Origin: Pantoea eucalypti
GTDB lineage: Bacteria; Pseudomonadota; Gammaproteobacteria; Enterobacterales; Enterobacteriaceae
Direction of reading: 5' to 3'
Assembly (NCBI RefSeq): GCF_009646115.1
Contig: NZ_CP045720.1
Location: 682,001-746,000, forward strand
Length of the DNA: 64,000 nt
Shown here: piece after piece, positions 1 to 64,000 of the stretch
Layout: every line of letters starts with the position of its first letter
Position numbering within the stretch: the stretch's first letter is position 1
The notes under the pieces: generated by a model
The model's input: only the letters and a program-made list of their open reading frames with translations
Told to the model about the DNA's origin: nothing
Databases searched by the model: none
Position numbers and translations under genes: made by a program

Positions 1-401
1 GCACAGATAAAGATCGCTTCCAGACCCTTGAACAGCTCAACCGGCCTGAGGTGCGGCTGATTGAACCGGCGGGCGGCACCAACGAAGCCTTTGTACACAG
101 CCACCTGCCGAAAGCCTCACTGACGCTGTTCCACGATAACGTCACCATCTTCCAGCAACTGGTGGATAAAAAGGCGGATGTGATGATTACCGATGCCTCT
201 GAAGCGCGTTTTCAGCAGCAGCATTACCCGACGCTCTGTGCGATCAATCCCGACAAACCGCTACAGTATGGCGAGAAGGCTTATATGATTCCGCGTGACG
301 ATATCAGCTGGAAGCTCTATGTCGACCAGTGGGTGCATCTCAGCACCGCCACCGGCGAATATCGTGATATTGCCCGCCAGTGGATGGGCGCAAAGCCCTG
401 A
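1..401 (+). CDS. Periplasmic solute-binding / cyclohexadienyl dehydratase-like protein, 3' end only
   Basis: The frame is open from the left edge (codons start at base 3) to a TGA at 399-401, so this is the C-terminal part of a longer gene; the GTG at 51 is internal. The visible 132 or so residues look like lobe 2 of the SBP_bac_3 fold, with motifs GGTNEAFVHSHLP, DNVTIFQQL, KADVMITDASEA and a closing W-M-G segment. These resemble PheC-type periplasmic cyclohexadienyl dehydratases, which turn arogenate or prephenate into phenylalanine or phenylpyruvate, and the related amino-acid-binding proteins. The N-terminus, signal peptide and most ligand residues are outside the window, so enzyme and transport receptor cannot be told apart. 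In E. coli the unrelated ygiS occupies the position next to parC. Confidence 0.8.
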   Translation, partial: TDKDRFQTLEQLNRPEVRLIEPAGGTNEAFVHSHLPKASLTLFHDNVTIFQQLVDKKADVMITDASEARFQQQHYPTLCAINPDKPLQYGEKAYMIPRDDISWKLYVDQWVHLSTATGEYRDIARQWMGAKP

Positions 402-590
402 CGCACTCGCGCTGAGAGTCCATGCACCTGGCGCGAGAATCAGGTACTTCCGGCGACTGAAATCGCGCTGAGTGACGCCTGCTGTCCCGCGCTTCCCCTG
501 TGACTAACACTGGCGAATAAGGTACTATCCTCGCCAAACCACCGCCGGGTGTCCCGCCGTTGTGGGCCACGATGTGAGGATGAGAAATTC

Positions 591-2864
591 ATGAGTGAAC
601 TGACGCAGGATGGTGCAGAGCGTCTTGCCCTGCATACCTTTACCGAGGATGCGTATTTAAAATATTCGATGTACGTCATCATGGACCGCGCGTTGCCTTA
701 TATCGGTGACGGGCTGAAGCCTGTACAGCGACGCATTATCTACGCCATGTCGGAACTGGGTCTCAATGCCAGCGCCAAATTTAAAAAATCCGCGCGCACC
801 GTGGGTGATGTGCTGGGTAAATACCATCCGCATGGCGACAGCGCCTGTTATGAAGCGATGGTATTAATGGCGCAGCCGTTCTCTTACCGTTATACGCTGG
901 TCGATGGACAGGGTAACTGGGGTGCACCGGATGATCCCAAGTCGTTTGCAGCCATGCGTTACACCGAATCACGCCTGTCAAAATATGCCGAGCTGCTGTT
1001 AGGTGAGCTAGGCCAGGGAACGGTGGAATTTCAGCCGAACTTTGACGGCACGCTGCAGGAGCCAAAAATTCTGCCGGCGCGTCTGCCTAATATCCTGCTC
1101 AATGGCACTACCGGCATTGCCGTCGGTATGGCGACCGATATTCCGCCGCATAATCTGCGCGAAGTCGCTCAGGCCGCCATTGCGCTGATTGACGCACCAA
1201 AAACGACGCTGGAAGCGCTGCTGGATATCGTTCAGGGACCGGATTACCCGACCGAGGCGGAGATCATTACGCCGCGTGACGAGATCCGTAAAATGTATCA
1301 GACCGGTCGCGGCTCTATTCGCCAGCGTGCGGTATGGAAAAAGGAAGAGGGTGAGGCGGTCATTACCGCGCTGCCGCATCAGGTCTCCGGCGCACGCGTG
1401 CTGGAACAGATTGCTAACCAGATGCGCAATAAAAAGCTGCCAATGGTTGAGGATCTGCGTGATGAGTCTGACCATGAGAACCCGACCCGTCTGGTGATCG
1501 TGCCACGCTCCAATCGTGTCGATCTCGATCAGATAATGAACCATCTGTTCGCCACCACCGATCTTGAGAAAAGCTACCGCGTTAACCTCAACATGATCGG
1601 GCTGGATAACCGCCCGGCGGTGAAAAACCTGCATGAGATCCTGACCGAGTGGCTGGTGTTCCGCCGCGACACGGTCAAGCGTCGTCTTAATTACCGACTG
1701 GATCGCGTGCTGCGCCGCCTGCATATCCTGGAAGGATTGCTGGTTGCGTTCCTGAACATTGATGAAGTCATCGACATCATCCGTACTGAGGATGAGCCGA
1801 AGCCGGTTCTGATGTCACGTTTTGGCATCAGCGAAACCCAGGCCGAATCGATCCTCGAACTGAAGTTGCGTCACCTGGCGAAGCTCGAAGAGGTGAAGAT
1901 CCGTGCCGAGCAGGCGGATCTGGAAAAAGAGCGCGATCAGCTGCAGGCCACGCTGGCCTCTGAACGCAAGATGAACACCCTGCTGAAAAAAGAGTTACAG
2001 GCTGATAGCGCCAGTTACGGCGACGATCGCCGTTCACCACTGCGTGAGCGTGAAGAAGCCAAAGCGCTGAGCGAAACCGAGCTGGTGCCGTCTGAACCGG
2101 TCACCATTGTGCTGTCGCAGATGGGCTGGGTGCGCAGCGCCAAAGGTCACGATATCGATCCGGCCGGACTGAGCTACAAAGCGGGCGACAGCTATCTGGC
2201 TGCGGCACGCGGCAAGAGCAATCAGCCGGTGGCCTTTATCGACTCCACCGGCCGCAGCTACACGCTGGATCCGACATCACTGCCTTCCGCGCGCGGTCAG
2301 GGCGAGCCGCTGACCGGCAAGCTGACGCCACCGCCGGGTGCCGTCGTTGAACAGGTGCTGATGGAGCCGGATGACCAGCGTCTGCTGATGGCTTCTGATG
2401 CAGGCTACGGCTTTATCTGTACTTTCAGCGATCTGATATCACGTAACCGCGCCGGTAAAGCGCTGCTGACGCTGCCGGAAAATGCCCGCGTGATGACGCC
2501 GATGGCCGTCCATCATGAAGATGACATGCTACTGGCGATTACACAGGCGGGACGGATGCTGATGTTCCCGGTTGGCGAACTGCCGCAAATGTCGAAAGGC
2601 AAGGGCAATAAAATCATCTCGATTCCGTCAGCGGAAGCGGCTGCCGGTCAGGATAAACTGGCCTGGCTGATGATTCTGCCGCCGGGCAGCGCTATCACGC
2701 TGCATGTGGGCAAGCGTAAAATGCTGCTGCGCAGTGAAGAACTCCAGAAATTCCGCGCCGATCGCGGACGTCGCGGCACGCTGTTACCGCGCGGCCTGCA
2801 AAAAATTGATCGTGTTGAACTGGATGCGCCTGCGCGTCCGGCGAGCCCGGATAGCGAAGCGTAA
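591..2864 (+). CDS. parC: DNA topoisomerase IV subunit A
   Basis: ParC, 757 aa (E. coli 752), is the DNA-breaking and rejoining subunit of topoisomerase IV, which with ParE decatenates daughter chromosomes. The frame is open from 549, but I chose ATG 591 (MSELTQ) because homology to E. coli begins there and a GAGG lies upstream. The catalytic Tyr is in [11 protein letters not shown] (about Y124, E. coli Y120). The quinolone-resistance region reads [12 protein letters not shown], with Ser84 and Glu88 at the E. coli S80/E84 positions, that is wild type. The C-terminal half carries the beta-pinwheel region. parE is not in the window. plsC follows after 45 bp, as in E. coli. Confidence 0.98.
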
Positions 2865-2909
2865 ACTACCCGGCTGACCCTGCGTCAGCCGTGGCTCAAT
2901 GAGGGAACT

Positions 2910-3647
2910 ATGTTACTGATTCTGCGTGCCATTATCGTCATCATTTATTCGATTTTAATCTGTATCTTTGGCTGTATCTGGTGTCTTTTTTCACCCCGCG
3001 ATCCGCGCCACGTCGCGACGTTTGGTCGTCTGTTCGGCAAATTGTCGACGGTGTTTGGCCTGAAAGTAGAGTTGCGCAGACCGGAAGGCGCAGAGAATTA
3101 TGGTAATGCGATCTACATCGCCAACCACCAGAACAACTACGACATGGTCACTGCGGCTAAAATGGTGCAGCCCTATACGGTCACCGTGGGCAAGAAGAGC
3201 CTGCTGTGGGTGCCGTTTTTTGGCCTGCTCTACTGGCTGACCGGTAATCTGCTGATTGATCGCGATGACCGGGCTAAAGCGCGCGGCACCATCGGTGAGC
3301 TGGTGGATCAGTTCAACAGCAAGCGCATCTCGATCTGGATGTTCCCGGAAGGGACGCGCAGTCGTGGTCGTGGCTTGCTGCCGTTTAAAACGGGTGCCTT
3401 CCACGCTGCCGTGGCGGCCGGTGTGCCGATCATCCCGATTGTGGTCTCGAACACACACGGCAAGATCAATCTTAACCGCTGGAACAATGGACTGGTCATC
3501 GTTGAAATGCTGCCACCGGTTGATGTTAAAGCTTTCGAGTCGTCGTCGGTACGTAAGCTGGCAACCCACTGTCGCGAACAGATGGCGGCAAAGCTGGAAG
3601 AGTTGAACGCCGAAGTCGCCGAACGCGAAAAAAACGGAAAAATCTGA
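2910..3647 (+). CDS. plsC: 1-acyl-sn-glycerol-3-phosphate acyltransferase
   Basis: PlsC, 245 aa (the E. coli length), acylates lysophosphatidic acid to phosphatidic acid at the inner membrane, the second acylation in phospholipid synthesis. A hydrophobic N-terminal segment (residues 1-28) anchors it. The catalytic HX4D motif is H73-QNNY-D78, and the glycerol-phosphate-binding motif FPEGTRS starts at residue 145. ATG 2910 follows a GAGGGA ribosome site. It lies between parC and ftsP, the same order as in E. coli, probably in one transcript. Confidence 0.97.
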   Translation: MLLILRAIIVIIYSILICIFGCIWCLFSPRDPRHVATFGRLFGKLSTVFGLKVELRRPEGAENYGNAIYIANHQNNYDMVTAAKMVQPYTVTVGKKSLLWVPFFGLLYWLTGNLLIDRDDRAKARGTIGELVDQFNSKRISIWMFPEGTRSRGRGLLPFKTGAFHAAVAAGVPIIPIVVSNTHGKINLNRWNNGLVIVEMLPPVDVKAFESSSVRKLATHCREQMAAKLEELNAEVAEREKNGKI

Positions 3648-3788
3648 CCGGCGAATCACTCGCCGAACTCATCTGCAGGGATGCAACCCGGCGAGCCTTT
3701 ATCGGCTCGTCGTGAACGCAGCACAGCAAAACAGATCAATAAAAACAGGGTCGGCGCTCAGCGCCACGCGTAAAGGGTCAGAAGTTTT

Positions 3789-5219
3789 ATGTCTTTCAGC
3801 AGACGTCAGTTCATCCAGCTTTCTGCCGGAGCGGCGCTTAGCGCCAGTGTACTACCTCATGCGGCGCGCGCCGCTTCTCCAGCTAATGGCGATACGCCAC
3901 TGCCCATTCCGCCGTTACTGGAATCCCGTCGTGGCCAGCCGCTGTTTCTGACGATGCAGCGTAGCCACTGGTCCTTTAATGGTGACAATAACAAAGTGCC
4001 GGTATGGGGCATTAATGGCCTCTATCTGGGGCCGACCGTTCGGGTTTACAGTGGCGATGACGTTAAGCTGATCTACAGCAATCGGCTGAATGAGTCAGTC
4101 TCCATGACGGTCAGCGGTTTGCAGCTGCCAGGGGCGTTAATGGGCGGTGCGCCACGTATGATGTCGGCCGGTGTGGACTGGTCGCCAGTGCTGCCGATTC
4201 GTCAGGCGGCTGCAACCTGCTGGTATCACGCTAATACCCCAAACCGCATGGCTCCGCACATTTATAATGGTCTGGCGGGCATGTGGCTGGTAGAAGATGA
4301 TATCGGCAAACAGCTGCCGCTGCCGAAGCATTACGGTGTCGATGACTTCCCGATTATCATTCAGGACAAACGGCTCGATAACTTCGCCACGCCAGTCTAT
4401 GACCCGCCACAGGATGGCGGCTTCCTGGGTGACACTCTGCTGGTGAATGGCGTACGCAATCCCTTTGTCGAGGTGTCACGCGGCTGGGTGCGTCTGCGCT
4501 TGCTGAACGCCTCAAATGCGCGACGTTATGAGATGGTGCTAAGCGACAACCGTCCGTTTATGGTCATCGCCAGCGATCAGGGCTATCTGCCTGCACCGGT
4601 GGCGGTGCAGCGTCTGTCACTGGCACCGGGCGAACGCCGCGAAGTGCTGATAGATATGTCGCAGGGTGATGAAGTGTCGATAACGGCGGGTACGGCGGCG
4701 GGCATCATGGACAGGTTGCGCGGTTTCTTTGAGCCATCCTCTATTCTTACCTCTACCCTGATCCTGACGCTGCGACCCACCGGCTTACTGCCGCTGGTGA
4801 CAGATAATCTGCCGATGCGGCTTTTAGCCGATCAGATTCTGGATGGTGTGGCGGTTCGCACACGCGAATTCCGCATTGGCGACAGCATGCCGGGCATTAA
4901 TGGCGCGCTCTGGGATATGAACCGCATTGACACGACCGCGCAGCAGGGCACTTTTGAGCGCTGGATCCTGCACGCTGACCGGCCACAGTCACTGCATATT
5001 CAGGGCGTGATGTTCCTGATTAAAAGTGTGAATGGGGCGCAGCCGATGGGCGAAGATCGTGGCTGGAAAGATACGGTCTGGGTGGATGGCAGCGTGGAGC
5101 TGATGGTCACCTTCCCGCAAAGCTCATCCGATCATTTCCCGTTCGTCTATTACAGCCAGACGCTGGAACTGGCCGATCGGGGTACGGCGGGGCAGCTTGA
5201 GGTGCAGCCCACTTCATAA
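3789..5219 (+). CDS. ftsP: Cell division protein FtsP (SufI), Tat-exported
   Basis: 476 aa, colinear with E. coli FtsP/SufI (470 aa). The protein begins MSFSRRQFIQ, a twin-arginine signal, followed by a hydrophobic stretch and an A-R-A cleavage region near residue 28. It has the multicopper-oxidase fold, but like E. coli FtsP it seems to lack the copper-ligand histidine clusters (for example the C-terminal region has DHFPFVYYSQTLE). In E. coli it protects the divisome under oxidative and other stress. A strong convergent hairpin separates it from dkgA. Confidence 0.96.
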   Translation: MSFSRRQFIQLSAGAALSASVLPHAARAASPANGDTPLPIPPLLESRRGQPLFLTMQRSHWSFNGDNNKVPVWGINGLYLGPTVRVYSGDDVKLIYSNRLNESVSMTVSGLQLPGALMGGAPRMMSAGVDWSPVLPIRQAAATCWYHANTPNRMAPHIYNGLAGMWLVEDDIGKQLPLPKHYGVDDFPIIIQDKRLDNFATPVYDPPQDGGFLGDTLLVNGVRNPFVEVSRGWVRLRLLNASNARRYEMVLSDNRPFMVIASDQGYLPAPVAVQRLSLAPGERREVLIDMSQGDEVSITAGTAAGIMDRLRGFFEPSSILTSTLILTLRPTGLLPLVTDNLPMRLLADQILDGVAVRTREFRIGDSMPGINGALWDMNRIDTTAQQGTFERWILHADRPQSLHIQGVMFLIKSVNGAQPMGEDRGWKDTVWVDGSVELMVTFPQSSSDHFPFVYYSQTLELADRGTAGQLEVQPTS

Positions 5220-5222
5220 CAG

Positions 5223-5258
5223 CGCGGTCAGGCTGGAAAGACCGGCCTGACCGCGTTA
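5223..5258. terminator. Convergent hairpin between ftsP and dkgA
   Basis: An 11-bp perfect stem, left arm CGCGGTCAGGC (5223-5233) and right arm GCCTGACCGCG (5245-5255), with an 11-nt loop, sits between the converging stops of ftsP (5219) and dkgA (5319). The tail TTAAT is only weakly T-rich, so it may act as a bidirectional terminator or as an RNA 3'-end stabiliser. Confidence 0.7.
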
Positions 5259-5318
5259 ATTACACGCTACTCTGCATTTCCAGGGCAGCGTGTACGCATC
5301 ACCGGGCGACGCATCCCC

Positions 5319-6143
5319 TTAGTTAAACGTCTCCGGATCCGGACCCAGACGATTGCCGCTGTCCAGTTTCGCAATATCACTCACTTCATGCTTATCCAGA
5401 CGGAAGTCGAACACCTTAAAGTTCTCTTCGATACGCGCTGGCGTCACCGACTTCGGAATCACCACCAGGCCGCTATCCAGATGCCAGCGGATCACGATCT
5501 GCGCAGGTGTCTTGCTGTATTTCTTCGCCAGCGACTTAATGATCTCCTGATCGAAAACCCCTTTGCCGCCCTGAGCCAGCGGACTCCAGGATTCGGTCTG
5601 GATCTGATGCAGCGCGTTCCACGCATGCAGCGTACGCTGCTGAAGCATCGGGTGCAGCTCAATCTGGTTTACGACTGGCGTCACACCGGTTTCATCCAGC
5701 AGGCGCTTCAGGTGCGCTTCATGGAAGTTACAGACGCCGATGCTTTTGGTCAGTCCCTGCTGCTGCAGTTCGATCATCTTCTTCCAGGCATCAACGTAGT
5801 TGTCTTTTTCCGGGCACGGCCAGTGCATCAGATAGAGATCGACCTGATCCAGTTTCAGTTTCTCCAGGCTGGTTTCCATCGCCTGCTGAACGTTCTGCTG
5901 ATCGTCGTTCCACAGTTTGGTGGTCACGAAAATCTCTTCGCGCGGCACGTCGGTTTCCTGGAGCGCCTGGCCAATCGCCTCTTCATTTTTATAGGCGGCG
6001 GCAGTATCGATGGAACGATAGCCGACCTCAAGCGCTTTCAGCACCGCATGACGTGCATCTTCAATGCTGGCCTGCCATACGCCGAGTCCCAGTTGCGGCA
6101 TCATATTGCCATCGCGCAGTTTGATAATGGGTTGGTCTGCCAT
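5319..6143 (-). CDS. dkgA: 2,5-diketo-D-gluconate reductase A / methylglyoxal reductase (AKR5 family)
   Basis: 274 aa aldo-keto reductase, about the length of E. coli DkgA (275). It reduces 2,5-diketogluconate, methylglyoxal and related carbonyls with NADPH in the cytosol. Catalytic-tetrad motifs are visible: AAAYKNEEAIG (Tyr), TTKLWNDD (Lys) and LYLMHWPCP (His), with the Asp in DTAAAY. NADPH-site motif: PKSVTPARIEENF. ATG 6143 has a strong AAAGGAG site. It is transcribed away from the AraC regulator yqhC. In E. coli yqhD sits between them; it is absent here. Confidence 0.95.
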   Translation of the reverse strand: MADQPIIKLRDGNMMPQLGLGVWQASIEDARHAVLKALEVGYRSIDTAAAYKNEEAIGQALQETDVPREEIFVTTKLWNDDQQNVQQAMETSLEKLKLDQVDLYLMHWPCPEKDNYVDAWKKMIELQQQGLTKSIGVCNFHEAHLKRLLDETGVTPVVNQIELHPMLQQRTLHAWNALHQIQTESWSPLAQGGKGVFDQEIIKSLAKKYSKTPAQIVIRWHLDSGLVVIPKSVTPARIEENFKVFDFRLDKHEVSDIAKLDSGNRLGPDPETFN

Positions 6144-6347
6144 AGTTGCTCCTTTCCGTTGCGGTTAATCCGTGAGATTTCACTGTGCTTAAGTCTAGCC
6201 AACAATTCTCAGCCTGCTTAGCTCAGTCGATAACAGCACGCCTGGTCTTATGCCCGATTCGGTAAATTTATTGCCTGATTCTCCTGGCTGCTGGCGATTC
6301 AGGCATTCGCACGGCAAACTGGCTTTTTGTCCGAAAAAGGAGTCGCT

Positions 6348-7256
6348 ATGGCGCACGATGCACTGTGTCACCGGCTGGCACAGCAGGTCGTCACGTTAAT
6401 GACCCACGGTCACGACCGTCTCTGTCCGGTCGAAAATGTGTCGCTGATTTATGCGAATCAATATCGTCCGCGTACGCCGATGATGTATCAGCCCGGCATT
6501 GTGATCCTGTTTCAGGGCAGCAAAACCGGTTATCTCGGCAGCACCGTGTTTCAGTATGACGCCAGCAAGTATCTGATGCTCACCGTGCCGCTGCCGGTGG
6601 AGTGCGAAACCTGGGCTTCGCCGGAGATACCCATTGCCGGGCTGTGCCTCAACGTCGATACCGCCAGTCTGCAGGATCTGCTGATTGAAATTGGTGATGA
6701 CGATCAGTTTCAGCCGCAGCCACAGACCTCGGGCATTCACTCGGCCTGGCTGACGGAGCCGATGCTGTGTGCCGCTGAGCGACTGCTGGATGTGATGACC
6801 CAGCCGCGCGATGCGCGGGTGCTGGGGCCGCACATCGTGCGGGAAATTATCTACTATGTGCTGACCGGCCCGATTGGCGGCGCACTGCTCTCACTGGTGA
6901 GCCGACAGACGCAGTTCAGCCTGATCGCGCGCGCCCTCCGGCGGATTGAAAATCACTATGCGGAAAACCTCAGCGTCGATGCGCTGGCGGCAGAAGTGAA
7001 CATGAGCGTTTCAGCCTTTCACCATAACTTCAAAGCGGTAACGCAAACCTCGCCACTACAGTATCTCAAGCGCTATCGCCTGCATCAGGCGCGATTGCTG
7101 ATGCTGCACGATGGACTGAAAGCGAGTGCGGCGGCGGTGCGGGTTGGCTATGAAAGTCCTTCGCAGTTCTCGCGGGAATTTAAACGTTATTTTGGCGTGA
7201 CGCCGGGGGAAGAGGTTAATCGTGTCAGGCAGACGGTGACGGATTCCTCTTTGTAG
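6348..7256 (+). CDS. yqhC: AraC-family transcriptional activator YqhC
   Basis: 302 aa. I chose ATG 6348 because AAGGAG lies at 6337-6342; the frame also contains a TTG at 6327. Residues about 20-160 form the AraC-type N-terminal domain, and residues about 195-295 contain the two helix-turn-helix units ([23 protein letters not shown] and [24 protein letters not shown]). E. coli YqhC senses aldehydes and activates yqhD-dkgA. Here the only divergent target is dkgA, so the 6144-6347 spacer presumably carries its binding site. Confidence 0.93.
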
Positions 7257-7306
7257 GTCGCCGATCCGGCCGCCCGGAGGCGGCGGATCCCGAGGCTGTG
7301 GGCACG

Positions 7307-7969
7307 TCAGGCGCGTTTCTGGCGACGCTGTTTCCAGATCACCAGAATGCTGCCGAACAGACCGAGCACCAGCAACACCATCGGCAGTATCATCAGAATC
7401 GCCATCACCTGATCTTCATGACGCTTGATGAACGGCACCTGGCTGATGCCATAGCCAAAGGTCACCACAATGCCGACCCACAGCAGACCGCTGAGCCAGT
7501 TAAACAGCTGAAAACGACTGTTCTGTAAGCCCGCAATGCCCGCCATGGTAGGCAGGATGGTGCGGATAAACGCGAGGAAGCGGCCGACCAGCAGCGCCAT
7601 CAGACCGTGACGGTTAAACATATTCCAGGCGCGCTGGTGATACTGCGCGGGCAGATGCATCAGCCAGCTCTTAACCAGTCGGGTATTGCCCAGCCAGCGA
7701 CCCTGCAAATAGCTCAGCCAGCAGCCGAGGCTGGCAGCTGTCGTCAGGATCACCATGGTCGGTACAAAATCCATCACCCCTTTAGCCACCATCGCGCCTG
7801 CCAGCAACAGCAGACTGTCTCCCGGCAGGAAAGAGGCGGGTAACAGACCATTTTCCAGAAACAGCGTCAGAAACATCACGCCATACACTACCCATACCAC
7901 ATCCGGATTTGCCAGTGCGGCAAAATCCTGATGCCAGAGCGCCTGGACAATCTCGTGTAAAACACCCAT
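7307..7969 (-). CDS. yghB: DedA-family inner membrane protein YghB
   Basis: 220 aa from the chosen ATG (E. coli YghB 219 aa). DedA/SNARE-associated membrane protein, needed with YqjA for cell division and proton-motive-force balance in E. coli. The family motif region reads [20 protein letters not shown], followed by [19 protein letters not shown], with several membrane segments. Starts at GTG 7984 and ATG 7981 are also in frame; ATG 7969 matches the E. coli N-terminus ([15 protein letters not shown]). No start has a strong ribosome site. It lies downstream of metC on the same strand, as in E. coli. Confidence 0.94.
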
Positions 7970-8143
7970 TAGCGATTCCATCACGTCACAAGGAACAATC
8001 CGTCTGCGTTCAGACAGTACAGTGAACTCACCAACAATCTGAACGATGCGGGATAAATTTTAACAACAAATGAGCCGCTGCCCGGCAAACACTGCGGGCC
8101 ACCGCGACCCGGTTTATCTTCTGTTTACTTTCTGTTGAGCGAC

Positions 8144-9334
8144 TCAGCGCGTCAGGCGCGAAAAACCGGCTTCCAGGTCAGCCAGCAGGTCATCAACATG
8201 CTCCAGGCCAATATGCAACCGCACCAGCGTGCCGGTGAAATCCACACCGCCCGCCGGACGAATCTCTGCCAGCTCTTCCGGCTGATTCGCCAAGATCAGC
8301 GATTCATAGCCGCCCCAGGAGTAAGCCATGCTGAAATGATGGAAGTGATCGAGATATTCCGCCAGCTGGGGTGCGTCTAATTTTTCCTGCAGGATAAATG
8401 AGAACAGGCCGCTGCTACCGTTAAAATCGCGCTTCCAGAATTCATGACCTTTGCTTTGCGCCAGCGCCGGGTGATTCACCCGCGCCACTTCGGGACGCGC
8501 CGCCAGCCACTCTGCCACCTGAATTGCGCTCTCTTCATGCTGGCGCAGACGGGTACCCAGCGTGCGCAGACCCCGGCTTGCCATGTAAGCGGTATCGGCA
8601 TCGGCCATCTGGCCCATGAGATAGGAGTTCTCGCGCAGCTGATCGATGCAGCGCGCATTAGCGACTGCGGTGCCAATCATCGCATCGCTGTGACCAATCA
8701 GATATTTGGTGCCGGCCTGAATGGAAATATCGATACCGTGCGCCAGCGCATTAAACAGAATACCGGCCGCCCAGGTGTTGTCGATCATGATGATCGCCTC
8801 GGGCGCTTTGGCGCGTACATCCGCCACAATCGCTGGGATATCCTGAACTTCCATGGTGATAGACGCGGGAGATTCCAGGAAAACAATCCGGGTATTCGAC
8901 TGAACCAGCTCACCGATTTCGCTGCCGATACAGTGATCGAACCAGCCTGTAGAAACCTGCAGCTTAGCCAGAATTTTCGTACAGAAGTCCTGCGTCGGTT
9001 CATAGACCGCGCCACTCATCAGCACGTGGTCACCCGCTTCAACAAATGCCAGAATCGCATTGGCCACGGCAGCCGCGCCGCAAGGGTAGAGCACGCAGCC
9101 TGCACCGCCTTCCAGCTCGGTCATCGCATCCTGCAGCGCAAAGTGCGTCAGGGTGCCACGACGGCCATAAAAGAGTTCACCTTTTGCCCGACCGGCGGTG
9201 GCGCGTTTTTTCTCCGCGACGGTATCAAAAACCAGTGAGGAGGCCCGTTGAATCACGCTGTTCACCGAGCCCTGGGTATAACGCTTGCTGCGTCCTGCAT
9301 TGACGAGCGTGGTATCAATTTTTCTGGTGGTCAT
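8144..9334 (-). CDS. metC: Cystathionine beta-lyase
   Basis: 396 aa PLP enzyme (E. coli MetC 395) that cleaves cystathionine to homocysteine, pyruvate and ammonia in methionine biosynthesis. The PLP lysine is K210 in [18 protein letters not shown]. Other family motifs are [28 protein letters not shown] and DNTWAAG. ATG 9334 follows AAAGG. In E. coli metC is directly divergent from exbB; here a TRAP operon lies between them. I looked for MetJ boxes in 9335-9430 and found none that convinces. Confidence 0.97.
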
Positions 9335-9430
9335 GAGTCGCCTTTACCGCTTCGGACTAAGCTTTCACGTTACCACGAAACAGCCAGCAGGGTTGAGACT
9401 CAATGGTGATTATCAGAGTGCATCGCAGGA

Positions 9431-9459
9431 AAAAAACGGCCCGCTCACGGGCCGTTTTT
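9431..9459 (-). terminator. Terminator of the TRAP operon
   Basis: Perfect 8-bp stem ACGGCCCG (9436-9443) / CGGGCCGT (9448-9455) with a CTCA loop, flanked by A6 on one side and TTTTC on the other. Read on the minus strand it follows the dctM stop (9467) and ends in a run of T, so it terminates the TRAP operon before metC. It could also work on the plus strand. Confidence 0.9.
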
Positions 9460-9466
9460 CTTTGCG

Positions 9467-10753
9467 TTACATCACGCCCATCAGGCGCGGTAACCAGAGC
9501 GAAATGGCGGGAATATAGGTAATCAGCATCAGAACGATAAACAGCATGCCGTAGAACGGTAGCATCGCCCCGACCACCTGCTCAATCTTCTGTTTACTTA
9601 CCGCGCTGGCGACAAACAGTACTGTGCCGACCGGCGGCGTAATCAGTCCGATGCCGAGATTGGTCAGCATGATCATGCCGAAGTGCACCGGATCAATGCC
9701 CAGTGAGGTCGCCACCGGCAGCAATACGGGCGTGAGAATCAGAATCAGCGGCGCCATATCCATCAGCGTGCCCACCACCAGCAGCAGGATGTTGATGCAC
9801 ATCAGAATCACATATTTATTATCAGAGAGGCTGGTAAAGGCTTCGGTGATCATCGTCGGCAGTTGCATGAACGTCATCACCGCACCAAACCCGGCGGCGA
9901 AAGCGATCAGCACCATCACGATGGTGACGGTTTTAATGGTACGAAACAGCAGGATATGCAGCTGATTCCATTTAAAGTCGCGATAGATAAACATGGTGAC
10001 GAAAAAGGCCCAGATACAGGCGATCGCCGCGGACTCTGAGGCGGTGAAAATACCGGAGAGAATCCCACCCATGATGATGACCACGGTAAACAGGCCCCAG
10101 AACGCGTCAAAGAAAATCTTCAGCGCCTGACGAAACGGAATGCGCTCGCCTTTGGGATAGCCGCGTTTGCGTGCGAACCCCAGGCACATCACCATCAGGC
10201 AGCCTCCCAGCATCAGTCCCGGCAGGATACCTGCGACAAACAGCGAAGAGATGGTGACCATGCCGCCGGTTGCCAGCGAGTAAATCACCGAGTTGTGACT
10301 GGGTGGCGTCAGCACGGCCTGAACGGAGCCGCTGGCCGTTACCGCAGCGGCAAAATCACGCGGATAGCCTTTCTCCTCCATCTGCGGGATCATCACCGAA
10401 CCAATCGAAGCGGTGTCCGCGACTGACGATCCGGAGATGGCACCAAAGAAGGTCGACGCGACGATGTTAACCAGTGAGAGGCCACCGCGAATAAAGCCGA
10501 CAAAGATATAGGCGAAATTGACCAGCCGCCGCGCAATCCCACCCTCCGCCATGATCGCACCCGCAAGAATAAAGAACGGGATGGTCAGCAGCGAAAATTT
10601 GTTAATGCCATTAGTTATCTGAATCACCACCGCTTCCAGGGGCAGATCGATCCACCAGGCGCCGATAAAAGCGCTCAGGCCGACCGCAAACGCGACCGGA
10701 AACCCCACCAACAGCAACACCAGCAAACTGCCTATCAAGATTAATGCATCCAT
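9467..10753 (-). CDS. TRAP transporter large permease subunit (DctM type)
   Basis: 428 aa, about 12 hydrophobic segments, the ion-coupled channel subunit of a tripartite ATP-independent periplasmic transporter. Family motifs include FFILAGAIMAEGG near residue 55, SGSSVADTASIGSVMIPQM and ITPPVGTVLFVASAVS. ATG 10753 (MDALILIG) has GGAG upstream; the frame extends further 5' but into dctQ. It starts 13 bp after the dctQ stop. The substrate cannot be read from this subunit. Confidence 0.93.
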   Translation of the reverse strand: MDALILIGSLLVLLLVGFPVAFAVGLSAFIGAWWIDLPLEAVVIQITNGINKFSLLTIPFFILAGAIMAEGGIARRLVNFAYIFVGFIRGGLSLVNIVASTFFGAISGSSVADTASIGSVMIPQMEEKGYPRDFAAAVTASGSVQAVLTPPSHNSVIYSLATGGMVTISSLFVAGILPGLMLGGCLMVMCLGFARKRGYPKGERIPFRQALKIFFDAFWGLFTVVIIMGGILSGIFTASESAAIACIWAFFVTMFIYRDFKWNQLHILLFRTIKTVTIVMVLIAFAAGFGAVMTFMQLPTMITEAFTSLSDNKYVILMCINILLLVVGTLMDMAPLILILTPVLLPVATSLGIDPVHFGMIMLTNLGIGLITPPVGTVLFVASAVSKQKIEQVVGAMLPFYGMLFIVLMLITYIPAISLWLPRLMGVM

Positions 10754-10766
10754 CTTCTGCTCCGGA

Positions 10767-11273
10767 TTAGTGGGTGCCGCCCAGTGTGACAATGGGTCGC
10801 TGACTTTGATCGCCGGTCAGCAATCGCTCAACAACAAACAGCAGGGTGAAGATCGCGCCAATCGGGATCGGCAGATACATTTCGCCGTAGGTCACCGCCG
10901 GCAGTGAGGCGAGCGTCTGCACCCACATCGCTTCACACAGGCTGTAACTGGCCTGGAAGATCACCAGACAGGTGAGGATCATCAGCAGATCGCAGACCCG
11001 CAGCATCAGGCGCTGGCGGGCAGGTGACAGACGATCAGTGACCATTGACACGCAGATATGTGTTCCGGCACGAAAGCCGACCGGCGCGCCGATAAAAGTG
11101 AATATGATCATGCAGATAATGGCGACCGGTTCTGGCCAGGAGAGTGCGCCGTTCATCACGTAACGGGCGAAGATGCCAACAGGAATGACCGTCACCATGA
11201 TCAACAGCGCCACGGCGGCCACCAGCATGCACAGCAGATAAAGCCCATCCATCAGACGCGTATAAGCAGACAT
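10767..11273 (-). CDS. TRAP transporter small permease subunit (DctQ type)
   Basis: 168 aa with four predicted membrane helices, typical of DctQ. ATG 11273 (MSAYTRLMDGLYLLC) follows AGGT. Segments ISMI-like helix 1 (LLCMLVAAVALLIMVTVIPVG), the NGALSWPEPVA loop and FTFIGAPVGFRAGTHI are characteristic. It is the middle gene of the P-Q-M operon and pairs with DctM in the inner membrane. Confidence 0.92.
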   Translation of the reverse strand: MSAYTRLMDGLYLLCMLVAAVALLIMVTVIPVGIFARYVMNGALSWPEPVAIICMIIFTFIGAPVGFRAGTHICVSMVTDRLSPARQRLMLRVCDLLMILTCLVIFQASYSLCEAMWVQTLASLPAVTYGEMYLPIPIGAIFTLLFVVERLLTGDQSQRPIVTLGGTH

Positions 11274-11322
11274 AATTAATACCTGATTAAGCACGCCACA
11301 CGGCAGTGTGGCGCGGGAAGGG

Positions 11323-12294
11323 TTATTTCACGTCGGCGATTCGGGTCATCAGATCCTGATATTTGCCGCCGAATTGATCGCGCACCGGCTGGGTAGCCTT
11401 AACGAAGTAGTCGCGGTCGGTCTGCTGGAAGGTCACGCCGCCGGCCTTCATTTTGGCGATCGACTGTTCGGTGTAGGTCGCCCAGAGCTGACGCTCTTCA
11501 TCCTGTGCCTCTTTACCGAGCTTTTTCAGCAGTGTCTGATCGTCGGGTTTCAGGCGATCCCAGGCACGTTTCGAAAACAGAATCATCTCTGGCTGAATAA
11601 AGTGGCCGGTGAGGGTGTAGTACTTCGCGACCGGCATGTAGTTGTGGGCGACAAAGGTAGGTGGGTTGTTCTCGGTGCCATCGACCACGCCGGTCTGCAT
11701 CGCACTAAAGACTTCGCTGACGCCCATTGCCACCGGATTTGCGCCCATCGCTTTCAGCGTCGCCAGTGAAATGGCGCTGTTCTGCACCCGGATCTTCATA
11801 CCTTTAAGATCGTCGGGTTTTGCCAGCGGCTTCTTGGTGATCATGTTGCGCTCACCGGCATCCGTCCAGCCCAGGAAGACCATGCGGGCGTTGGGATCCT
11901 TATCAAACTTGCTGGCAATCTCGCTGCCTATCTCACCATCCAGCACTTTATGCATGTGGTCGATGTCGCGAAAAACGTAGGGCAGGGTCAGCACGCTGGT
12001 TTCCGGGGCGATAGACGTGACCGGAGCCAGTGAGACGCGGATCATATCGATGGCGCCCAGTTGCACCTGTTGCAGCGTCTGGTCTTCATCACCCAGCACG
12101 CCACCGGCGTAGATCTTCATCTCCAGCCGTCCATCAGTGGCCTGTTTGAGTTTGTCGCCCATGTGTTGCAGGGCAACCACAGTGGGATAGCCGGCTGGCT
12201 GCACTTCAGCGACTTTAATCACCTGTGCCGTGGCGGTGGAACTTATCATGATTGCCGCCAGGGCACTGGCCAGGCATGTTTTTGTCAGTCTCAT
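11323..12294 (-). CDS. TRAP transporter solute-binding protein (DctP type)
   Basis: 323 aa periplasmic receptor. ATG 12294 has GGGAG upstream and starts a signal peptide (MRLTKTCLASALAAIM, cleavage around T-A-Q at residues 22-24). DctP motifs are present: GRLEMKIYAGGVLGDEDQ, QLGAIDM, GMKIRVQNS with the conserved carboxylate-binding Arg, and VDGTENNPPTF. TRAP receptors bind mostly carboxylates such as dicarboxylates, hexuronates and sialic acid. The exact ligand is unknown. No catabolic gene is adjacent. KdgR-like direct repeats lie upstream. Confidence 0.93.
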   Translation of the reverse strand: MRLTKTCLASALAAIMISSTATAQVIKVAEVQPAGYPTVVALQHMGDKLKQATDGRLEMKIYAGGVLGDEDQTLQQVQLGAIDMIRVSLAPVTSIAPETSVLTLPYVFRDIDHMHKVLDGEIGSEIASKFDKDPNARMVFLGWTDAGERNMITKKPLAKPDDLKGMKIRVQNSAISLATLKAMGANPVAMGVSEVFSAMQTGVVDGTENNPPTFVAHNYMPVAKYYTLTGHFIQPEMILFSKRAWDRLKPDDQTLLKKLGKEAQDEERQLWATYTEQSIAKMKAGGVTFQQTDRDYFVKATQPVRDQFGGKYQDLMTRIADVK

Positions 12295-12417
12295 TATTTT
12301 GTCTCCCGCAGAGGTAGGACGGCCTGGAGTCTGGGCTAACCGCAGAGTGCCGTGTGGAGCCAGCATAGTGAAAATGCGTCTGAGTAAAATGCAGTAATGT
12401 TGATTGAATGAATGGCG

Positions 12418-12475
12418 TCACATTTTGAAACGTTGTTTTAATAAATTTTCATGCAGCTTCACATTTTCGAAACGT
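12418..12475 (-). promoter_or_regulatory. Two direct repeats upstream of the TRAP operon, candidate operators
   Basis: TCACATTTTGAAACGTT (12418-12434) recurs as TCACATTTTCGAAACGT (12459-12475), 41 bp apart. The first copy continues into TGAAACGTTGTTTTA (12426-12440), a near-palindrome with arms TGAAAC/GTTTTA that resembles KdgR-type hexuronate operators. The site lies about 125 bp upstream of dctP and about 100 bp from the exbB Fur box. The regulator is an inference. Confidence 0.45.
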
Positions 12476-12544
12476 CCCTGACGGAAAGTGTGCAAAGCTG
12501 GTCAAAGCGAGGTCTGTGACCAGGGTTGGGTTTGTAAATACTAA

Positions 12545-12559
12545 TGAGAACTACTATCA
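12545..12559 (+). promoter_or_regulatory. Probable Fur box of exbBD
   Basis: TGAGAACTACTATCA matches the 7-1-7 Fur consensus TGATAATnATTATCA at 12 of 14 arm positions. It lies 82 bp before the exbB start, just upstream of an extended -10 (TGCTATTAT, 12574-12582). exbBD is Fur-repressed in E. coli, so the context supports the call. Confidence 0.65.
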
Positions 12560-12626
12560 ATTCGCCGCCATTTTGCTATTATTCGCGCTTGTTTCGCATC
12601 CCTGAATCAGAAGTTGGAGAAGCAGC

Positions 12627-13367
12627 GTGGTAGCCAGTGATTTGATGCAAACGGACCTCTCCGTTTGGGGCATGTATCAACATGCCGATATCGTGGTAAA
12701 GGTCGTCATGATTGGCCTGTTGTTGGCATCGGTCGTGACATGGGCAATCTTTTTCGGCAAATATGCTGAACTCAGCGCTGCTAAGCGCCGCCTGAAGCGT
12801 GAGCAACTGGCGCTGGGCGAAGCCCGTAGTCTTAATGACGCCGCCCGCATTGCTCAGTCGTTTACCGGTCACAGCCACAGCGTCGTGCTGCTGAACGATG
12901 CGCAGAATGAACTCGAATTGTCGGCAGGTGTGGAAGATACCAACGGCATTAAAGATCGCACCAGTTTCCGCCTTGAGCGCCGCGTGGCTGCTTTCAGCCG
13001 CCATGCAGGCCGGGGCAATGGCTTCCTGGCAACCATCGGCTCTGTCGCCCCGTTTATTGGTCTGTTCGGCACTGTCTGGGGCATCATGAACAGCTTTATC
13101 GGTATTGCGAAAACCCAGACGACGAACCTTGCGGTGGTGGCACCGGGTATCGCCGAAGCGCTGCTGGCAACGGCGGTGGGTCTGGTCGCTGCGATTCCGG
13201 CGGTGGTGATTTACAACGTCTTTGCCCGCATGATCGCTAACTACAAAGCCTCGCTGGGTGATGTTGCCGCTCAGGTGATGCTGTTGCAGAGTCGTGACAT
13301 CGACCTGGGCACTGTGGCCAAAGAGGTTCCACGTCCCGCGACCGCCCAGAAACTGCGCTTAGGGTAA
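12627..13367 (+). CDS. exbB: TonB-system energising proton channel protein ExbB
   Basis: 246 aa (E. coli 244). ExbB forms the inner-membrane pentamer that, with ExbD, harnesses the proton gradient to drive TonB-dependent uptake of siderophores and cobalamin. The sequence LMQTDLSVWGMYQHADIVVK is nearly identical to E. coli, and the channel helices (ATIGSVAPFIGLFGTVWGIMNSF and NLAVVAPGIAEALLATAVGLVAAIPAVVIYN) are intact. I chose GTG 12627, 8 nt after GGAG; an internal ATG six codons later would remove residues present in E. coli. exbD follows after 6 bp. Confidence 0.97.
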   Translation: MVASDLMQTDLSVWGMYQHADIVVKVVMIGLLLASVVTWAIFFGKYAELSAAKRRLKREQLALGEARSLNDAARIAQSFTGHSHSVVLLNDAQNELELSAGVEDTNGIKDRTSFRLERRVAAFSRHAGRGNGFLATIGSVAPFIGLFGTVWGIMNSFIGIAKTQTTNLAVVAPGIAEALLATAVGLVAAIPAVVIYNVFARMIANYKASLGDVAAQVMLLQSRDIDLGTVAKEVPRPATAQKLRLG

Positions 13368-13373
13368 GCTGTT

Positions 13374-13796
13374 ATGGCCATGCGATTAAACGACGATCTG
13401 CAAACCGACGGTGAAATGCATGAGATTAACGTGACGCCGTTTATCGACGTCATGCTGGTTCTGCTGATCATCTTTATGGTCGCCGCGCCACTGGCGACGG
13501 TCGACGTGCGCGTCAATCTGCCCGCCTCAACCAGCGCGCCGCAGCCGCGCCCGGAGAAGCCAGTTTATTTGTCTATTAAAGCGGATAAGCAGCTCTACGT
13601 CGGTAACGATCAGGTTACGCCTGACTCGCTGGTGAACGTGCTGACCAGCCAGACGCAGGGCAACAAAGAGACGACGATTTTCTTCCAGGCGGACAAGTCG
13701 GTGGATTATGAAACCCTGATGAGCGTCATGGATAAACTGCGCACGGCGGGCTATCTGAAAATCGGGCTGATGGGCATGGAAACCGTGAAGAAATAG
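13374..13796 (+). CDS. exbD: TonB-system accessory protein ExbD
   Basis: 140 aa (E. coli 141). A single N-terminal membrane helix carries the essential protonatable Asp in INVTPFIDVMLVLLIIFMV (about D25), followed by a periplasmic domain ending YLKIGLMGMETVKK. ATG 13374 gives MAMRLNDDL, matching E. coli MAMHLNENL. It is co-transcribed with exbB and followed by a clear terminator. Confidence 0.97.
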   Translation: MAMRLNDDLQTDGEMHEINVTPFIDVMLVLLIIFMVAAPLATVDVRVNLPASTSAPQPRPEKPVYLSIKADKQLYVGNDQVTPDSLVNVLTSQTQGNKETTIFFQADKSVDYETLMSVMDKLRTAGYLKIGLMGMETVKK

Positions 13797-13817
13797 CGAA
13801 TTATCGGGCATCCTTAG

Positions 13818-13846
13818 AAGGCGACTATTGAGGTCGCCTTTTTTTA
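13818..13846 (+). terminator. Rho-independent terminator after exbD
   Basis: Stem AAGGCGAC (13818-13825) / GTCGCCTT (13833-13840), 7-nt loop, then a run of T. It closes the exbBD transcript 21 bp after the stop. Confidence 0.92.
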
Positions 13847-13964
13847 TGCTGGCTCTCTGACCACATAAAATCGGGTCAAGCAGTGCTCAAGCCGATCACT
13901 TATGCTGCCTGATTCGGATTGTTAATTTGTTGTTACTTATGTACATAGATTTGTAAATTGCAAT

Positions 13965-13980
13965 GGTGACTCACGTCACA
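13965..13980 (+). promoter_or_regulatory. Candidate CRP site upstream of the citrate symporter
   Basis: GGTGACTCACGTCACA fits the CRP core TGTGA-N6-TCACA at 9 of 10 positions and is centred 60 bp before the symporter ATG. Catabolite control of a citrate transporter would make sense. I could not identify the matching -10 with confidence. Confidence 0.4.
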
Positions 13981-14032
13981 TTAATCCCGCTTCAGTCAGG
14001 CTAAAACGGCTAAAAAACAATAGGAAGCCGTT

Positions 14033-15358
14033 ATGAGTCACACCCCGTCTTTACAAAAGCCGCCGAAAAGTGCTGCCCGAACTATCTTCAACGTCACCAG
14101 TGGTAACTTCCTGGAGATGTACGACTTCATGGTGTTTGGCTACTACGCGACCGCCATTTCAAAAACCTTCTTCCCGGGTGATGACCCGTTTGCTTCCCTG
14201 ATGCTGACCCTGATGACCTTTGGTGCCGGCTTCCTGATGCGCCCGCTGGGGGCGATCATTTTAGGTGCCTACATCGACCATCATGGGCGCCGTAAAGGCC
14301 TGTTGCTGACGCTGGGCTTAATGGCGATTGGTACCCTGACCATTGCGGTGGTACCGGGTTACGCTACCTTAGGCGTGGCAGCACCGATTCTGATTCTGCT
14401 GGGGCGTCTGTTGCAGGGCTTCTCGGCGGGGGTTGAGCTGGGTGGCGTATCGGTCTATCTGGCCGAAGTTGCACCCAAAGGACGTAAAGGCTTCTTCGTG
14501 AGCTGGCAGTCGGGCAGTCAGCAGATTGCGGTGATCTTTGCTGCCCTGCTGGGCCTGATGCTGAATCATCTGCTGGCGAAAGAAGCGGTAACGGAGTGGG
14601 GCTGGCGTATCCCGTTTGTGGTTGGCTGTCTGATTGTGCCGTTCCTGTTCTATATCCGCCGGATGCTGGAAGAGACTGAAGCGTTCAGTAAACGTAAACA
14701 TCACCCGAGCATGACGGAAATCATGCGGTCGGTCGCCAGCAACTGGGCGCTGGTGCTGGCGGGCATGCTGATGGTGGTCACCACCACGGTGATGTTCTAC
14801 ATGATCACCGCTTTTACGCCGACCTTTGGCAAAACTGTATTGATGATGAGCGACAAGCAGGCGTTTCTGGTGACGCTCTGTGTGGGTGTTTCCAACCTCT
14901 TCTGGCTGCCGCTGATGGGTACGCTGTCGGACCGCGTGGGACGACGTCCGCTGCTGATTATTTTTACCCTGCTGATGATTGCCACCACCTGGCCGGTGCT
15001 TCACTGGATGGTGGGATCGGCCAGCTTCGCTCACCTGCTGGAAGCTGAGCTGTGGCTGTCGTTTCTCTATGCCAGTTATAACGGTGCGATGGTGGTTTAT
15101 CTGGCAGAAATTATGCCTGCTGAAGTGCGCGCTGCCGGTTTCTCCATGGCTTACAGTCTGGCAACGGCGCTATTTGGCGGCTTTACACCTGCCATCTCCA
15201 GCTATCTGATTCACGCCACCGGTGACAAAGCGATGCCTGGCGTCTGGCTCACCTTTGCGGCGGTCTGCGGGCTGATCGGTACGCTGTTGATTGGCCGGAT
15301 GGTGAAGCAGTATCAGCGGCGTCACAGCGCCACAACGACGGTCAGCGCGTCACTTTAA
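14033..15358 (+). CDS. MFS citrate/tricarboxylate:proton symporter, CitA-like
   Basis: 441 aa major-facilitator protein with about 12 membrane helices, following Salmonella CitA / Klebsiella CitH closely: RxTSGNFLEMYDF-like start (TSGNFLEMYDFMVFGYYAT), GAYIDHHGRRKG in loop 2-3, GRLLQGFSAGVELGGVSVYLAE and TLSDRVGRRPLLI in loop 8-9. These proteins import citrate or tricarballylate with protons. ATG 14033 follows AGGAAG. No tricarballylate-oxidising tcu genes and no citrate lyase are adjacent, so citrate is the more likely substrate. The stop overlaps the stop of the convergent fimbrial adhesin. Confidence 0.85.
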   Translation: MSHTPSLQKPPKSAARTIFNVTSGNFLEMYDFMVFGYYATAISKTFFPGDDPFASLMLTLMTFGAGFLMRPLGAIILGAYIDHHGRRKGLLLTLGLMAIGTLTIAVVPGYATLGVAAPILILLGRLLQGFSAGVELGGVSVYLAEVAPKGRKGFFVSWQSGSQQIAVIFAALLGLMLNHLLAKEAVTEWGWRIPFVVGCLIVPFLFYIRRMLEETEAFSKRKHHPSMTEIMRSVASNWALVLAGMLMVVTTTVMFYMITAFTPTFGKTVLMMSDKQAFLVTLCVGVSNLFWLPLMGTLSDRVGRRPLLIIFTLLMIATTWPVLHWMVGSASFAHLLEAELWLSFLYASYNGAMVVYLAEIMPAEVRAAGFSMAYSLATALFGGFTPAISSYLIHATGDKAMPGVWLTFAAVCGLIGTLLIGRMVKQYQRRHSATTTVSASL

Positions 15359-16332
15359 AACGATAAATCGACGACCACGCTGTCGCTGTAATTTCCCGCA
15401 GGCGGCGTGTTCTGAGTGGTCAGGATGCGCGCGGTGTAGTTAAAGCCGCGCGTCAGTCCATCCGCTGATACCGCTGTCGAGGTGGTACTGCTCCAGCGTT
15501 CAGTGCCTGCCGCTCCCCAGCGATTGCTGGTGGCACTTTTATAAATCTCATAACTCAGACGGTTCGCTCCGCTCGCCATGTTCCTGACGCTGCCCGCCGG
15601 ATAACTGCCATTGTTCAGCCCGACGGTATAGGTACTGCCTTTACTGCACAGCACGTTAATGGTCTGGGATACAGCGGAGAAGCTACTCACCAGCGGCGCA
15701 CTGCCAAAGCTGATGTTGGGTGCGGTGATCGTCGTGCAATCGTTGGTGAGGACAGCGGTAACGTTAATCGGAATCACGCCGCTGCCTTGCTGCTCGCTTA
15801 AACAGAGATTACCCACGCCAATGCTGGTGCAGATGCGGTAAGTCACAGCCATATTTAGCGTAACGGAATAGGTTCCCGCTGCAACCACCTGACCGGGAAC
15901 AGTGCGCAGATAGACGGGAAGGGCAAAGTTAAGACTGCCCAGCAAACCTGCCAGATTTATCAGGGTTTGTGAGCTGTAAACAAACGGCGTGCTGCCAATC
16001 GTCAGTTCGCTGGCGCAGGCGCTGTCGGTGCAGAGCCGTACTGGCACATTATCGCTGCCGGTGTCACCACTGCGTTTCAGGACGCCCCGTGTGCCGCTGA
16101 TATTGGTCGCGCCGGTCAGCTGAAACGTTATCTGGTTATTGCCAAGCAGTGACAACGCCGAGCCTGCGCCACAGTTGACGTTGGCGTTAGTGGTCACCGA
16201 GCTGACGGTGGTATTCGCCACAAACGTCGTGACCGAGCCGAAGCTGGCGGTCGACGCGGGCAGACCGCAGGCGGCGTAGCTCACCGACGGCAGTGTCAGC
16301 AGCAGGGCAGCCAGTAACAGAGATTTGATCAT
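15355..16332 (-). CDS. Archaic fimbrial tip adhesin with two spore-coat-U domains (CsuE-like)
   Basis: 325 aa with a signal peptide (cleavage near SYA-ACG, residue 21). Residues about 22-170 and about 180-325 are two SCPU domains, each with paired cysteines (CGLPAS and CTSIGVGNLC; NDCTTITAP and VLCSKGSTY). The last residues, SDSVVVDLSF, form the donor strand typical of chaperone-usher subunits. Position as the last gene and the two-domain layout match CsuE, the tip adhesin of Acinetobacter Csu pili. It starts inside the usher stop (4-bp overlap). Confidence 0.85.
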   Translation of the reverse strand: MIKSLLLAALLLTLPSVSYAACGLPASTASFGSVTTFVANTTVSSVTTNANVNCGAGSALSLLGNNQITFQLTGATNISGTRGVLKRSGDTGSDNVPVRLCTDSACASELTIGSTPFVYSSQTLINLAGLLGSLNFALPVYLRTVPGQVVAAGTYSVTLNMAVTYRICTSIGVGNLCLSEQQGSGVIPINVTAVLTNDCTTITAPNISFGSAPLVSSFSAVSQTINVLCSKGSTYTVGLNNGSYPAGSVRNMASGANRLSYEIYKSATSNRWGAAGTERWSSTTSTAVSADGLTRGFNYTARILTTQNTPPAGNYSDSVVVDLSF

Positions 16333-18776
16333 GGTTGGGTTCCGGACGTGAAAGATTCAGCGGGAGAGGCTGCGCTGCCTGCGGCGGGCGCGGGCAGCGC
16401 GCAGGTCAGAGGGCCATAGGTTTTCAGCGCCTGCGGCTGACCGCTGGCGATGCGCAGTTCGGTTTCACAGCGGCGGCCATCGGGCGTCACCACCTCCATC
16501 GGGTTTCTGGCAGTGAGATTTTCCATCCAGACGATGCCATCCCAGCCGACATACTCAGTGGCATGATCCGCACGCTGTACCAGGCTTGAGACCGGCAGCG
16601 GCTGGCCCTGTGCATCAACCAGAATCACGCTGGCGGAGCGCAGTTTTTCCACCGGGAAGTTAAGCAGGTAGCCGCTCTGACGTTTCACCGCAAAACGCTG
16701 CTCAACATGGGGCGTGGTCATATCGGCGGGCAGGTCGAGGGTGTCGATATCATATTTGGCCGGGTAGTAGCTGCTGATGGCGGGGACCAGCAGATAGCCC
16801 TGTTGGTTAGTGCGTCCCATCGACTGATTTTCATAGCGGACATTAACGTCGGGATAGCCCGTTTTCACCAGCACAAAAGCGTCGTTGATGGCGTTGGCGG
16901 CAAAGACGCCGTTGTCCATTAATACCAGTGCACCGGCGACATCGGCCCATTGAGTCAGATTGTCATCATCACCGTAGAAGCCCCCCGAGGTGTCGATATG
17001 GTTATTGCGGTAGCGCAGACTGCCCTGCCGGTAGTCGCCACTGTCGCCACTCTGATTCGCCCATGAGGCATCCCAGGCGAATCCACCGTCGCTGGGCATG
17101 GCACTGGAGGCATAGAGACGCTGGCTATCGCGACCGCGTTGATCGCGCTCGGTGCTGATCGCCGCGCTGCCCTGCTCGCCAAACGGGATCACCAGCGAGA
17201 GCGCACCGGTCCAGCTCTTCTCCTCCTGATCGCGGCTGGCGGAGACATAGAGGCTGCTGTTTCCCCACAGATTCTTACTCCATGAGAGGTTCCACAGGCG
17301 GGTGCGATCGCCCTGGCCGTCGGTGATATCGATGAAGGCGGCGCCGACGCTGCCAAAGCGGTTCAGTGAGATGCTGGCGCTGTATTGGGCAGTGCGGCGC
17401 GATAGCGTGTAACGGCTATCCGCCTGACTACCGGCACGGCTGCCGACCAAGGCCAGATTGCCAAAGTCGCTGCTGCGCTGGGTCTGCTGCGTGCCGATGT
17501 TGAACCAGCGATTGTTGTACTGATAGCCCCAGCTATATTGCCTGCCGCTGTCGCCATCAAGATGACTTTGTGCCACCGCGCCGTTAACCACGCCCCAGCT
17601 GCCAACCCGAAGCTGACCTCCCAGCCCGCCCATCGCCAGATTTTCGCTGCCCTCGGCGTGACTCTCCAGCGTCAGCCAGTCGGTCATGCCGTAGCGATAT
17701 GAGCCACTGGCGGCAGCCGCACCGTAATCGAAGTTTTTAATGCCGTAATTTTCGCGAATCGCCCCGGCGGAGATAGCGTAGTCAGCCAGCCCCGATTTCA
17801 GCAGATTGCTGGAGACATAAAACGGCATGGTGGTGGTGACGCGTCGGCCGACCGCATCTGTGGTGGTGATCACCGCGTCACCCGCACCATTGACGAATGG
17901 CACATTGGTTAATGACCAGGGGCCAGGCTGCACATTTGCCTGACCGGAGCGATAGCCATTGATAAAGAGATCGACGGTGGAGGGGACTGCAGCCTGGCCA
18001 GAGAAGGCGGGTAGCGGATAGGTCACCAGGTCAGGACGGACGCTGAAGTCGCGACCCACACTGATGCCGCCGAGTCGGATGCTGCTGCTCCAGGCAAGCG
18101 AGTCAGTCACCAGATCCCCGACCCGCCAGCTCATCACCGCGTTCTCATCTTCATTGCTCCACCAGCTGTCGTAACGGATATAACCGTTGTCCTGATAACC
18201 GGGGCTGCCTTCCAGCTGCTGCTGCCAGACGCCGTTGGTAGAGACGTGTCCGGCATCACCGAACAGGCGCAGTTCGTTCCAGGCAGAAAGCCGGGTGCCG
18301 GTGGTATCGGTACGGCTGGCGTAGAGATCGTAGTTAATCAGCGCGCCGGCGCTGGTGCGCCCCGGATAGCGCGGTCCGTTCTTCGCCTCGCCAATCACCT
18401 GACCGGGAAGCCATTCCGGTGGTACGGTGAGCAGCAGCCGCTGACGGGCGGCGTCATATTCCACACTGACGGATTGCAGGCTGCTGACATCGATCTGCGC
18501 CTGCTCACCCAGCTTATCCAGTGGCAGACCGGCACGCTGCAGATCGCCGCTACGCAGCCAGAAATGGTCGTTGCGCTGCTCGACTGGCACAATGTTGCCG
18601 TTTTCCTGCTGGTTAATCACCAGCTCCAGCATATATTGCTGACCGCTGCTGCTGGTCTGCAGGCTGTGCGGTGGAGGCAGGGATGAATAGGTCTCCGCCA
18701 GCACAGGATCCGGCGTTAAGGCGTAAATGACGCTGGCTACCGCCAGCGCGCAGGGATGCAGGGAAAAAGGTCTCAT
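16329..18776 (-). CDS. Outer membrane fimbrial usher (CsuD-like)
   Basis: 815 aa usher that threads pilin subunits through the outer membrane. A signal peptide ends near VLA-ET (residue 28). The N-terminal domain (YMLELVINQQENGN), the beta-barrel with VPSTVDLFINGYRSGQANVQPGPWSLTNVPFVNGAGDA and a C-terminal plug/CTD region (GIVWMENL, CETELRI) are recognisable. The usher lies between chaperone and adhesin and overlaps the adhesin start by 4 bp, so the two are translationally coupled. Confidence 0.92.
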   Translation of the reverse strand: MRPFSLHPCALAVASVIYALTPDPVLAETYSSLPPPHSLQTSSSGQQYMLELVINQQENGNIVPVEQRNDHFWLRSGDLQRAGLPLDKLGEQAQIDVSSLQSVSVEYDAARQRLLLTVPPEWLPGQVIGEAKNGPRYPGRTSAGALINYDLYASRTDTTGTRLSAWNELRLFGDAGHVSTNGVWQQQLEGSPGYQDNGYIRYDSWWSNEDENAVMSWRVGDLVTDSLAWSSSIRLGGISVGRDFSVRPDLVTYPLPAFSGQAAVPSTVDLFINGYRSGQANVQPGPWSLTNVPFVNGAGDAVITTTDAVGRRVTTTMPFYVSSNLLKSGLADYAISAGAIRENYGIKNFDYGAAAASGSYRYGMTDWLTLESHAEGSENLAMGGLGGQLRVGSWGVVNGAVAQSHLDGDSGRQYSWGYQYNNRWFNIGTQQTQRSSDFGNLALVGSRAGSQADSRYTLSRRTAQYSASISLNRFGSVGAAFIDITDGQGDRTRLWNLSWSKNLWGNSSLYVSASRDQEEKSWTGALSLVIPFGEQGSAAISTERDQRGRDSQRLYASSAMPSDGGFAWDASWANQSGDSGDYRQGSLRYRNNHIDTSGGFYGDDDNLTQWADVAGALVLMDNGVFAANAINDAFVLVKTGYPDVNVRYENQSMGRTNQQGYLLVPAISSYYPAKYDIDTLDLPADMTTPHVEQRFAVKRQSGYLLNFPVEKLRSASVILVDAQGQPLPVSSLVQRADHATEYVGWDGIVWMENLTARNPMEVVTPDGRRCETELRIASGQPQALKTYGPLTCALPAPAAGSAASPAESFTSGTQP

Positions 18777-18783
18777 TCAGCGC

Positions 18784-19482
18784 TTATTTCTGGGCAGCGC
18801 TGCGCCACGGGCTCTTGTTGACCTCTGCAGTGAGTTCGCCGCTGACCGGCGTGGTGAGTGGCCAGCGATATGTGCTGTCCGCGAGCACATAGCCATATAA
18901 ACCGTCGCCCAGTTTGCGACCGCCGATAGTCACATTGCTCAGTCGGGCATGGCCATTGCCGCTGTTGGTCAGCTGCAGCCAGCGCTTGCCTCCCTCGCTA
19001 ATCTGTTGCCAGCGCAGAGCCGGACGGGCACTGTCGGTGGAGAGCCCGGTGCCATACACGAACAACGGCACTGAGTAGCGCATCTGAAAGGTCAGTCCGG
19101 CCTGATTCTCGCCAGGATTGCGCGGCGTGGGAATCTCATCCAGCACCACCCGATAAGCCTGCTCTTTACCGGCCGCAGGCGGCGTCTGTTTAATCAGTCT
19201 GACCAGCTGTTTTTGTCCTGGCTCCATTCGCACCATTGGCGGGCTGGCGACCACCCGCTGCTGGGTCTGGTACTGTTCCTGTCCATTGATTTGCTGCCAG
19301 CTGAAAACACGGATCTGCATCATCGTGGTCGTGTTACCGCGATTCTCCAGCCAGAGTTCGCTGGCTTTCTCTTCAGGATTAATGGCGGGATCGATAGGCC
19401 ATATCATCACAGAGTTAGCAGCAAAGGCTGCATGGAATAGGGGAGAACTTAACAGCAACAGCAGGGCGCGCAGTGGCTTCAT
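18784..19482 (-). CDS. Periplasmic fimbrial chaperone (CsuC-like)
   Basis: 232 aa. ATG 19482 has AAGGATA upstream; an in-frame GTG at 19506 lies inside the preceding stop region and is less likely. Signal peptide cleaved near AFA-AN. PapD-type immunoglobulin fold with SVMIWPIDPAINPEEKASELWLENRG in strand A/B and MRYSVPLFVYGTG, the strand G1 region that donates to subunits. Archaic-class chaperones like CsuC carry this longer F1-G1 loop. Confidence 0.92.
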   Translation of the reverse strand: MKPLRALLLLLSSPLFHAAFAANSVMIWPIDPAINPEEKASELWLENRGNTTTMMQIRVFSWQQINGQEQYQTQQRVVASPPMVRMEPGQKQLVRLIKQTPPAAGKEQAYRVVLDEIPTPRNPGENQAGLTFQMRYSVPLFVYGTGLSTDSARPALRWQQISEGGKRWLQLTNSGNGHARLSNVTIGGRKLGDGLYGYVLADSTYRWPLTTPVSGELTAEVNKSPWRSAAQK

Positions 19483-19507
19483 GATCGTATCCTTGTTTTC
19501 TATCACC

Positions 19508-20023
19508 TCACCAGCTCAGGGTGACGGTCAGCGTATCGGTATAAACGCCGGCGCGCGCAGTGCCGGGCAGTTGCAGCTGGCCATAGATCGGCAGCGTAAT
19601 GTTATTGGCATTGCTATAGCTCAGCGGCACCGCCTGATTGACCGGGATCACCGTGGTGCGGCTGGCATTACTAAAGAGCGTATAGGGAACGGTATTGCTG
19701 AAGTTGGGCAGTTTCAGGTTGCGGGTGGTCGTGAAATTGGCGCCCTGATTAATGCTCATGCTCAGCGTGGTGCCCGGCGTGCAGGCAAGATTTATCGAGG
19801 TACTCTGCACAAAGCTGGCGCTGGCGGGAGTGGCCGCCACGCCAGACTGTGTGCCAAAGTTAAGTGTGCCGAAAACACCGGTATTGGTTCCGGATATTAC
19901 GCAGCCTGCCACGACAGAAGCCGTGACCTGAAAGGTGCTGGTGGGCAGACCCCAGGCGCTGAAACACCTTATCAGCAGAGGCAGACCGCATGCGATCATC
20001 AGGCTGGATCGCCAGAGAACCAC
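19508..20023 (-). CDS. Spore-coat-U domain fimbrial subunit
   Basis: 171 aa. Signal-like N-terminus (residues 1-25) then one SCPU domain with GCVISGTNTGVFGTLNFGTQSG and a closing strand YTDTLTVTLSW. Candidate start GTG 20023 follows AGGT by about 9 nt; ATG 19999 is an alternative that shortens the signal peptide. It sits between the major pilin and the chaperone and is probably a minor or adaptor subunit like CsuA or CsuB. Confidence 0.8.
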   Translation of the reverse strand: MVLWRSSLMIACGLPLLIRCFSAWGLPTSTFQVTASVVAGCVISGTNTGVFGTLNFGTQSGVAATPASASFVQSTSINLACTPGTTLSMSINQGANFTTTRNLKLPNFSNTVPYTLFSNASRTTVIPVNQAVPLSYSNANNITLPIYGQLQLPGTARAGVYTDTLTVTLSW

Positions 20024-20045
20024 CCTTATCTACCTGCGACAGTCG

Positions 20046-20615
20046 TTAATAGTTCACGGCAACGTTAATCGTATCGGTATAAGTTCCGGCAGGAATCAGG
20101 GGATTAAAACCGCCGCCAACAACCCGGCCATAAATGGCGTAGTTGGTGCCCAGTGTTGGGTCCGTGGTTCCACTGGCGGCGATTGGCGTATTGTTGGCGA
20201 TAGCCGTGGTAAAAGAGGCGTCACTGTAGAGGGTATAGGCGATGCCCTGTGCATTATCCGATCCCAGAACCAGATAACGTGGTGATGCAGAGGCGGTGCC
20301 ATAAATGGTCGCTGGCGCAGTATTGCTGCTGGTCACCACCACGTTATAGTCCTGACCCGTGGTACAGCGGACAAAAATACCGTTACCCGCCGCACCGACC
20401 AGCGTGGCGTTCAGGGTGTCGAAGGTCGCTGCACTGCTACCAAAATTCAGGGTACCGAAGTTAACGCCCGCCGTAGCTGACTGACCGTTTACCAGGCAAC
20501 CCGTGGTCAGCGTTAACGTGGCATTGATGGTTCCCGAGGTCGTTGCCGCCTGGGTTAAGGGTGTCATTGCGACAGTTAATCCTGCAGCGGCACACAGAAA
20601 AAGCTTGAGTTTCAT
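20046..20615 (-). CDS. Major spore-coat-U pilin (CsuA/B-like)
   Basis: 189 aa. Clear signal peptide (MKLKLFLCAAAGLTVAM, cleavage near TQA-AT, residue 23). The SCPU domain carries TLTLTTGCLVNGQSATAGVNFGTLNFG and the disulphide partner IFVRCTTGQDY; the C-terminal strand is YTDTINVAVNY. ATG 20615 has AAGGAAA. As first gene of the operon with the strongest start, it is probably the major shaft subunit. Confidence 0.87.
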   Translation of the reverse strand: MKLKLFLCAAAGLTVAMTPLTQAATTSGTINATLTLTTGCLVNGQSATAGVNFGTLNFGSSAATFDTLNATLVGAAGNGIFVRCTTGQDYNVVVTSSNTAPATIYGTASASPRYLVLGSDNAQGIAYTLYSDASFTTAIANNTPIAASGTTDPTLGTNYAIYGRVVGGGFNPLIPAGTYTDTINVAVNY

Positions 20616-21158
20616 AATATTTCCTTACGGATTATCGAGAGTCAGTGCTTTTTCACCCGGTGTTTATTAACGATTCAACTCAAAATGATGAAATAAAAAT
20701 TACAAGGCGGTTAGTGCCACTGTCCTGAGGGAAATCTTAGACTTAAGAATGATGATTTATATTAGTTTTACTTACTATAGATCAGTTAAAGCGTTACGCG
20801 AAGCCCTGCCAGTTATTTTTCATTAATCAAATGGCCTAAGTGGCCGATAACCCAGTAACAGCAAGGCATAAAAGCAAGAAAGAAAAAGAAAACTCTTTGT
20901 TTTTTCGGTCTCTGGCATGCTTTCCGCTTCGGTGATATGTTCCTTTACCAATCAGACATAATAACGATTTACCGGCTGTCTCAGCAGGCGGGAAATAAGA
21001 TGCAGGTTTAAAATGCCCTGCGTCTGGGGGCGCGCTTTACCGGGCCTCCGGGATAACAAAAAACCGAAATTTAATGACTTTCACCCAACGGGTGTTTTTT
21101 GAATCACTTTCTGACTTTACACAGCACCCGTTTCTCAGCGGGTGGTGAGGAGCTGCAC
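20616..21158. other. Divergent intergenic region between pilin operon and MHYT gene
   Basis: 543 bp, AT-rich, between two divergent transcripts: pili (minus) and cyclic-di-GMP protein (plus). It must hold both promoters. Visible structure: a short hairpin followed by T6 at 21082-21100, and a GC-rich stretch at 21023-21054. I see no ORF that deserves a call. Confidence 0.6.
21082..21100 (+). terminator. Leader terminator-like hairpin before the first MHYT gene
   Basis: CACCC (21082-21086), loop AAC, GGGTG (21090-21094), then TTTTTT. It lies 58 bp upstream of the MHYT ATG on the same strand, where a terminator would act as an attenuator or end an unseen short RNA. The stem is only 5 bp. Confidence 0.4.
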
Positions 21159-23243
21159 ATGTTGCTTGTCACCTGGGATAGCGTTTTGATCTGCGTTTCG
21201 CTGATCGTCGCGTTTATTGCCTCATTTACAGCGCTGGATACTGCCGGAAGGGTGGCGGTATCCCGTGGCTGGAGCGCCCGATTCTGGTTGCTGGCAGGCG
21301 GAACTGCGATGGGGATTGGCGTCTGGGCAATGCATTTCATTGGTATGCTGGCGATGATGATGCCGATGACGATGCGCTATGACACGCGGCTGACGATACT
21401 CTCGCTGCTTGTGGCGATCATGGCGTCAATGTTTGCTTTTGGCCAGACAGTAGGCGGCCTGCATCTCACCCGTTATCGGTTACTGCGCGGCACACTGATC
21501 CTGAGTTCAGGGATTGTCGTGATGCACTACCTCGGCATGTATGCGCTGCTGATTGAGCCGCGACCTGAGTGGAATGTGCTGCGGGTGGCGCTCTCCGTGA
21601 TCATTGCGTTTGTTGCTTCGGGCGTGGCGCTGTGGCTGGCGTTTCATCTGCGCCAGGGCGACCATCATCTGCTGCTGATGCGGGGACTGGCCTCACTGGT
21701 GATGGGGATGGCCATTGCTGGTATGCATTATGTCGGCATGTCGGCAGCCCGATTCAGCGAGAGCAGTATGATGCAGCCGGGTGGTGTGAGCAATCCAGGA
21801 CTGGCGGTTTGGGTAACGCTCATTACGCTGATTATTCTGGGCATTACGCTGCTGAGTTCCATGCTGGATGCCCAACTGCGTGCCGCGCGACTGGCGACCC
21901 GACTCAGACACGCTAACCAGGAACTGCGTCAGCTGGCGATGCATGACAATCTGACCGCGCTACCCAATCGGGCCATGCTGGAGCAGCAGCTCGATCTGGC
22001 GATTAAACAGGCTATGCTCAACGAAAATCGCTTTGCCGTGATCTACATGGATCTTGATGGGTTCAAAGCGGTCAATGACACCTGGGGACACCACGTCGGT
22101 GATCGGTTGCTGGTGGCTGTGTCGGAACGGCTGCGTAGCCAGCTCAGCAACACGATGCTGCTGGTGCGTCTGGGAGGCGATGAATTTGTACTGATGGCGG
22201 AGGCATGCGATGTCACTCCAGCCCGTCAGCTGGCGCAAAAACTGGTCAAAGTGATCAGTACGCCGTTTGAACTGGATCGCTATGTGTTACACGTTTCCCT
22301 CAGTGCGGGCATTGCGATATTCCCGCTGCACGGTCGTAACCGGCAGGAGCTGTTATTCAATGCCGACTCGGCGATGTACCACACTAAACACAGCGGACGT
22401 AACGGCTGGTGCCTGTTTGAGCCGGCGATGAGTGATGCAACGCAGCATCAGCTGGCGCTGGCAAACGATCTGTGGGAGGCGATCGATCGGCAACAGATGC
22501 GACTCTTTTATCAGCCCAAATTCCGTTCCGGCGGCACACGGCTAATGGGATTTGAAGCACTGCTGCGCTGGCAGCATCCGCAACGCGGGTTGCTGACGCC
22601 TGAGCTGTTTCTGCCGCGCGCCGAAAAAACCGGCCAGATCGTTGCACTGGGCAACTGGGTGATTGATGAGGCCTGCCGTCAGCTGAAAATCTGGCATAAC
22701 CAGGGCAACAGCGACTGGACGGTCTCGGTCAATCTCTCCGCGTTGCAGTTTCACCAGCGTGATTTACTCCACACGCTGATGCAGACGCTGGCGCGTTACC
22801 AGTTGTCAGGCAGCGCACTGATGCTGGAAATCACGGAAGCGATTGCCATGCGTGATCCCCTCTTCAGCCAGCAACGTATTCGTGAACTGCAGCAGGCGGG
22901 CGTCAGTGTGGCCATTGATAATTTTGGCATCGGCTATGCCAACCTGCTGCATCTGAAAGATCTGGATGCCAGCGAACTCAAAATCGATCGCAGCTTTATT
23001 AACTGCCTGCGACCCGGCAGTGAAGATGCGACCGTGGTCAGCGCCATGCTGACCCTGGCGCAGAGTCTTAACCTGCGCATGGTGGCGGAAGGGGTTGAGA
23101 CAGAAGAGCAGCAGCACCTGCTCACCAGCCTGGGCTTTGATGCGCTGCAGGGATATCTGCTGGGCAAGCCGACGCCAGCGGATCGCATAGAGGCGTTTCG
23201 TTTTCCCGGACTGCGACCGCCTCTGGCATCAGCATCCGTCTGA
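21159..23243 (+). CDS. MHYT-GGDEF-EAL membrane protein, EAL loop 6 altered
   Basis: 694 aa from ATG 21159, which has GAGGAG upstream; the frame is open further 5'. Residues about 1-250 form an MHYT sensor with seven helices and three motifs (AMHFIGM, VMHYLGM, GMHYVGM), proposed to bind a metal and sense O2, CO or NO. A GGDEF domain follows (intact GGDEF at about 339-343, no RxxD inhibitory site), then an EAL domain (EAL about 466-468; NLSALQF, EITEAIA and AEGVETEEQ present). The loop-6 motif, normally DDFGTGYSS, reads DNFGIGYAN (about 587), so phosphodiesterase activity may be lost. Tandem paralog of the next gene. Confidence 0.9.
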   Translation: MLLVTWDSVLICVSLIVAFIASFTALDTAGRVAVSRGWSARFWLLAGGTAMGIGVWAMHFIGMLAMMMPMTMRYDTRLTILSLLVAIMASMFAFGQTVGGLHLTRYRLLRGTLILSSGIVVMHYLGMYALLIEPRPEWNVLRVALSVIIAFVASGVALWLAFHLRQGDHHLLLMRGLASLVMGMAIAGMHYVGMSAARFSESSMMQPGGVSNPGLAVWVTLITLIILGITLLSSMLDAQLRAARLATRLRHANQELRQLAMHDNLTALPNRAMLEQQLDLAIKQAMLNENRFAVIYMDLDGFKAVNDTWGHHVGDRLLVAVSERLRSQLSNTMLLVRLGGDEFVLMAEACDVTPARQLAQKLVKVISTPFELDRYVLHVSLSAGIAIFPLHGRNRQELLFNADSAMYHTKHSGRNGWCLFEPAMSDATQHQLALANDLWEAIDRQQMRLFYQPKFRSGGTRLMGFEALLRWQHPQRGLLTPELFLPRAEKTGQIVALGNWVIDEACRQLKIWHNQGNSDWTVSVNLSALQFHQRDLLHTLMQTLARYQLSGSALMLEITEAIAMRDPLFSQQRIRELQQAGVSVAIDNFGIGYANLLHLKDLDASELKIDRSFINCLRPGSEDATVVSAMLTLAQSLNLRMVAEGVETEEQQHLLTSLGFDALQGYLLGKPTPADRIEAFRFPGLRPPLASASV

Positions 23244-23396
23244 CGCTGAAGCTGACGATAGATTTCAGCACTCAGAGTGAGTGGAAAGATGCAGGGTTCG
23301 CGGCTCATTAACCGCCGGGCAGTGCCGATAATTAAGAAAAGAAGTTTTAAAAATCCCTTACCTAAACACAAGCACGGCTTTTCGCGGGAACGCACT

Positions 23397-25541
23397 ATGT
23401 TAGCAACCTCATACGACTCTTTTATCGTCATCGTCTCCGTTCTTGTCGCGATGCTGGCTTCGTTTACCGCCTTAGATATGGCGGGACGGGTGGTGCACTC
23501 CACGGGCAAAGTCGCGCTGGTCTGGCTGTTTGGCGGCGGTTTCTCCATGGGCATCGGCATCTGGGCGATGCACTTCATTGGCATGTTGTCGATGAACATG
23601 GAGATGGTGATGAGCTACAACGCCGGGCTGACCGCCTTCTCCGCTGCCATCGCGGTCTGCGCATCGATATTTGCCCTGTGGCTGGTCTGCAGTGGCGATT
23701 TGCCCCTGCCGCGCCTGGCGGGCGGCGCACTGATTCTCGGCAGCGGCGTCGTGGCGATGCACTATACCGGGATGGCAGCCCTGATGTTCTCGCCGGGTAT
23801 TGTCTGGCGGTGGGGCTGGATAGGCCTTTCGGTGGTGATCGCGCTCGCCGCTTCTGGCGCAGCGCTGTGGCTGGCATTTAACCTGCGTGAAGGTCAGACT
23901 GGCCGGGTGACCCTGCTGCGTATTGGCGCATCCGTAGTGATGGGCTGTGCGATTGCGGGCATGCACTACACCGGCATGATGGCGGCAGAGTTTCCCGCTC
24001 ACAGCCATTCGATGGGGCAGGGCGTTAACAGTAACTGGCTGGCGATTCTGGTCACGGTAGTCACTATCTCAATCCTGGGGATTACTCTGCTGGTCTCGAT
24101 GCTGGATGCGCGGATGCAGGCGCGCACCTCCATTCTCGCCAGCTCACTGGCTGAAGCGAACCGCGAGCTGGCACAGCTGGCGCTGCACGACAATCTGACT
24201 CGCCTGCCAAACCGCATTCTGCTGGAAGATCGACTGGAACAGGCGATCAACAAAGCCAATCGTGAGCAGACGCTGTTTGCCCTGATGTTTATGGATCTGG
24301 ACGGATTTAAGGCGGTTAACGACGCGTTCGGGCATCACATTGGCGACCGTCTGCTGGTGGGTGTGACCGAGCGTATGAGCCAGCAGATGGCTGGCTATTA
24401 CACGCTGGCGCGACTCGGCGGTGATGAGTTTGTGCTGCTGGTGGAGATCGACGATCCCAACGATGCAGCGGCCATTGCCGATAAACTGGTGAAAGCGGTG
24501 GACCGTCCGTTTGATATCTCACGCTATGAGCTGGTGGTCTCGCTGAGCCTCGGCATCGCCGTCTATCCTGGCGATGGCGAGGATGAGCGTGAACTGATGT
24601 TCAACGCCGATGCGGCGATGTATCACACCAAAAATAATGGCCGCAATGGTTACACCTTTTTTCAGCCCTCAATGAACATTCAGGCGCAGAGCCAGCTTCA
24701 GCTGAACAATGATCTCTGGCAGGCGCTGGATAACAATGAGCTGCGCCTGTTCTATCAGCCAAAATATTGCGCGCCACGCGGCCCGCTTCTTGGTTTCGAA
24801 GCGCTGCTGCGCTGGGAACATCCAAAGCGGGGTCTGTTATCGCCTGACAAATTTCTGCCAATGGCGGAAAAAACCGGGATGATTGTCAACATCGGCAATT
24901 GGGTGATTAATGAAGCGTGTCGCCAGTTGCGCCAGTGGCATTTGCAGGGCCATACGGACTGGTCAGTGGCGGTGAACCTGTCGGCGCTGCAGTTTGAGCA
25001 ATCGAATCTGGTAGAGACAGTGGTAGATGCGCTGGCAAAACATCAGATTCCGGCCGAACTGTTGACGCTGGAGGTGACGGAAACCACCGCGATGCGCGAT
25101 CCCGATGAGAGTGTGCGTATTCTCACCGAGCTGACTCAGCTTGGGGTGAAAGCCTCGATTGATGACTTTGGCACCGGCTACTCCAGCCTGCTCTACCTGA
25201 AAAGGCTACCGGCCAGCGAACTTAAGATCGATCGGGCCTTTGTGAATGAACTCCAGCATCAGCCGGAAGATGCCACCATCGTGTCGGCGATTGTGGCACT
25301 GGCGCAGTCACTGCAACTGAAAGTGGTGGCCGAGGGCGTTGAAACCGCTGAACAGCAGGCCTTTCTGACCGGCCTGGGTTGCAATACGCTGCAGGGCTTC
25401 CTGCTGGGCAGGCCGGTTCCCGCGGAACAGGTGCCGGAGCTGGCTAACTTTGTGGTAGCAGAAGACGAAGAGGTCGTTACGGATATCCGCCAGATGAGTG
25501 AAGCTGAACCGCTGCTGACACCGCAGGTTGCTGCGATCTGA
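23397..25541 (+). CDS. MHYT-GGDEF-EAL membrane protein, all motifs intact
   Basis: 714 aa from ATG 23397 (MLATSYDSF), which aligns with the start of its upstream paralog; weak GGGAA site. The MHYT sensor (AMHFIGM, AMHYTGM, GMHYTGM) takes about residues 1-250. GGDEF is intact at about 341-345 without an RxxD inhibitory site. The EAL domain has FEALLRW (468-470), NLSALQF, EVTETTA, DDFGTGYSSL (about 589-598), LKIDRAF and AEGVETAEQ, so it is predicted to hydrolyse cyclic-di-GMP. A 153-bp gap separates it from the first paralog. Confidence 0.92.
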   Translation: MLATSYDSFIVIVSVLVAMLASFTALDMAGRVVHSTGKVALVWLFGGGFSMGIGIWAMHFIGMLSMNMEMVMSYNAGLTAFSAAIAVCASIFALWLVCSGDLPLPRLAGGALILGSGVVAMHYTGMAALMFSPGIVWRWGWIGLSVVIALAASGAALWLAFNLREGQTGRVTLLRIGASVVMGCAIAGMHYTGMMAAEFPAHSHSMGQGVNSNWLAILVTVVTISILGITLLVSMLDARMQARTSILASSLAEANRELAQLALHDNLTRLPNRILLEDRLEQAINKANREQTLFALMFMDLDGFKAVNDAFGHHIGDRLLVGVTERMSQQMAGYYTLARLGGDEFVLLVEIDDPNDAAAIADKLVKAVDRPFDISRYELVVSLSLGIAVYPGDGEDERELMFNADAAMYHTKNNGRNGYTFFQPSMNIQAQSQLQLNNDLWQALDNNELRLFYQPKYCAPRGPLLGFEALLRWEHPKRGLLSPDKFLPMAEKTGMIVNIGNWVINEACRQLRQWHLQGHTDWSVAVNLSALQFEQSNLVETVVDALAKHQIPAELLTLEVTETTAMRDPDESVRILTELTQLGVKASIDDFGTGYSSLLYLKRLPASELKIDRAFVNELQHQPEDATIVSAIVALAQSLQLKVVAEGVETAEQQAFLTGLGCNTLQGFLLGRPVPAEQVPELANFVVAEDEEVVTDIRQMSEAEPLLTPQVAAI

Positions 25542-25670
25542 CACACCTGACACAGCGTAGCATCTGCGTGAATTGAGACGATAAGCGATTCGCACCGCCT
25601 GTCATTGATCGCCTGCCGTGGTAAAGTCTCGCGGCCAGATTATTCACGGTAAAACAGGGAGAGGCGACCC

Positions 25671-27074
25671 GTGGCGAAATACCAGCGATTGATGGATGAG
25701 ATTCAGCAGCAAATAGAGGCCGGCATCTGGCTGCCAGGCACCCGTTTACCTTCGTTGCGTCAGCAGGTTGCGCAGCAGGGTGTCAGCCTGATGACCGTGT
25801 TGCATGCCTATGAGTTGCTGGAAAGCCAGGGCTGGATCGTTTCTCGTCCTCAGTCAGGTTACTACGTGGCACCGCGTGCCCTGGCGCCCGCACCGCTGAG
25901 CGTGGCGATCAGCGAACAGGTTGATATCAACGACTTTGTGTTTGATGTATTGCAGGCCACGCGCGATCCCGCCATCGTGCCGTTTGGTTCTGCTTTCCCT
26001 GATCCCGCTCTGTTTCCGCAGCGCCAGCTCATGCGCTCGCTGGCAAACGTCTCTCATCATCTCACCCCAACGGATGCGCTGCACAATCTGCCGCCTGGCA
26101 ACGCCACGCTGCGACAGCTGCTGGCCCAGCGCTATGCGCGCCAGGGCATTACGCTGTCGCCGGATGAAATTGTCATCACCAGCGGGGCACTGGAGGCACT
26201 CAATCTCAGCCTGCAGTCCCTGACCGAGCCGGGCGATTACGTGATAATTGAGCATCCGGGTTTTTATGGTGCGCTGCAGGCGATTGAACGGCTCAAACTC
26301 AAGGCGCTGGCGATTCCGGTCGATGCAAAGCAGGGCATCGACCTTGCCCAACTGGAGGAGGCCCTGCAGCGCTGGCCGGTGAAAGCCTGCTGGCTGATGA
26401 CGACGCTACAAAATCCGCTCAGCGTGACCTTAACCCCGGAGCGTAAACAAGAGCTGGTCGAGCTGCTGGCGCGTTATCAGGTGCCGATGATTGAAGATGA
26501 TGTCTATGCCGAACTCTGGGCGGGTGATGTTGCGCCGCTGCCGGCTAAAGCCTGGGATCGTCAGGGGAACGTGCTGCATTGCGGCTCGTTTTCAAAGTCG
26601 CTGGTGGCAGGATTTCGCGTTGGCTGGGTTGCGGCAGGGCAACATGCGCAGCGCATTCAGCGGCTTCAGCTGATGAGCACGCTTTCTACCAGCGCGCCAA
26701 TGCAGCTGGCGCTGGCCGATTTCCTCGCTACGCGGCGTTACGACACCCATCTTAAGCGGCTGCGACAGATTCTGGCGAAACGACAGCAAATGGTGCGCCA
26801 GGCATTACTGAAAGTACTGCCACCGCAGTCAACGGTCAGTGAAGGGCGCGGGGGCTATTTTCTTTGGGTGACACTGCCGGACCATATTAATACGACCCGG
26901 CTCTATCAGCAGGCGCTGGCGAAGGGGATCAGCATTGCACCGGGGCAGTTATTTTCGGCAGGAGAGCAGTTCAGCCACTGTTTTCGGCTGAATACCGCCT
27001 GGCCGTGGGATAGCCGGGCCGAGGCGGCAATAGAAACGCTGGGTCAATTGATGGCGAAGCCGCTGGCAGATTAA
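25671..27074 (+). CDS. ydcR: MocR-type GntR regulator with aminotransferase domain, YdcR
   Basis: 467 aa, colinear with E. coli YdcR (468). N-terminal winged helix (AGIWLPGTRLPSLRQQVAQQGVSLMTVLHAYELLESQGW), then a fold-type-I PLP aminotransferase domain with the PLP lysine in HCGSFSKSLVAGFRVGW. Start GTG 25671 after GGGAGAGG. MocR proteins use PLP or a PLP-amine adduct as effector; the target of YdcR is poorly known. Its TAA overlaps the TAA of the convergent ylaC. Confidence 0.93.
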   Translation: MAKYQRLMDEIQQQIEAGIWLPGTRLPSLRQQVAQQGVSLMTVLHAYELLESQGWIVSRPQSGYYVAPRALAPAPLSVAISEQVDINDFVFDVLQATRDPAIVPFGSAFPDPALFPQRQLMRSLANVSHHLTPTDALHNLPPGNATLRQLLAQRYARQGITLSPDEIVITSGALEALNLSLQSLTEPGDYVIIEHPGFYGALQAIERLKLKALAIPVDAKQGIDLAQLEEALQRWPVKACWLMTTLQNPLSVTLTPERKQELVELLARYQVPMIEDDVYAELWAGDVAPLPAKAWDRQGNVLHCGSFSKSLVAGFRVGWVAAGQHAQRIQRLQLMSTLSTSAPMQLALADFLATRRYDTHLKRLRQILAKRQQMVRQALLKVLPPQSTVSEGRGGYFLWVTLPDHINTTRLYQQALAKGISIAPGQLFSAGEQFSHCFRLNTAWPWDSRAEAAIETLGQLMAKPLAD

Positions 27075-27553
27075 ACCTGCGCCGCTTCCTGGTGACCCCA
27101 GGTCAGGTAGTAGACATCATAGAAGTCCACTTCCCCTTTTTGCGTCAGCAGACGCTGGATGCCTGTCTTCACCCGTTCCGGTGCTTCAGGCAGCGACAGA
27201 ATGCGAGAGATAGCCTGCTCGCGCACGGGCTGAATGTAATACCACTCGCCGTTGTAGCAGACGCGCAGATCGAGTGCATCAATATCTTCAAAGCGATATT
27301 TCGGATTGATATCCAGCAGCATCAGAACACTCATGACCAGCACAAATGCGGTGGCAAACCAGAATGCGGGCCAGCCGAGCATCTCGGTAGAGAAAATCAG
27401 CGCCACGCACAGGCCGTAGCAGAGATACATGACTGCCCAGAGGCCGGGGTGTTTTTTCAGAAACGAGAGGCTAAAGCGCGGCAAATTGTCGCGACGTTCT
27501 TCGCGATTAAGCGTAGCGATCTCGTCAATCAGGATTTGTTTAATAGCGTCCAT
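27071..27553 (-). CDS. ylaC: YlaC-family inner membrane protein
   Basis: 160 aa (E. coli YlaC 156). Shared motifs: KRDN-like start (ERRDNLPRFSLSFLKKHPGLWAVMY), RYRYEDID-like (KYRFEDIDALDLRVCYNGEWYY) and KGEVDFYDVYYL. Two membrane helices at about residues 35-57 and 63-80, with cytoplasmic ends. Function unknown. ATG 27553 follows AGGTAAC. Confidence 0.88.
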   Translation of the reverse strand: MDAIKQILIDEIATLNREERRDNLPRFSLSFLKKHPGLWAVMYLCYGLCVALIFSTEMLGWPAFWFATAFVLVMSVLMLLDINPKYRFEDIDALDLRVCYNGEWYYIQPVREQAISRILSLPEAPERVKTGIQRLLTQKGEVDFYDVYYLTWGHQEAAQV

Positions 27554-27862
27554 TTGTTACCTCACTGTCATCTGTTAGCTATTACAACAGATAACAGTCA
27601 AGCATATCAGAAACAGATTCGTGCATTTTTTATATAACAGTTGATAAAACAGTTGTTGGCCATCCTCCCACCTGACATTTTGCAACACTTTGCCGCAGTA
27701 AAAACCGCTACCCTCTGCCACCCATGCACACTCTTGCCCTATTGTTAACGACACATTTGGCTTTAGGCAGCAATATCAGTCAATTATCCAAAATGTGTTG
27801 TCTGGCGCACATTGCATTGTGCCGCGGGTTTGCCACACTTAATAAAAAACCGGAGAACCTGT

Positions 27863-28474
27863 ATGTGTGCCTCATCCTCCAGCCTGATGTTAATGATGTC
27901 CTTTGCCGCAGGCACTTTCTCGGCAGGGGCTTCTGATAATCCTCAGCATCTTATGCTTGGCATCCCGTCGGGTGGCGTCCCGAATAACCCGTTACCTCTG
28001 ATTATCTGGCCGCGCGTGGTGCCGGAAGATGAGGAAATCGCGACGTGGTTTGAGAAAACTTTTGAAGAGAACGGCTGGCCACCCGCCTGGCGCTATCCGA
28101 TTTTTCCCTACACCCACTTTCATCCCAACACCCATGAATTGCTGGGCGTGGCGGAGGGCTGGGCAGAAGTACTGTTTGGCGGCGACAGTGGCCGGATGGT
28201 GACGCTGCGCGCCGGTGATGCGGTGCTGATTCCGGCAGGCGTCGGCCATCGTCAGGTCAGCGCCAGCGACGACTTCATGGTGATTGGTGCCTATCCGCAC
28301 GGCATGTCGCCGGAGACGCTGCGTGATGAACCGGCTAAGCTGAAAATGGCCCAGGAACAGGTAAAAAAAGTGCCACTGCCGACGCAGGACCCTTTCACCG
28401 GTAAAGAGGGCGCATTGACGGAGATCTGGCAGCCGATTGCCGCCATGCATTTACAGCAACAGATGGACCTGTAG
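27863..28474 (+). CDS. Cupin-domain protein, YjlB family
   Basis: 203 aa from ATG 27863, after CGGAGAA. The core resembles Bacillus YjlB: PPAWRYPIFPYTHFHPNTHELLGVAEGWAEVLFGGDSG, then GDAVLIPAGVGHRQV, giving the cupin metal ligands (HFH, E, H). No reaction is known for the family. The first 23 residues are Ser/Met/Ala-rich and hydrophobic but have no Arg or Lys, so they look only partly like a signal peptide; a later start is possible. No operon partner; a terminator follows. Confidence 0.85.
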   Translation: MCASSSSLMLMMSFAAGTFSAGASDNPQHLMLGIPSGGVPNNPLPLIIWPRVVPEDEEIATWFEKTFEENGWPPAWRYPIFPYTHFHPNTHELLGVAEGWAEVLFGGDSGRMVTLRAGDAVLIPAGVGHRQVSASDDFMVIGAYPHGMSPETLRDEPAKLKMAQEQVKKVPLPTQDPFTGKEGALTEIWQPIAAMHLQQQMDL

Positions 28475-28500
28475 AGACCTGCGTCCGTCGTGAAATGGTT

Positions 28501-28530
28501 AAGCGCGAGCACGGCTCGCGCTTTGCTTTT
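28501..28530 (+). terminator. Terminator after the cupin gene
   Basis: Stem AAGCGCGAG (28501-28509) / CTCGCGCTT (28515-28523), 5-nt loop, then TGCTTTT. Confidence 0.88.
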
Positions 28531-28746
28531 CTGGCCTGAAATCTCTTTTAAACGTTAATGACATGGGCCTAATCCTGTTGTCATTCCATTGAATATTTGT
28601 CCGCCGCTGCCGATATATCACCTGCTAATATTAGTTATTCTTCTTAATGCGCTTGTGTTTGCAGACCTTTTCCGCTTTAGTCTCGGCCAGTTTATTAAGA
28701 ACATTCCTAAGCCACTACCCGGCTATCGAGCAGCAGGCAAATAACA

Positions 28747-31596
28747 ATGGATAATAACTCTGATGTCATCTATCGCATGCTGGTACAAAGCGTGATCGAT
28801 TATGCGATCACCATGCTTAAACCGGACGGAACCGTCGCCAGCTGGAACGGCGGAGGCCTGCACGTCCTGGGTTACAGGCCAGACGAAATTATTGGTCAGC
28901 ACGCCACCCTGTTTTACAACGAAGAGGATCGTCGTCGCGGTCAGCTGCAGCGTGAACTCGATATTGCGGCGAACGCCGGACGGTTTGAAACCGAAGGCTG
29001 GCGCTGTCGTAAAGATGGCAGCACCTTCTGGGCGCATGTGGTGATCTATCCGATCCGCAATGAAGTAGCCCGGCTGGTCGGATTCGCCGCTATCTGCCGT
29101 GACTGTACCCGGCAGCAGGAGCAGCAACACAAAGAGCGGGAGCAGGAGTCGCGCTTCCGTCTGCTGGTGGAAGGCGTCACCGATTACGCCATCTACATGC
29201 TCGATCATGACGGCAACGTGGTGAACTGGAACGCGGGTGCACAGCGGGCCAAAGGCTATGTGGCAGAAGAGATCGTCGGTCAGCATTTCTCCCGCTTTTA
29301 CAGCGCGCAGGATCGGCTGGACCATGTCCCGGAGCAGAACCTGCAAACCGCGTATCGCACCGGCCGTTTTGAAGATGAGGGCTGGCGTTATCGCAAAGAT
29401 GGCAGCGCCTTCTGGGCGCATGTCGTGATCGACACGATCCGCGACGATCAGGGCCAATTGCTGGGCTACGCCAAAATCACCCGTGACTGCACCGAACAGC
29501 AGCGCATTCGCAGTGAGCAGCGGGAGCAGGAGCAGCGTTTCCGTCTGCTGGTAGAGGGCGTCACTGATTACGCCATCTATATGCTCGACGTCGACGGCGT
29601 GGTGGTGAACTGGAATGCCGGTGCCGAGCGCGCCAAAGGATATAAGGCAGAAGAAGTGGTCGGTCAGCACTTCTCACTGTTCTACAGTTCCCATGAGCGG
29701 CTGAACCGGACGCCGGAAGCCAACCTCGGTATCGCGCTCAAAACTGGCCGCTTTGAAGATGAGGGCTGGCGTTACCGCAAAGATGGCAGCGCTTTCTGGG
29801 CGCATGTGGTGATCGACGCCATCCACGATGATGACGGTAAGCTGGTCGGTTTCGCCAAAATCACGCGTGATCGCACCGAACGCCGTGAGCAGGAGCAGCA
29901 GATCCTGCGCGCCCGCGATCTGGCTGAAGCTCAGAGCACTCAGAAAACCGCGCTGTCCAAATTCCTTGATAACATCATCGCCAACATCCCCTCCTGCGTG
30001 ATTGTGGAAGATGCGATCACACGTGAAATTCTGCTGGTTAACGACCGCACTCAGCAGCTGTTTGGCCTGTCGAAATCACTGATCGTCAACAAGCGTCCGC
30101 ACGAATGCATGTCCCCTGAACTCAGTGACTACTTCAATAATCTGGCCGATGTTGCGCTGCGCAGTGAGGGCATGCATGAGCGTGAGCAACTGCTGATGAC
30201 CGCCAGCGGCGAGCGTATCCTGCATACCCGCGCGACCGCGATTAATGGTCAGGATGCACGTCGTAACTACTTAATGCTGCTAGTAGAAGATGTCACCGAC
30301 CAGCGCGCAGCCGATGCCCGAATTCACCATATGGCGCATCATGACAATCTGACCAGCCTGCCTAACCGCATTTTGTTCCGCCAGCGTCTGAGCGAAGCCT
30401 TACGCACCGCTGGACAGATGCAACGCCAGACTGCTGCGCTCTGCCTTGACCTTGATAACTTTAAAAATGTGAACGATGCGCTGGGTCACCAGATTGGCGA
30501 TGAGCTGTTGCGCAGCGTGGCTAAGCGTCTGCGCAACGCGCTGCGTGATCAGGATACGCTGGCGCGTATTGGTGGCGATGAGTTCGCCATCGTGCTGCCT
30601 CACGTCGCCGGTAATGATGAGGCGAGCGCAGTAGCTCAGCGCCTGATCGAGGCGATTCGTCCACCGGTTAACATTGAAGGCCATAATCTGTCTGTGGGGC
30701 TAAGCGTGGGCATTGCGCTTAGCACCACCATCACTAACACGCCGGAGCAGCTGCTGCGCTGTGCTGACATGGCGCTGTATGAAGCCAAGCGCAATGGCCG
30801 CAATCGTTATGAACACTTTACGCTGGAGATGGATGATGTGGCGCGCAGTCGGCGCCTGATTGAAAACGATCTGCGTGATGCGATCAGCGGCGGGCACCTT
30901 CGACTCTACTATCAGCCCATCACCAACGGCGATCATCACACCATTATTGGCTACGAGGCGCTGATGCGCTGGCATCATCCGATTCGTGGCTTGATCATGC
31001 CTAATGACTTCATCCCGATTGCAGAAGAGACCGGCCTGATTCATATGCTGGGGGCGTTTGCACTCTATGAAGCCTGTCGTGAAGCGGCGAGCTGGGAAGG
31101 GGAGCAGTCGGTTTCGGTCAACCTCTCTCCGCTGCAATTCAAAAACAGCTCGCTGGTGCCGGTGGTGGAAGGTGCGCTGAAGGAGTCGGGGCTCGATCCG
31201 GCGCGACTGGAAGTCGAGATTACCGAATCGGTGCTGCTGGATGACTCACTGGGAAACATCCGGACGCTGCAAAATCTCAAGGCGCTGGGCGTACAGATTG
31301 CGCTGGATGATTTCGGCACCGGCTATTCGTCGCTGAGTTATCTGCGCTCTTTCCCGTTCGACAAAATTAAAATCGACAAATCGTTCATCAACGATATGGG
31401 CGACAGTCGCGAGGCGCTGGCGATTATCCGCGCCATCACCGGCATGAGCCGCAGTCTGGATATCCAGATCACCGCTGAAGGGGTAGAGAGCGATGAGCAG
31501 TTTGCTAAGCTGCGCGACGAAGGCTGTACGCTGTTCCAGGGCTTCCTGTTTGGACGGCCTCAGCCATCGGAACTGCGGCTGAAAACGCTGGGTTAA
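28747..31596 (+). CDS. PAS(4)-GGDEF-EAL cyclic-di-GMP protein
   Basis: 949 aa soluble signalling protein. Three near-identical PAS/PAC units (residues about 8-128, 136-256, 264-384) repeat with an exact 128-residue period, each with ...DYAI-ML...NWN/WNG...GY..EE/DEI(I/V)GQH and RKDGS-FWAHVV. A divergent fourth PAS (about 405-515) follows. GGDEF is intact (609-613) with an RxxD inhibitory site (RDQD) nine residues before it. EAL is intact (EAL 737-739, NLSPLQF, EITESVL, DDFGTGYSSL 854-863, KIKIDKSF). Both synthesis and hydrolysis are possible. ATG 28747 has a weak AGG site. Monocistronic. Confidence 0.93.
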   Translation: MDNNSDVIYRMLVQSVIDYAITMLKPDGTVASWNGGGLHVLGYRPDEIIGQHATLFYNEEDRRRGQLQRELDIAANAGRFETEGWRCRKDGSTFWAHVVIYPIRNEVARLVGFAAICRDCTRQQEQQHKEREQESRFRLLVEGVTDYAIYMLDHDGNVVNWNAGAQRAKGYVAEEIVGQHFSRFYSAQDRLDHVPEQNLQTAYRTGRFEDEGWRYRKDGSAFWAHVVIDTIRDDQGQLLGYAKITRDCTEQQRIRSEQREQEQRFRLLVEGVTDYAIYMLDVDGVVVNWNAGAERAKGYKAEEVVGQHFSLFYSSHERLNRTPEANLGIALKTGRFEDEGWRYRKDGSAFWAHVVIDAIHDDDGKLVGFAKITRDRTERREQEQQILRARDLAEAQSTQKTALSKFLDNIIANIPSCVIVEDAITREILLVNDRTQQLFGLSKSLIVNKRPHECMSPELSDYFNNLADVALRSEGMHEREQLLMTASGERILHTRATAINGQDARRNYLMLLVEDVTDQRAADARIHHMAHHDNLTSLPNRILFRQRLSEALRTAGQMQRQTAALCLDLDNFKNVNDALGHQIGDELLRSVAKRLRNALRDQDTLARIGGDEFAIVLPHVAGNDEASAVAQRLIEAIRPPVNIEGHNLSVGLSVGIALSTTITNTPEQLLRCADMALYEAKRNGRNRYEHFTLEMDDVARSRRLIENDLRDAISGGHLRLYYQPITNGDHHTIIGYEALMRWHHPIRGLIMPNDFIPIAEETGLIHMLGAFALYEACREAASWEGEQSVSVNLSPLQFKNSSLVPVVEGALKESGLDPARLEVEITESVLLDDSLGNIRTLQNLKALGVQIALDDFGTGYSSLSYLRSFPFDKIKIDKSFINDMGDSREALAIIRAITGMSRSLDIQITAEGVESDEQFAKLRDEGCTLFQGFLFGRPQPSELRLKTLG
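28987..29899 (+). repeat. Internal 384-bp tandem repeat in the PAS array
   Basis: The segment encoding F-E-(T/D)-E-G-W-R-x-R-K-D-G-S-x-F-W-A-H-V-V occurs starting at 28987, 29371 and 29755, exactly 384 bp apart each time. The second and third copies are almost identical in DNA; the first has drifted more. Confidence 0.9.
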
Positions 31597-31637
31597 CCCG
31601 CGCGGAATGAGTCGACGCTGGGATAATCAATGCTGGA

Positions 31638-32702
31638 TCAATCATAAAGGCCATGCTGCTGGACCGGCGCATGGCTGAGATTATCGCGGATGCGTCGCAC
31701 CGACTCACGCACCACCAGCCTGCCATTCAGTAGCAGACTGCCGGTCGGCGTACCGGGATTCAGCCGCATCTCCTGCAGCATTCTCACTGCCGCCGCACCC
31801 AGCTCATCACGCGGCACCTGCACCGAGGTCAGCGGAATATCGTGGATAGCGGCCAGGTTAAACCCATCCATGCTCATCACCGAAATATCCTGCGGTACCC
31901 GTAAACCAGCCTGCTCCAGGGCCGTGACGGCACCTGCTGCAATGTAATCGCCGCTGGCGAGAATCGCCGTAGGGCGGAGCGCATCAGGACAATGGCGCAG
32001 ATATTCACCCAGCCGTTCCGCTGCCTCATTGCTGCTGAAACTGTTGAGGGTCAGCAGATGCTGACGACTGTCAAAGCGCAGGTTCATGGCGTGCCAGGCG
32101 TCCCGGACACCCTGAAGTCGCTGCTCCATGGTGTAGCGGCGCAGGCAGTGCAGCGAGAGAATTTGCCGGTGTCCCTGCTCAAACAGATAACGCGCTGAAA
32201 ACTCTCCGATCAGCTGATGATGCGGCGAGACCGAGGGCAGGCGCATACGACGATCGCGGGCGTTAATCAGCACGCAGGGTTTGTTCATCTCTGCCGCCAG
32301 CTGATGAATATGCTCATCATCAATGCCAATCAGCAGCGCCGCTTCGGTCTGCTGCATCTTATCGATAAACAATGCCGCATCACTTTCCACCTCTTCCAGG
32401 GGGCAGTAGCGCAGCCGCACTTCATGCGGCTCCACCGCCTGACTGATCCCCTGAATGACCTTGTAATAAAAAATATCACTTCGCACATCGAAGGCGCGGG
32501 GCGGGGCAAAGACCATCAGGTTATTCAGCAGCAGGCGACCGCTATGCAGGTTAGTCAGCACGCCCTGCTGCTGCGCCACGGCGAGCACTTTATCGCGGGT
32601 GGCGGGCCGGGTATTGGCTTTACCCGCCAGTACGCGCGACACCGTACTGATCGAGACGCCGCTCAGTGCCGCAATTTCACCCACTTTCAGCCTTTGTTTC
32701 AT
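31638..32702 (-). CDS. LacI-family transcriptional regulator
   Basis: 354 aa. N-terminal LacI helix-turn-helix (VGEIAALSGVSISTVSRVLAGKANTRPATRDKV), then a periplasmic-binding-protein-like sensor domain with the C-terminal RxSVRRI. It is divergent from the MFS-GH31 operon and most likely represses it until a glycoside-derived inducer binds. A perfect 16-bp palindrome lies 26 bp upstream of its start. Confidence 0.93.
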   Translation of the reverse strand: MKQRLKVGEIAALSGVSISTVSRVLAGKANTRPATRDKVLAVAQQQGVLTNLHSGRLLLNNLMVFAPPRAFDVRSDIFYYKVIQGISQAVEPHEVRLRYCPLEEVESDAALFIDKMQQTEAALLIGIDDEHIHQLAAEMNKPCVLINARDRRMRLPSVSPHHQLIGEFSARYLFEQGHRQILSLHCLRRYTMEQRLQGVRDAWHAMNLRFDSRQHLLTLNSFSSNEAAERLGEYLRHCPDALRPTAILASGDYIAAGAVTALEQAGLRVPQDISVMSMDGFNLAAIHDIPLTSVQVPRDELGAAAVRMLQEMRLNPGTPTGSLLLNGRLVVRESVRRIRDNLSHAPVQQHGLYD

Positions 32703-32727
32703 TCTGTGATCGCCTTCAAATCTGCTA

Positions 32728-32743
32728 ATGAAAAATTTTTCAT
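32728..32743. promoter_or_regulatory. Perfect palindrome, candidate LacI-family operator
   Basis: ATGAAAAATTTTTCAT is a perfect 16-bp inverted repeat in the 223-bp divergent spacer between the LacI gene and the MFS-GH31 operon. It lacks the central CG typical of many LacI-family operators, so assignment rests on position and symmetry only. Confidence 0.5.
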
Positions 32744-32925
32744 AGGCTGCTGAATCGCGTCAGATAAGCGTTTCAGTGCCCATTTCTGTCGTGTTAAAGC
32801 CTGCCATGAAAATCGTTGCAAAAAAGTGGCTGTACCCACGTTTCGCACTTTTCTAAGTTCGTGAAAAGGACACGCGGTACGCCAGCTGGCGGTGTGCGTC
32901 ATCAATGGTAATCAGGAGTGGCACA

Positions 32926-34236
32926 ATGAGCCTCGAATCAACAACGAAACCCATCAGTGCGTCACGCACGGTGCGCGTGATTAAAAATTTACGCTGGTGG
33001 ATGCTGGGAATGTTCCTGCTGGGTGTGACCGTCAACTACATCACCCGCAACTCGCTCGGCATTCTGGCACCGGAACTGAAAAACAGTCTGCATATGAGTA
33101 CCGAGCAGTACTCCTGGGTGGTCGCTGCGTTTCAGCTGGCTTACACCCTGTTTCAGCCTGTTTGCGGCTGGCTGATCGATGTGATCGGACTGAAGATGGG
33201 GTTCCTGATTTGTGCGCTTATCTGGTCGGTGACCTGTCTGCTGCACGCCGGTGCGGGAAGCTGGCTGCATCTGGCGCTGCTGCGTTTCGTCATGGGTGCG
33301 TCGGAAGCGGCGGCCACACCGGCTAATGCCAAAGCGATTGGTGACTGGTTTCCCAAAAAGGAGCGTCCGGTTGCGGCGGGCTGGGCGGGCGTCGGCTTTT
33401 CGATTGGTGCCATGCTGGCTCCCCCGATTATCTATGTCGCCCATATTACTTTTGGCTGGCAGGGCGCATTTCTGCTGACCGGCGGCCTGGGCCTGCTGTG
33501 GGTGGGACTCTGGTGGTGGGGCTATCACTCGCCGGAGAGCCATCCTCGTCTTTCAGATGAGGAACGTGCCTTCATTAATCAGGATAATGAAGCCATCGGT
33601 GAAAAACTGCCGTTCTTCACCGCGCTGAAAGTGATTGGTAAAGAGAAGAAATTCTACGGCATTGCGATTCCTGCGTTTCTGGCCGAACCGGCCTGGGCGG
33701 TGCTGAGCTTCTGGGTGCCACTCTATCTGGCCAATGAGCGCGGCATGGATCTCAAGCAGATCGTGATGTTCGCCTGGCTGCCATTCCTGGCTGCCGACCT
33801 CGGCAGCGTCGCCAGCGGTTATCTGACCAAAATCTATGTGCGCTGGTTTGGCATGACCCGCGTCAACTCGATCGTCGCCAGTTCGGTGACCGGCGCCCTG
33901 CTGATGGTTTCTCTGGCGCTGATGACGCTGGTGAAAGATCCCTGGCTGGCGATTGCCCTGATTTCCGTTGGTGGCTTTGGTCATCAGGTGATCTCCTGCA
34001 TGCTGAGTGCGCTGGTGGTCGAGCGTTTTGATCGCCGCCAGATGGCCACTGTCAATGGCATGCGCGGCTCCTGCGCCTGGATCGCCAGTTTTATCTTCTC
34101 GCTGATTATTGGCGTCACCGCCGATACCATCGGCTTTAATCCGCTGTTTGTGGCGATGGGCTTCTTTGACCTGATTGGTGCCGTTTTCCTGGTGATGCTG
34201 ATCGCCGAACGCCGCCAGCGCCCTGCTAACCCATAA
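32926..34236 (+). CDS. MFS transporter, anion:cation symporter (ExuT-like) family
   Basis: 436 aa, 12 predicted helices. ATG 32926 has GGAG upstream; the frame begins at 32905. Typical ACS-family features: RWWMLGMFLLGVTVNYITRNSLGILAPEL in helix 1, FVMGASEAAATPANAKAIGDWFPKKERPVAAGW in helix 4. Relatives import hexuronates, glucarate and similar organic anions. Here it sits 10 bp before a GH31 glycosidase under a LacI regulator, which suggests it imports the glycoside that GH31 cleaves. Confidence 0.9.
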   Translation: MSLESTTKPISASRTVRVIKNLRWWMLGMFLLGVTVNYITRNSLGILAPELKNSLHMSTEQYSWVVAAFQLAYTLFQPVCGWLIDVIGLKMGFLICALIWSVTCLLHAGAGSWLHLALLRFVMGASEAAATPANAKAIGDWFPKKERPVAAGWAGVGFSIGAMLAPPIIYVAHITFGWQGAFLLTGGLGLLWVGLWWWGYHSPESHPRLSDEERAFINQDNEAIGEKLPFFTALKVIGKEKKFYGIAIPAFLAEPAWAVLSFWVPLYLANERGMDLKQIVMFAWLPFLAADLGSVASGYLTKIYVRWFGMTRVNSIVASSVTGALLMVSLALMTLVKDPWLAIALISVGGFGHQVISCMLSALVVERFDRRQMATVNGMRGSCAWIASFIFSLIIGVTADTIGFNPLFVAMGFFDLIGAVFLVMLIAERRQRPANP

Positions 34237-34246
34237 GGATATCGCG

Positions 34247-36610
34247 ATGAAAACCCTGAAGAACTGGACGCTGCATCAGCAGGCCGATCATTTTGTTGAG
34301 CTCAAGGTCGACGATCGTCATTTCCTGCGGCTTTATGTGCTGGAAGAGAAGCTGATGCGTGTGCTGCTGAAACGCGACGGTGAGCTGGCGCTGAACCGCA
34401 CCTGGAGTATTGCGCCCGGTCAGGATGTGCCCTGGGAAGGACGTGACCGCGAGGCGCTGGATGGTTTTACATTACCGACGTTTCAGGTGGAGCACGATGC
34501 GCAGCAACTGCGTCTCAGCACGCAACAGTTGCGCGTCACCGTGCATCAGCCGCTCTGCCTGAGCTGGGAGCAGTTTGACGGCGAGAGCTGGCAGCCCCTG
34601 ACAGCCGATCGGCACACCGGCGCTTATCTGCTGAATGCACACGGCGACGGGGTCGAGCACTATCAGCGTCGTCAGCCGCAGGATCGGGTGTATGGTCTGG
34701 GTGAGAAGAGTGGCGACCTGAACCGCGTTAACCGTCGCTTTGAGATGCGTAATCTCGACGCCATGGGCTACAACGCCGCCAGTACCGATCCGCTCTACAA
34801 ACATATTCCGTTTACCCTGACGCAGCGCGATGGCGTCAGCTTCGGCCTGTTTTACGACAACCTCAGCAGCAGCTGGCTCGATCTGGGGAATGAGCTGGAT
34901 AACTACCATCTGCCTTATCGCCGTTACCGCGCCGAGGCGGGCGATCTCGATTACTACATGATGCTCGGCCCGACGCTGCTCGACGTGACCAAAGCTTTTG
35001 TACGCCTGACCGGACGCACGCTGTTTCAGCCGAAGTGGAGCCTGGGTTACAGCGGTTCAACCATGCATTACACCGACGCGCCGGACGCACAGCAGCAGCT
35101 GCAATCCTTTATCCGTCTGTGTCGCGAGCATGAGATTCCCTGCGACTCGTTCCAGCTCTCATCCGGTTACACCTCGATTAATAACAAGCGTTACGTCTTC
35201 AACTGGAACTACGACAAAGTCCCGAATCCCAATGCGCTGAGCGACGCGTTTCACCGTGCCGGCATGAAGCTGGCGGCCAACATCAAACCCTGTCTGCTGC
35301 AGGATCATCCGCGTTATCAGGAAGTGGCGGCACAGGGATTGTTTATTCGTGACTCTGAGCAGGATCGCCCGGAGCGATCGGTGTTCTGGGATGATGAGGG
35401 ATCGCACCTTGATTTCACCCATCCGCAGGCGGTGCGCTGGTGGCAGGAGAATGTGACTCAACAGCTGCTGGAAAAGGGCATCGATTCCACCTGGAACGAC
35501 AACAACGAATATGAGGTGTGGGATGGCGAAGCGCGTTGTCACGGTTTCGGTCAGCCGATTGCTATCAAGCATATCCGTCCGGTAATGCCGCTGCTGATGA
35601 TGCGCGCCTCGATGGAAGCCCAGCAGCAGTTTGCGCCAGACAAACGCCCTTATCTGATCTCCCGTTCCGGCTGTGCGGGAATGCAACGCTATGTGCAGAC
35701 CTGGAGCGGCGATAATCGCACCAGCTGGCAGACTTTGCGCTACAACATCCGCATGGGGCTGGGCATGAGCCTGTCCGGGCTGTTTAACGTCGGACACGAT
35801 GTCGGCGGCTTCTCTGGCGATAAGCCTGATGCCGAGCTGTTTGTGCGCTGGGTTCAGAATGGCGTGATGCATCCGCGTTTTACCATCCATTCATGGAATG
35901 ACGATCACACGGTGAACGAGCCGTGGATGTATCCGGAAGTGACACCGATGATCCGCGAGGCGATCCGCCTGCGTTATCGCCTGATGCCTTACCTTTACAA
36001 CCTGGCGTGGCAGGCGAGCGAAGAAGATGAGCCAATGCTGCGTCCGACCTTCCTCGATCATGAACAGGACCCGCAGACTTATCAGGAGTGTGATGACTTT
36101 ATGCTGGGTCGCGATCTGCTGGTTGCCAGCGTCGTAGAGCAGGGCGCGCGCAGCCGCGATGTCTATTTGCCGCGTAACCGTGGGGGCTGGTATGACTGGC
36201 ACAGCGGTAAAGCGTTTGCGGGCGGCGAAACCATCACGCTGGATGCACCGCTGGATCGGCTGCCATTGCTGGTGCGGGCTGGTGCGATCATCCCACTGGG
36301 CGAATGTGAAACCACGACGGATGCCCGCCGCGACACGGTACGGCAGTGGCAACTGTGGCCAGCGCCAGAAGGCATAACGACTCAGGGCGAAATGTTTGAT
36401 GACGATGGTGAGAGCCACGGCTGGCAGCAGGGCAATGCACTGTGGCTAAGCTGGACATTGTGCAGCAGCGCTAGCCGAATCGACCTGACGGTGGAAAAAC
36501 GCGGCGATTACCAGCCCGCCTGGCGCGAGATCGCGCTGTTATTGCCTGAAGGTGAACGTCGTGAGCTGTGGGTGAATGGCGAGAAAGCGGCAAGTTACCG
36601 GCTGGAATAG
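34247..36610 (+). CDS. Glycoside hydrolase family 31 alpha-glycosidase
   Basis: 787 aa, no signal peptide, so cytoplasmic. N-terminal beta-sandwich (residues 1-250, with RVYGLGEKSGDLNR) precedes the (beta/alpha)8 barrel. The nucleophile motif is STWNDNNEYE (the GH31 WxDMNE site), and the acid/base motif is SRSGCAGMQRYVQTWSGDN. This active-site spelling resembles alpha-glucosidases more than YicI (xylosidase) or YihQ (sulfoquinovosidase). Exact substrate unknown. AAGGAT site before ATG 34247; second gene of the MFS-GH31 operon. Confidence 0.92.
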   Translation: MKTLKNWTLHQQADHFVELKVDDRHFLRLYVLEEKLMRVLLKRDGELALNRTWSIAPGQDVPWEGRDREALDGFTLPTFQVEHDAQQLRLSTQQLRVTVHQPLCLSWEQFDGESWQPLTADRHTGAYLLNAHGDGVEHYQRRQPQDRVYGLGEKSGDLNRVNRRFEMRNLDAMGYNAASTDPLYKHIPFTLTQRDGVSFGLFYDNLSSSWLDLGNELDNYHLPYRRYRAEAGDLDYYMMLGPTLLDVTKAFVRLTGRTLFQPKWSLGYSGSTMHYTDAPDAQQQLQSFIRLCREHEIPCDSFQLSSGYTSINNKRYVFNWNYDKVPNPNALSDAFHRAGMKLAANIKPCLLQDHPRYQEVAAQGLFIRDSEQDRPERSVFWDDEGSHLDFTHPQAVRWWQENVTQQLLEKGIDSTWNDNNEYEVWDGEARCHGFGQPIAIKHIRPVMPLLMMRASMEAQQQFAPDKRPYLISRSGCAGMQRYVQTWSGDNRTSWQTLRYNIRMGLGMSLSGLFNVGHDVGGFSGDKPDAELFVRWVQNGVMHPRFTIHSWNDDHTVNEPWMYPEVTPMIREAIRLRYRLMPYLYNLAWQASEEDEPMLRPTFLDHEQDPQTYQECDDFMLGRDLLVASVVEQGARSRDVYLPRNRGGWYDWHSGKAFAGGETITLDAPLDRLPLLVRAGAIIPLGECETTTDARRDTVRQWQLWPAPEGITTQGEMFDDDGESHGWQQGNALWLSWTLCSSASRIDLTVEKRGDYQPAWREIALLLPEGERRELWVNGEKAASYRLE

Positions 36611-36642
36611 CGGTGCAGTAGTGTCAGCAAGACGGAAATAAG

Positions 36643-36665
36643 ATCGGCCCCGAAAAGGGGCCGAT
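36643..36665. terminator. Shared hairpin between GH31 and ftnA
   Basis: Perfect stem ATCGGCCCC (36643-36651) / GGGGCCGAT (36657-36665), loop GAAAA, between converging genes (stops 36610 and 36671). The T-tract is poor on both strands, yet the stem is very stable, so bidirectional termination is likely. Confidence 0.8.
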
Positions 36666-36670
36666 AAACA

Positions 36671-37177
36671 TTATTCTGCGTGATTCTCGGTGCTCATGCG
36701 GCCCAGATCTTTATCGACCAGGAACAGACCGTTGCCGCTGTTGCTGACCAGCGCCAGTTTATCCAGCACAGTTTTGAACAGCTTCTCTTCTTCGTGCTGC
36801 TCAGCCACATACCACTGCAGGAAATTGAAAGTAGAGTAGTCCTGTGAAGTCATAGCAGCGTGGGCCAGCTCATTGATTTTGCTGGTGATCAGCTGCTCAT
36901 GCTCCAGCGCCTGCTGCAGAATTTCATTCAGCGAGGTAAAGGCGACGGGTGGTGCGGCAATGGTGCCCAGCACCGGCATGCCGCCGGTATCGCTCAGGTA
37001 GTCAAACAGACGCTGCATGTGCTGCATCTCTTCGCGTGAATGCATCTTCAGGAAGGAAGCGGCACCCTCAAAGCCTTTGTCGCTGCACCAGGCGCTCATT
37101 TGCAGATAAAGATTGGCAGAGAAAAATTCCAGGTTCAGCTGGTCGTTTAAACGCCCAGTCATTTCAGCAGTCAGCAT
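36671..37177 (-). CDS. ftnA: Non-haem ferritin FtnA
   Basis: 168 aa (E. coli FtnA 165). Ferroxidase ligands are in the usual places: [34 protein letters not shown] and [13 protein letters not shown]. FtnA forms a 24-mer that oxidises and stores iron. ATG 37177 follows AAAAGGAC. Monocistronic. The exbBD iron-uptake genes are 24 kb away. Confidence 0.97.
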
Positions 37178-37665
37178 GGCCGAGTCCTTTTAAGAAGATG
37201 TTAAATACAGATGTAAAGTCGGTGAATTATGCATCAAACATGTGCGTAATGTGAAGCCTTTTCGGCAAAATAAGCTATTTTATCTGATTGATTTAAATAG
37301 AATTATTTCGGAAATTGAATGCGACCAATTCTCATCCTGCATCATACTTTGCTGGCCAATTAATTCAGGGTAATCAGCACCATGATAGTGCGACCGGGGG
37401 TGTTCATGCTGGTGCAGGCGCTGCAGCAACAGGTCAAATAACCGCATTCTGATGACGACCCGAAAATATAACGTTGCGGTATAACAACGTTATTCTGAAT
37501 AAAAGTATATAGCCGGCATGAATAAAACGTCCCATCGCGACAGACGAGACACTAATAATCATATTCACAACTGCTCTGGCATAAATCCTGCTTGAAACTC
37601 ACTTCCCAACGTTGAAATTTGCAATGCCAGGGAATTTTCGGCAAGGCAGTTATCAGGAGAAAGAA
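37178..37665. other. Divergent spacer between ftnA and yjiH
   Basis: 488 bp between the ftnA start and the yjiH start. It holds both promoters. The one clear element is an inverted repeat at 37468-37493 (listed separately). No convincing ORF. Confidence 0.6.
37468..37493. promoter_or_regulatory. Inverted repeat upstream of yjiH, candidate operator
   Basis: ATAACGTTG (37468-37476) and CAACGTTAT (37485-37493) form perfect 9-bp arms with an 8-bp spacer (a 17-bp, about 1.6-turn, distance between arm centres). It lies about 170 bp before the yjiH ATG. No gene in the window is an obvious partner other than the RpiR regulator at 44.3 kb. Confidence 0.5.
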
Positions 37666-38334
37666 ATGTCAGACGAGAGTGTGGTTAATCCGGTGAAAAT
37701 GACGGCGACCAAAGGCAGTTATGTGTCGTTAATTTTTGCCATTCTGTTTTTTTCAGGGCTGTTTTATCACGTCGAGGGCCTTTCATGGTTGGGTGCGTTC
37801 GACTTCACCACCCTGGGCGGCAGCTTTGGTACCATGAAAGATCCCGCCAGTAACACCTTTCTGGGCGCTGGCGGACTCAGCGCCAAAGCGGGTTTCCTGT
37901 TTGCGCTGTCGCTGACGCCCACGGTGATGCTGGCGCTGGGCGTGCTGGAAATCTTCACCCACTATGGCGCGATTCGCGCAGCGCACCGGTTGCTGACACC
38001 TTTGCTTAAACCGCTGATGGGATTACCTGGCCATTGCGGTCTGGCGTTAATCACCGACCTGCAAAGCACAGATGCGGGCGCGGCATTAACCAAAGAGATG
38101 GCTGATCAAAAGCAGATCAGCAAAAAAGAGGTGGTCGTCATGAGTGCCTGGCAATATTCCGGTGCCGGGTTAATCAATAATTACTTCGCCATCGGTTCAG
38201 CGCTGTTCGCCTCCATGACACTGCCGATTATTATTCCGCTGTTATTAATGTTTGTTCTTAAATTTGTCGGTGCGGCGATAACGCGCGCTGTGTTAAACAG
38301 TGTTTATAAAAAGGATTTCGCTGATGGAAAATAA
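37666..38334 (+). CDS. yjiH: YjiH-like membrane protein (nucleoside-recognition/Gate domain)
   Basis: 222 aa (E. coli YjiH 227). ATG 37666 has AGGAG; an in-frame start at 37612 has none. Several membrane helices; motifs GFLFALSLTPTVMLALG and GLALITDLQSTDAGAALTKEMA are shared with E. coli. Gate-domain proteins of the YjiH/YjiG pair are thought to act as a two-part transporter, substrate unknown. yjiG follows with an 11-bp overlap. Confidence 0.87.
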   Translation: MSDESVVNPVKMTATKGSYVSLIFAILFFSGLFYHVEGLSWLGAFDFTTLGGSFGTMKDPASNTFLGAGGLSAKAGFLFALSLTPTVMLALGVLEIFTHYGAIRAAHRLLTPLLKPLMGLPGHCGLALITDLQSTDAGAALTKEMADQKQISKKEVVVMSAWQYSGAGLINNYFAIGSALFASMTLPIIIPLLLMFVLKFVGAAITRAVLNSVYKKDFADGK

Positions 38335-38797
38335 AATCGCAACCAGCAGTAATCCCTTTGATGTGTTTGTAACCGGCGCGCGTAAAGGCTTTCACATCGC
38401 CATTCATAATCTCATGCCGAATGTGGTGATGGCATATGTGCTGGCTGAGGTGCTGAATCTGCTCGGCATCATGCAGTTTCTCGGGCATGTTTTTGCGCCG
38501 GTGATGGGGCTGTTTGGTCTGCCGGGTGAGGCGATTACTGTGCTGCTCACCGCGTGGCTCTCATCGTCGGCAGGCACGGGTGTCGCGGTCAGCCTGCTGA
38601 CCAAAGGACTGCTGACCGGTGCGGATATTACGATTCTGGCCCCGGCGATTTTCCTGATGGGATCGCAGCTGCAATATATGGGGCGGCTGCTGGGCGTGGC
38701 TGATGTGCCCAAAAAATACTGGCCGCTGCTGATGCTGGTGAGCATCATTAACGCGCTGATCGCAATGTCTGTTATGCGTCTGTTTATTCAGGAGTAA
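38324..38797 (+). CDS. yjiG: YjiG-like membrane protein (Gate domain)
   Basis: 157 aa (E. coli 153). ATG 38324 lies inside the end of yjiH and has AAGGAT. Motifs ARKGFHIAIHNLMPNVVMAYVL, SSSAGTGVAVSLL and GSQLQYMGRLLG match the family. In E. coli the operon continues with iadA, isoaspartyl dipeptidase. Here an M20 amidohydrolase follows after 4 bp. Confidence 0.88.
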   Translation: MENKIATSSNPFDVFVTGARKGFHIAIHNLMPNVVMAYVLAEVLNLLGIMQFLGHVFAPVMGLFGLPGEAITVLLTAWLSSSAGTGVAVSLLTKGLLTGADITILAPAIFLMGSQLQYMGRLLGVADVPKKYWPLLMLVSIINALIAMSVMRLFIQE

Positions 38798-38801
38798 CGC
38801 T

Positions 38802-39905
38802 GTGTCTGAGGTTTTAGAGCATTACCACTATTTGCATGAAATTCCGGAGCTGGGTTTTCAGGAGGTGAAAACCTCGGCTTATATCGCGGACCAGCTGGAG
38901 AAAGCGGGCCTGAAGGTAACGCGTAACATCAATAACACCACCGGTATTGTGGCGGAGATCGACAGTGGTGTTCCGGGGCCGGTGCTGGCACTGCGCGCAG
39001 ATATGGATGCACTGGGCCACATCATTGATGGCGTGCCGTGCGCGCGCCACACCTGCGGTCACGACGGCCACTCATCGGTTGTGCTGACGGCGGCGACGGC
39101 GCTGCTGCAGGAGGGCACGGTGAAACGTGGCCGGCTGAAGATCCTGTTCCAGCCCGCCGAGGAGCTGGGTGCCGGGGCGCTGGCAATGATCGAAGGTGGC
39201 GCTCTGGATGATGTGGAGATGATTCTTGGCTTCCACCTGCGTCCGCTGGAGGAGTGTGTCGTCGGCCAGGCGGTGCCTGCGGTACTGTACTCCGCCTGCA
39301 GCACGCTCGAAGCCACCATCAAAGGCCAGCCCGCCCATGCGGCGCGTCCGCATCTGGGTGTGAATGCGCTGGATGCGGCCGTACAGGCAGTGCAGGCGGT
39401 TAACGCTATCCATCTTTCGCCCGGCCTGACCTGGAGCGTCAAAGCGACTCGCTTCCTGTGCGATGCGGGTGTCACCAACTCGGTGCCGGATGAAGCGCGC
39501 GTAGTCTGGGATCTGCGTTCGCAGGAGAACGGGCCGATGACGCTGCTGAAAGAGCAGGTTACGCGTGCCATCACTCACAGCGTGGCGGCACTGGGTGCCA
39601 CCGCGGAGGTCCGCGTGCTGAAAGAGATGCCCGCCGCCGAGATTGATGATGAGGCGACGGCGGTGATCCGCGCCGCCATCGTCGAGGTGCTGGGCGAAGA
39701 GGGCGCATTGTCGACCCGCACCACGCCGGGCAGCGAGGACTTTTTCTACTATCCGGTGAAGCGTCCGGGTGTGAAAGCGGGCTTCTGGGGGCTGGGTACC
39801 AACCTGACGCCAGGACTGCATCATCCTGATATGCGTTTTGATCTCAGCTCACTGGAAATTGGCGTGCAGATCTTTAAAGCCTGTGTCAGAAAGGTGCTGG
39901 GATAG
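38802..39905 (+). CDS. M20-family amidohydrolase / aminoacylase-type metallopeptidase
   Basis: 367 aa. GTG 38802 follows AGGAG by 8 nt. Metal-binding motifs are complete: ALRADMDAL, CGHDGHSS, QPAEELGAGA, GFHLRP and near the end LHHPDMRFD; the central dimerisation lid lies at about residues 165-280. Relatives hydrolyse N-acyl or amide bonds (hippurate, indole-acetyl-amino acids, N-acetyl-diaminopimelate). As third gene of yjiH-yjiG it probably acts on what they import. It converges on the DUF1989/ABC operon. Confidence 0.9.
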   Translation: MSEVLEHYHYLHEIPELGFQEVKTSAYIADQLEKAGLKVTRNINNTTGIVAEIDSGVPGPVLALRADMDALGHIIDGVPCARHTCGHDGHSSVVLTAATALLQEGTVKRGRLKILFQPAEELGAGALAMIEGGALDDVEMILGFHLRPLEECVVGQAVPAVLYSACSTLEATIKGQPAHAARPHLGVNALDAAVQAVQAVNAIHLSPGLTWSVKATRFLCDAGVTNSVPDEARVVWDLRSQENGPMTLLKEQVTRAITHSVAALGATAEVRVLKEMPAAEIDDEATAVIRAAIVEVLGEEGALSTRTTPGSEDFFYYPVKRPGVKAGFWGLGTNLTPGLHHPDMRFDLSSLEIGVQIFKACVRKVLG

Positions 39906-39913
39906 AGATTAAC

Positions 39914-39940
39914 GTTGCCCGTCTCCTTGCGGCGGGCAAC
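39914..39940. terminator. Hairpin between M20 gene and DUF1989 operon
   Basis: GTTGCCCG (39914-39921) / CGGGCAAC (39933-39940), 11-nt loop, between converging stops at 39905 and 39950. No T-tract on either side, so it may only be a 3'-end stabiliser. Confidence 0.5.
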
Positions 39941-39949
39941 ATCATTCTG

Positions 39950-40621
39950 TCAGGCTGGCACCCACGGTCCGGCCAGTTGGGGTTGCGGAAATCCTCCTGT
40001 GAGAATACGCAGTTCCGCATCACGTGGGGTATTGTCGCCCGCCCCCTGAATGCTGACGATATCCTGCGGGCAGGCGGAAAAGGCGACATAGCAATCCATC
40101 TCGGCGCGAAGGATGATGTAGTCTCCCGGACGCGTCACAACCGGCAGCGTTTTTAGCGTCATGCCGTCTGGCTGCACCTGAATATTCATAAAGATATTAA
40201 ACGACGCCAGATTGCCGTGCGGCAGCTTTACGCCCAGCGCCGCCATACTCTCAAACAGATTGTCATGGCAGTTTCGGTGCGGTTCGGTACACCCCAGAAG
40301 CTCATAACGGCGTGCATCGCATGCTGCCATAAAGGTGTCGTGTACGCCCGGCGAGGTATCCGCAACCAGCGTCAGGATAGGATGGCGCTGGCTGGTGATA
40401 AAACTGTCACCAACGTGAGGATTGAGGCGTTGGTTCCAGACGCGTGTCGCCTCCATCGACATATATTCAGTCAGGTCGTTTGCGTTATACGCCCAGCAAT
40501 CCACGACCTGTGTGCCGTGCAGATTAATGACCTGCACCGCTTCGCCTTTGCGCAGTAAAACGGCTTTACCGTAACGCGCGGGAATAAGCAGCGTATCGCG
40601 CTGCGGATATTCAGCTGACAT
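39950..40621 (-). CDS. DUF1989 protein (urea-carboxylase-associated / carboxyguanidine-deiminase family), paralog C
   Basis: 223 aa. Family motifs: VINLHGTQVVDCWAYN, CDARRYELLGC, HRNCHDNLFESM, SFNIFMNIQVQPDG and SACPQDIVSIQGAG. DUF1989 includes the two subunits of carboxyguanidine deiminase, which act after guanidine carboxylase. Here the conserved HRNC-x-DN and CPQDI elements are present, so an active hydrolase is plausible. It is the last gene of the operon, 13 bp after a permease gene. No guanidine or urea carboxylase lies nearby. Confidence 0.82.
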   Translation of the reverse strand: MSAEYPQRDTLLIPARYGKAVLLRKGEAVQVINLHGTQVVDCWAYNANDLTEYMSMEATRVWNQRLNPHVGDSFITSQRHPILTLVADTSPGVHDTFMAACDARRYELLGCTEPHRNCHDNLFESMAALGVKLPHGNLASFNIFMNIQVQPDGMTLKTLPVVTRPGDYIILRAEMDCYVAFSACPQDIVSIQGAGDNTPRDAELRILTGGFPQPQLAGPWVPA

Positions 40622-40634
40622 AAGATTCTCCTGA

Positions 40635-41303
40635 CTAATGTGGCAAGGTGCGCCGGTAGCGCGTCATGCGAAATTCAATGCGGCGGATCAGCCCGTCGAG
40701 CAGGCTATTGAGTGTCCAGTAGCTGAGCGCTACGGTGAGGTAGATCTCCAGCGGAGCATAGGTCTCGGAGATCGCTTCCTTAGCTGCGTACATAAACTCC
40801 TGTACTGAGACGATGGAGAGCAGCGCGGAATCCTTGATCAGACCGATGAGCAACCCGACCAGCGGGGAGAGCATCTGTGGCAGCGTCTGCGGAAGTGCCA
40901 CATCACGCAACTGCTCCATCCGGCTCAGCCCGAGCACGCGACACGCCTCCCACTGACCGCGCGGCAGCGTCTCAATCGCACTGCGTATAACCTGGGCAAC
41001 GTAAGGGGCGTAGTAGAGCGTCAGCGCCAGCACGCCTGCCTGCGGCGAGCTGAGGGTGATGTTATAGTCTGGCAACACGAAATAGAGCAGATAGATCACC
41101 ACCAGCAACGGCAGCGCCTGGGTTAGCGCACTGTATAAACGCAACAGCTTTCGCCAGAAATGGGGAGCGCGCAGCATACCGATCGCCATAATGATGCCCC
41201 ACAATAACGAGCATAATGCAGCGACGGCGCAGAGTTGCAGCGTCACCGCCATCCCCTCGCCAAGTGAGGGCAGTGCTGTAAGAATCGCCTGCCAGTCCAT
41301 CAT
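40635..41303 (-). CDS. Polar amino acid-type ABC transporter permease
   Basis: 222 aa inner-membrane subunit with about five helices. The EAA loop is GQWEACRVLGLSRMEQLRDVALPQTLPQML, followed by GLIKDSALLSIVSVQEF, typical of the HisM/GlnP group. ATG 41303 overlaps the upstream permease stop by 4 bp. The pair forms the channel. No ATPase subunit is present between 39.9 and 45.2 kb. Confidence 0.92.
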   Translation of the reverse strand: MMDWQAILTALPSLGEGMAVTLQLCAVAALCSLLWGIIMAIGMLRAPHFWRKLLRLYSALTQALPLLVVIYLLYFVLPDYNITLSSPQAGVLALTLYYAPYVAQVIRSAIETLPRGQWEACRVLGLSRMEQLRDVALPQTLPQMLSPLVGLLIGLIKDSALLSIVSVQEFMYAAKEAISETYAPLEIYLTVALSYWTLNSLLDGLIRRIEFRMTRYRRTLPH

Positions 41304-41950
41304 AGGCGTTTCCCTCTGAGTTCCAGCCGGCGGGCAATGCGCATCAGCGGCAGCGCGATTAACAGATAGCCCGCCGCGACCAGCAGTAATACCTGGGTTG
41401 CCTCATAGGTACGTGCGATCACAATCTGTCCGGCGTAGGTCAGTTCGGTAAGCGCCACCACCGACGCCAGTGGCGTGGTCTTGAGCAGAATAGTAAATTC
41501 GCTCACCAGCATCGGCAGGCTCGATCGCACGACCTGCGGGTTGATTACATACCACCAGGTCAGCCACCGGCTCAGTCCCAGTGTGCGTGCCGCTTCGCGC
41601 TGACCGCGCGTCACCAGGCTCTGATTCACGCGCAGAATCTCAGCCACGTAAGCGCCACTATTGAATCCAATGGCGATCACCGCCGCCAGCATGGGATGTC
41701 CACCAAGACCAAGACGTGGCAGGGTGAAAAAGACCACAAACAGCTGCACGATGGCGGGAGTGCCGCGCATCAGGCTGATATAGAGGCGGCCTGCGCAGCG
41801 CCACAACCAGAAGCGGCGCAGCTGAAGAAAACAGCCAAGCTGGCCCATCACAAGGCTAAGCAGCGCCGCCAGCAGCGTGAGTGAGAGCGTCATCAGCAGA
41901 CCATGTCCCAGTTCGGGCAGAGCGCTGACCACCTGTTCATTCAGCCCCAT
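41300..41950 (-). CDS. Polar amino acid-type ABC transporter permease
   Basis: 216 aa from ATG 41950; a GTG at 41953 is one codon earlier and equally well placed after GAGG. EAA loop GQREAARTLGLSRWLTWWYVINPQVVRSSLP, then FTILLKTTPLASVVALTEL. It pairs with the next permease, with which it overlaps by 4 bp. Confidence 0.92.
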   Translation of the reverse strand: MGLNEQVVSALPELGHGLLMTLSLTLLAALLSLVMGQLGCFLQLRRFWLWRCAGRLYISLMRGTPAIVQLFVVFFTLPRLGLGGHPMLAAVIAIGFNSGAYVAEILRVNQSLVTRGQREAARTLGLSRWLTWWYVINPQVVRSSLPMLVSEFTILLKTTPLASVVALTELTYAGQIVIARTYEATQVLLLVAAGYLLIALPLMRIARRLELRGKRL

Positions 41951-41956
41951 CACCCA

Positions 41957-42604
41957 CTAATCCTCGTTAAAATCGAAAAGATTTTCCGCAACGGCAAGGC
42001 GAAGCGGCGCAGGCTGGTCATTACCCTCAATACCGGTATTGCAGGCAGAAACGACAAACTGCATATCCATGGTGACGCGGCAGGTAATCGCGTCGCCAGC
42101 CCGGGTCAGGTTGGGTTCGGGCAGTATCTCTCCCGCCTGCGTTAGTCTGACGTGCATGAAGAGATTGATGGGGTCTGGCAGCTTCGGTGCCCGGATGCCG
42201 AGACGCGACAGCTCGCGACTGACTGCCTCCACACACCCCTCATCCTGATACCCCCGCGAGGCCAGGAAGTCGCGCGTTGAGGCGGGCAGCAGCAGGTCAT
42301 GGCGCTTTACGCTATCTTTGCCCAGCACCATCATCGGGCGGCGGCGATTGTTTACCAGGCGCATGCCGGAGCCGAGCAGATAACTGTTGCTGAATACGCG
42401 GGTGTGATGAACAGAGAGCCATACCGCCGGATCCACAAGGCTGAACCCGAACAGCGATGCCACAGCACCCGGTGCCAGCGCGCTGATGCGCAGCAGCTGG
42501 CCCCGCAGAACCTGAATCGAACCCACACTGCCCGCCGCGACGGTGAGCGGGGCGGCAACCGAACGCGGTCCATCTTCTGTAAAACCTTCACGCATAAGCA
42601 GCAT
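41957..42604 (-). CDS. DUF1989 protein, divergent paralog B
   Basis: 215 aa. I chose ATG 42604 because GGAGGT lies 6 nt upstream; a long open frame extends further but inside the preceding gene. Unlike its two paralogs it lacks the HRNC-x-DN motif (the matching region reads GYQDEGCVEAVSREL) and the CPQDI motif (SACNTGIEG). It shares the fold pattern (DPINLFMHVRLTQAGEILPEP, AGDAITCRVTMDMQFVVSACN). This suggests a non-catalytic or structurally different partner, as in heterodimeric DUF1989 pairs. Overlaps the upstream DUF1989 gene by 17 bp. Confidence 0.78.
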   Translation of the reverse strand: MLLMREGFTEDGPRSVAAPLTVAAGSVGSIQVLRGQLLRISALAPGAVASLFGFSLVDPAVWLSVHHTRVFSNSYLLGSGMRLVNNRRRPMMVLGKDSVKRHDLLLPASTRDFLASRGYQDEGCVEAVSRELSRLGIRAPKLPDPINLFMHVRLTQAGEILPEPNLTRAGDAITCRVTMDMQFVVSACNTGIEGNDQPAPLRLAVAENLFDFNED

Positions 42605-43217
42605 GGGTGACCTCCGCAGGTTCGCTGTCATGGATCTCAATGGCGATCGGCGTGACCTGCAGGCCATTACCGGGAATGATGTCCTGAGGACAGGATGAGA
42701 CGGCGCAAATGAGATCGCACAGCGCCTCGAAGACGATCCTGTCACCGGCCTGACTGTGGGGATCGGTAACTTCCATGCGGCCATCGGCCGTCACCGGGCC
42801 GTTCTGAAACAGGTTGAAGGGTTCCGGCAATGCGTAATAGGTGATGCCGTGCGCCTTCATCCCTTCCAGCAGGTTATCGACGCAGTTGCGATGGCCTTCC
42901 ACACCGAAATCGACACTAAAACGGGTGCGATCGCAGGCCGGGACGTTGGCATCATGAATACCAATGGTGTCGGAGACGATGCGCAGCAGCGGCCGGTTTT
43001 CGCTGGACCAGAGTGAATCCCCCGGTCTGAAGAAAAGCGAGCGAAGATGCTGGCGGGTATGCACCGGCGAGAGTTTCTCATCATGATTCGCTGCATTCAC
43101 CGCAACGAAATCGGCAGCCTGCTGGCCCTCGCTGTCGATGATGATAATCAGCTGGCCTTTACGAACCAGAAAAGTGCGGCCGTGCCCGGCGGGTATGGTG
43201 AAAGAGAGAGGGCTCAT
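42588..43217 (-). CDS. DUF1989 protein, paralog A
   Basis: 209 aa. Motifs: IPAGHGRTFLVRKGQLIIIIDSEGQQAADFVAVN, ACDRTRFSVDFGVEGHRNCVDNLLEGM, EPFNLFQNGPV and SSCPQDIIPGNGLQ. The residues typical of active family members (HRNC-x-DN, CPQDI) are kept. It lies 3 bp after the binding-protein gene and overlaps the divergent paralog, so the two are probably translated together and may pair. Confidence 0.82.
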   Translation of the reverse strand: MSPLSFTIPAGHGRTFLVRKGQLIIIIDSEGQQAADFVAVNAANHDEKLSPVHTRQHLRSLFFRPGDSLWSSENRPLLRIVSDTIGIHDANVPACDRTRFSVDFGVEGHRNCVDNLLEGMKAHGITYYALPEPFNLFQNGPVTADGRMEVTDPHSQAGDRIVFEALCDLICAVSSCPQDIIPGNGLQVTPIAIEIHDSEPAEVTHAAYA

Positions 43218-43220
43218 CGC

Positions 43221-44048
43221 TTACTCCGCGGGAATGAAGTTGGTGGCGGGCACGGTAAAAGTGGTGCCGAGATAGTGCTTCTGCAGTGCAGCAAGTTTAC
43301 CGCTCTGCTGCATGGCCAGAATATGATCACTGATTGCCTTGTTCAGGCTGAGATCCTCTTTACGCGTGGCCCAGGCCATCCACTGCGAAGGGCCCACTTC
43401 TCCGGCCTGTACTAATTTGTCGGGATACTTCTTCACGATCGGTGCCAGCACCGCAATATCATCCAGCACAAAGTCAGCGCGTTTTGTCATCAGCGTACTG
43501 ACGGTTTGATCCAGCGTATCGACACTGATGATGGTAATGGGCGGTTTACCTGCTTTCTTCAGCGCCTCATTGAAGCTTTTCAGCAACTGCTCCGGCACGC
43601 TGGCGCTCTTCACTGCGCCACGCAGTCCTGACAGGCGCTCAGGAGAGAGTCCGGATTTGCTGATCTTTTCGGCGTCGCTTTTACGCATCAGGACACCGTT
43701 AACGGTTTTGCTGTAGGGCACGGTAAACAGCACTTTCTTCGCGCGCTCTGCGGTGACGTTGAGTGATGATCCTTCCGCGTTAAAAGATCCTGAGATCAGA
43801 CCGGGAAGAATGCCGCTGAAGGCGGTTTTCTGAAACACCAGTTTCACGCCGAGATCGTCGGCAAACGATCGCATGATGGCCACGCTGTAACCGGTGACCT
43901 CGCCATTATCACTGGTGTATTCATAGGGCGGGAAGGTCGGGTCGATGCCGACCGTGATTTTGCCGGCACTTTTAATGTCCGTTAGCGTATCAGCCTGCGC
44001 CGCACTGACGGCAAGCAGTGCGGCGATGAGCAGTGCAATTTTTTTCAT
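43221..44048 (-). CDS. Polar amino acid-type ABC transporter substrate-binding protein
   Basis: 275 aa, signal peptide MKKIALLIAALLAVSA with cleavage near AQA-DT (residue 20). SBP_bac_3 motifs: KITVGIDPTFPPYEYTSDNGEVTGYSVAIMRSFADDLG and ADFVLDD. The segment usually reading GxxDxxxSGMTIT is GSFNAEGSSLNVTAERAKK, so the ligand contacts differ from classical amino-acid receptors. First gene of the ABC/DUF1989 operon, behind a 250-bp spacer downstream of the RpiR gene. Confidence 0.93.
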   Translation of the reverse strand: MKKIALLIAALLAVSAAQADTLTDIKSAGKITVGIDPTFPPYEYTSDNGEVTGYSVAIMRSFADDLGVKLVFQKTAFSGILPGLISGSFNAEGSSLNVTAERAKKVLFTVPYSKTVNGVLMRKSDAEKISKSGLSPERLSGLRGAVKSASVPEQLLKSFNEALKKAGKPPITIISVDTLDQTVSTLMTKRADFVLDDIAVLAPIVKKYPDKLVQAGEVGPSQWMAWATRKEDLSLNKAISDHILAMQQSGKLAALQKHYLGTTFTVPATNFIPAE

Positions 44049-44298
44049 TATGGTGGTCCCTGGTATGGGTGAAGGTCACCTGTACCTGAGCAGTTTTTGT
44101 GCCACGTTGTAACAGTGATGAAGCAGATGGCTGATGCGCTACCTGCTTTTGTAAACAGAATCAGTGAGAAACGTGAGTTTCATATAATGATATTTATTTT
44201 TCTTTTGTTTCTGTGAGGAGGTTAAGAGGTCAGGCACGCCGGACAGCGGCGCACCTTTACAGGGCGTCAGATGAACAAAAATGCGTCAGCGTAGCGCA

Positions 44299-45150
44299 CT
44301 ATTCCAGCTCGTCGAGTTGCTGGTGCAACACCTCAATTGCGGCAAGGCGTTCGCTGCCGGCCTTACCTGAATGGCGTGCTACCAGCGAGCAAAGCAGATT
44401 ACAGACGCCGGAGAGCGCCACCGTGCTGTCGAAAATCAGAGTGCTATCGGTATGGCAACGCAGTGTCCAGCGCGCGTGGCGTGCAGGTTTTCCCGCCAGC
44501 GCATCGGAGAGATAGAGCATGGGAACCTGCTGCACGCTGAGTGCTGCCATTGCCGTATCCAGCGCGGGCATACGGCGGCGGAGACCGACGCAGATTGCCA
44601 TATCCTGCGGGCCGAGCGTCGCAAGCTGTTCGGCCAGAGAATCGCCCGCGCGTGGTAGTAGCGTAACGCTGGGATGAACGTGCAGCAGATTGCGATAAAT
44701 CAGGGCAGCAATAGTCTGACTGTGACGCCAGCCCAGCACCACGACGCGGCGCGCCTGCGCTATCGCCTCAACGCACGCCTGTAGTGTTTCCCCATCCAGC
44801 GAGCGGAAGGTATTGACCAGATTGGCAATCTCTTTTTCAAGATGCTGCTGCATCAGGCTGTCGAGTGGGGAAGCGCTGACGCCGGAGTGCAGATAAAGCG
44901 GCGATCCGCTGTTCTGCATCTCGCGCGCCTGACGACGCGCCGCCTCGTAGCTTTCATAGCCGAGATGACGAAAAAAACGGGTAGCGGTGGCTTTGGAGAC
45001 GCCTGCGCTCTGCGCCAGTTCTGTGGCAGTATTCATCGCCAGCTGGCCGGGAGCTGCGAGCAGCACCTCCGCCAGCCGTTGTTCGTGAAGGGAAAGCTCA
45101 TCCCAGTATTGTCGAATACGGCCCTCGAGGGGGACCGGTTTGGCGCTCAT
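44299..45150 (-). CDS. RpiR-family transcriptional regulator (HTH + SIS domain)
   Basis: 283 aa. ATG 45150 has AGGGA; the frame extends 30 codons further without a ribosome site. HTH-6 domain (residues about 10-85: LSLHEQRLAEVLLAAPGQLAMNTATELAQSAGVSKATATRFFRHLGY), then a SIS phosphosugar-binding domain (about 120-260). RpiR proteins usually sense sugar phosphates or, in some, purine or amino-acid products. It lies upstream of and on the same strand as the ABC/DUF1989 operon, so it is its likely regulator. Confidence 0.9.
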   Translation of the reverse strand: MSAKPVPLEGRIRQYWDELSLHEQRLAEVLLAAPGQLAMNTATELAQSAGVSKATATRFFRHLGYESYEAARRQAREMQNSGSPLYLHSGVSASPLDSLMQQHLEKEIANLVNTFRSLDGETLQACVEAIAQARRVVVLGWRHSQTIAALIYRNLLHVHPSVTLLPRAGDSLAEQLATLGPQDMAICVGLRRRMPALDTAMAALSVQQVPMLYLSDALAGKPARHARWTLRCHTDSTLIFDSTVALSGVCNLLCSLVARHSGKAGSERLAAIEVLHQQLDELE

Positions 45151-45458
45151 GGGGGATTCCCTGAAAATGAAAAACCTTATCCTGCACAGTGTGTGCCGGG
45201 TTGTCATCTGTTTTGACCTTTGCGCGCAGGCAGGCAACAATTTCCTCCGCCGCTGTTCGCCGCCGCGCGCAAAATATTGTATGCTATGCCGCCTTAAAGC
45301 TGACCAGGTAACCGGACTTCACGCCAATGTAACGTCGCGCTGACCCGCCAACGATAAAAGATCGTTTTTGGCACCGTTTACCCGCCGGTAAGGTTCTGCC
45401 GGCCACCGTGATTTATCAGCAGCGCCAGTACGTTGCGCTGCCTATTGAGAAGAATTCC

Positions 45459-47045
45459 ATGTCTAATCCCTTTTTAGAAGAGGTGGCACGCCGCCGCACC
45501 TTCGCGATCATTTCGCACCCGGATGCCGGTAAAACCACCATTACCGAAAAAGTGTTGCTGTTCGGACAGGCTATCCAGACCGCCGGTACCGTAAAAGGCC
45601 GTGGCTCTAACCAGCACGCCAAGTCGGACTGGATGGAGATGGAGAAACAGCGTGGTATCTCCATTACCACCTCGGTGATGCAGTTCCCTTACCGTGATAG
45701 CCTGGTAAACCTGCTGGATACCCCAGGTCACGAAGACTTCTCGGAAGATACCTATCGTACGCTGACCGCCGTTGACTGCTGTCTGATGGTGATTGATGCC
45801 GCGAAAGGCGTCGAGGATCGTACCCGTAAGCTGATGGAAGTCACCCGTCTGCGCGATACGCCGATCCTGACCTTTATGAACAAACTTGACCGTGATATCC
45901 GCGATCCAATGGAAGTGCTGGATGAGGTGGAAAGCGAGCTGAAAATTGCCTGCGCACCGATCACCTGGCCTATCGGCTGCGGCAAGCTGTTCAAAGGGGT
46001 TTATCACCTCTACAAAGATGAGACCTATCTCTACCAGACCGGTAAAGGCCACACCATTCAGGATGTCCGCATCGTGAAGGGGCTGGATAATCCGGATCTC
46101 GACACTGCCGTCGGTGAAGAGCTGGCCGCACAGCTGCGTGAAGAGCTGGAGCTGGTGCAGGGCGCCTCGCACGAATTTGAGCAGGAAGCTTTCCTGAGCG
46201 GCAAACTCTCACCTGTCTTCTTCGGCACCGCGCTGGGTAACTTTGGCGTTGACCATATGCTGGACGGACTGGTTGAGTGGGCGCCACGTCCTATGCCGCG
46301 TGACACCGACACCCGCACGGTAGAAGCGAAAGAAGAGAAGTTCAGCGGCTTCGTGTTTAAGATCCAGGCCAATATGGACCCGAAACACCGCGACCGTGTG
46401 GCCTTTATGCGTGTGGTCTCCGGTAAATATGAAAAAGGGATGAAGCTGCGTCAGGTGCGTACCGGCAAAGATGTGGTGATCTCAGACGCCCTGACCTTTA
46501 TGGCGGGCGACCGTTCACACGTTGAGGAAGCCTATCCCGGCGATATCATTGGTCTGCACAACCACGGCACGATTCAGATTGGCGACACCTTCACGCAGGG
46601 TGAGAACATGAAGTTCACCGGTATTCCGAACTTCGCGCCAGAACTGTTCCGTCGTATTCGTCTGCGCGATCCACTGAAGCAGAAACAGCTGCTGAAAGGG
46701 CTGGTTCAGCTGTCGGAAGAGGGTGCCGTGCAGGTGTTCCGTCCGGTGCATAACAACGATCTGATTGTTGGCGCGGTCGGGGTACTGCAGTTCGATGTGG
46801 TAGTGGCACGTCTGAAAAGCGAATATAACGTTGAAGCCATTTACGAAGCGATTAACGTCTCAACGGCGCGCTGGGTTGAATGCGACGATGCTAAAAAGTT
46901 TGATGACTTCCAGCGTAAGAATGAAGTTAACCTGGCGCTTGATGGCGGTGATAATTTGACTTATATCGCACCAACCATGGTTAATCTTAATATTACTCAG
47001 GAACGTTATCCTGACGTCCGTTTCCGCAAAACGCGCGAGCACTAA
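45459..47045 (+). CDS. prfC: Peptide chain release factor 3
   Basis: 528 aa (E. coli RF3 529). GTPase that recycles RF1/RF2 from the ribosome after termination. ATG 45459 ([27 protein letters not shown]) has GAGAAG upstream; the frame begins at 45408. G1 HPDAGKTT, G3 DTPGHEDF and G4 NKLD are intact. The C-terminal part ([22 protein letters not shown]) matches E. coli. Confidence 0.98.
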
Positions 47046-47057
47046 TCGCCTGTTTCC

Positions 47058-47089
47058 GGGCCATTCCAGCTGGGAATGGCCCTGTTTTC
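47058..47089 (+). terminator. Terminator after prfC
   Basis: Stem GGGCCATTCC (47058-47067) / GGAATGGCCC (47073-47082), 5-nt loop, then TGTTTTCC. Confidence 0.9.
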
Positions 47090-47303
47090 CCCCTTCCAGA
47101 CTCCTCCTAAAAACCCTGTTTTTCTTCTGTTTTGACGTGTGATCAACCAGTTAGCCAGGCAAATTGCAAAATGCCGTCTATGATTACTCTATCGGACGGC
47201 GGAAGAGACTTCTCTTGTCCTTACGTCCTGTTACGCAGCGGCCTTTGTTGCCTCTGTTTCGCCCACAGTTTTGGGTGAGTTAACTGATAGAAGGAAGATA
47301 TCG

Positions 47304-47918
47304 ATGAACAAGACTAAGATTGCTAAAACCCTGATGGCCGCCATGATTGGCTCAGCACTGATCAGCGGCAGCGCACTGGCTGACGAATCAATGTCGCAGA
47401 AAGCGTCACAGACAGCCGACAGCGCGGGTTCGAAAATCGATAGTTCTATGAAAAAAGTCGATGGTTATATGGATGACAGCGGCATCACTGCCAAAGCTAA
47501 AGCAGCGCTGGTAGATGACGACGCAATTAAAAGCACGGATATCTCGGTAAAAACGCATAGCGGCGTCGTGACCTTAAGCGGTTTCGTCACCTCACAGGAC
47601 CAGGCTGAAAAAGCGGTCGCTGTGGTGCAGAAAATCGAAGGTGTTAAATCCGTCAGCGACAAACTACACGTCAGAGACAGCAAATCATCTTCAGTGAAAG
47701 GTTATGCCGGTGATGCCGCAACGACCAGCGAAATTAAAGCTAAGCTATTAGCAGATGACATTGTTCCGTCGCGCAACGTAAAAGTTGAAACTACCGACGG
47801 TGTTGTTCAGCTTTCAGGGCATGTTGCTAATCAGGCACAGTCAGATCGTGCAGAAAGCATCGCTAAAGCCATTGAAGGCGTGAAAAGCGTTAAGAATGAC
47901 CTGACGGTTAAATCTTAA
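47304..47918 (+). CDS. osmY: Periplasmic stress protein OsmY (two BON domains)
   Basis: 204 aa (E. coli 201). ATG 47304 follows AAGGAAG. Signal peptide [20 protein letters not shown]..., cleaved at ALA-DE (residue 28). BON domains at about 60-125 ([35 protein letters not shown]) and 140-204. OsmY is a sigma-S- and osmotically induced periplasmic chaperone. Order prfC-osmY-ytjA is that of E. coli. Confidence 0.96.
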
Positions 47919-48017
47919 TAGCTAACGTGTGGCCGCTCAGGTGGCCACACGAATAAAAGATACCCATCCGGGGATAAACTAAGCAGTTCGATTTTTAAAT
48001 AGGGTAAGGAGAGGCTT

Positions 48018-48179
48018 ATGTTTCGTTGGGGCATTATTTTTCTGGTGATCGCACTGATCGCTGCAGCATTAGGTTTTGGCGGTTTAGCGGGCACAGCAGC
48101 ATGGGCAGCTAAAGTTGTCTTCGTCGTTGGTATTATCCTGTTCCTCATCAGCCTGTTTACCGGCCGTAAAAAGCTTTAG
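48018..48179 (+). CDS. ytjA: DUF1328 small membrane protein YtjA
   Basis: 53 aa, [20 protein letters not shown] then a [12 protein letters not shown] segment and a second helix ending TGRKKL; the same length as E. coli YtjA. AAGGAGAGG precedes ATG 48018. Two membrane helices. Function unknown. Follows osmY, as in E. coli. Confidence 0.93.
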
Positions 48180-48398
48180 CCGATGAGTTCTGCAGTCTAA
48201 TGCAACGCAAAGCATAGAGCGGAGACCAGTCATCTGTAGCGACTGACGTGAAGAGAGGGACACTTTCACATCGCTGCAAGGTAAGCCAGCACCGCTGGCC
48301 TGCCGGTTAAAGGAATAGTTGACTGGTTCTCCGGCATGCTGCCGTCATAAACGGATCGATCCTCCAGCATACCCGGAACCCTTTTTGAGGTTCGCACA

Positions 48399-49451
48399 GT
48401 GGGTATACGCATTCCTGTTACACTCGGCGCCATTGAACCTCTGGCCCTGACACCCTTTAAATCTCAGAAAATTGCGTTGGTGTGTGAAGGCGGCGGTCAG
48501 CGCGGCATTTTCACCGCAGGCGTTTTAGACGAATTCCAGCGCGCCCGATTTAATCCCTTTCATCTGATGCTCGGTACCTCTGCCGGTGCGCAAAATCTCT
48601 CAGCGTTTGTCTGTGGCCAGCATGGCTATGCCCGTCGTGTCATTACCCGATACACAACCAGTAAACTCTTTTTTGATCCGCTGCGCTTTGTGCGTGGGGG
48701 CAATCTGATCGATCTCGACTGGCTGATCGATATCACCCGCAGTGAATTCCCGCTGGCGATGAGCAGTGCGGAACCGTTGTTCTCCAGCGGCCGTGAGTTC
48801 TATATGTGCGCCTGCCGCAGCGATGACTATACGCCCGGTTATTTTAATCCCACGGCGGATAACTGGCTGGATCTGATTAAAGCCTCCAGTGCCATTCCCG
48901 GTTTTTACCGGCTGGGCGTCAATCTGGAAGGGATCAGTTATCACGATGGCGGCATCAGCGATGCCATTCCGGTGCGTGAAGCCGCCCGACGCGGGGCCGA
49001 TACGATTGTGGTGATCCGCACCGTGCCGTCGCAGATGTTCTATACCCCGAAATGGTTTAAGCGCATGGAGCGCTGGCTCAGCACCGGCGCGCTGCAGCCG
49101 ATGATTAACGTCCTGAATAAGCATGAGCAGAGCTATGGGGAAATTCAGCAGTTTATTGAGAATCCCCCCGATGATTTACGCATCATTGAAATTTTCCCGC
49201 CCCACGTACTGGCCAGCAGTGCGCTGGGCAGCAGCATCGCGGCACTGAATCAGGATTACCATCTGGGACGGCGCTGTGGTCGCTATTTCCTCGCTACGCT
49301 GGGCCAGTGGCTGAGTGATGCAGAACCGATGGTCTCAGCGCGGGTCGTTACGCCGCCTGCGCCGGTCGCCAATGCGCCCGATACCCGGTTGATCATCACA
49401 CCTCCGCTGGCGGACAATGATGCGGATTACGACAAAGGATCGCTGGCATGA
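48399..49451 (+). CDS. yjjU: Patatin-like phospholipase YjjU
   Basis: 350 aa (E. coli YjjU 357). GTG 48399 follows TGAGG. Serine-Asp dyad: oxyanion loop CEGGGQRG, nucleophile elbow GTSAG and HDGGISDA. The C-terminal tail (from about 320) is Pro/Ala-rich. yjjV starts within its stop (ATGA overlap). Confidence 0.93.
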   Translation: MGIRIPVTLGAIEPLALTPFKSQKIALVCEGGGQRGIFTAGVLDEFQRARFNPFHLMLGTSAGAQNLSAFVCGQHGYARRVITRYTTSKLFFDPLRFVRGGNLIDLDWLIDITRSEFPLAMSSAEPLFSSGREFYMCACRSDDYTPGYFNPTADNWLDLIKASSAIPGFYRLGVNLEGISYHDGGISDAIPVREAARRGADTIVVIRTVPSQMFYTPKWFKRMERWLSTGALQPMINVLNKHEQSYGEIQQFIENPPDDLRIIEIFPPHVLASSALGSSIAALNQDYHLGRRCGRYFLATLGQWLSDAEPMVSARVVTPPAPVANAPDTRLIITPPLADNDADYDKGSLA

Positions 49452-50245
49452 GGTTTATCGACACGCACTGTCACTTCGACTTTCCACCGTTCGAAGGGGA
49501 TATCGCCGCCAGTCTGGCGCGCGCCGCTGAGGCGGGCGTGGAGAAGATCATCATCCCGGCGATTGATGCCAGCCGTTTTGAACGGGTCTGTGCGCTGGCC
49601 GCAGCACATCCGCCGCTGTACGCGGCGCTGGGCCTGCATCCGATTGTCATCGAACATCATCAGGACGCCCATCTCGATCAGCTGGAAACCTTACTGCAAC
49701 AGCGGCCGCGTAAACTGGTGGCGATCGGTGAGATCGGGCTGGATCTCTATCGCGACGATCCGCAGTTTGATAAGCAGCAGCGCTTTCTTGAATCACAGCT
49801 TAAGCTGGCAAAGCGTTATGCGTTGCCGGTGATCCTGCATTCGCGCCGGACCCATGACAAGCTGGCACAGATTCTGCGTCGTCACGATCTGCCGCGCCGT
49901 GGTGTGGTGCACGGTTTCGCTGGCAGCCTGCAACAGGCACAGGCCTTTATTAAGCTGGGTTATGCGATTGGCGTTGGCGGAACCATTACCTATGAACGCG
50001 CCAGCAAGACCCGTCAGACCGTGGCGCAACTGCCGCTCTCTTCGCTTTTGCTGGAAACCGATGCACCCGATATGCCGCTGCAGGGTTTCCAGGGCCAGCC
50101 AAACCGTCCGGAACGGGCGCGTCAGGTGTGGCAAGTGCTCTGCAGCCTGCGGAATGAGTCACCTGAAGAGATTGCCGATGCGCTGTGGCACAACAGCCAG
50201 CAGCTGTTTCAGCTCGATCCCGCTTTCCCGGCGCTGCGTAACTGA
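49448..50245 (+). CDS. yjjV: TatD-family metal-dependent deoxyribonuclease YjjV
   Basis: 265 aa (E. coli 259). TatD motifs: FIDTHCHFDFPPF (metal HxH), GEIGLDLYRD, LPVILHSRRTHDKL, HGFAGSLQQA and LLLETDAPDMPL. Translationally coupled to yjjU. In E. coli yjjW and yjjI follow; here deoC follows directly. Confidence 0.94.
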   Translation: MRFIDTHCHFDFPPFEGDIAASLARAAEAGVEKIIIPAIDASRFERVCALAAAHPPLYAALGLHPIVIEHHQDAHLDQLETLLQQRPRKLVAIGEIGLDLYRDDPQFDKQQRFLESQLKLAKRYALPVILHSRRTHDKLAQILRRHDLPRRGVVHGFAGSLQQAQAFIKLGYAIGVGGTITYERASKTRQTVAQLPLSSLLLETDAPDMPLQGFQGQPNRPERARQVWQVLCSLRNESPEEIADALWHNSQQLFQLDPAFPALRN

Positions 50246-50285
50246 CTGTCCGCCTTTCGCCTGAACGCGACCCCTTGCGCTAAAA

Positions 50286-50301
50286 TGTGATAATAGTAAC
50301 A
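50286..50301 (+). promoter_or_regulatory. DeoR-like operator 1, upstream of the deo operon
   Basis: TGTGATAATAGTAACA matches the E. coli deo operator TGTTAGAATTCTAACA at 12 of 16 positions. It sits just upstream of a perfect TATAAT (50317-50322), so it may be the equivalent of deoO1/deoP1. Confidence 0.5.
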
Positions 50302-50316
50302 TTGCACCTGCTGGCG

Positions 50317-50322
50317 TATAAT
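50317..50322 (+). promoter_or_regulatory. Candidate deoP1 -10 box
   Basis: Perfect TATAAT. The matching -35 at 17-bp spacing (TAGTAA, 50294-50299) is weak and overlaps the DeoR-like operator. Confidence 0.45.
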
Positions 50323-50342
50323 CGTCCTCAGGTAGTGTAATT

Positions 50343-50358
50343 TGCGATTTCAGTCACG
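50343..50358 (+). promoter_or_regulatory. Upstream CRP site of the deoP2 equivalent
   Basis: TGCGATTTCAGTCACG fits TGTGA-N6-TCACA at 8 of 10 positions. Its centre (50350.5) is exactly 53 bp from the second site, the spacing of E. coli CRP sites at -93.5 and -40.5, between which CytR binds. Confidence 0.7.
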
Positions 50359-50395
50359 TTTCATGTGGCAGGATTGCACCATTTTCTTATTCCAA

Positions 50396-50411
50396 TGTGA
50401 CTGCTGGCACA
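50396..50411 (+). promoter_or_regulatory. Downstream CRP site of the deoP2 equivalent
   Basis: TGTGACTGCTGGCACA fits TGTGA-N6-TCACA at 9 of 10 positions. With its centre at -40.5, the transcription start would fall at 50444, in line with a TATTAT at 50433-50438. Confidence 0.8.
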
Positions 50412-50429
50412 TATCAGGCCGCTTCAGAG

Positions 50430-50445
50430 TGTTATTATTATAACA
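50430..50445 (+). promoter_or_regulatory. DeoR-like operator 2 overlapping the predicted deoP2 -10 and start
   Basis: TGTTATTATTATAACA matches the E. coli operator at 13 of 16 positions and is palindromic at 14 of 16. It overlaps the predicted -10 and transcription start, as deoO2 does in E. coli. Confidence 0.7.
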
Positions 50446-50493
50446 TTCCGCCGGCAAGCCGGTGGGTTGCACCCCAATCCTTTGGAGAGCCTC

Positions 50494-51273
50494 ATGACCG
50501 ATATCAAACACCTTGCCCTGCGCGCCCTGAAACTGATGGATTTGACCACCCTGAATGACGACGACACCGATGCAAAAGTGATCGCCCTGTGTCATCAGGC
50601 TAAATCCCCGGCAGGCAACACTGCGGCAATCTGTATCTATCCGCGCTTTATTCCGATCGCGCGTAAAACGCTGCGCGAGCAGGGCACCCCGGAGATCCGC
50701 ATCGCCACGGTGACCAACTTCCCACACGGCAATGACGACATCGACATTGCACTGGCCGAAACCCGCGCCGCTATCGCTTACGGTGCCGATGAAGTGGACG
50801 TGGTGTTCCCGTACCGCGCACTGATCGCCGGTAACAGTCAGGTCGGTTTCGATCTGGTGAAAGCCTGTAAAACCGCTTGTGCTGAAGCGGACGTGCTGCT
50901 GAAAGTGATCATCGAAACCGGTGAGCTGAAACAGGAATCGCTGATCCGTCAGGCCTCCGAAATTGCCATTGATGCCGGCGCTGATTTCATCAAAACCTCC
51001 ACCGGTAAAGTGCCGGTTAACGCTACGCCAGAAGTGGCGCAGATCATGATGAATGTGATCCGTGACAAAGGCGTCAGTAAGCAGGTTGGCTTTAAACCTG
51101 CGGGCGGCGTACGTACCGCTGAAGATGCCGCGATCTATCTGCAAATGGCAGAAGATACGCTGGGTGCCGACTGGGCCGATGCGCGCCATTTCCGCTTTGG
51201 TGCATCAAGCCTGCTGGCGAGCCTGCTTAACACGCTGGGTCACGACAGCGACACCAGCAAAGCGGGTTACTGA
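50494..51273 (+). CDS. deoC: Deoxyribose-phosphate aldolase
   Basis: 259 aa (the E. coli length). Cleaves 2-deoxyribose-5-phosphate to glyceraldehyde-3-phosphate and acetaldehyde. The Schiff-base lysine is in [11 protein letters not shown], and the second essential lysine is in [14 protein letters not shown] 50494 has GGAG; the frame is open from 50467. First gene of deoCABD, catabolism of deoxyribonucleosides. Confidence 0.98.
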
Positions 51274-51334
51274 TCCCTCAGGCGGTCGGTGACCGCCTGT
51301 TCCCCATCCTGTTTTCCCTGACCAGGGGGCTACC

Positions 51335-52663
51335 TTGTTCCTGCCACAAGAAATTATTCGCAAAAAACGTGACGGCCATGCGCTGACTGAAGAGGAGATT
51401 CGCTTCTTCATTAATGGCGTGCGTGATAACACCGTCTCGGAAGGTCAGATCGCCGCGCTGGCGATGACAATCTACTTCCACGATATGACGCTGCCAGAAC
51501 GGGTTGCGCTGACCATGGCAATGCGTGATTCCGGTACGGTGCTTAACTGGAAATCACTCAACCTTAACGGGCCAGTGGTGGATAAGCACTCGACCGGCGG
51601 TGTCGGCGATGTAACGTCGCTGATGTTAGGTCCGATGGTTGCCGCCTGCGGCGGATATGTGCCGATGATCTCCGGTCGCGGCCTCGGCCATACCGGCGGC
51701 ACGCTGGATAAACTGGAAGCGATTCCGGGCTTCGATATCTTCCCCAGCGATGACCGCTTCCGCGAAATCATTAAGCAGGTCGGTGTGGCGATTATCGGCC
51801 AGACCAGCTCGCTGGCACCGGCGGACAAGCGCTTCTACGCCACGCGTGACATCACCGCTACCGTCGATTCCATTCCGCTGATCACCGCTTCGATTCTGGC
51901 GAAGAAGCTGGCAGAAGGGCTGGATGCGCTGGTGATGGATGTCAAAGTGGGTTCCGGCGCGTTTATGCCCACCTATGAAGCATCAGAGAGTCTGGCGCAG
52001 TCGATTGTGGGCGTCGCCAATGGTGCCGGCTGCCAGACCACCGCGCTGCTGACAGACATGAATCAGGTTCTTGCCTCCTCAGCCGGTAACGCACTTGAAG
52101 TGCGTGAAGCGGTTCGTTTCCTCACCGGCGAGCAGCGCAATCCGCGCCTGCTGGAAGTGACGCTGGCGCTCTGCAGTGAAATGCTGATCTCCGGCAAACT
52201 GGCTGCCAGCGATGCCGAAGCACGTCAGAAGCTGATGACGGTGCTGGATAACGGCAAAGCCGCCGAGGTGTTTGGGCGCATGGTGGCTGCCCAGCAGGGA
52301 CCGACTGATTTCATTGAACGCTATGACACTTATCTGCCCCAGGCGATGCTGAGTAAACCGGTCTACGCCGACCAGCCAGGCATCGTCAGCAGCATGGATA
52401 CTCGTGCGCTGGGCCTGGCGGTTGTGGCGATGGGCGGCGGACGTCAGCGTGCCAGCGACAGCATCGATTACAGCGTTGGCTTCAGTGAGATGATCACCCT
52501 GGGCGAGCGTGCCGATGCGCAGCGTCCGCTGGCGATGATTCACGCCAGCAGCGAAGACAAATGGCAGCAGGCTGCCGCTGCGGTTAAAGCCGCACTGGTA
52601 CTCGGGGATTCCGCGCCAGCTGAGACGCCGGTTGTCTATCGCCGTGTGAGCGATATCAGCTAA
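51335..52663 (+). CDS. deoA: Thymidine phosphorylase
   Basis: 442 aa (E. coli 440). Splits thymidine or deoxyuridine with phosphate into base and deoxyribose-1-phosphate. It starts with TTG at 51335 after AGGGGG; E. coli deoA also starts with TTG, and the N-terminus ([16 protein letters not shown]) agrees. Phosphate and base site: [34 protein letters not shown]. Confidence 0.97.
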
Positions 52664-52758
52664 CTGACCAGTAACCGGTGCCAGCCGTGATGCATTCGGG
52701 TATACTGATCTGATCGCTTTTTTTTGACTTGTCACGCGCCATAGCGCAGGAGACTTGC

Positions 52759-53982
52759 ATGAAACGTGCTTTTATTATGGTGCTCGATTCCTTTGGAATT
52801 GGCTCCAGTAAAGATGCCGATAAATTCGGTGACGTGGGTTCAGATACCTTAGGTCATATCGCCGAAGCCTGTTTTAACGGTGAAGCAGACAAGGGGCGTA
52901 AAGGTCCATTGCATCTGCCTAATCTCACCGCGCTGGGTCTGGGCAAAGCCGCAGAGCTGTCTACCGGCCGCTTCCCGCCAGGCCTGGATCCTGAAGCGAA
53001 GATCACTGGCGCGTACGCGTACGCCAGCGAGCTTTCGTCAGGTAAAGATACACCGTCAGGCCACTGGGAGATCGCTGGCGTGCCCGTGCTATTTGACTGG
53101 GGCTACTTCAGCGACAAAGAGAACAGCTTCCCGCAGGACCTGCTGGATAAGCTGGTTGAGCGTGCAGACCTGCCGGGCTATCTCGGTAACTGCCACTCTT
53201 CCGGTACAGTGATTCTCGACCAGCTGGGCGAAGAGCACATGAAAACCGGCAAGCCGATTTTCTATACTTCTGCCGACTCGGTGTTCCAGATCGCCTGTCA
53301 CGAAGAGACCTTTGGTCTGGATCGTCTCTATGCGCTGTGCGAAATTGCCCGTGAAGAGCTGACTGAAGGTGGCTACAACATTGGCCGCGTTATCGCCCGT
53401 CCGTTTGTGGGTGACAAAGCGGGTCAGTTCGAGCGTACCGGCAACCGTCACGACCTGGCCGTCGAGCCGCCATCTGCCACTATGCTGAAAAAGCTGGTGG
53501 ACGAGAAGGGCGGCCATGTGATCTCCGTGGGTAAAATCGCGGATATCTATGCCGAGCAGGGCATCACCAAAAAGGTCAAAGCGACCGGTCTGGATGCGCT
53601 GTTTGATGCGACGATTCAGGAGATGAAAATCGCGCCGGATCAGTCGATAGTCTTCACCAACTTCGTTGATTTCGACTCAACCTGGGGACATCGTCGCGAT
53701 GTAGCCGGTTATGCAGGTGGTCTGGAGCTGTTTGACCGCCGTCTGCCTGAGCTGATGGCGCTGGTTGGCGAAGATGACATTCTGATCCTGACGGCTGACC
53801 ATGGCTGTGACCCGACCTGGCACGGCACCGAACACACGCGTGAGCACATTCCGATTCTGATCTACGGACCGAAAGTGGAGCCGGGTTCACTGGGATACCG
53901 TGAAACGTTCGCCGATATTGGTCAGACAATTGCACACTACTTTGGCCTGTCCGAGATGGACTATGGCAAGAACATGCTGTAA
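52759..53982 (+). CDS. deoB: Phosphopentomutase
   Basis: 407 aa (the E. coli length). Converts (deoxy)ribose-1-phosphate to the 5-phosphate using Mn2+ in an alkaline-phosphatase-like fold. Metal motifs: MVLDSFGIG (Asp10), [12 protein letters not shown] and [24 protein letters not shown] 52759 follows GGAG. A 27-bp gap leads to deoD. Confidence 0.98.
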
Positions 53983-54008
53983 ATCAGCACTTTAATAAGG
54001 ATTAAACA

Positions 54009-54722
54009 ATGGCAACCCCACATATTAATGCTGAAATGGGCGATTTCGCTGACGTCGTACTGATGCCTGGCGATCCGCTGCGTGCAAAACACATCGCAGA
54101 GACCTTCCTGGAAAACGCGGTTGAAGTGAACAACGTGCGCGGCATGCTGGGCTACACCGGCACCTACAAAGGCCGCAAAGTCTCTGTAATGGGTCACGGA
54201 ATGGGTATCCCTTCCTGTTCCATCTACACCAAAGAGCTGATCACGGACTTCGGCGTTAAAAAGATCATCCGTGTGGGCTCCTGTGGTGCCGTACGTGCCG
54301 ACGTAAAACTGCGTGATATCGTGATTGGTATGGGTGCCTGCACCGATTCCAAAGTAAACCGTATGCGTTTTAAAGATCACGACTTCGCTGCGATTGCTGA
54401 CTTCGACATGGTGCGTAACGCGGTTGATGCGGCGAAAAACCTGGGCGTTGAAGCGCGCGTGGGTAACATCTTCTCTGCCGATCTCTTCTACACCCCGGAT
54501 CCGCAGATGTTCGACGTGATGGAAAAATATGGCATCCTCGGCGTAGAGATGGAAGCTGCAGGTATCTATGGTGTGGCCGCTGAGTTCGGTGCAAAAGCGC
54601 TGACCATCTGTACTGTATCCGACCACATCCGTTCCGGCGAGCAGACCACTGCTGCTGAGCGTCAGACCACCTTCAACGACATGATTAAGATTGCGCTGGA
54701 GTCTGTCCTGCTGGGTGATTAA
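54009..54722 (+). CDS. deoD: Purine nucleoside phosphorylase DeoD
   Basis: 237 aa (E. coli 239). Hexameric; phosphorolyses purine (deoxy)nucleosides. Motifs: [46 protein letters not shown] and CTVSDHI. AAGGATTAAACA precedes ATG 54009. Last gene of deoCABD, followed by a strong terminator. Confidence 0.98.
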
Positions 54723-54768
54723 TCCGCGCGGCGGGTAATCGTTCCCGCCCGCTATCCGATCCCCTGTT

Positions 54769-54799
54769 CAGATCCTCCTTTGCGGGAGGATCTGATTTT
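54769..54799 (+). terminator. Terminator of the deo operon
   Basis: Stem CAGATCCTCC (54769-54778) / GGAGGATCTG (54785-54794), 6-nt loop, then ATTTTC. Confidence 0.92.
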
Positions 54800-54942
54800 C
54801 CCGCCTCGCCGTCCCGGTAACATTCACATCAAATGACACACTTTTGCTGAGGCTTGTGCATCTTCGCGCTGGCACCTCTGCATCCGGGCCTTATCATAGT
54901 GCGCAATAACAGATAAAAATTAATCGCCTGATATGCCTCCTG

Positions 54943-56814
54943 ATGAACTTTCGTAACTTTGATGCTGAAGAGAAGCTGTTTGCCCGTCGTGCCGCAATAG
55001 CCTTTGCTCTGGTCTGTATCTGTTTCACCATTCTTGGCGTAAACCTTTATCGCCTGCAGGTGCGCGATCATAGCTACTACCAGACGCGATCCAACCAGAA
55101 CGACATCAAGATGATCCCCATCGCCCCGACACGTGGGCTGATTTATGACCGCAACGGTATTCCGCTGGTGCGCAACGTCAGCTGGTACGCCATTACGCTG
55201 ACCCCATACAAAATCACCGATATGGACGCCACACTGCGGGCGCTGACACCTTTAATTAATCTGACGCCCGATGAGATTGATACGTTCCGCCGTGCCCTGA
55301 AACAGACCAGTCGTTACAAGCCGGTGGTGCTGAAAGAGGAGCTGAATGAAGAGCAGGTCGCGCGCTTTGCAGTTAATCAGTTTCGCTTTACCGGTGCCAG
55401 TCTGGAAACCTATCAGGATCGCCAGTATCCCTATGGCGCCGATCTGGCACACGTGCTCGGTTATGTGTCGAAAATCAACGACAGCGACTACAAACGGCTG
55501 AACGCAGAAGGCATCGCCGAAAACTATGCCGCTGACCACAATATTGGTAAGCAGGGGATTGAGGGCTATTACGAATCGCTGCTGCACGGCAAGCCGGGTT
55601 ATCAGGAAGTGGAGGTGGATAACCACGGCCGCATTGTGCGGGTGCTGAAAGAGGTGCCGCCAGTGGCGGGTAAAAACCTGACGCTGACGCTGGACCTGCA
55701 TCTGCAACAATATATAGAGAGTCTGCTGGCGGGACAGCGTGCGGCGCTGCTGGTTGAAGATCCGCACGACGGCTCAGTGCTGGCGATGGTTTCCAGCCCC
55801 AGTTACGACCCCAACCCCTTTGTAAAAGGCATCAGCTATCAGGCCTACAAAAAGCTGCTGCAGGATAAAGACCTGCCGCTGATTAACCGCGTCACGCAGG
55901 GCCTTTATCCGCCTGCCTCCACGGTGAAACCCTATATGGCGATGTCGGCGCTGCTGACCCATGTTATTACGCCACAAACGCAGTTCTTTGGCGCGCCGAC
56001 CTGGACGCTGCCAGGCACCGACCGGCACTATCGCGACTGGAAAAAGAGCGGGCACGGCATGCTGGATGTTACCCGGGCGATTGAAGAGTCTGCCGATACC
56101 TTCTTCTATCAGGTGGCATTCATGATGGGCATCGACCGGATTCACACCATGCTGAGCCAGTTTGGCTATGGCAAGTCGACCGGCATCGACCTCAATGAAG
56201 AGTACAGCGGCTTACTGCCGAGCCGTGAATGGAAGCAGAAGGTCCATAAAAAGACCTGGTATCAGGGCGATACGGTGTCTGTGGGTATCGGGCAGGGCTA
56301 CTGGGTTGCGACGCCGATTCAGATGGTGAAGGCGATGGTGGCGCTGATTAATAATGGTCGGGTCATTGCACCGCATCTGCTGGAAAAAACCCAGCGCGGC
56401 ACGCTGGTTGAGAACTACCATCCCGCGCAGCGCGAGGCGCAGATTGGCGATCCGCATTCACCCTACTGGTCGCTGGTTCGACACGCGATGTTTGGCATGG
56501 CTAACGCGCCAAATGGCACAGGTTATAAATATTTCCATACGGCACCTTATGGCATCGCTGCAAAGAGTGGGACATCGCAGGTGTTCAGCCTGCGCCAGAA
56601 CCAGACTTATAACGCGAAGATGATCCCGGTGCGGCTGCGTGACCATATCTTCTACACCGCTTTTGCGCCGTTTAATGACCCGAAAGTGGCGGTGGCGTTG
56701 ATTCTGGAGAATGGCGGTAATGAAGGGATTGTTGCGGCACCCGTAATGCGGGCGATTCTGGATCACATCTTTATTCCTTCAGCACCCGAAGCACCTGCTC
56801 AGCCTGCACCGTAA
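54943..56814 (+). CDS. Second penicillin-binding protein 2 (MrdA paralog), stand-alone
   Basis: 623 aa class B transpeptidase, aligned with E. coli MrdA (633 aa) throughout. Membrane anchor at residues about 17-37. Pedestal with PIAPTRGLIYDRNGIPL; active-site serine in PPASTVKPY, then EESADTFFYQVA and KSGTSQVFSL. MrdA normally sits in an operon with rodA; here there is no rodA and none of the usual dacA/rlpA/ybeB neighbours. It resembles the extra PBP2 known in Salmonella (PBP2-SAL) in concept, but direct orthology is unproved. ATG 54943 has no clear ribosome site. Confidence 0.9.
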   Translation: MNFRNFDAEEKLFARRAAIAFALVCICFTILGVNLYRLQVRDHSYYQTRSNQNDIKMIPIAPTRGLIYDRNGIPLVRNVSWYAITLTPYKITDMDATLRALTPLINLTPDEIDTFRRALKQTSRYKPVVLKEELNEEQVARFAVNQFRFTGASLETYQDRQYPYGADLAHVLGYVSKINDSDYKRLNAEGIAENYAADHNIGKQGIEGYYESLLHGKPGYQEVEVDNHGRIVRVLKEVPPVAGKNLTLTLDLHLQQYIESLLAGQRAALLVEDPHDGSVLAMVSSPSYDPNPFVKGISYQAYKKLLQDKDLPLINRVTQGLYPPASTVKPYMAMSALLTHVITPQTQFFGAPTWTLPGTDRHYRDWKKSGHGMLDVTRAIEESADTFFYQVAFMMGIDRIHTMLSQFGYGKSTGIDLNEEYSGLLPSREWKQKVHKKTWYQGDTVSVGIGQGYWVATPIQMVKAMVALINNGRVIAPHLLEKTQRGTLVENYHPAQREAQIGDPHSPYWSLVRHAMFGMANAPNGTGYKYFHTAPYGIAAKSGTSQVFSLRQNQTYNAKMIPVRLRDHIFYTAFAPFNDPKVAVALILENGGNEGIVAAPVMRAILDHIFIPSAPEAPAQPAP

Positions 56815-56835
56815 AAAGGGGGCGATTGCCCCCTC
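56812..56835 (-). terminator. Terminator of the BdlA-like gene (minus strand)
   Basis: GGGGGC (56818-56823) / GCCCCC (56828-56833), loop GATT. On the minus strand the hairpin is followed by TTTTTAC, 9 bp after the BdlA-like stop. It also lies just after the PBP2 stop. Confidence 0.85.
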
Positions 56836-56841
56836 AACGTG

Positions 56842-58161
56842 TCAGGCTTTAAGTGTTTTAGTCACCTGACTGATGGCGCGCACGACGTCGGTTGCGCCTT
56901 CACGGATTTCCGCAATCACGCCGCCCGCCTCCTGGGCCAGCTGCACGCCTTGATCGGCGCGTTTCAGGTTCGATTCAATCCCTTTCAGCGCCCGGTTCGC
57001 CAGCAGGTGGTTTTGCTGTACCCGATTTTCAATGTCGCTGGTGGCGCGATTGATGTTCGCCGCCAGCGTGCGGACTTCGTTAGCGACCACCGCAAAGCTG
57101 CGGCCATGAGCTCCGGCACGCGCGGCTTCGATTGCGGCATTCAGCGCCAGCAGGTTAGTCTGATCGGCTATCCGGCGGATACCTTCCACAATCGCGCCGA
57201 TACGATCGGAGGATTCACTCAGGCCAGTGATATCACCCGAGATCCCCTGCAGTTCACCGGCCAGGGCGTTCATGGTCTGCACACTGCTGGCGATAACATC
57301 CGCCCCCAGCTTTGTGCTCTGATCGGTTTGCAGCGCAGTGTGATAAGCCCGCTGTGCCGCGTCATGCTCCTGCTGGTTTTTTTCCACCTGCGCGGTGACA
57401 TCGGTGGCGAATTTCACGATCTTGTAGAGCCTGCCCTGTTCGTCAAATACCGGATTGTAGGTGGCGCGCAACCAGACCGTTTCACCGCGTTTATTCACGC
57501 GGGGAAACTGACCCGAGACAAATTCTCCCCGGTTCAGCTGCTGCCATAATTCACTGTATTCGCGGCTCTCACGCAGGGCCTGCGAACAGAAGCGACTGTG
57601 ATGAATGCCTTCCACCTCTTCACGACGGTATCCCATGGTTTTCAGGAAGTTGTCATTGGCTTTCAGCACTTCACCTTTAAGGTTAAAGGCGATGACTGCC
57701 ATTGACCGTTCAATGGCGGTGGTGATGGCGCGCTGCTCATGCGCATCGTTAATATGACCGGTGATGTCGGTCGCCAGTTTGACGATTTTGATCACCCGGC
57801 CATGACGGTTCTGTACCGGCACATAATTGGCTTCCAGCCAGATTGGGCGGCTGTTTTTTGCCATACGCAGAAACTTATTGCTGAAGCTTTCGCCCCGGTT
57901 CAGTCGCAGCCAGAAATCCTGATACTCCCGCGACTGCAGCTGTTCCGGAGTGCAAAACAGGCTGTGGTGCTGGCCTTCAATCTCAGCCAGCGTGTAGCCC
58001 ATGCGCGCCAGAAACAGCGCGTTGGCGCTGAGAATGGTGCCATCGGGAGAGAACTCAATCATGGCGATGGAGCCGTTGAGAGAGCTCAGCGTGGCAACTG
58101 AGTGTGAGCGCTTCTGCCAGCTATGGCGCGAAGCGATGCCTGATGTAATGGTGGAAAACAT
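56842..58161 (-). CDS. Soluble PAS-PAS methyl-accepting chemotaxis protein, BdlA-like
   Basis: 439 aa, no membrane segment. PAS1 about residues 28-140 ([23 protein letters not shown]), PAS2 about 150-265 ([23 protein letters not shown]), each closed by a PAC motif ([20 protein letters not shown]). The MCP signalling domain takes about 290-439, with the hairpin tip [39 protein letters not shown]. Same layout as Pseudomonas BdlA, which links cyclic-di-GMP to biofilm dispersal. No C-terminal NWETF-type methyltransferase tether. Monocistronic. Confidence 0.9.
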
Positions 58162-58384
58162 AGCGATCCTTATTATTAGTGTTGGTCTCGCATCCTATAT
58201 CGGCAAAATCGCGGCACAATGCAGCCTTAACTCGCTCCGCTGAGTGAAATTTATACGGCTTGCCGTGAGGTTTTTGCGGCGGCTCAAAACCAGTCATTGA
58301 GTTGATGGAAAAGCGGTCAATCGAGTGAGTTTCGGTGAAAAGCGTTTGACGCTGCCGGGCCGCTTTGGTTTAATGCGGCCCGTT

Positions 58385-58460
58385 GCCCGAATAGCTCAGT
58401 CGGTAGAGCAGGGGATTGAAAATCCCCGTGTCCCTGGTTCGATTCCGGGTTCGGGCACCA
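58385..58460 (+). tRNA. pheU: tRNA-Phe (GAA)
   Basis: 76 nt. Acceptor GCCCGAA / TTCGGGC with encoded ACCA, D-loop AGCTCAGTCGGTAGAGC, anticodon stem GGGGA/TCCCC with loop TTGAAAA and anticodon GAA (58418-58420), T-arm CTGGTTCGATTCCGG. A terminator follows 10 nt later. The E. coli genes are pheU/pheV; which one this is cannot be told. Confidence 0.97.
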
Positions 58461-58469
58461 TCTTTAAAG

Positions 58470-58491
58470 AACCCGCCTCTGGCGGGTTTTT
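58470..58491 (+). terminator. Terminator of tRNA-Phe
   Basis: AACCCGCC (58470-58477) / GGCGGGTT (58481-58488), loop TCT, then TTTTTG. Confidence 0.93.
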
Positions 58492-58603
58492 GCGTTTATA
58501 GAGCGAACCGCGTTATCGAAGGTTCGATTCACTCGCCACGTTCCTGTGGCTCGCCCTCCGGGTCGCGCTGGCACGCGATGCAAAAATGCTCCCGGCATTT
58601 TTG

Positions 58604-58652
58604 TCCGGGTTCGGGCACCAAAATTCAAAGAACCCGCCTCTGGCGGGTTTTT
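58604..58652 (+). repeat. Duplicated tRNA-Phe 3' end and terminator
   Basis: TCCGGGTTCGGGCACCA (58604-58620) is an exact copy of the tRNA 3' end (58444-58460), 160 bp away. A second copy of the terminator (stem 58631-58638/58642-58649) follows. The 5' part of the tRNA is missing here. This fits a partial tRNA duplication or an attachment-site-like scar; no integrase is nearby. Confidence 0.75.
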
Positions 58653-58933
58653 GCGTTTGTAGCGCTAATCCGGTCCACCTGACTCCATACCTTCCCGAAC
58701 AATCCGAATTTCGTCTATAGTCGCTCATTCCAGTTCTTAATTCAGTAGCAACACAAATAGATTTCACGTCGAAATCACTTTGCCGTCCCGGCTCTGTGCT
58801 GCATTGCAAGAGCGTTGCCGCCTGAAATCCTGTCCAGCCTGCAATTGACCGGGGCTAATCGTGTTTTATAAGGCACTCTTTACAGAATCAACCTGACAGG
58901 CACAATAGCCCTTTTTCCAGCTCCGTCACGGTC

Positions 58934-59899
58934 ATGTCAGAAGAAGCGCTGCGTCTGCAGATACAGAACCTGAAAAAGCATAATGCGCGTCTGAAGCGTA
59001 TAGCGCATGACGCCCGTACAAAACTTAACGCGGCGCTCGATGGTACCGGACTGTTCCTGTGGCAGCTTGATATTCCCAGTGGCAAGCTGGTGATCTTCAA
59101 CCGGCGCTGGGGAGCGATGCTCGGGTTCCAGCCGAAAGAGACCGACGCCAATTTCGAATCCTGGAAGGAGAGTCTGCATCCCGAGGATGCCGATGAGGTT
59201 TTGCAGGCTTTTAACGATCACATCGCCGGGAAAGCACCTTACTACGAAGCACTTCACCGCATGATTGCCAAAAACGGCAGTATTACGTGGGTGCTGGATC
59301 GGGGGCGGGTCAGCGAGTGGAATGCCCATGGCGAGCCTGTCAAAGTCATTGGCACGCATATCGACATGACCAAAGAGAAGCAATATGAAGAGCAGCTTGC
59401 CCTGCTGGCGCTTCACGATCCCCTGACGATGCTTAACAATCGCCATGCTTTGCAGAACTATTTCTGTGAGCTGAAAGCGCAGGGGCCACTCTGCGTTGTC
59501 TTTATCGATCTGGATAACTTCAAACACGTCAACGACACCCTGGGTCATCGCAGCGGTGATGAAGTGCTGATCCAGCTAAGCCATCGGTTTACCGAACTCG
59601 CGCCGACAGAAGTGATGATTGGCCGGCTCGGCGGTGATGAGTTCGTGCTGTTATTGCCGTTTGCGATTGACCATCCGCAGGTCAGACAACTGGCCCATGC
59701 CTGCCTGGACGCGGTGCTTGCCCCATTTGATATGGCAAATGGTCACGCCCTGATTGGGGCTTCTGTCGGGGTGTCACAGGTACAGGGAAGAGATGATTTT
59801 GATACTGCCCTTGCGCGCGCAGATGAAGCGATGTACCGCATTAAGAAAAACGGCAAGCGCGGCGTGGCGTTTGATCACGCTTTCCCGGATCCACTCTGA
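58934..59899 (+). CDS. PAS-GGDEF diguanylate cyclase
   Basis: 321 aa, soluble. Short coiled coil (residues about 1-30), PAS_3-type domain with PAC (about 40-155: WGAMLGFQPKETDANFESWKESLHPED...), then GGDEF (160-315) with GGDEF intact in MIGRLGGDEFVLL and the substrate motif FIDLDNFKHVNDTLGHRSGDEVL. No RxxD inhibitory site. Probably makes cyclic-di-GMP. ATG 58934 has no strong ribosome site in the preceding 15 nt (GGTC). Confidence 0.9.
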   Translation: MSEEALRLQIQNLKKHNARLKRIAHDARTKLNAALDGTGLFLWQLDIPSGKLVIFNRRWGAMLGFQPKETDANFESWKESLHPEDADEVLQAFNDHIAGKAPYYEALHRMIAKNGSITWVLDRGRVSEWNAHGEPVKVIGTHIDMTKEKQYEEQLALLALHDPLTMLNNRHALQNYFCELKAQGPLCVVFIDLDNFKHVNDTLGHRSGDEVLIQLSHRFTELAPTEVMIGRLGGDEFVLLLPFAIDHPQVRQLAHACLDAVLAPFDMANGHALIGASVGVSQVQGRDDFDTALARADEAMYRIKKNGKRGVAFDHAFPDPL

Positions 59900-60645
59900 C
59901 TCCGATTAACCCGGCATAGGCTTTGCCAGCTCCTGTTGAAAGACTTTATCTTCAGTTACTGCCTACTCTCACCCACAACATTTTGTACTTTGTTTTGCGC
60001 CTGCGTGTGCAATTTCCGCGTATCGCTGCAAAAATCACTTTTAGTACTATTCTGAAAATTCAATTTTCACTGCCAGAATATGTAAGTCTTACCGCTTCGG
60101 TTAAAGTGCAATATCCGCCTTAAATCCGAGTCTCTTTCAAATTAAAAAATTTATTCAAATCAGGATAATTGATCATTTAATGATCAATTTCGGCTGTTTT
60201 CAGCTATCGTGATCAAGGTTTACGCTTCGCTTATTTCCAACGATAAGAAGGGGAAGTTAAAATCCTATTTATCGCTTCGCTTAGTGAAATTGATCGTTTG
60301 TTGATCATATTCACTACCTGATATTGATTAAACTATCCACTTACCGCTTCGCTTATATTTTTTTCAATTGGACATTTTTTGAAAATGATCGATTAATAGG
60401 GCGCGGCGATTTTAGTTATAAAGCTTTTTCATGCCGCGGCTCTTTTATCAATAGAAAGGAGCATTGGTTGAAATCCGCTATCAATCCGGTTGAGGGTAGT
60501 ACGAGCAATAAACCAGAACTGTGACGGGTTTTTTATTTATCTCACTTGATTGGTCCGTTTTTCTGACTACATTTATGTTGCTGAATCGGCCTGATGAAGT
60601 GTTAACTGTGCAAATTCCAATTTTTAATATTCAAAGAGGACGCAT
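59900..60645. other. AT-rich, palindrome-rich intergenic region
   Basis: About 750 bp between the PAS-GGDEF gene and yciG, with clearly higher AT than the neighbours. It has three exact copies of CGCTTCGCTTA (60223-60233, 60273-60283, 60345-60355) and a variant at 60093. It also has several palindromes: arms TGAAAATT/AATTTTCA (60053-60069), 11-bp arms AATTGATCATT/AATGATCAATT (60167-60189) and AGTGAA/TTCACT around GATC (60283-60315). Small open frames exist (60324-60524, 59923-60123) but have no ribosome site. Confidence 0.7.
60167..60189. repeat. 23-bp odd palindrome
   Basis: 11-bp arms, left AATTGATCATT and right AATGATCAATT, around one central T. It includes two GATC (Dam) sites. It could be an operator or hairpin; no gene starts right beside it. 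Confidence 0.55.
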
Positions 60646-60810
60646 ATGACTCAATATCGCGGTGGGGCCGGGAATTTTGCGGCCGACAAAGAGCGTGCTG
60701 CTGAAGCAGGACGTAAAGGAGGCCAGAAAAGCGGCGGTAACTTTAAGAACGATCCTGAACGTGCCATTGAAGCGGGGCGCAAAGGAGGTAAGGTTAGCCG
60801 CCGGAGCTGA
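60646..60810 (+). CDS. yciG: KGG-repeat stress protein, YciG-like
   Basis: 54 aa, MTQYRGGAGNFAADKERAAE..., with two KGG motifs (RKGGQKSGG and RKGGKVSRRS). Short and rich in Arg, Lys and Gly. GAGG precedes ATG 60646. E. coli and Salmonella have yciG-yciF-yciE in one stress operon; here a strong terminator separates it from yciF. RNA or DNA binding is often suggested for the family but unproved. Confidence 0.9.
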   Translation: MTQYRGGAGNFAADKERAAEAGRKGGQKSGGNFKNDPERAIEAGRKGGKVSRRS

Positions 60811-60947
60811 AAGTCTTTAACACTGCTGTGACGGCAGGGTTACTCTGTTAGCCGGGCATTTTGAATCTGTTTAGTTCCTCGCGAAGATAATTACTCCCTG
60901 AATTATGTCATTGCTCCATCATTGGCAATAGCGGGAGCTGTTAATTG

Positions 60948-60979
60948 AACCGGAAGAGTTTACTCTTCCGGTTTTTTAT
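60948..60979 (+). terminator. Strong terminator after yciG
   Basis: Twelve-bp stem AACCGGAAGAGT (60948-60959) / ACTCTTCCGGTT (60962-60973), TT loop, then TTTTATTT. Confidence 0.95.
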
Positions 60980-61313
60980 TTCCGATAGGTTAAAGCTATA
61001 CGATTTAATAAAACCGTGTACAACTAAGTTTTGACTGGTTCTTTTTTTATGCAGTTAATCTGAAAAAATGTATACAGTGTTTTATTACTTTGTACAAATT
61101 ACGATGCAGCTAGCGAAGCCGCAAACATAAAAACATTCCCCGGCTAAATGTCTGCTGTAAAAAGGAAAATGCATTTTACATGCCACTTTTGTCTTAAATT
61201 CATACTGACGCAGCGTGCGATATTAAAAATCTCCACTAGACTTTTCAGGTGTCAACGATATGACTGGCGTTGCGTTATTACCGACGCAGCGTTTTAAACA
61301 ATGAGGCTATCTT
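60980..61313. promoter_or_regulatory. Promoter region of yciFE
   Basis: 334 bp with three TGTA-TACA-type elements: TGTACA (61017-61022), TGTATACA (61069-61076) and TTTGTACAAA (61089-61098). No convincing -10 was identified. Confidence 0.4.
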
Positions 61314-61796
61314 ATGACAGTGAAAACGTTAAACGACCTGTTCATCCATGACCTATCCGATGTTTACAGCGCTGAGAAACAGATAACCCGTGCATTACCT
61401 AAAATGGCGCGTGCAGCCAGTGACGAAAATCTTATCGCTGCGTTTAATCAGCATCTGGAAGAGACCCGTGCGCAGATTGAACGACTCGACGAGCTGGTGG
61501 AAGTGACACCTGAAGTCAAAATTAAAAGAATGAAATGTCATGCGCTTGAAGGTCTGGTTGAAGAAGCACAGGAAATTATCGACTCGGTTGAAAAAGGTGA
61601 GATTCGCGATCAGGGGCTGATTGGTGCTGCACAGAAAGTTGAGCACTATGAGATCGCGACCTACGGCACTCTGCATGCGCTGGCACTGAAGCTGGGTTAC
61701 ACCAAAGCGGCAGAGCTACTGGAAGCTACTCTGAACGAAGAGAAGCAAACGGATGAGAAACTCACCCAGGTAGCCGAGTCTATTACCGTCTCTTAA
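61314..61796 (+). CDS. yciF: Ferritin-like DUF892 protein YciF
   Basis: 160 aa (E. coli YciF 166). Four-helix ferritin-like fold; conserved IHDLSDVYSAEKQITRALPKMARA, HLEETRAQIERLDE and VEHYEIATYGTLHALA. E. coli YciF is sigma-S-induced and binds metal. GAGG precedes ATG 61314. yciE follows after 10 bp. Confidence 0.95.
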   Translation: MTVKTLNDLFIHDLSDVYSAEKQITRALPKMARAASDENLIAAFNQHLEETRAQIERLDELVEVTPEVKIKRMKCHALEGLVEEAQEIIDSVEKGEIRDQGLIGAAQKVEHYEIATYGTLHALALKLGYTKAAELLEATLNEEKQTDEKLTQVAESITVS

Positions 61797-61806
61797 GGAG
61801 TAATAC

Positions 61807-62313
61807 ATGACTGCGATAGAACATTATCATGACTGGCTGCGCGATGCGCATGCCATGGAAAAGCAGGCTGAAAGTATGCTGAGCAAGATGGCTGGCCGTC
61901 TTGAGCACTATCCGGCGCTGGAACAGCGTCTGGCGCAGCATCTGGAAGAGACTAAACATCAGCTGACACTGCTGGAGCAGCTGCTCGACACTCACGGTAT
62001 CGATCACTCTGTGATGAAAGATGCGATGGGCAAAATGGCGGCGGCCGGTCAGGCTGTTGGCGGTATGTTCAATTCGGATGAAGTCGTGAAGGGCGCTATC
62101 AGTGGTTATGTCTTCGAGAATGCTGAGATCGCCAGCTACACCAGCCTGATTGCCGCGGCAGAGCAGGTAGGTGATACGCAGGGCGTACGCATACTTAACG
62201 AGATCCGTGACCAGGAAGTGGCGATGGCTGAGTGGCTGCTGCAGAACCTGCCAGAGATCACTCAGCAGTTTCTGCAGCGTGCGTCACAGCCGGGCGTGGA
62301 AGCGAAGAAGTAG
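61807..62313 (+). CDS. yciE: Ferritin-like DUF892 protein YciE
   Basis: 168 aa (E. coli YciE 168). Motifs YHDWLRDAHAMEKQAESMLSKMAGRLEHYP, HLEETKHQLTLLEQLL and FENAEIASYTSLIAAA. Paralog of YciF, AAGGAG site before ATG 61807. Probably translated from the same transcript. Confidence 0.94.
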   Translation: MTAIEHYHDWLRDAHAMEKQAESMLSKMAGRLEHYPALEQRLAQHLEETKHQLTLLEQLLDTHGIDHSVMKDAMGKMAAAGQAVGGMFNSDEVVKGAISGYVFENAEIASYTSLIAAAEQVGDTQGVRILNEIRDQEVAMAEWLLQNLPEITQQFLQRASQPGVEAKK

Positions 62314-62331
62314 TGCTGAATAGCGCGCATG

Positions 62332-62357
62332 AAAAAGCCGGGGATTCCCGGCTTTTT
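62332..62357 (+). terminator. Terminator after yciE
   Basis: AAAAAGCCGGG (62332-62342), short loop, CCCGGCTTTTT (62347-62357). Symmetric, so it could serve the convergent treF as well. Confidence 0.93.
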
Positions 62358-62385
62358 GCGTTAGTGCTTTTCAGGCTGGTGATAT

Positions 62386-64000
62386 TCAGTCAGCCATTAA
62401 ATGTCCATACATCGTCATCAGCTTACGCGTCACGCCGTTAGTCCAGCCAAAGCCATCCTGTAACGGATATTCACCGCCGCCGCCAGGACGCGCACGCTCA
62501 CCGCTGATGTCATATTTCTCTACCAGCTTGTGATGCAACTGATAGAAGTTATTGACCGTATTCAGCCAGTTCACAGCCACTTCTGTTGCCAGCGTCTCTT
62601 CGCCATAGTTATTCAGGCCAACAATTGCCATCCACTGCATGGGTGCCCAGCCGTTAGGCCGATCCCACTGCTCCCCGCTTTCGACCATTGAGGTCAGCAG
62701 ACCGCCGTTGCTCAGCAGCAGATGACGCAACGAGATCGCCTGCAGATGCGCCTGATGCGGCGTCGCCAGGCCCACAAACAGCGGAACCACTGAAGCTACG
62801 GTAAAGGCACCGAAACGCTCACGACGCCAGTCATAGTCGCGGAACACACCGGCGGTGCTGTCCCACAGATAACGGGTAATCGCACGTTTACGCGCTTCCG
62901 CCTTTTTCTGCCACGCCAGCGCCGTCAGCTCTTCACCTTTGGCGTGCGACAGGGTCGCGATCATCAGCTCCAGCTTGTACAGGAATGCGTTCAGATCGAT
63001 GGGGATAAACTGAGTCGTTCGGATGCTCGACAGGCGTTTCGGATTTCGCAGCCAGCGAGATGAGTAATCCCACCCTGACTCCGCGCCAGCACGCAGATCA
63101 CGATAGACTTCGCTGGCCGGACGTTTAGATTCGCGGGCGGTTTCAACATCTTCCATCCACGACTCATCACGCGGCGTATCGCGATCATCCCAGTAGCGGT
63201 TCAGCAGGGAGCCGTTTGGCATCCGCACTACGTGACGATAAGCCTGGTTCGGCATCAGTGAACCCGCGCCATCCATCCAGAACTGATACTCCTTCATCAG
63301 CTGTTCCTGATAGCGTTTCGCACCGCGCACGCCATCTTCTTCGAACAGCTCTACCATCAGTGCAAACACGGGCGGCTGAGAACGGCTGAGATAGTAGGTA
63401 CGATTGCCGTTTGGCACATGACCGTAGTTATCGATCAGCCAGGCAAAGTTGTCCGCCATGTGACGGAGCAGATCATCGCGGCCTGATTCTGCCAGGCCGA
63501 GCATGGTGAAGTAGGAGTCCCAGTAATAGGTTTCGCCAAAGCGTCCCCCTGGCACGACATAAGGTTTCGGCAACGGCAGCAGTGATGAGTGCGGCATATG
63601 CTGTTGCGGCATTTTGGTCAGAACCGGCCACAGGTCATCAATATGCTCGTTGAGGGTTTTATCCGGGTTAGAGACATAAAAGCTTTCGTTTACGCCAGGC
63701 AGATAAAAATGATCGGCGACAAAACGCGACAGGTCGAAATCACTGCTGCGTTTCTGTCGACGATAGCGCATCAGCACATCCAGCGGATCGTACTTAGGCG
63801 AACAGTCGGGGAAGGTTTTGCTATCCTCGAAAATCCGCGACATCTGGACATGTTCAAACAGTTCCAGATAACGATCGGCAGGGGTGAGTGCATCCGGAGC
63901 CGGTAAGCCTTCAATCAACTCCGGCTCGGGCTCAGAATCCTGCATGCGTTCCAGTTTCAGTTCATGGGGATCGTATTGATACTCAACTTCCGCCCCGGCA
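62386..64000 (-). CDS. treF: Cytoplasmic trehalase, 5' end cut by the window
   Basis: Frame open to the right edge, so the N-terminus is missing; the ATG at 63945 is internal. E. coli TreF (549 aa) starts about 20 residues before the edge-equivalent position, and the upstream codons here ([11 protein letters not shown]) match its YELKLDEM region. GH37 signatures are complete: [15 protein letters not shown] and [15 protein letters not shown]. The enzyme splits trehalose to glucose in the cytosol. Sigma-S- and osmotic-induced in E. coli, so it fits beside yciGFE. Confidence 0.95.

Follow-up and report, generated by a model that had tools for sequence, protein, structure and literature searches.

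The window, a 64,000-nucleotide stretch of the Pantoea eucalypti genome, contains a seven-gene operon on its minus strand (45150-39950) with the order rpiR, binding protein, DUF1989 protein A, DUF1989 protein B, permease P1, permease P2 and DUF1989 protein C; re-reading of the open reading frames along with profile searches reproduced both the gene order and the coordinates of the first-pass annotation. The leading gene (44299..45150) codes for an RpiR-family regulator with HTH_6 and SIS domains, and its translation favors an ATG start at 45150 over that of a longer TTG-initiated open reading frame. It is followed by a family-3 (amino-acid type) periplasmic binding protein (43221..44048; PF00497, 111.7 bits), by A (42588..43217) and by B (41957..42604), whose start at 42604 results in a 17-base overlap with the gene for A. 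P1 (41300..41953; PF00528, 60.3 bits) and P2 (40635..41303; PF00528, 93.8 bits) are ABC permeases that both pass the TIGR01726 cut-off (HEQRo-type), the importer as a whole being of the amino-acid (PAAT) type, and C (39950..40621) ends the operon. A, B and C score 172, 112 and 152 bits, respectively, against the Pfam DUF1989 profile (PF09347; cut-off 27), in agreement with the earlier count of three such proteins, and the same survey of open reading frames and profiles recovered neither a carboxylase nor an ATPase among the seven genes, as had been claimed.

The DNA upstream of the binding-protein gene carries signals typical of nitrogen-starvation control, from which we predict NtrC/sigma-54 regulation of the operon. 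The element TGGCACAAAAACTGC (44090..44104, minus strand), of the form GG-N10-GC, is a predicted sigma-54-type promoter, and the pattern recurs in 33 of 34 upstream regions, with that of Palleronia being the sole one lacking it. With three matches found in the window against 1.41 expected, a single match is not significant, and the promoter call therefore rests on this conservation. A weak NtrC-like inverted repeat, TGCGCT-N5-GACGCA (44282..44298, minus strand), has four mismatches to the sequence that we take to be the NtrC consensus; sites with at most two mismatches, for which the expectation is 3.7% per shuffled sequence, are present in 19 of the 34 upstream regions, the one in the window itself being weak. 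The palindrome GAAAC-N4-GTTTC (44168..44181) is a candidate RpiR operator: it is exact in 32 of the 34 regions and has one mismatch in Palleronia and in one other locus (L105), and the Palleronia region consequently matches neither the sigma-54 pattern nor the palindrome exactly. Across the genome the exact palindrome is not enriched (six sites versus 17 for the reversed control); the other five copies are all within open reading frames, the binding-protein gene holding one of these, and no exact copy was found between genes other than at the window operon. As the exact palindrome is thus intergenic at only one genomic site, it leads to no ATPase that would share the regulon.

All 32 loci that we found with B carry the entire seven-gene set, with an ortholog of the RpiR regulator in each, and are drawn from Pantoea, Rahnella, Kosakonia, Vibrio, Pseudomonas and others, confirming that A, B and C recur together with this transporter in other genomes. 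The same seven genes are present in 14 of 16 further genome stretches, the remaining two having been chosen as distant relatives, and of 61 genomes surveyed in the genus, 27 have B, these being also the ones with C and an A-like match. The set is transferable: it occupies several chromosomal sites among the loci and is also found on a plasmid of the alphaproteobacterium Palleronia, with orthologs of every part, among them C (68%), A (58%), the binding protein (45%), B (43%) and the RpiR regulator (39%), plus an ATPase. Neither this wide recurrence nor the sigma-54 control signals had been foreseen from the sequence alone.

An ATPase gene is missing from inside the module in the window and in all 32 loci. 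The source genome encodes many ABC ATPases; each of the best 12 of 33 amino-acid-type matches has a permease gene or genes of its own nearby, and none among these 12 is an orphan. In the Palleronia plasmid module the ATPase gene is situated between P2 and C, which makes it likely that the module lost its ATPase and borrows another, and this ATPase-bearing version supports the earlier proposal that the permease pair needs an ATPase from elsewhere. Sharing of ATPases between ABC importers is known from the available text of PMC7658222.

The literature searched yielded only two functions for DUF1989 proteins, namely carboxyguanidine deiminase and trimethylamine N-oxide (TMAO) demethylase (Tdm). 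For the latter, the accessible part of PMC12560246 describes a Zn/Fe site formed by C263, C279, C343, H276, D346 and D198, and a further DUF1989-like domain in which the cysteines are missing. In our alignment of 34 triads every copy of A and of C has counterparts of all six residues (D, C, H, C, C, D), suggesting that A is a catalytic subunit and C a second enzyme. In B, for which we propose the part of a non-catalytic partner to A, none of the 34 copies has the first cysteine, the histidine or the first aspartate, and 33 are without the second aspartate. The motif loss ascribed to B in the first-pass annotation holds for HRNC and CPQDI, which are present in A and C, but it is not a complete loss of the metal site: the second and third metal-cysteine columns retain cysteine in 31 and 33 of the 34 copies, respectively, and B may for this reason not be wholly non-catalytic. 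Among PDB sequences, those closest to A, B and C are 3oru/3siy and 3di4, which are structural-genomics entries whose names assign no function.

In a phylogenetic tree C groups, with support of 92/89 that is below the starred level, with DUF1989 proteins that in seven of seven loci (L168, L172, L113, L053, L054, L187 and L188) have as neighbors an arginase-family ureohydrolase and an amino-acid ABC importer complete with ATPase. These operons resemble the module in possessing sisters of C and the same class of importer, but they differ in having the ureohydrolase, the ATPase and a single DUF1989 protein, with the module having A and B in the ureohydrolase's stead; no published function for them was found in the literature searched. 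Other neighborhoods raise the possible though unlikely alternative that the module serves purine-ureide breakdown, importing allantoate or a guanidino analog, with the DUF1989 proteins replacing or preceding the usual allantoate and ureidoglycolate enzymes. In two Pseudomonas modules (L107 and L108) an allantoicase gene (TIGR02961, 448.5 and 452.6 bits; cut-off 277.9) follows C after 32 and 34 bases, and is in each genome a second copy, 73-75% identical to the other. Moreover, certain DUF1989 relatives are accompanied by allantoate-amidohydrolase-like M20 enzymes (L126 and L174) or by a PuuE-like deacetylase scoring below cut-off (L169), and a second RpiR-headed operon of the source genome (L163) carries an allantoate-amidohydrolase-like gene. 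Against this, allantoicase adjoins the module in only two of the 32 loci and is absent from four of the seven module-bearing genomes searched. Furthermore, the allantoate/ureide route is already covered by known ureide enzymes, and the binding protein keeps an aspartate, in six of six module proteins compared as against its loss in seven of nine compared relatives, which we take to be the residue contacting the alpha-amino group in family-3 binding proteins and which would be needless for allantoate. The PF03561 profile found no allantoicase in the source genome, but as it gave no match in the control genomes either, this does not amount to absence. Our literature search, outside which most subscription papers lie, found nothing joining allantoicase with DUF1989 proteins, or guanidine carboxylase with Pantoea.

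The counterparts of the six Tdm-site residues, along with the fact that Tdm is the best-scoring NCBIfam model for A and C (150.2 and 104.1 bits), could be taken to indicate that these two, in the way of the DUF1989 domain of Tdm, perform metal-dependent demethylation, or some other non-hydrolytic reaction, on an N-methyl or N-oxide amino acid. We consider this improbable: both scores are far below the cut-off of 1100 bits, which itself reflects a three-domain protein, and neither A nor C gives a full-length Tdm match with a GCV_T domain. A, B and C are standalone proteins of 209-223 amino acids with other neighbors, and the module has neither a GCV_T domain nor a folate gene. Nor do the six residues single out demethylation, since they are also present in the DUF1989 proteins of the ureohydrolase operons.

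The partnership of CgdA/CgdB with guanidine carboxylase was reportedly described by Schneider et al. 2020. The available text of PMC12186494 and PMC11410670 has this carboxyguanidine deiminase working with guanidine carboxylase, and that of PMC11271267 presents it as the pairing of a metal-bearing with a degenerate DUF1989 subunit. The window set shares with it such a metal-bearing/degenerate pair, overlapping genes, an ABC importer in the operon and a setting in nitrogen assimilation, but lacks the carboxylase, allophanate hydrolase and guanidine riboswitch, and adds a third DUF1989 protein, an amino-acid-type importer, and the RpiR and sigma-54 signals. The claim that guanidine carboxylase is absent stands for the operon but not for the genome, which, by the Asp versus Asn rule given in the accessible part of PMC11410670, encodes one guanidine-type and one urea-type carboxylase. 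The former (C2:445426-449010) is in a separate operon, alongside a DUF1989 pair of its own and two riboswitches, Guanidine-I and Guanidine-II, whereas the Rfam models gave no riboswitch above threshold for the window operon. Nevertheless, this enzyme could conceivably be served by A and B as a second carboxyguanidine deiminase, and a guanidine-type carboxylase is present in 19 of the 27 module-bearing genomes of the genus and missing from the other eight, as judged by bit-score bands, with only the two enzymes of the source genome typed by residue.

Several observations render such a second deiminase a distinctly improbable explanation. The genome's own Cgd pair, used as a positive control, passes TIGR03424 (UAAP2; 330.6 bits, cut-off 284.7) and TIGR03425 (UAAP1; 305.3 bits, cut-off 205.95), whereas A (126.5 and 82.8 bits), B (51.3 and 53.0) and C (88.5 and 47.3) fail both. 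The available text of PMC11410670 defines CgdA and CgdB as two sister clades in the PF09347 tree; in our tree, which took in a single, long-branched Cgd pair, A, B and C each make up a clade of their own, apart from that pair and outside such a sister grouping, even though the pair joins the A clade with support of 87/90. Additionally, the histidine and second aspartate columns, filled in A and C, are lost in the genome's CgdA-like protein, and the third enzyme and the amino-acid-type importer would be left unexplained. Hence, by profiles and clades A and B are not orthologs of the genome's Cgd pair, and the profiles, the tree, the carboxylase-free carriers and the lack of a riboswitch lead us to reject the operon as a copy of the guanidine pathway. 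Least probable is a decaying transporter operon that has lost its function, which would account for the missing ATPase in 32 of 32 loci and for the interrupted gene pieces in a few copies (P1 in L093, the binding protein in L086, and both rpiR and the binding protein in L049), but not for the retention of seven genes and promoter signals across Enterobacterales, Vibrio and Pseudomonas, with the best 12 of 33 amino-acid-type ATPase matches in the genome available for sharing.

The proposal of a separate, undescribed pathway for a small nitrogen compound is thus supported by the guanidine carboxylase having its own operon, by the distinctness of A and B from CgdA/CgdB, by the carboxylase-free carriers and by no ATPase having been found with the exact operator. 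The seven-gene set probably serves to bring in a compound rich in nitrogen and to remove that nitrogen by means of its three related enzymes. We give about an even chance to its being a nitrogen-scavenging cassette that couples import to C-N cleavage by A/B and C under NtrC/sigma-54 control. When nitrogen runs short, NtrC and sigma-54 would switch the operon on, and the local RpiR regulator would make it respond in addition to the substrate or to a product. Uptake of an amino-acid-like compound with a guanidino or ureido group would fall to the binding protein and P1/P2, energized by the ATPase of another amino-acid importer; A, as the metal-bearing subunit, and B, in which the metal site is lost, would constitute a heteromeric hydrolase/deiminase, releasing ammonia much as CgdA/CgdB do, albeit from a different substrate, and C would catalyze a further C-N cleavage. 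Of this picture, the seven genes and their recurrence as a unit, the pattern of metal-site residues, the upstream DNA signals and the ATPase-bearing version are observed; the control of expression, the borrowed ATPase, the pairing of A with B, the reactions and the class of substrate are predictions. Somewhat more tentatively, we propose that this is an undescribed pathway, borne on a cassette that moved between bacterial families, in which an A/B heteromer that evolved apart from CgdA/CgdB, together with C, dismantles a guanidino or ureido amino acid with neither ATP-dependent carboxylation nor a ureohydrolase.

The joint role of three related DUF1989 enzymes appears to be undescribed, and the metal-bearing/degenerate A-B pair may have arisen apart from CgdA/CgdB. 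The system is small, with seven genes and one binding protein for ligand screening, and the conservation, among plant-associated and environmental bacteria, of an operon that combines three paralogs with nitrogen-control DNA signals points to a scavenged, so far unnamed nitrogen source.

The seven genes named in the first-pass annotation lie on the minus strand in the order it gave, and Pfam backs each part: rpiR (44299-45150), a family-3 binding protein (43221-44048), the DUF1989 proteins A (42588-43217) and B (41957-42604), the ABC permeases P1 (41300-41953) and P2 (40635-41303), and the third DUF1989 protein, C (39950-40621). The reading frames of A and B overlap over 17 bases and those of P1 and P2 over 4, and neither an ATPase nor a carboxylase is encoded in the operon, again as annotated. 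Its flanks are common to the Pantoea agglomerans and P. conspicua loci (L077, L078), the shared genes being presumably prfC, osmY and yjjU on one side and M20, yjiGH and ferritin on the other. Convergent with the module, positions 37612-39905 encode two Gate-domain membrane proteins (YjiH/YjiG-like) and an M20 amidohydrolase.

A scan of 84,980 species genomes with the B alignment as query recovered 32 loci, and the DUF1989 trio with this transporter recurs at all 32, where the same seven genes stand in identical order (P1 of L108, masked by an overlapping ORF, was recovered in a separate comparison). The hosts are Pantoea, Rahnella, Rouxiella, Kosakonia, Enterobacter, Mangrovibacter, Winslowiella, Erwinia, one further enterobacterium, Vibrio xiamenensis and four Pseudomonas. 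Within the genus B occurs in 27 of 61 genomes, and exactly these 27 contain C with at least 84% identity as well as a second, A-like match; B orthologs of at least 70% identity are found in 3 of 198 family genomes, in the own genome only among 369 class genomes, and in 2 of 398 phylum genomes. The upstream neighbor is the PrfC gene at 2 of the 32 loci, one and the same 506-aa protein at 12, one and the same 212-aa protein at 4 and various genes at 13, and lies off the contig at one. The patchy distribution, together with these differing chromosomal sites, suggests that the module has been transferred as a unit between genomes. Module genes are interrupted in Rouxiella silvae (P1, L093), Pantoea rodasii (binding protein, L086) and genome G228 (RpiR and binding protein, L049), possibly through errors in draft sequence.

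A profile search detected five DUF1989 genes genome-wide, namely A, B, C and one pair on contig C2. That pair is immediately next to a gene of the urea carboxylase family and is preceded by an ABC importer and by two guanidine riboswitches, Guanidine-I at 90.6 bits and Guanidine-II at 42.5 bits. This carboxylase displays the motif GAVDFTGD, with Asp where a second carboxylase (C1:3489034) has Asn, the motif being matched by eye rather than by numbered position; passages of PMC11410670 give an Asp in this domain as the mark of guanidine carboxylase. Given this Asp, the importer and the riboswitches beside the C2 pair, this genome encodes a complete guanidine pathway that is separate from the window operon and includes a DUF1989 pair of its own. 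Thus, the reported absence of guanidine carboxylase holds for the operon, yet the enzyme is encoded elsewhere in the same genome. The alternative that A and B are themselves orthologs of the carboxyguanidine deiminase pair CgdA/CgdB is rejected by both profiles and phylogeny: the C2 pair, serving as control, passes UAAP2 (TIGR03424; 330.6 bits, cut-off 284.7) and UAAP1 (TIGR03425; 305.3 bits, cut-off 205.95), whereas A (126.5 and 82.8 bits, respectively), B (51.3 and 53.0) and C (88.5 and 47.3) all fall under these cut-offs. In an 80-row tree, with 13 rows each for A, B and C out of 34 available (Palleronia included), each forms one clade, with supports of 100/99, 100/100 and 100/99. Because the Cgd pair joins the branch of A at 87/90 with a long-branch warning, the branching order above these clades is unsure.

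According to excerpts of PMC12560246, the zinc site of the TMAO demethylase Tdm, which has a DUF1989 domain, comprises C263, C279 and C343; the paper also proposes H276 and D346 for iron and implicates D198. Their counterparts in A, aligned with a construct numbering offset of 22 that we calculated, are respectively C95, C112, C176, H109, D179 and D36. Across all 34 triads, A and C alike retain the six. In B the first cysteine is always replaced by Ser (34 of 34), the His and the first Asp are missing, and Gly stands in place of the second Asp in 33 copies, with Cys still present at the second metal-cysteine position in 31 and at the third in 33. In the CgdA-like protein of this genome the first Asp and the three Cys are present, with Arg in the His column and Leu in that of the second Asp, and in its CgdB-like protein all six are missing. 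A and B therefore mirror the pairing of a metal-bearing with a degenerate subunit that parts of PMC11271267 describe for CgdA/CgdB, although the site of A is itself closer to the Tdm type than to that of Cgd.

No ATPase is encoded inside any of the 32 modules. At L093 an amino-acid-type ATPase lies just upstream together with a binding protein and permease of its own, and weaker ATPase matches lie farther out at L080 and L088. On a plasmid of the alphaproteobacterium Palleronia the order is binding protein, A, B, P1, P2, ATPase, C, RpiR (identities to the window: binding protein 45%, A 58%, B 43%, C 68%, RpiR 39%). As this version carries an ATPase between P2 and C, the simplest reading is an ancestral module with an ATPase, lost in the gammaproteobacterial form. 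With no obvious orphan in the genome, where the best 12 of 33 amino-acid-type ATPase matches are all near permease genes, the importer must presumably share one of the genome's ATPases; importers with shared ATPases are known (PMC7658222).

Within 330 bases 5' of the binding-protein gene, 33 of 34 modules have the sigma-54 form TGGCAY-N6-TGC (GG-N10-GC; per-sequence chance 0.2% in shuffles), 32 have the palindrome GAAAC-N4-GTTTC (none in 3,400 shuffles), and 19 have an NtrC-like repeat with at most two mismatches, against 3.7% expected. Since the shuffles preserve only base content and the loci are kin, conservation rather than shuffle chance is the argument for these signals. Among the four Pseudomonas loci, the most diverged carriers of the 32, the sigma-54 form is present in all and the palindrome in three. 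The exact palindrome is missing from the 330 bases of L105 and, like the exact sigma-54 form, from those of Palleronia. The sigma-54 pattern does not reach significance when the window is taken by itself (3 observed, 1.41 expected). Genome-wide, the exact palindrome has 6 sites, against 17 for the reversed control; five are within reading frames, and the sole intergenic one belongs to the window operon.

All seven members of the sister group of C (fork support 92/89) are encoded alongside an amino-acid ABC importer complete with ATPase, as well as one or two ureohydrolases; the ureohydrolase of the reference locus L054 scores above the cut-off of the agmatinase model TIGR01230 (182.4 against 174.3 bits). 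In the Pseudomonas loci L107 and L108 the next gene after C, at a distance of 32 and 34 bases, encodes an allantoicase; both genomes have another allantoicase, 73-75% identical, and any allantoicase is found in 3 of 7 module-bearing genomes searched. In Mangrovibacter (L094) a BiuH-like isochorismatase-family gene, scoring under the BiuH model cut-off, precedes rpiR. The module binding proteins retain an Arg and an Asp (the Asp in 6/6, versus 2/9 relatives compared), the residues with which this family binds an amino acid at its carboxylate and at its amino group. Together these clues point, short of proof, to an amino-acid-like compound with a guanidino or ureido group as the candidate substrate.

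Other gene neighborhoods were also observed. By reading and BLAST, L053, L054, L187 and L113 combine a C-like DUF1989, a ureohydrolase and an ABC importer beside PxpA/B/C-like (5-oxoprolinase) genes. In the own genome, L163 (G000:C1:3256000-3266500) is a further operon headed by an RpiR gene; it encodes an amino-acid-type ABC importer with its ATPase, an aminotransferase and a protein resembling allantoate amidohydrolase (796.8 bits against a cut-off of 584). L169, L170, L173 and L175 cluster a DUF1989 gene with an amidase, a deacetylase (PuuE-like but under cut-off in L169, the one scanned) and an oxidoreductase, the first three also having a cytosine permease nearby; these are possibly another undescribed DUF1989 pathway. 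On a Klebsiella pneumoniae plasmid (L174, the one read among 19 matching Klebsiella plasmid records) the operon encodes a binding protein, two permeases, an ATPase, an M20 allantoate-amidohydrolase-like enzyme, a DUF1989 and a cupin.

While the DUF1989 family is known, the literature searched contains no description of the three-DUF1989 operon type, and the interpretation that it represents a separate small-nitrogen-compound pathway is supported. From its parts, their conservation and the DNA signals, all directly observed, we infer each functional step: nitrogen limitation and RpiR would turn on import, A together with B would release ammonia from a guanidino or ureido group, and C would perform a second cut.
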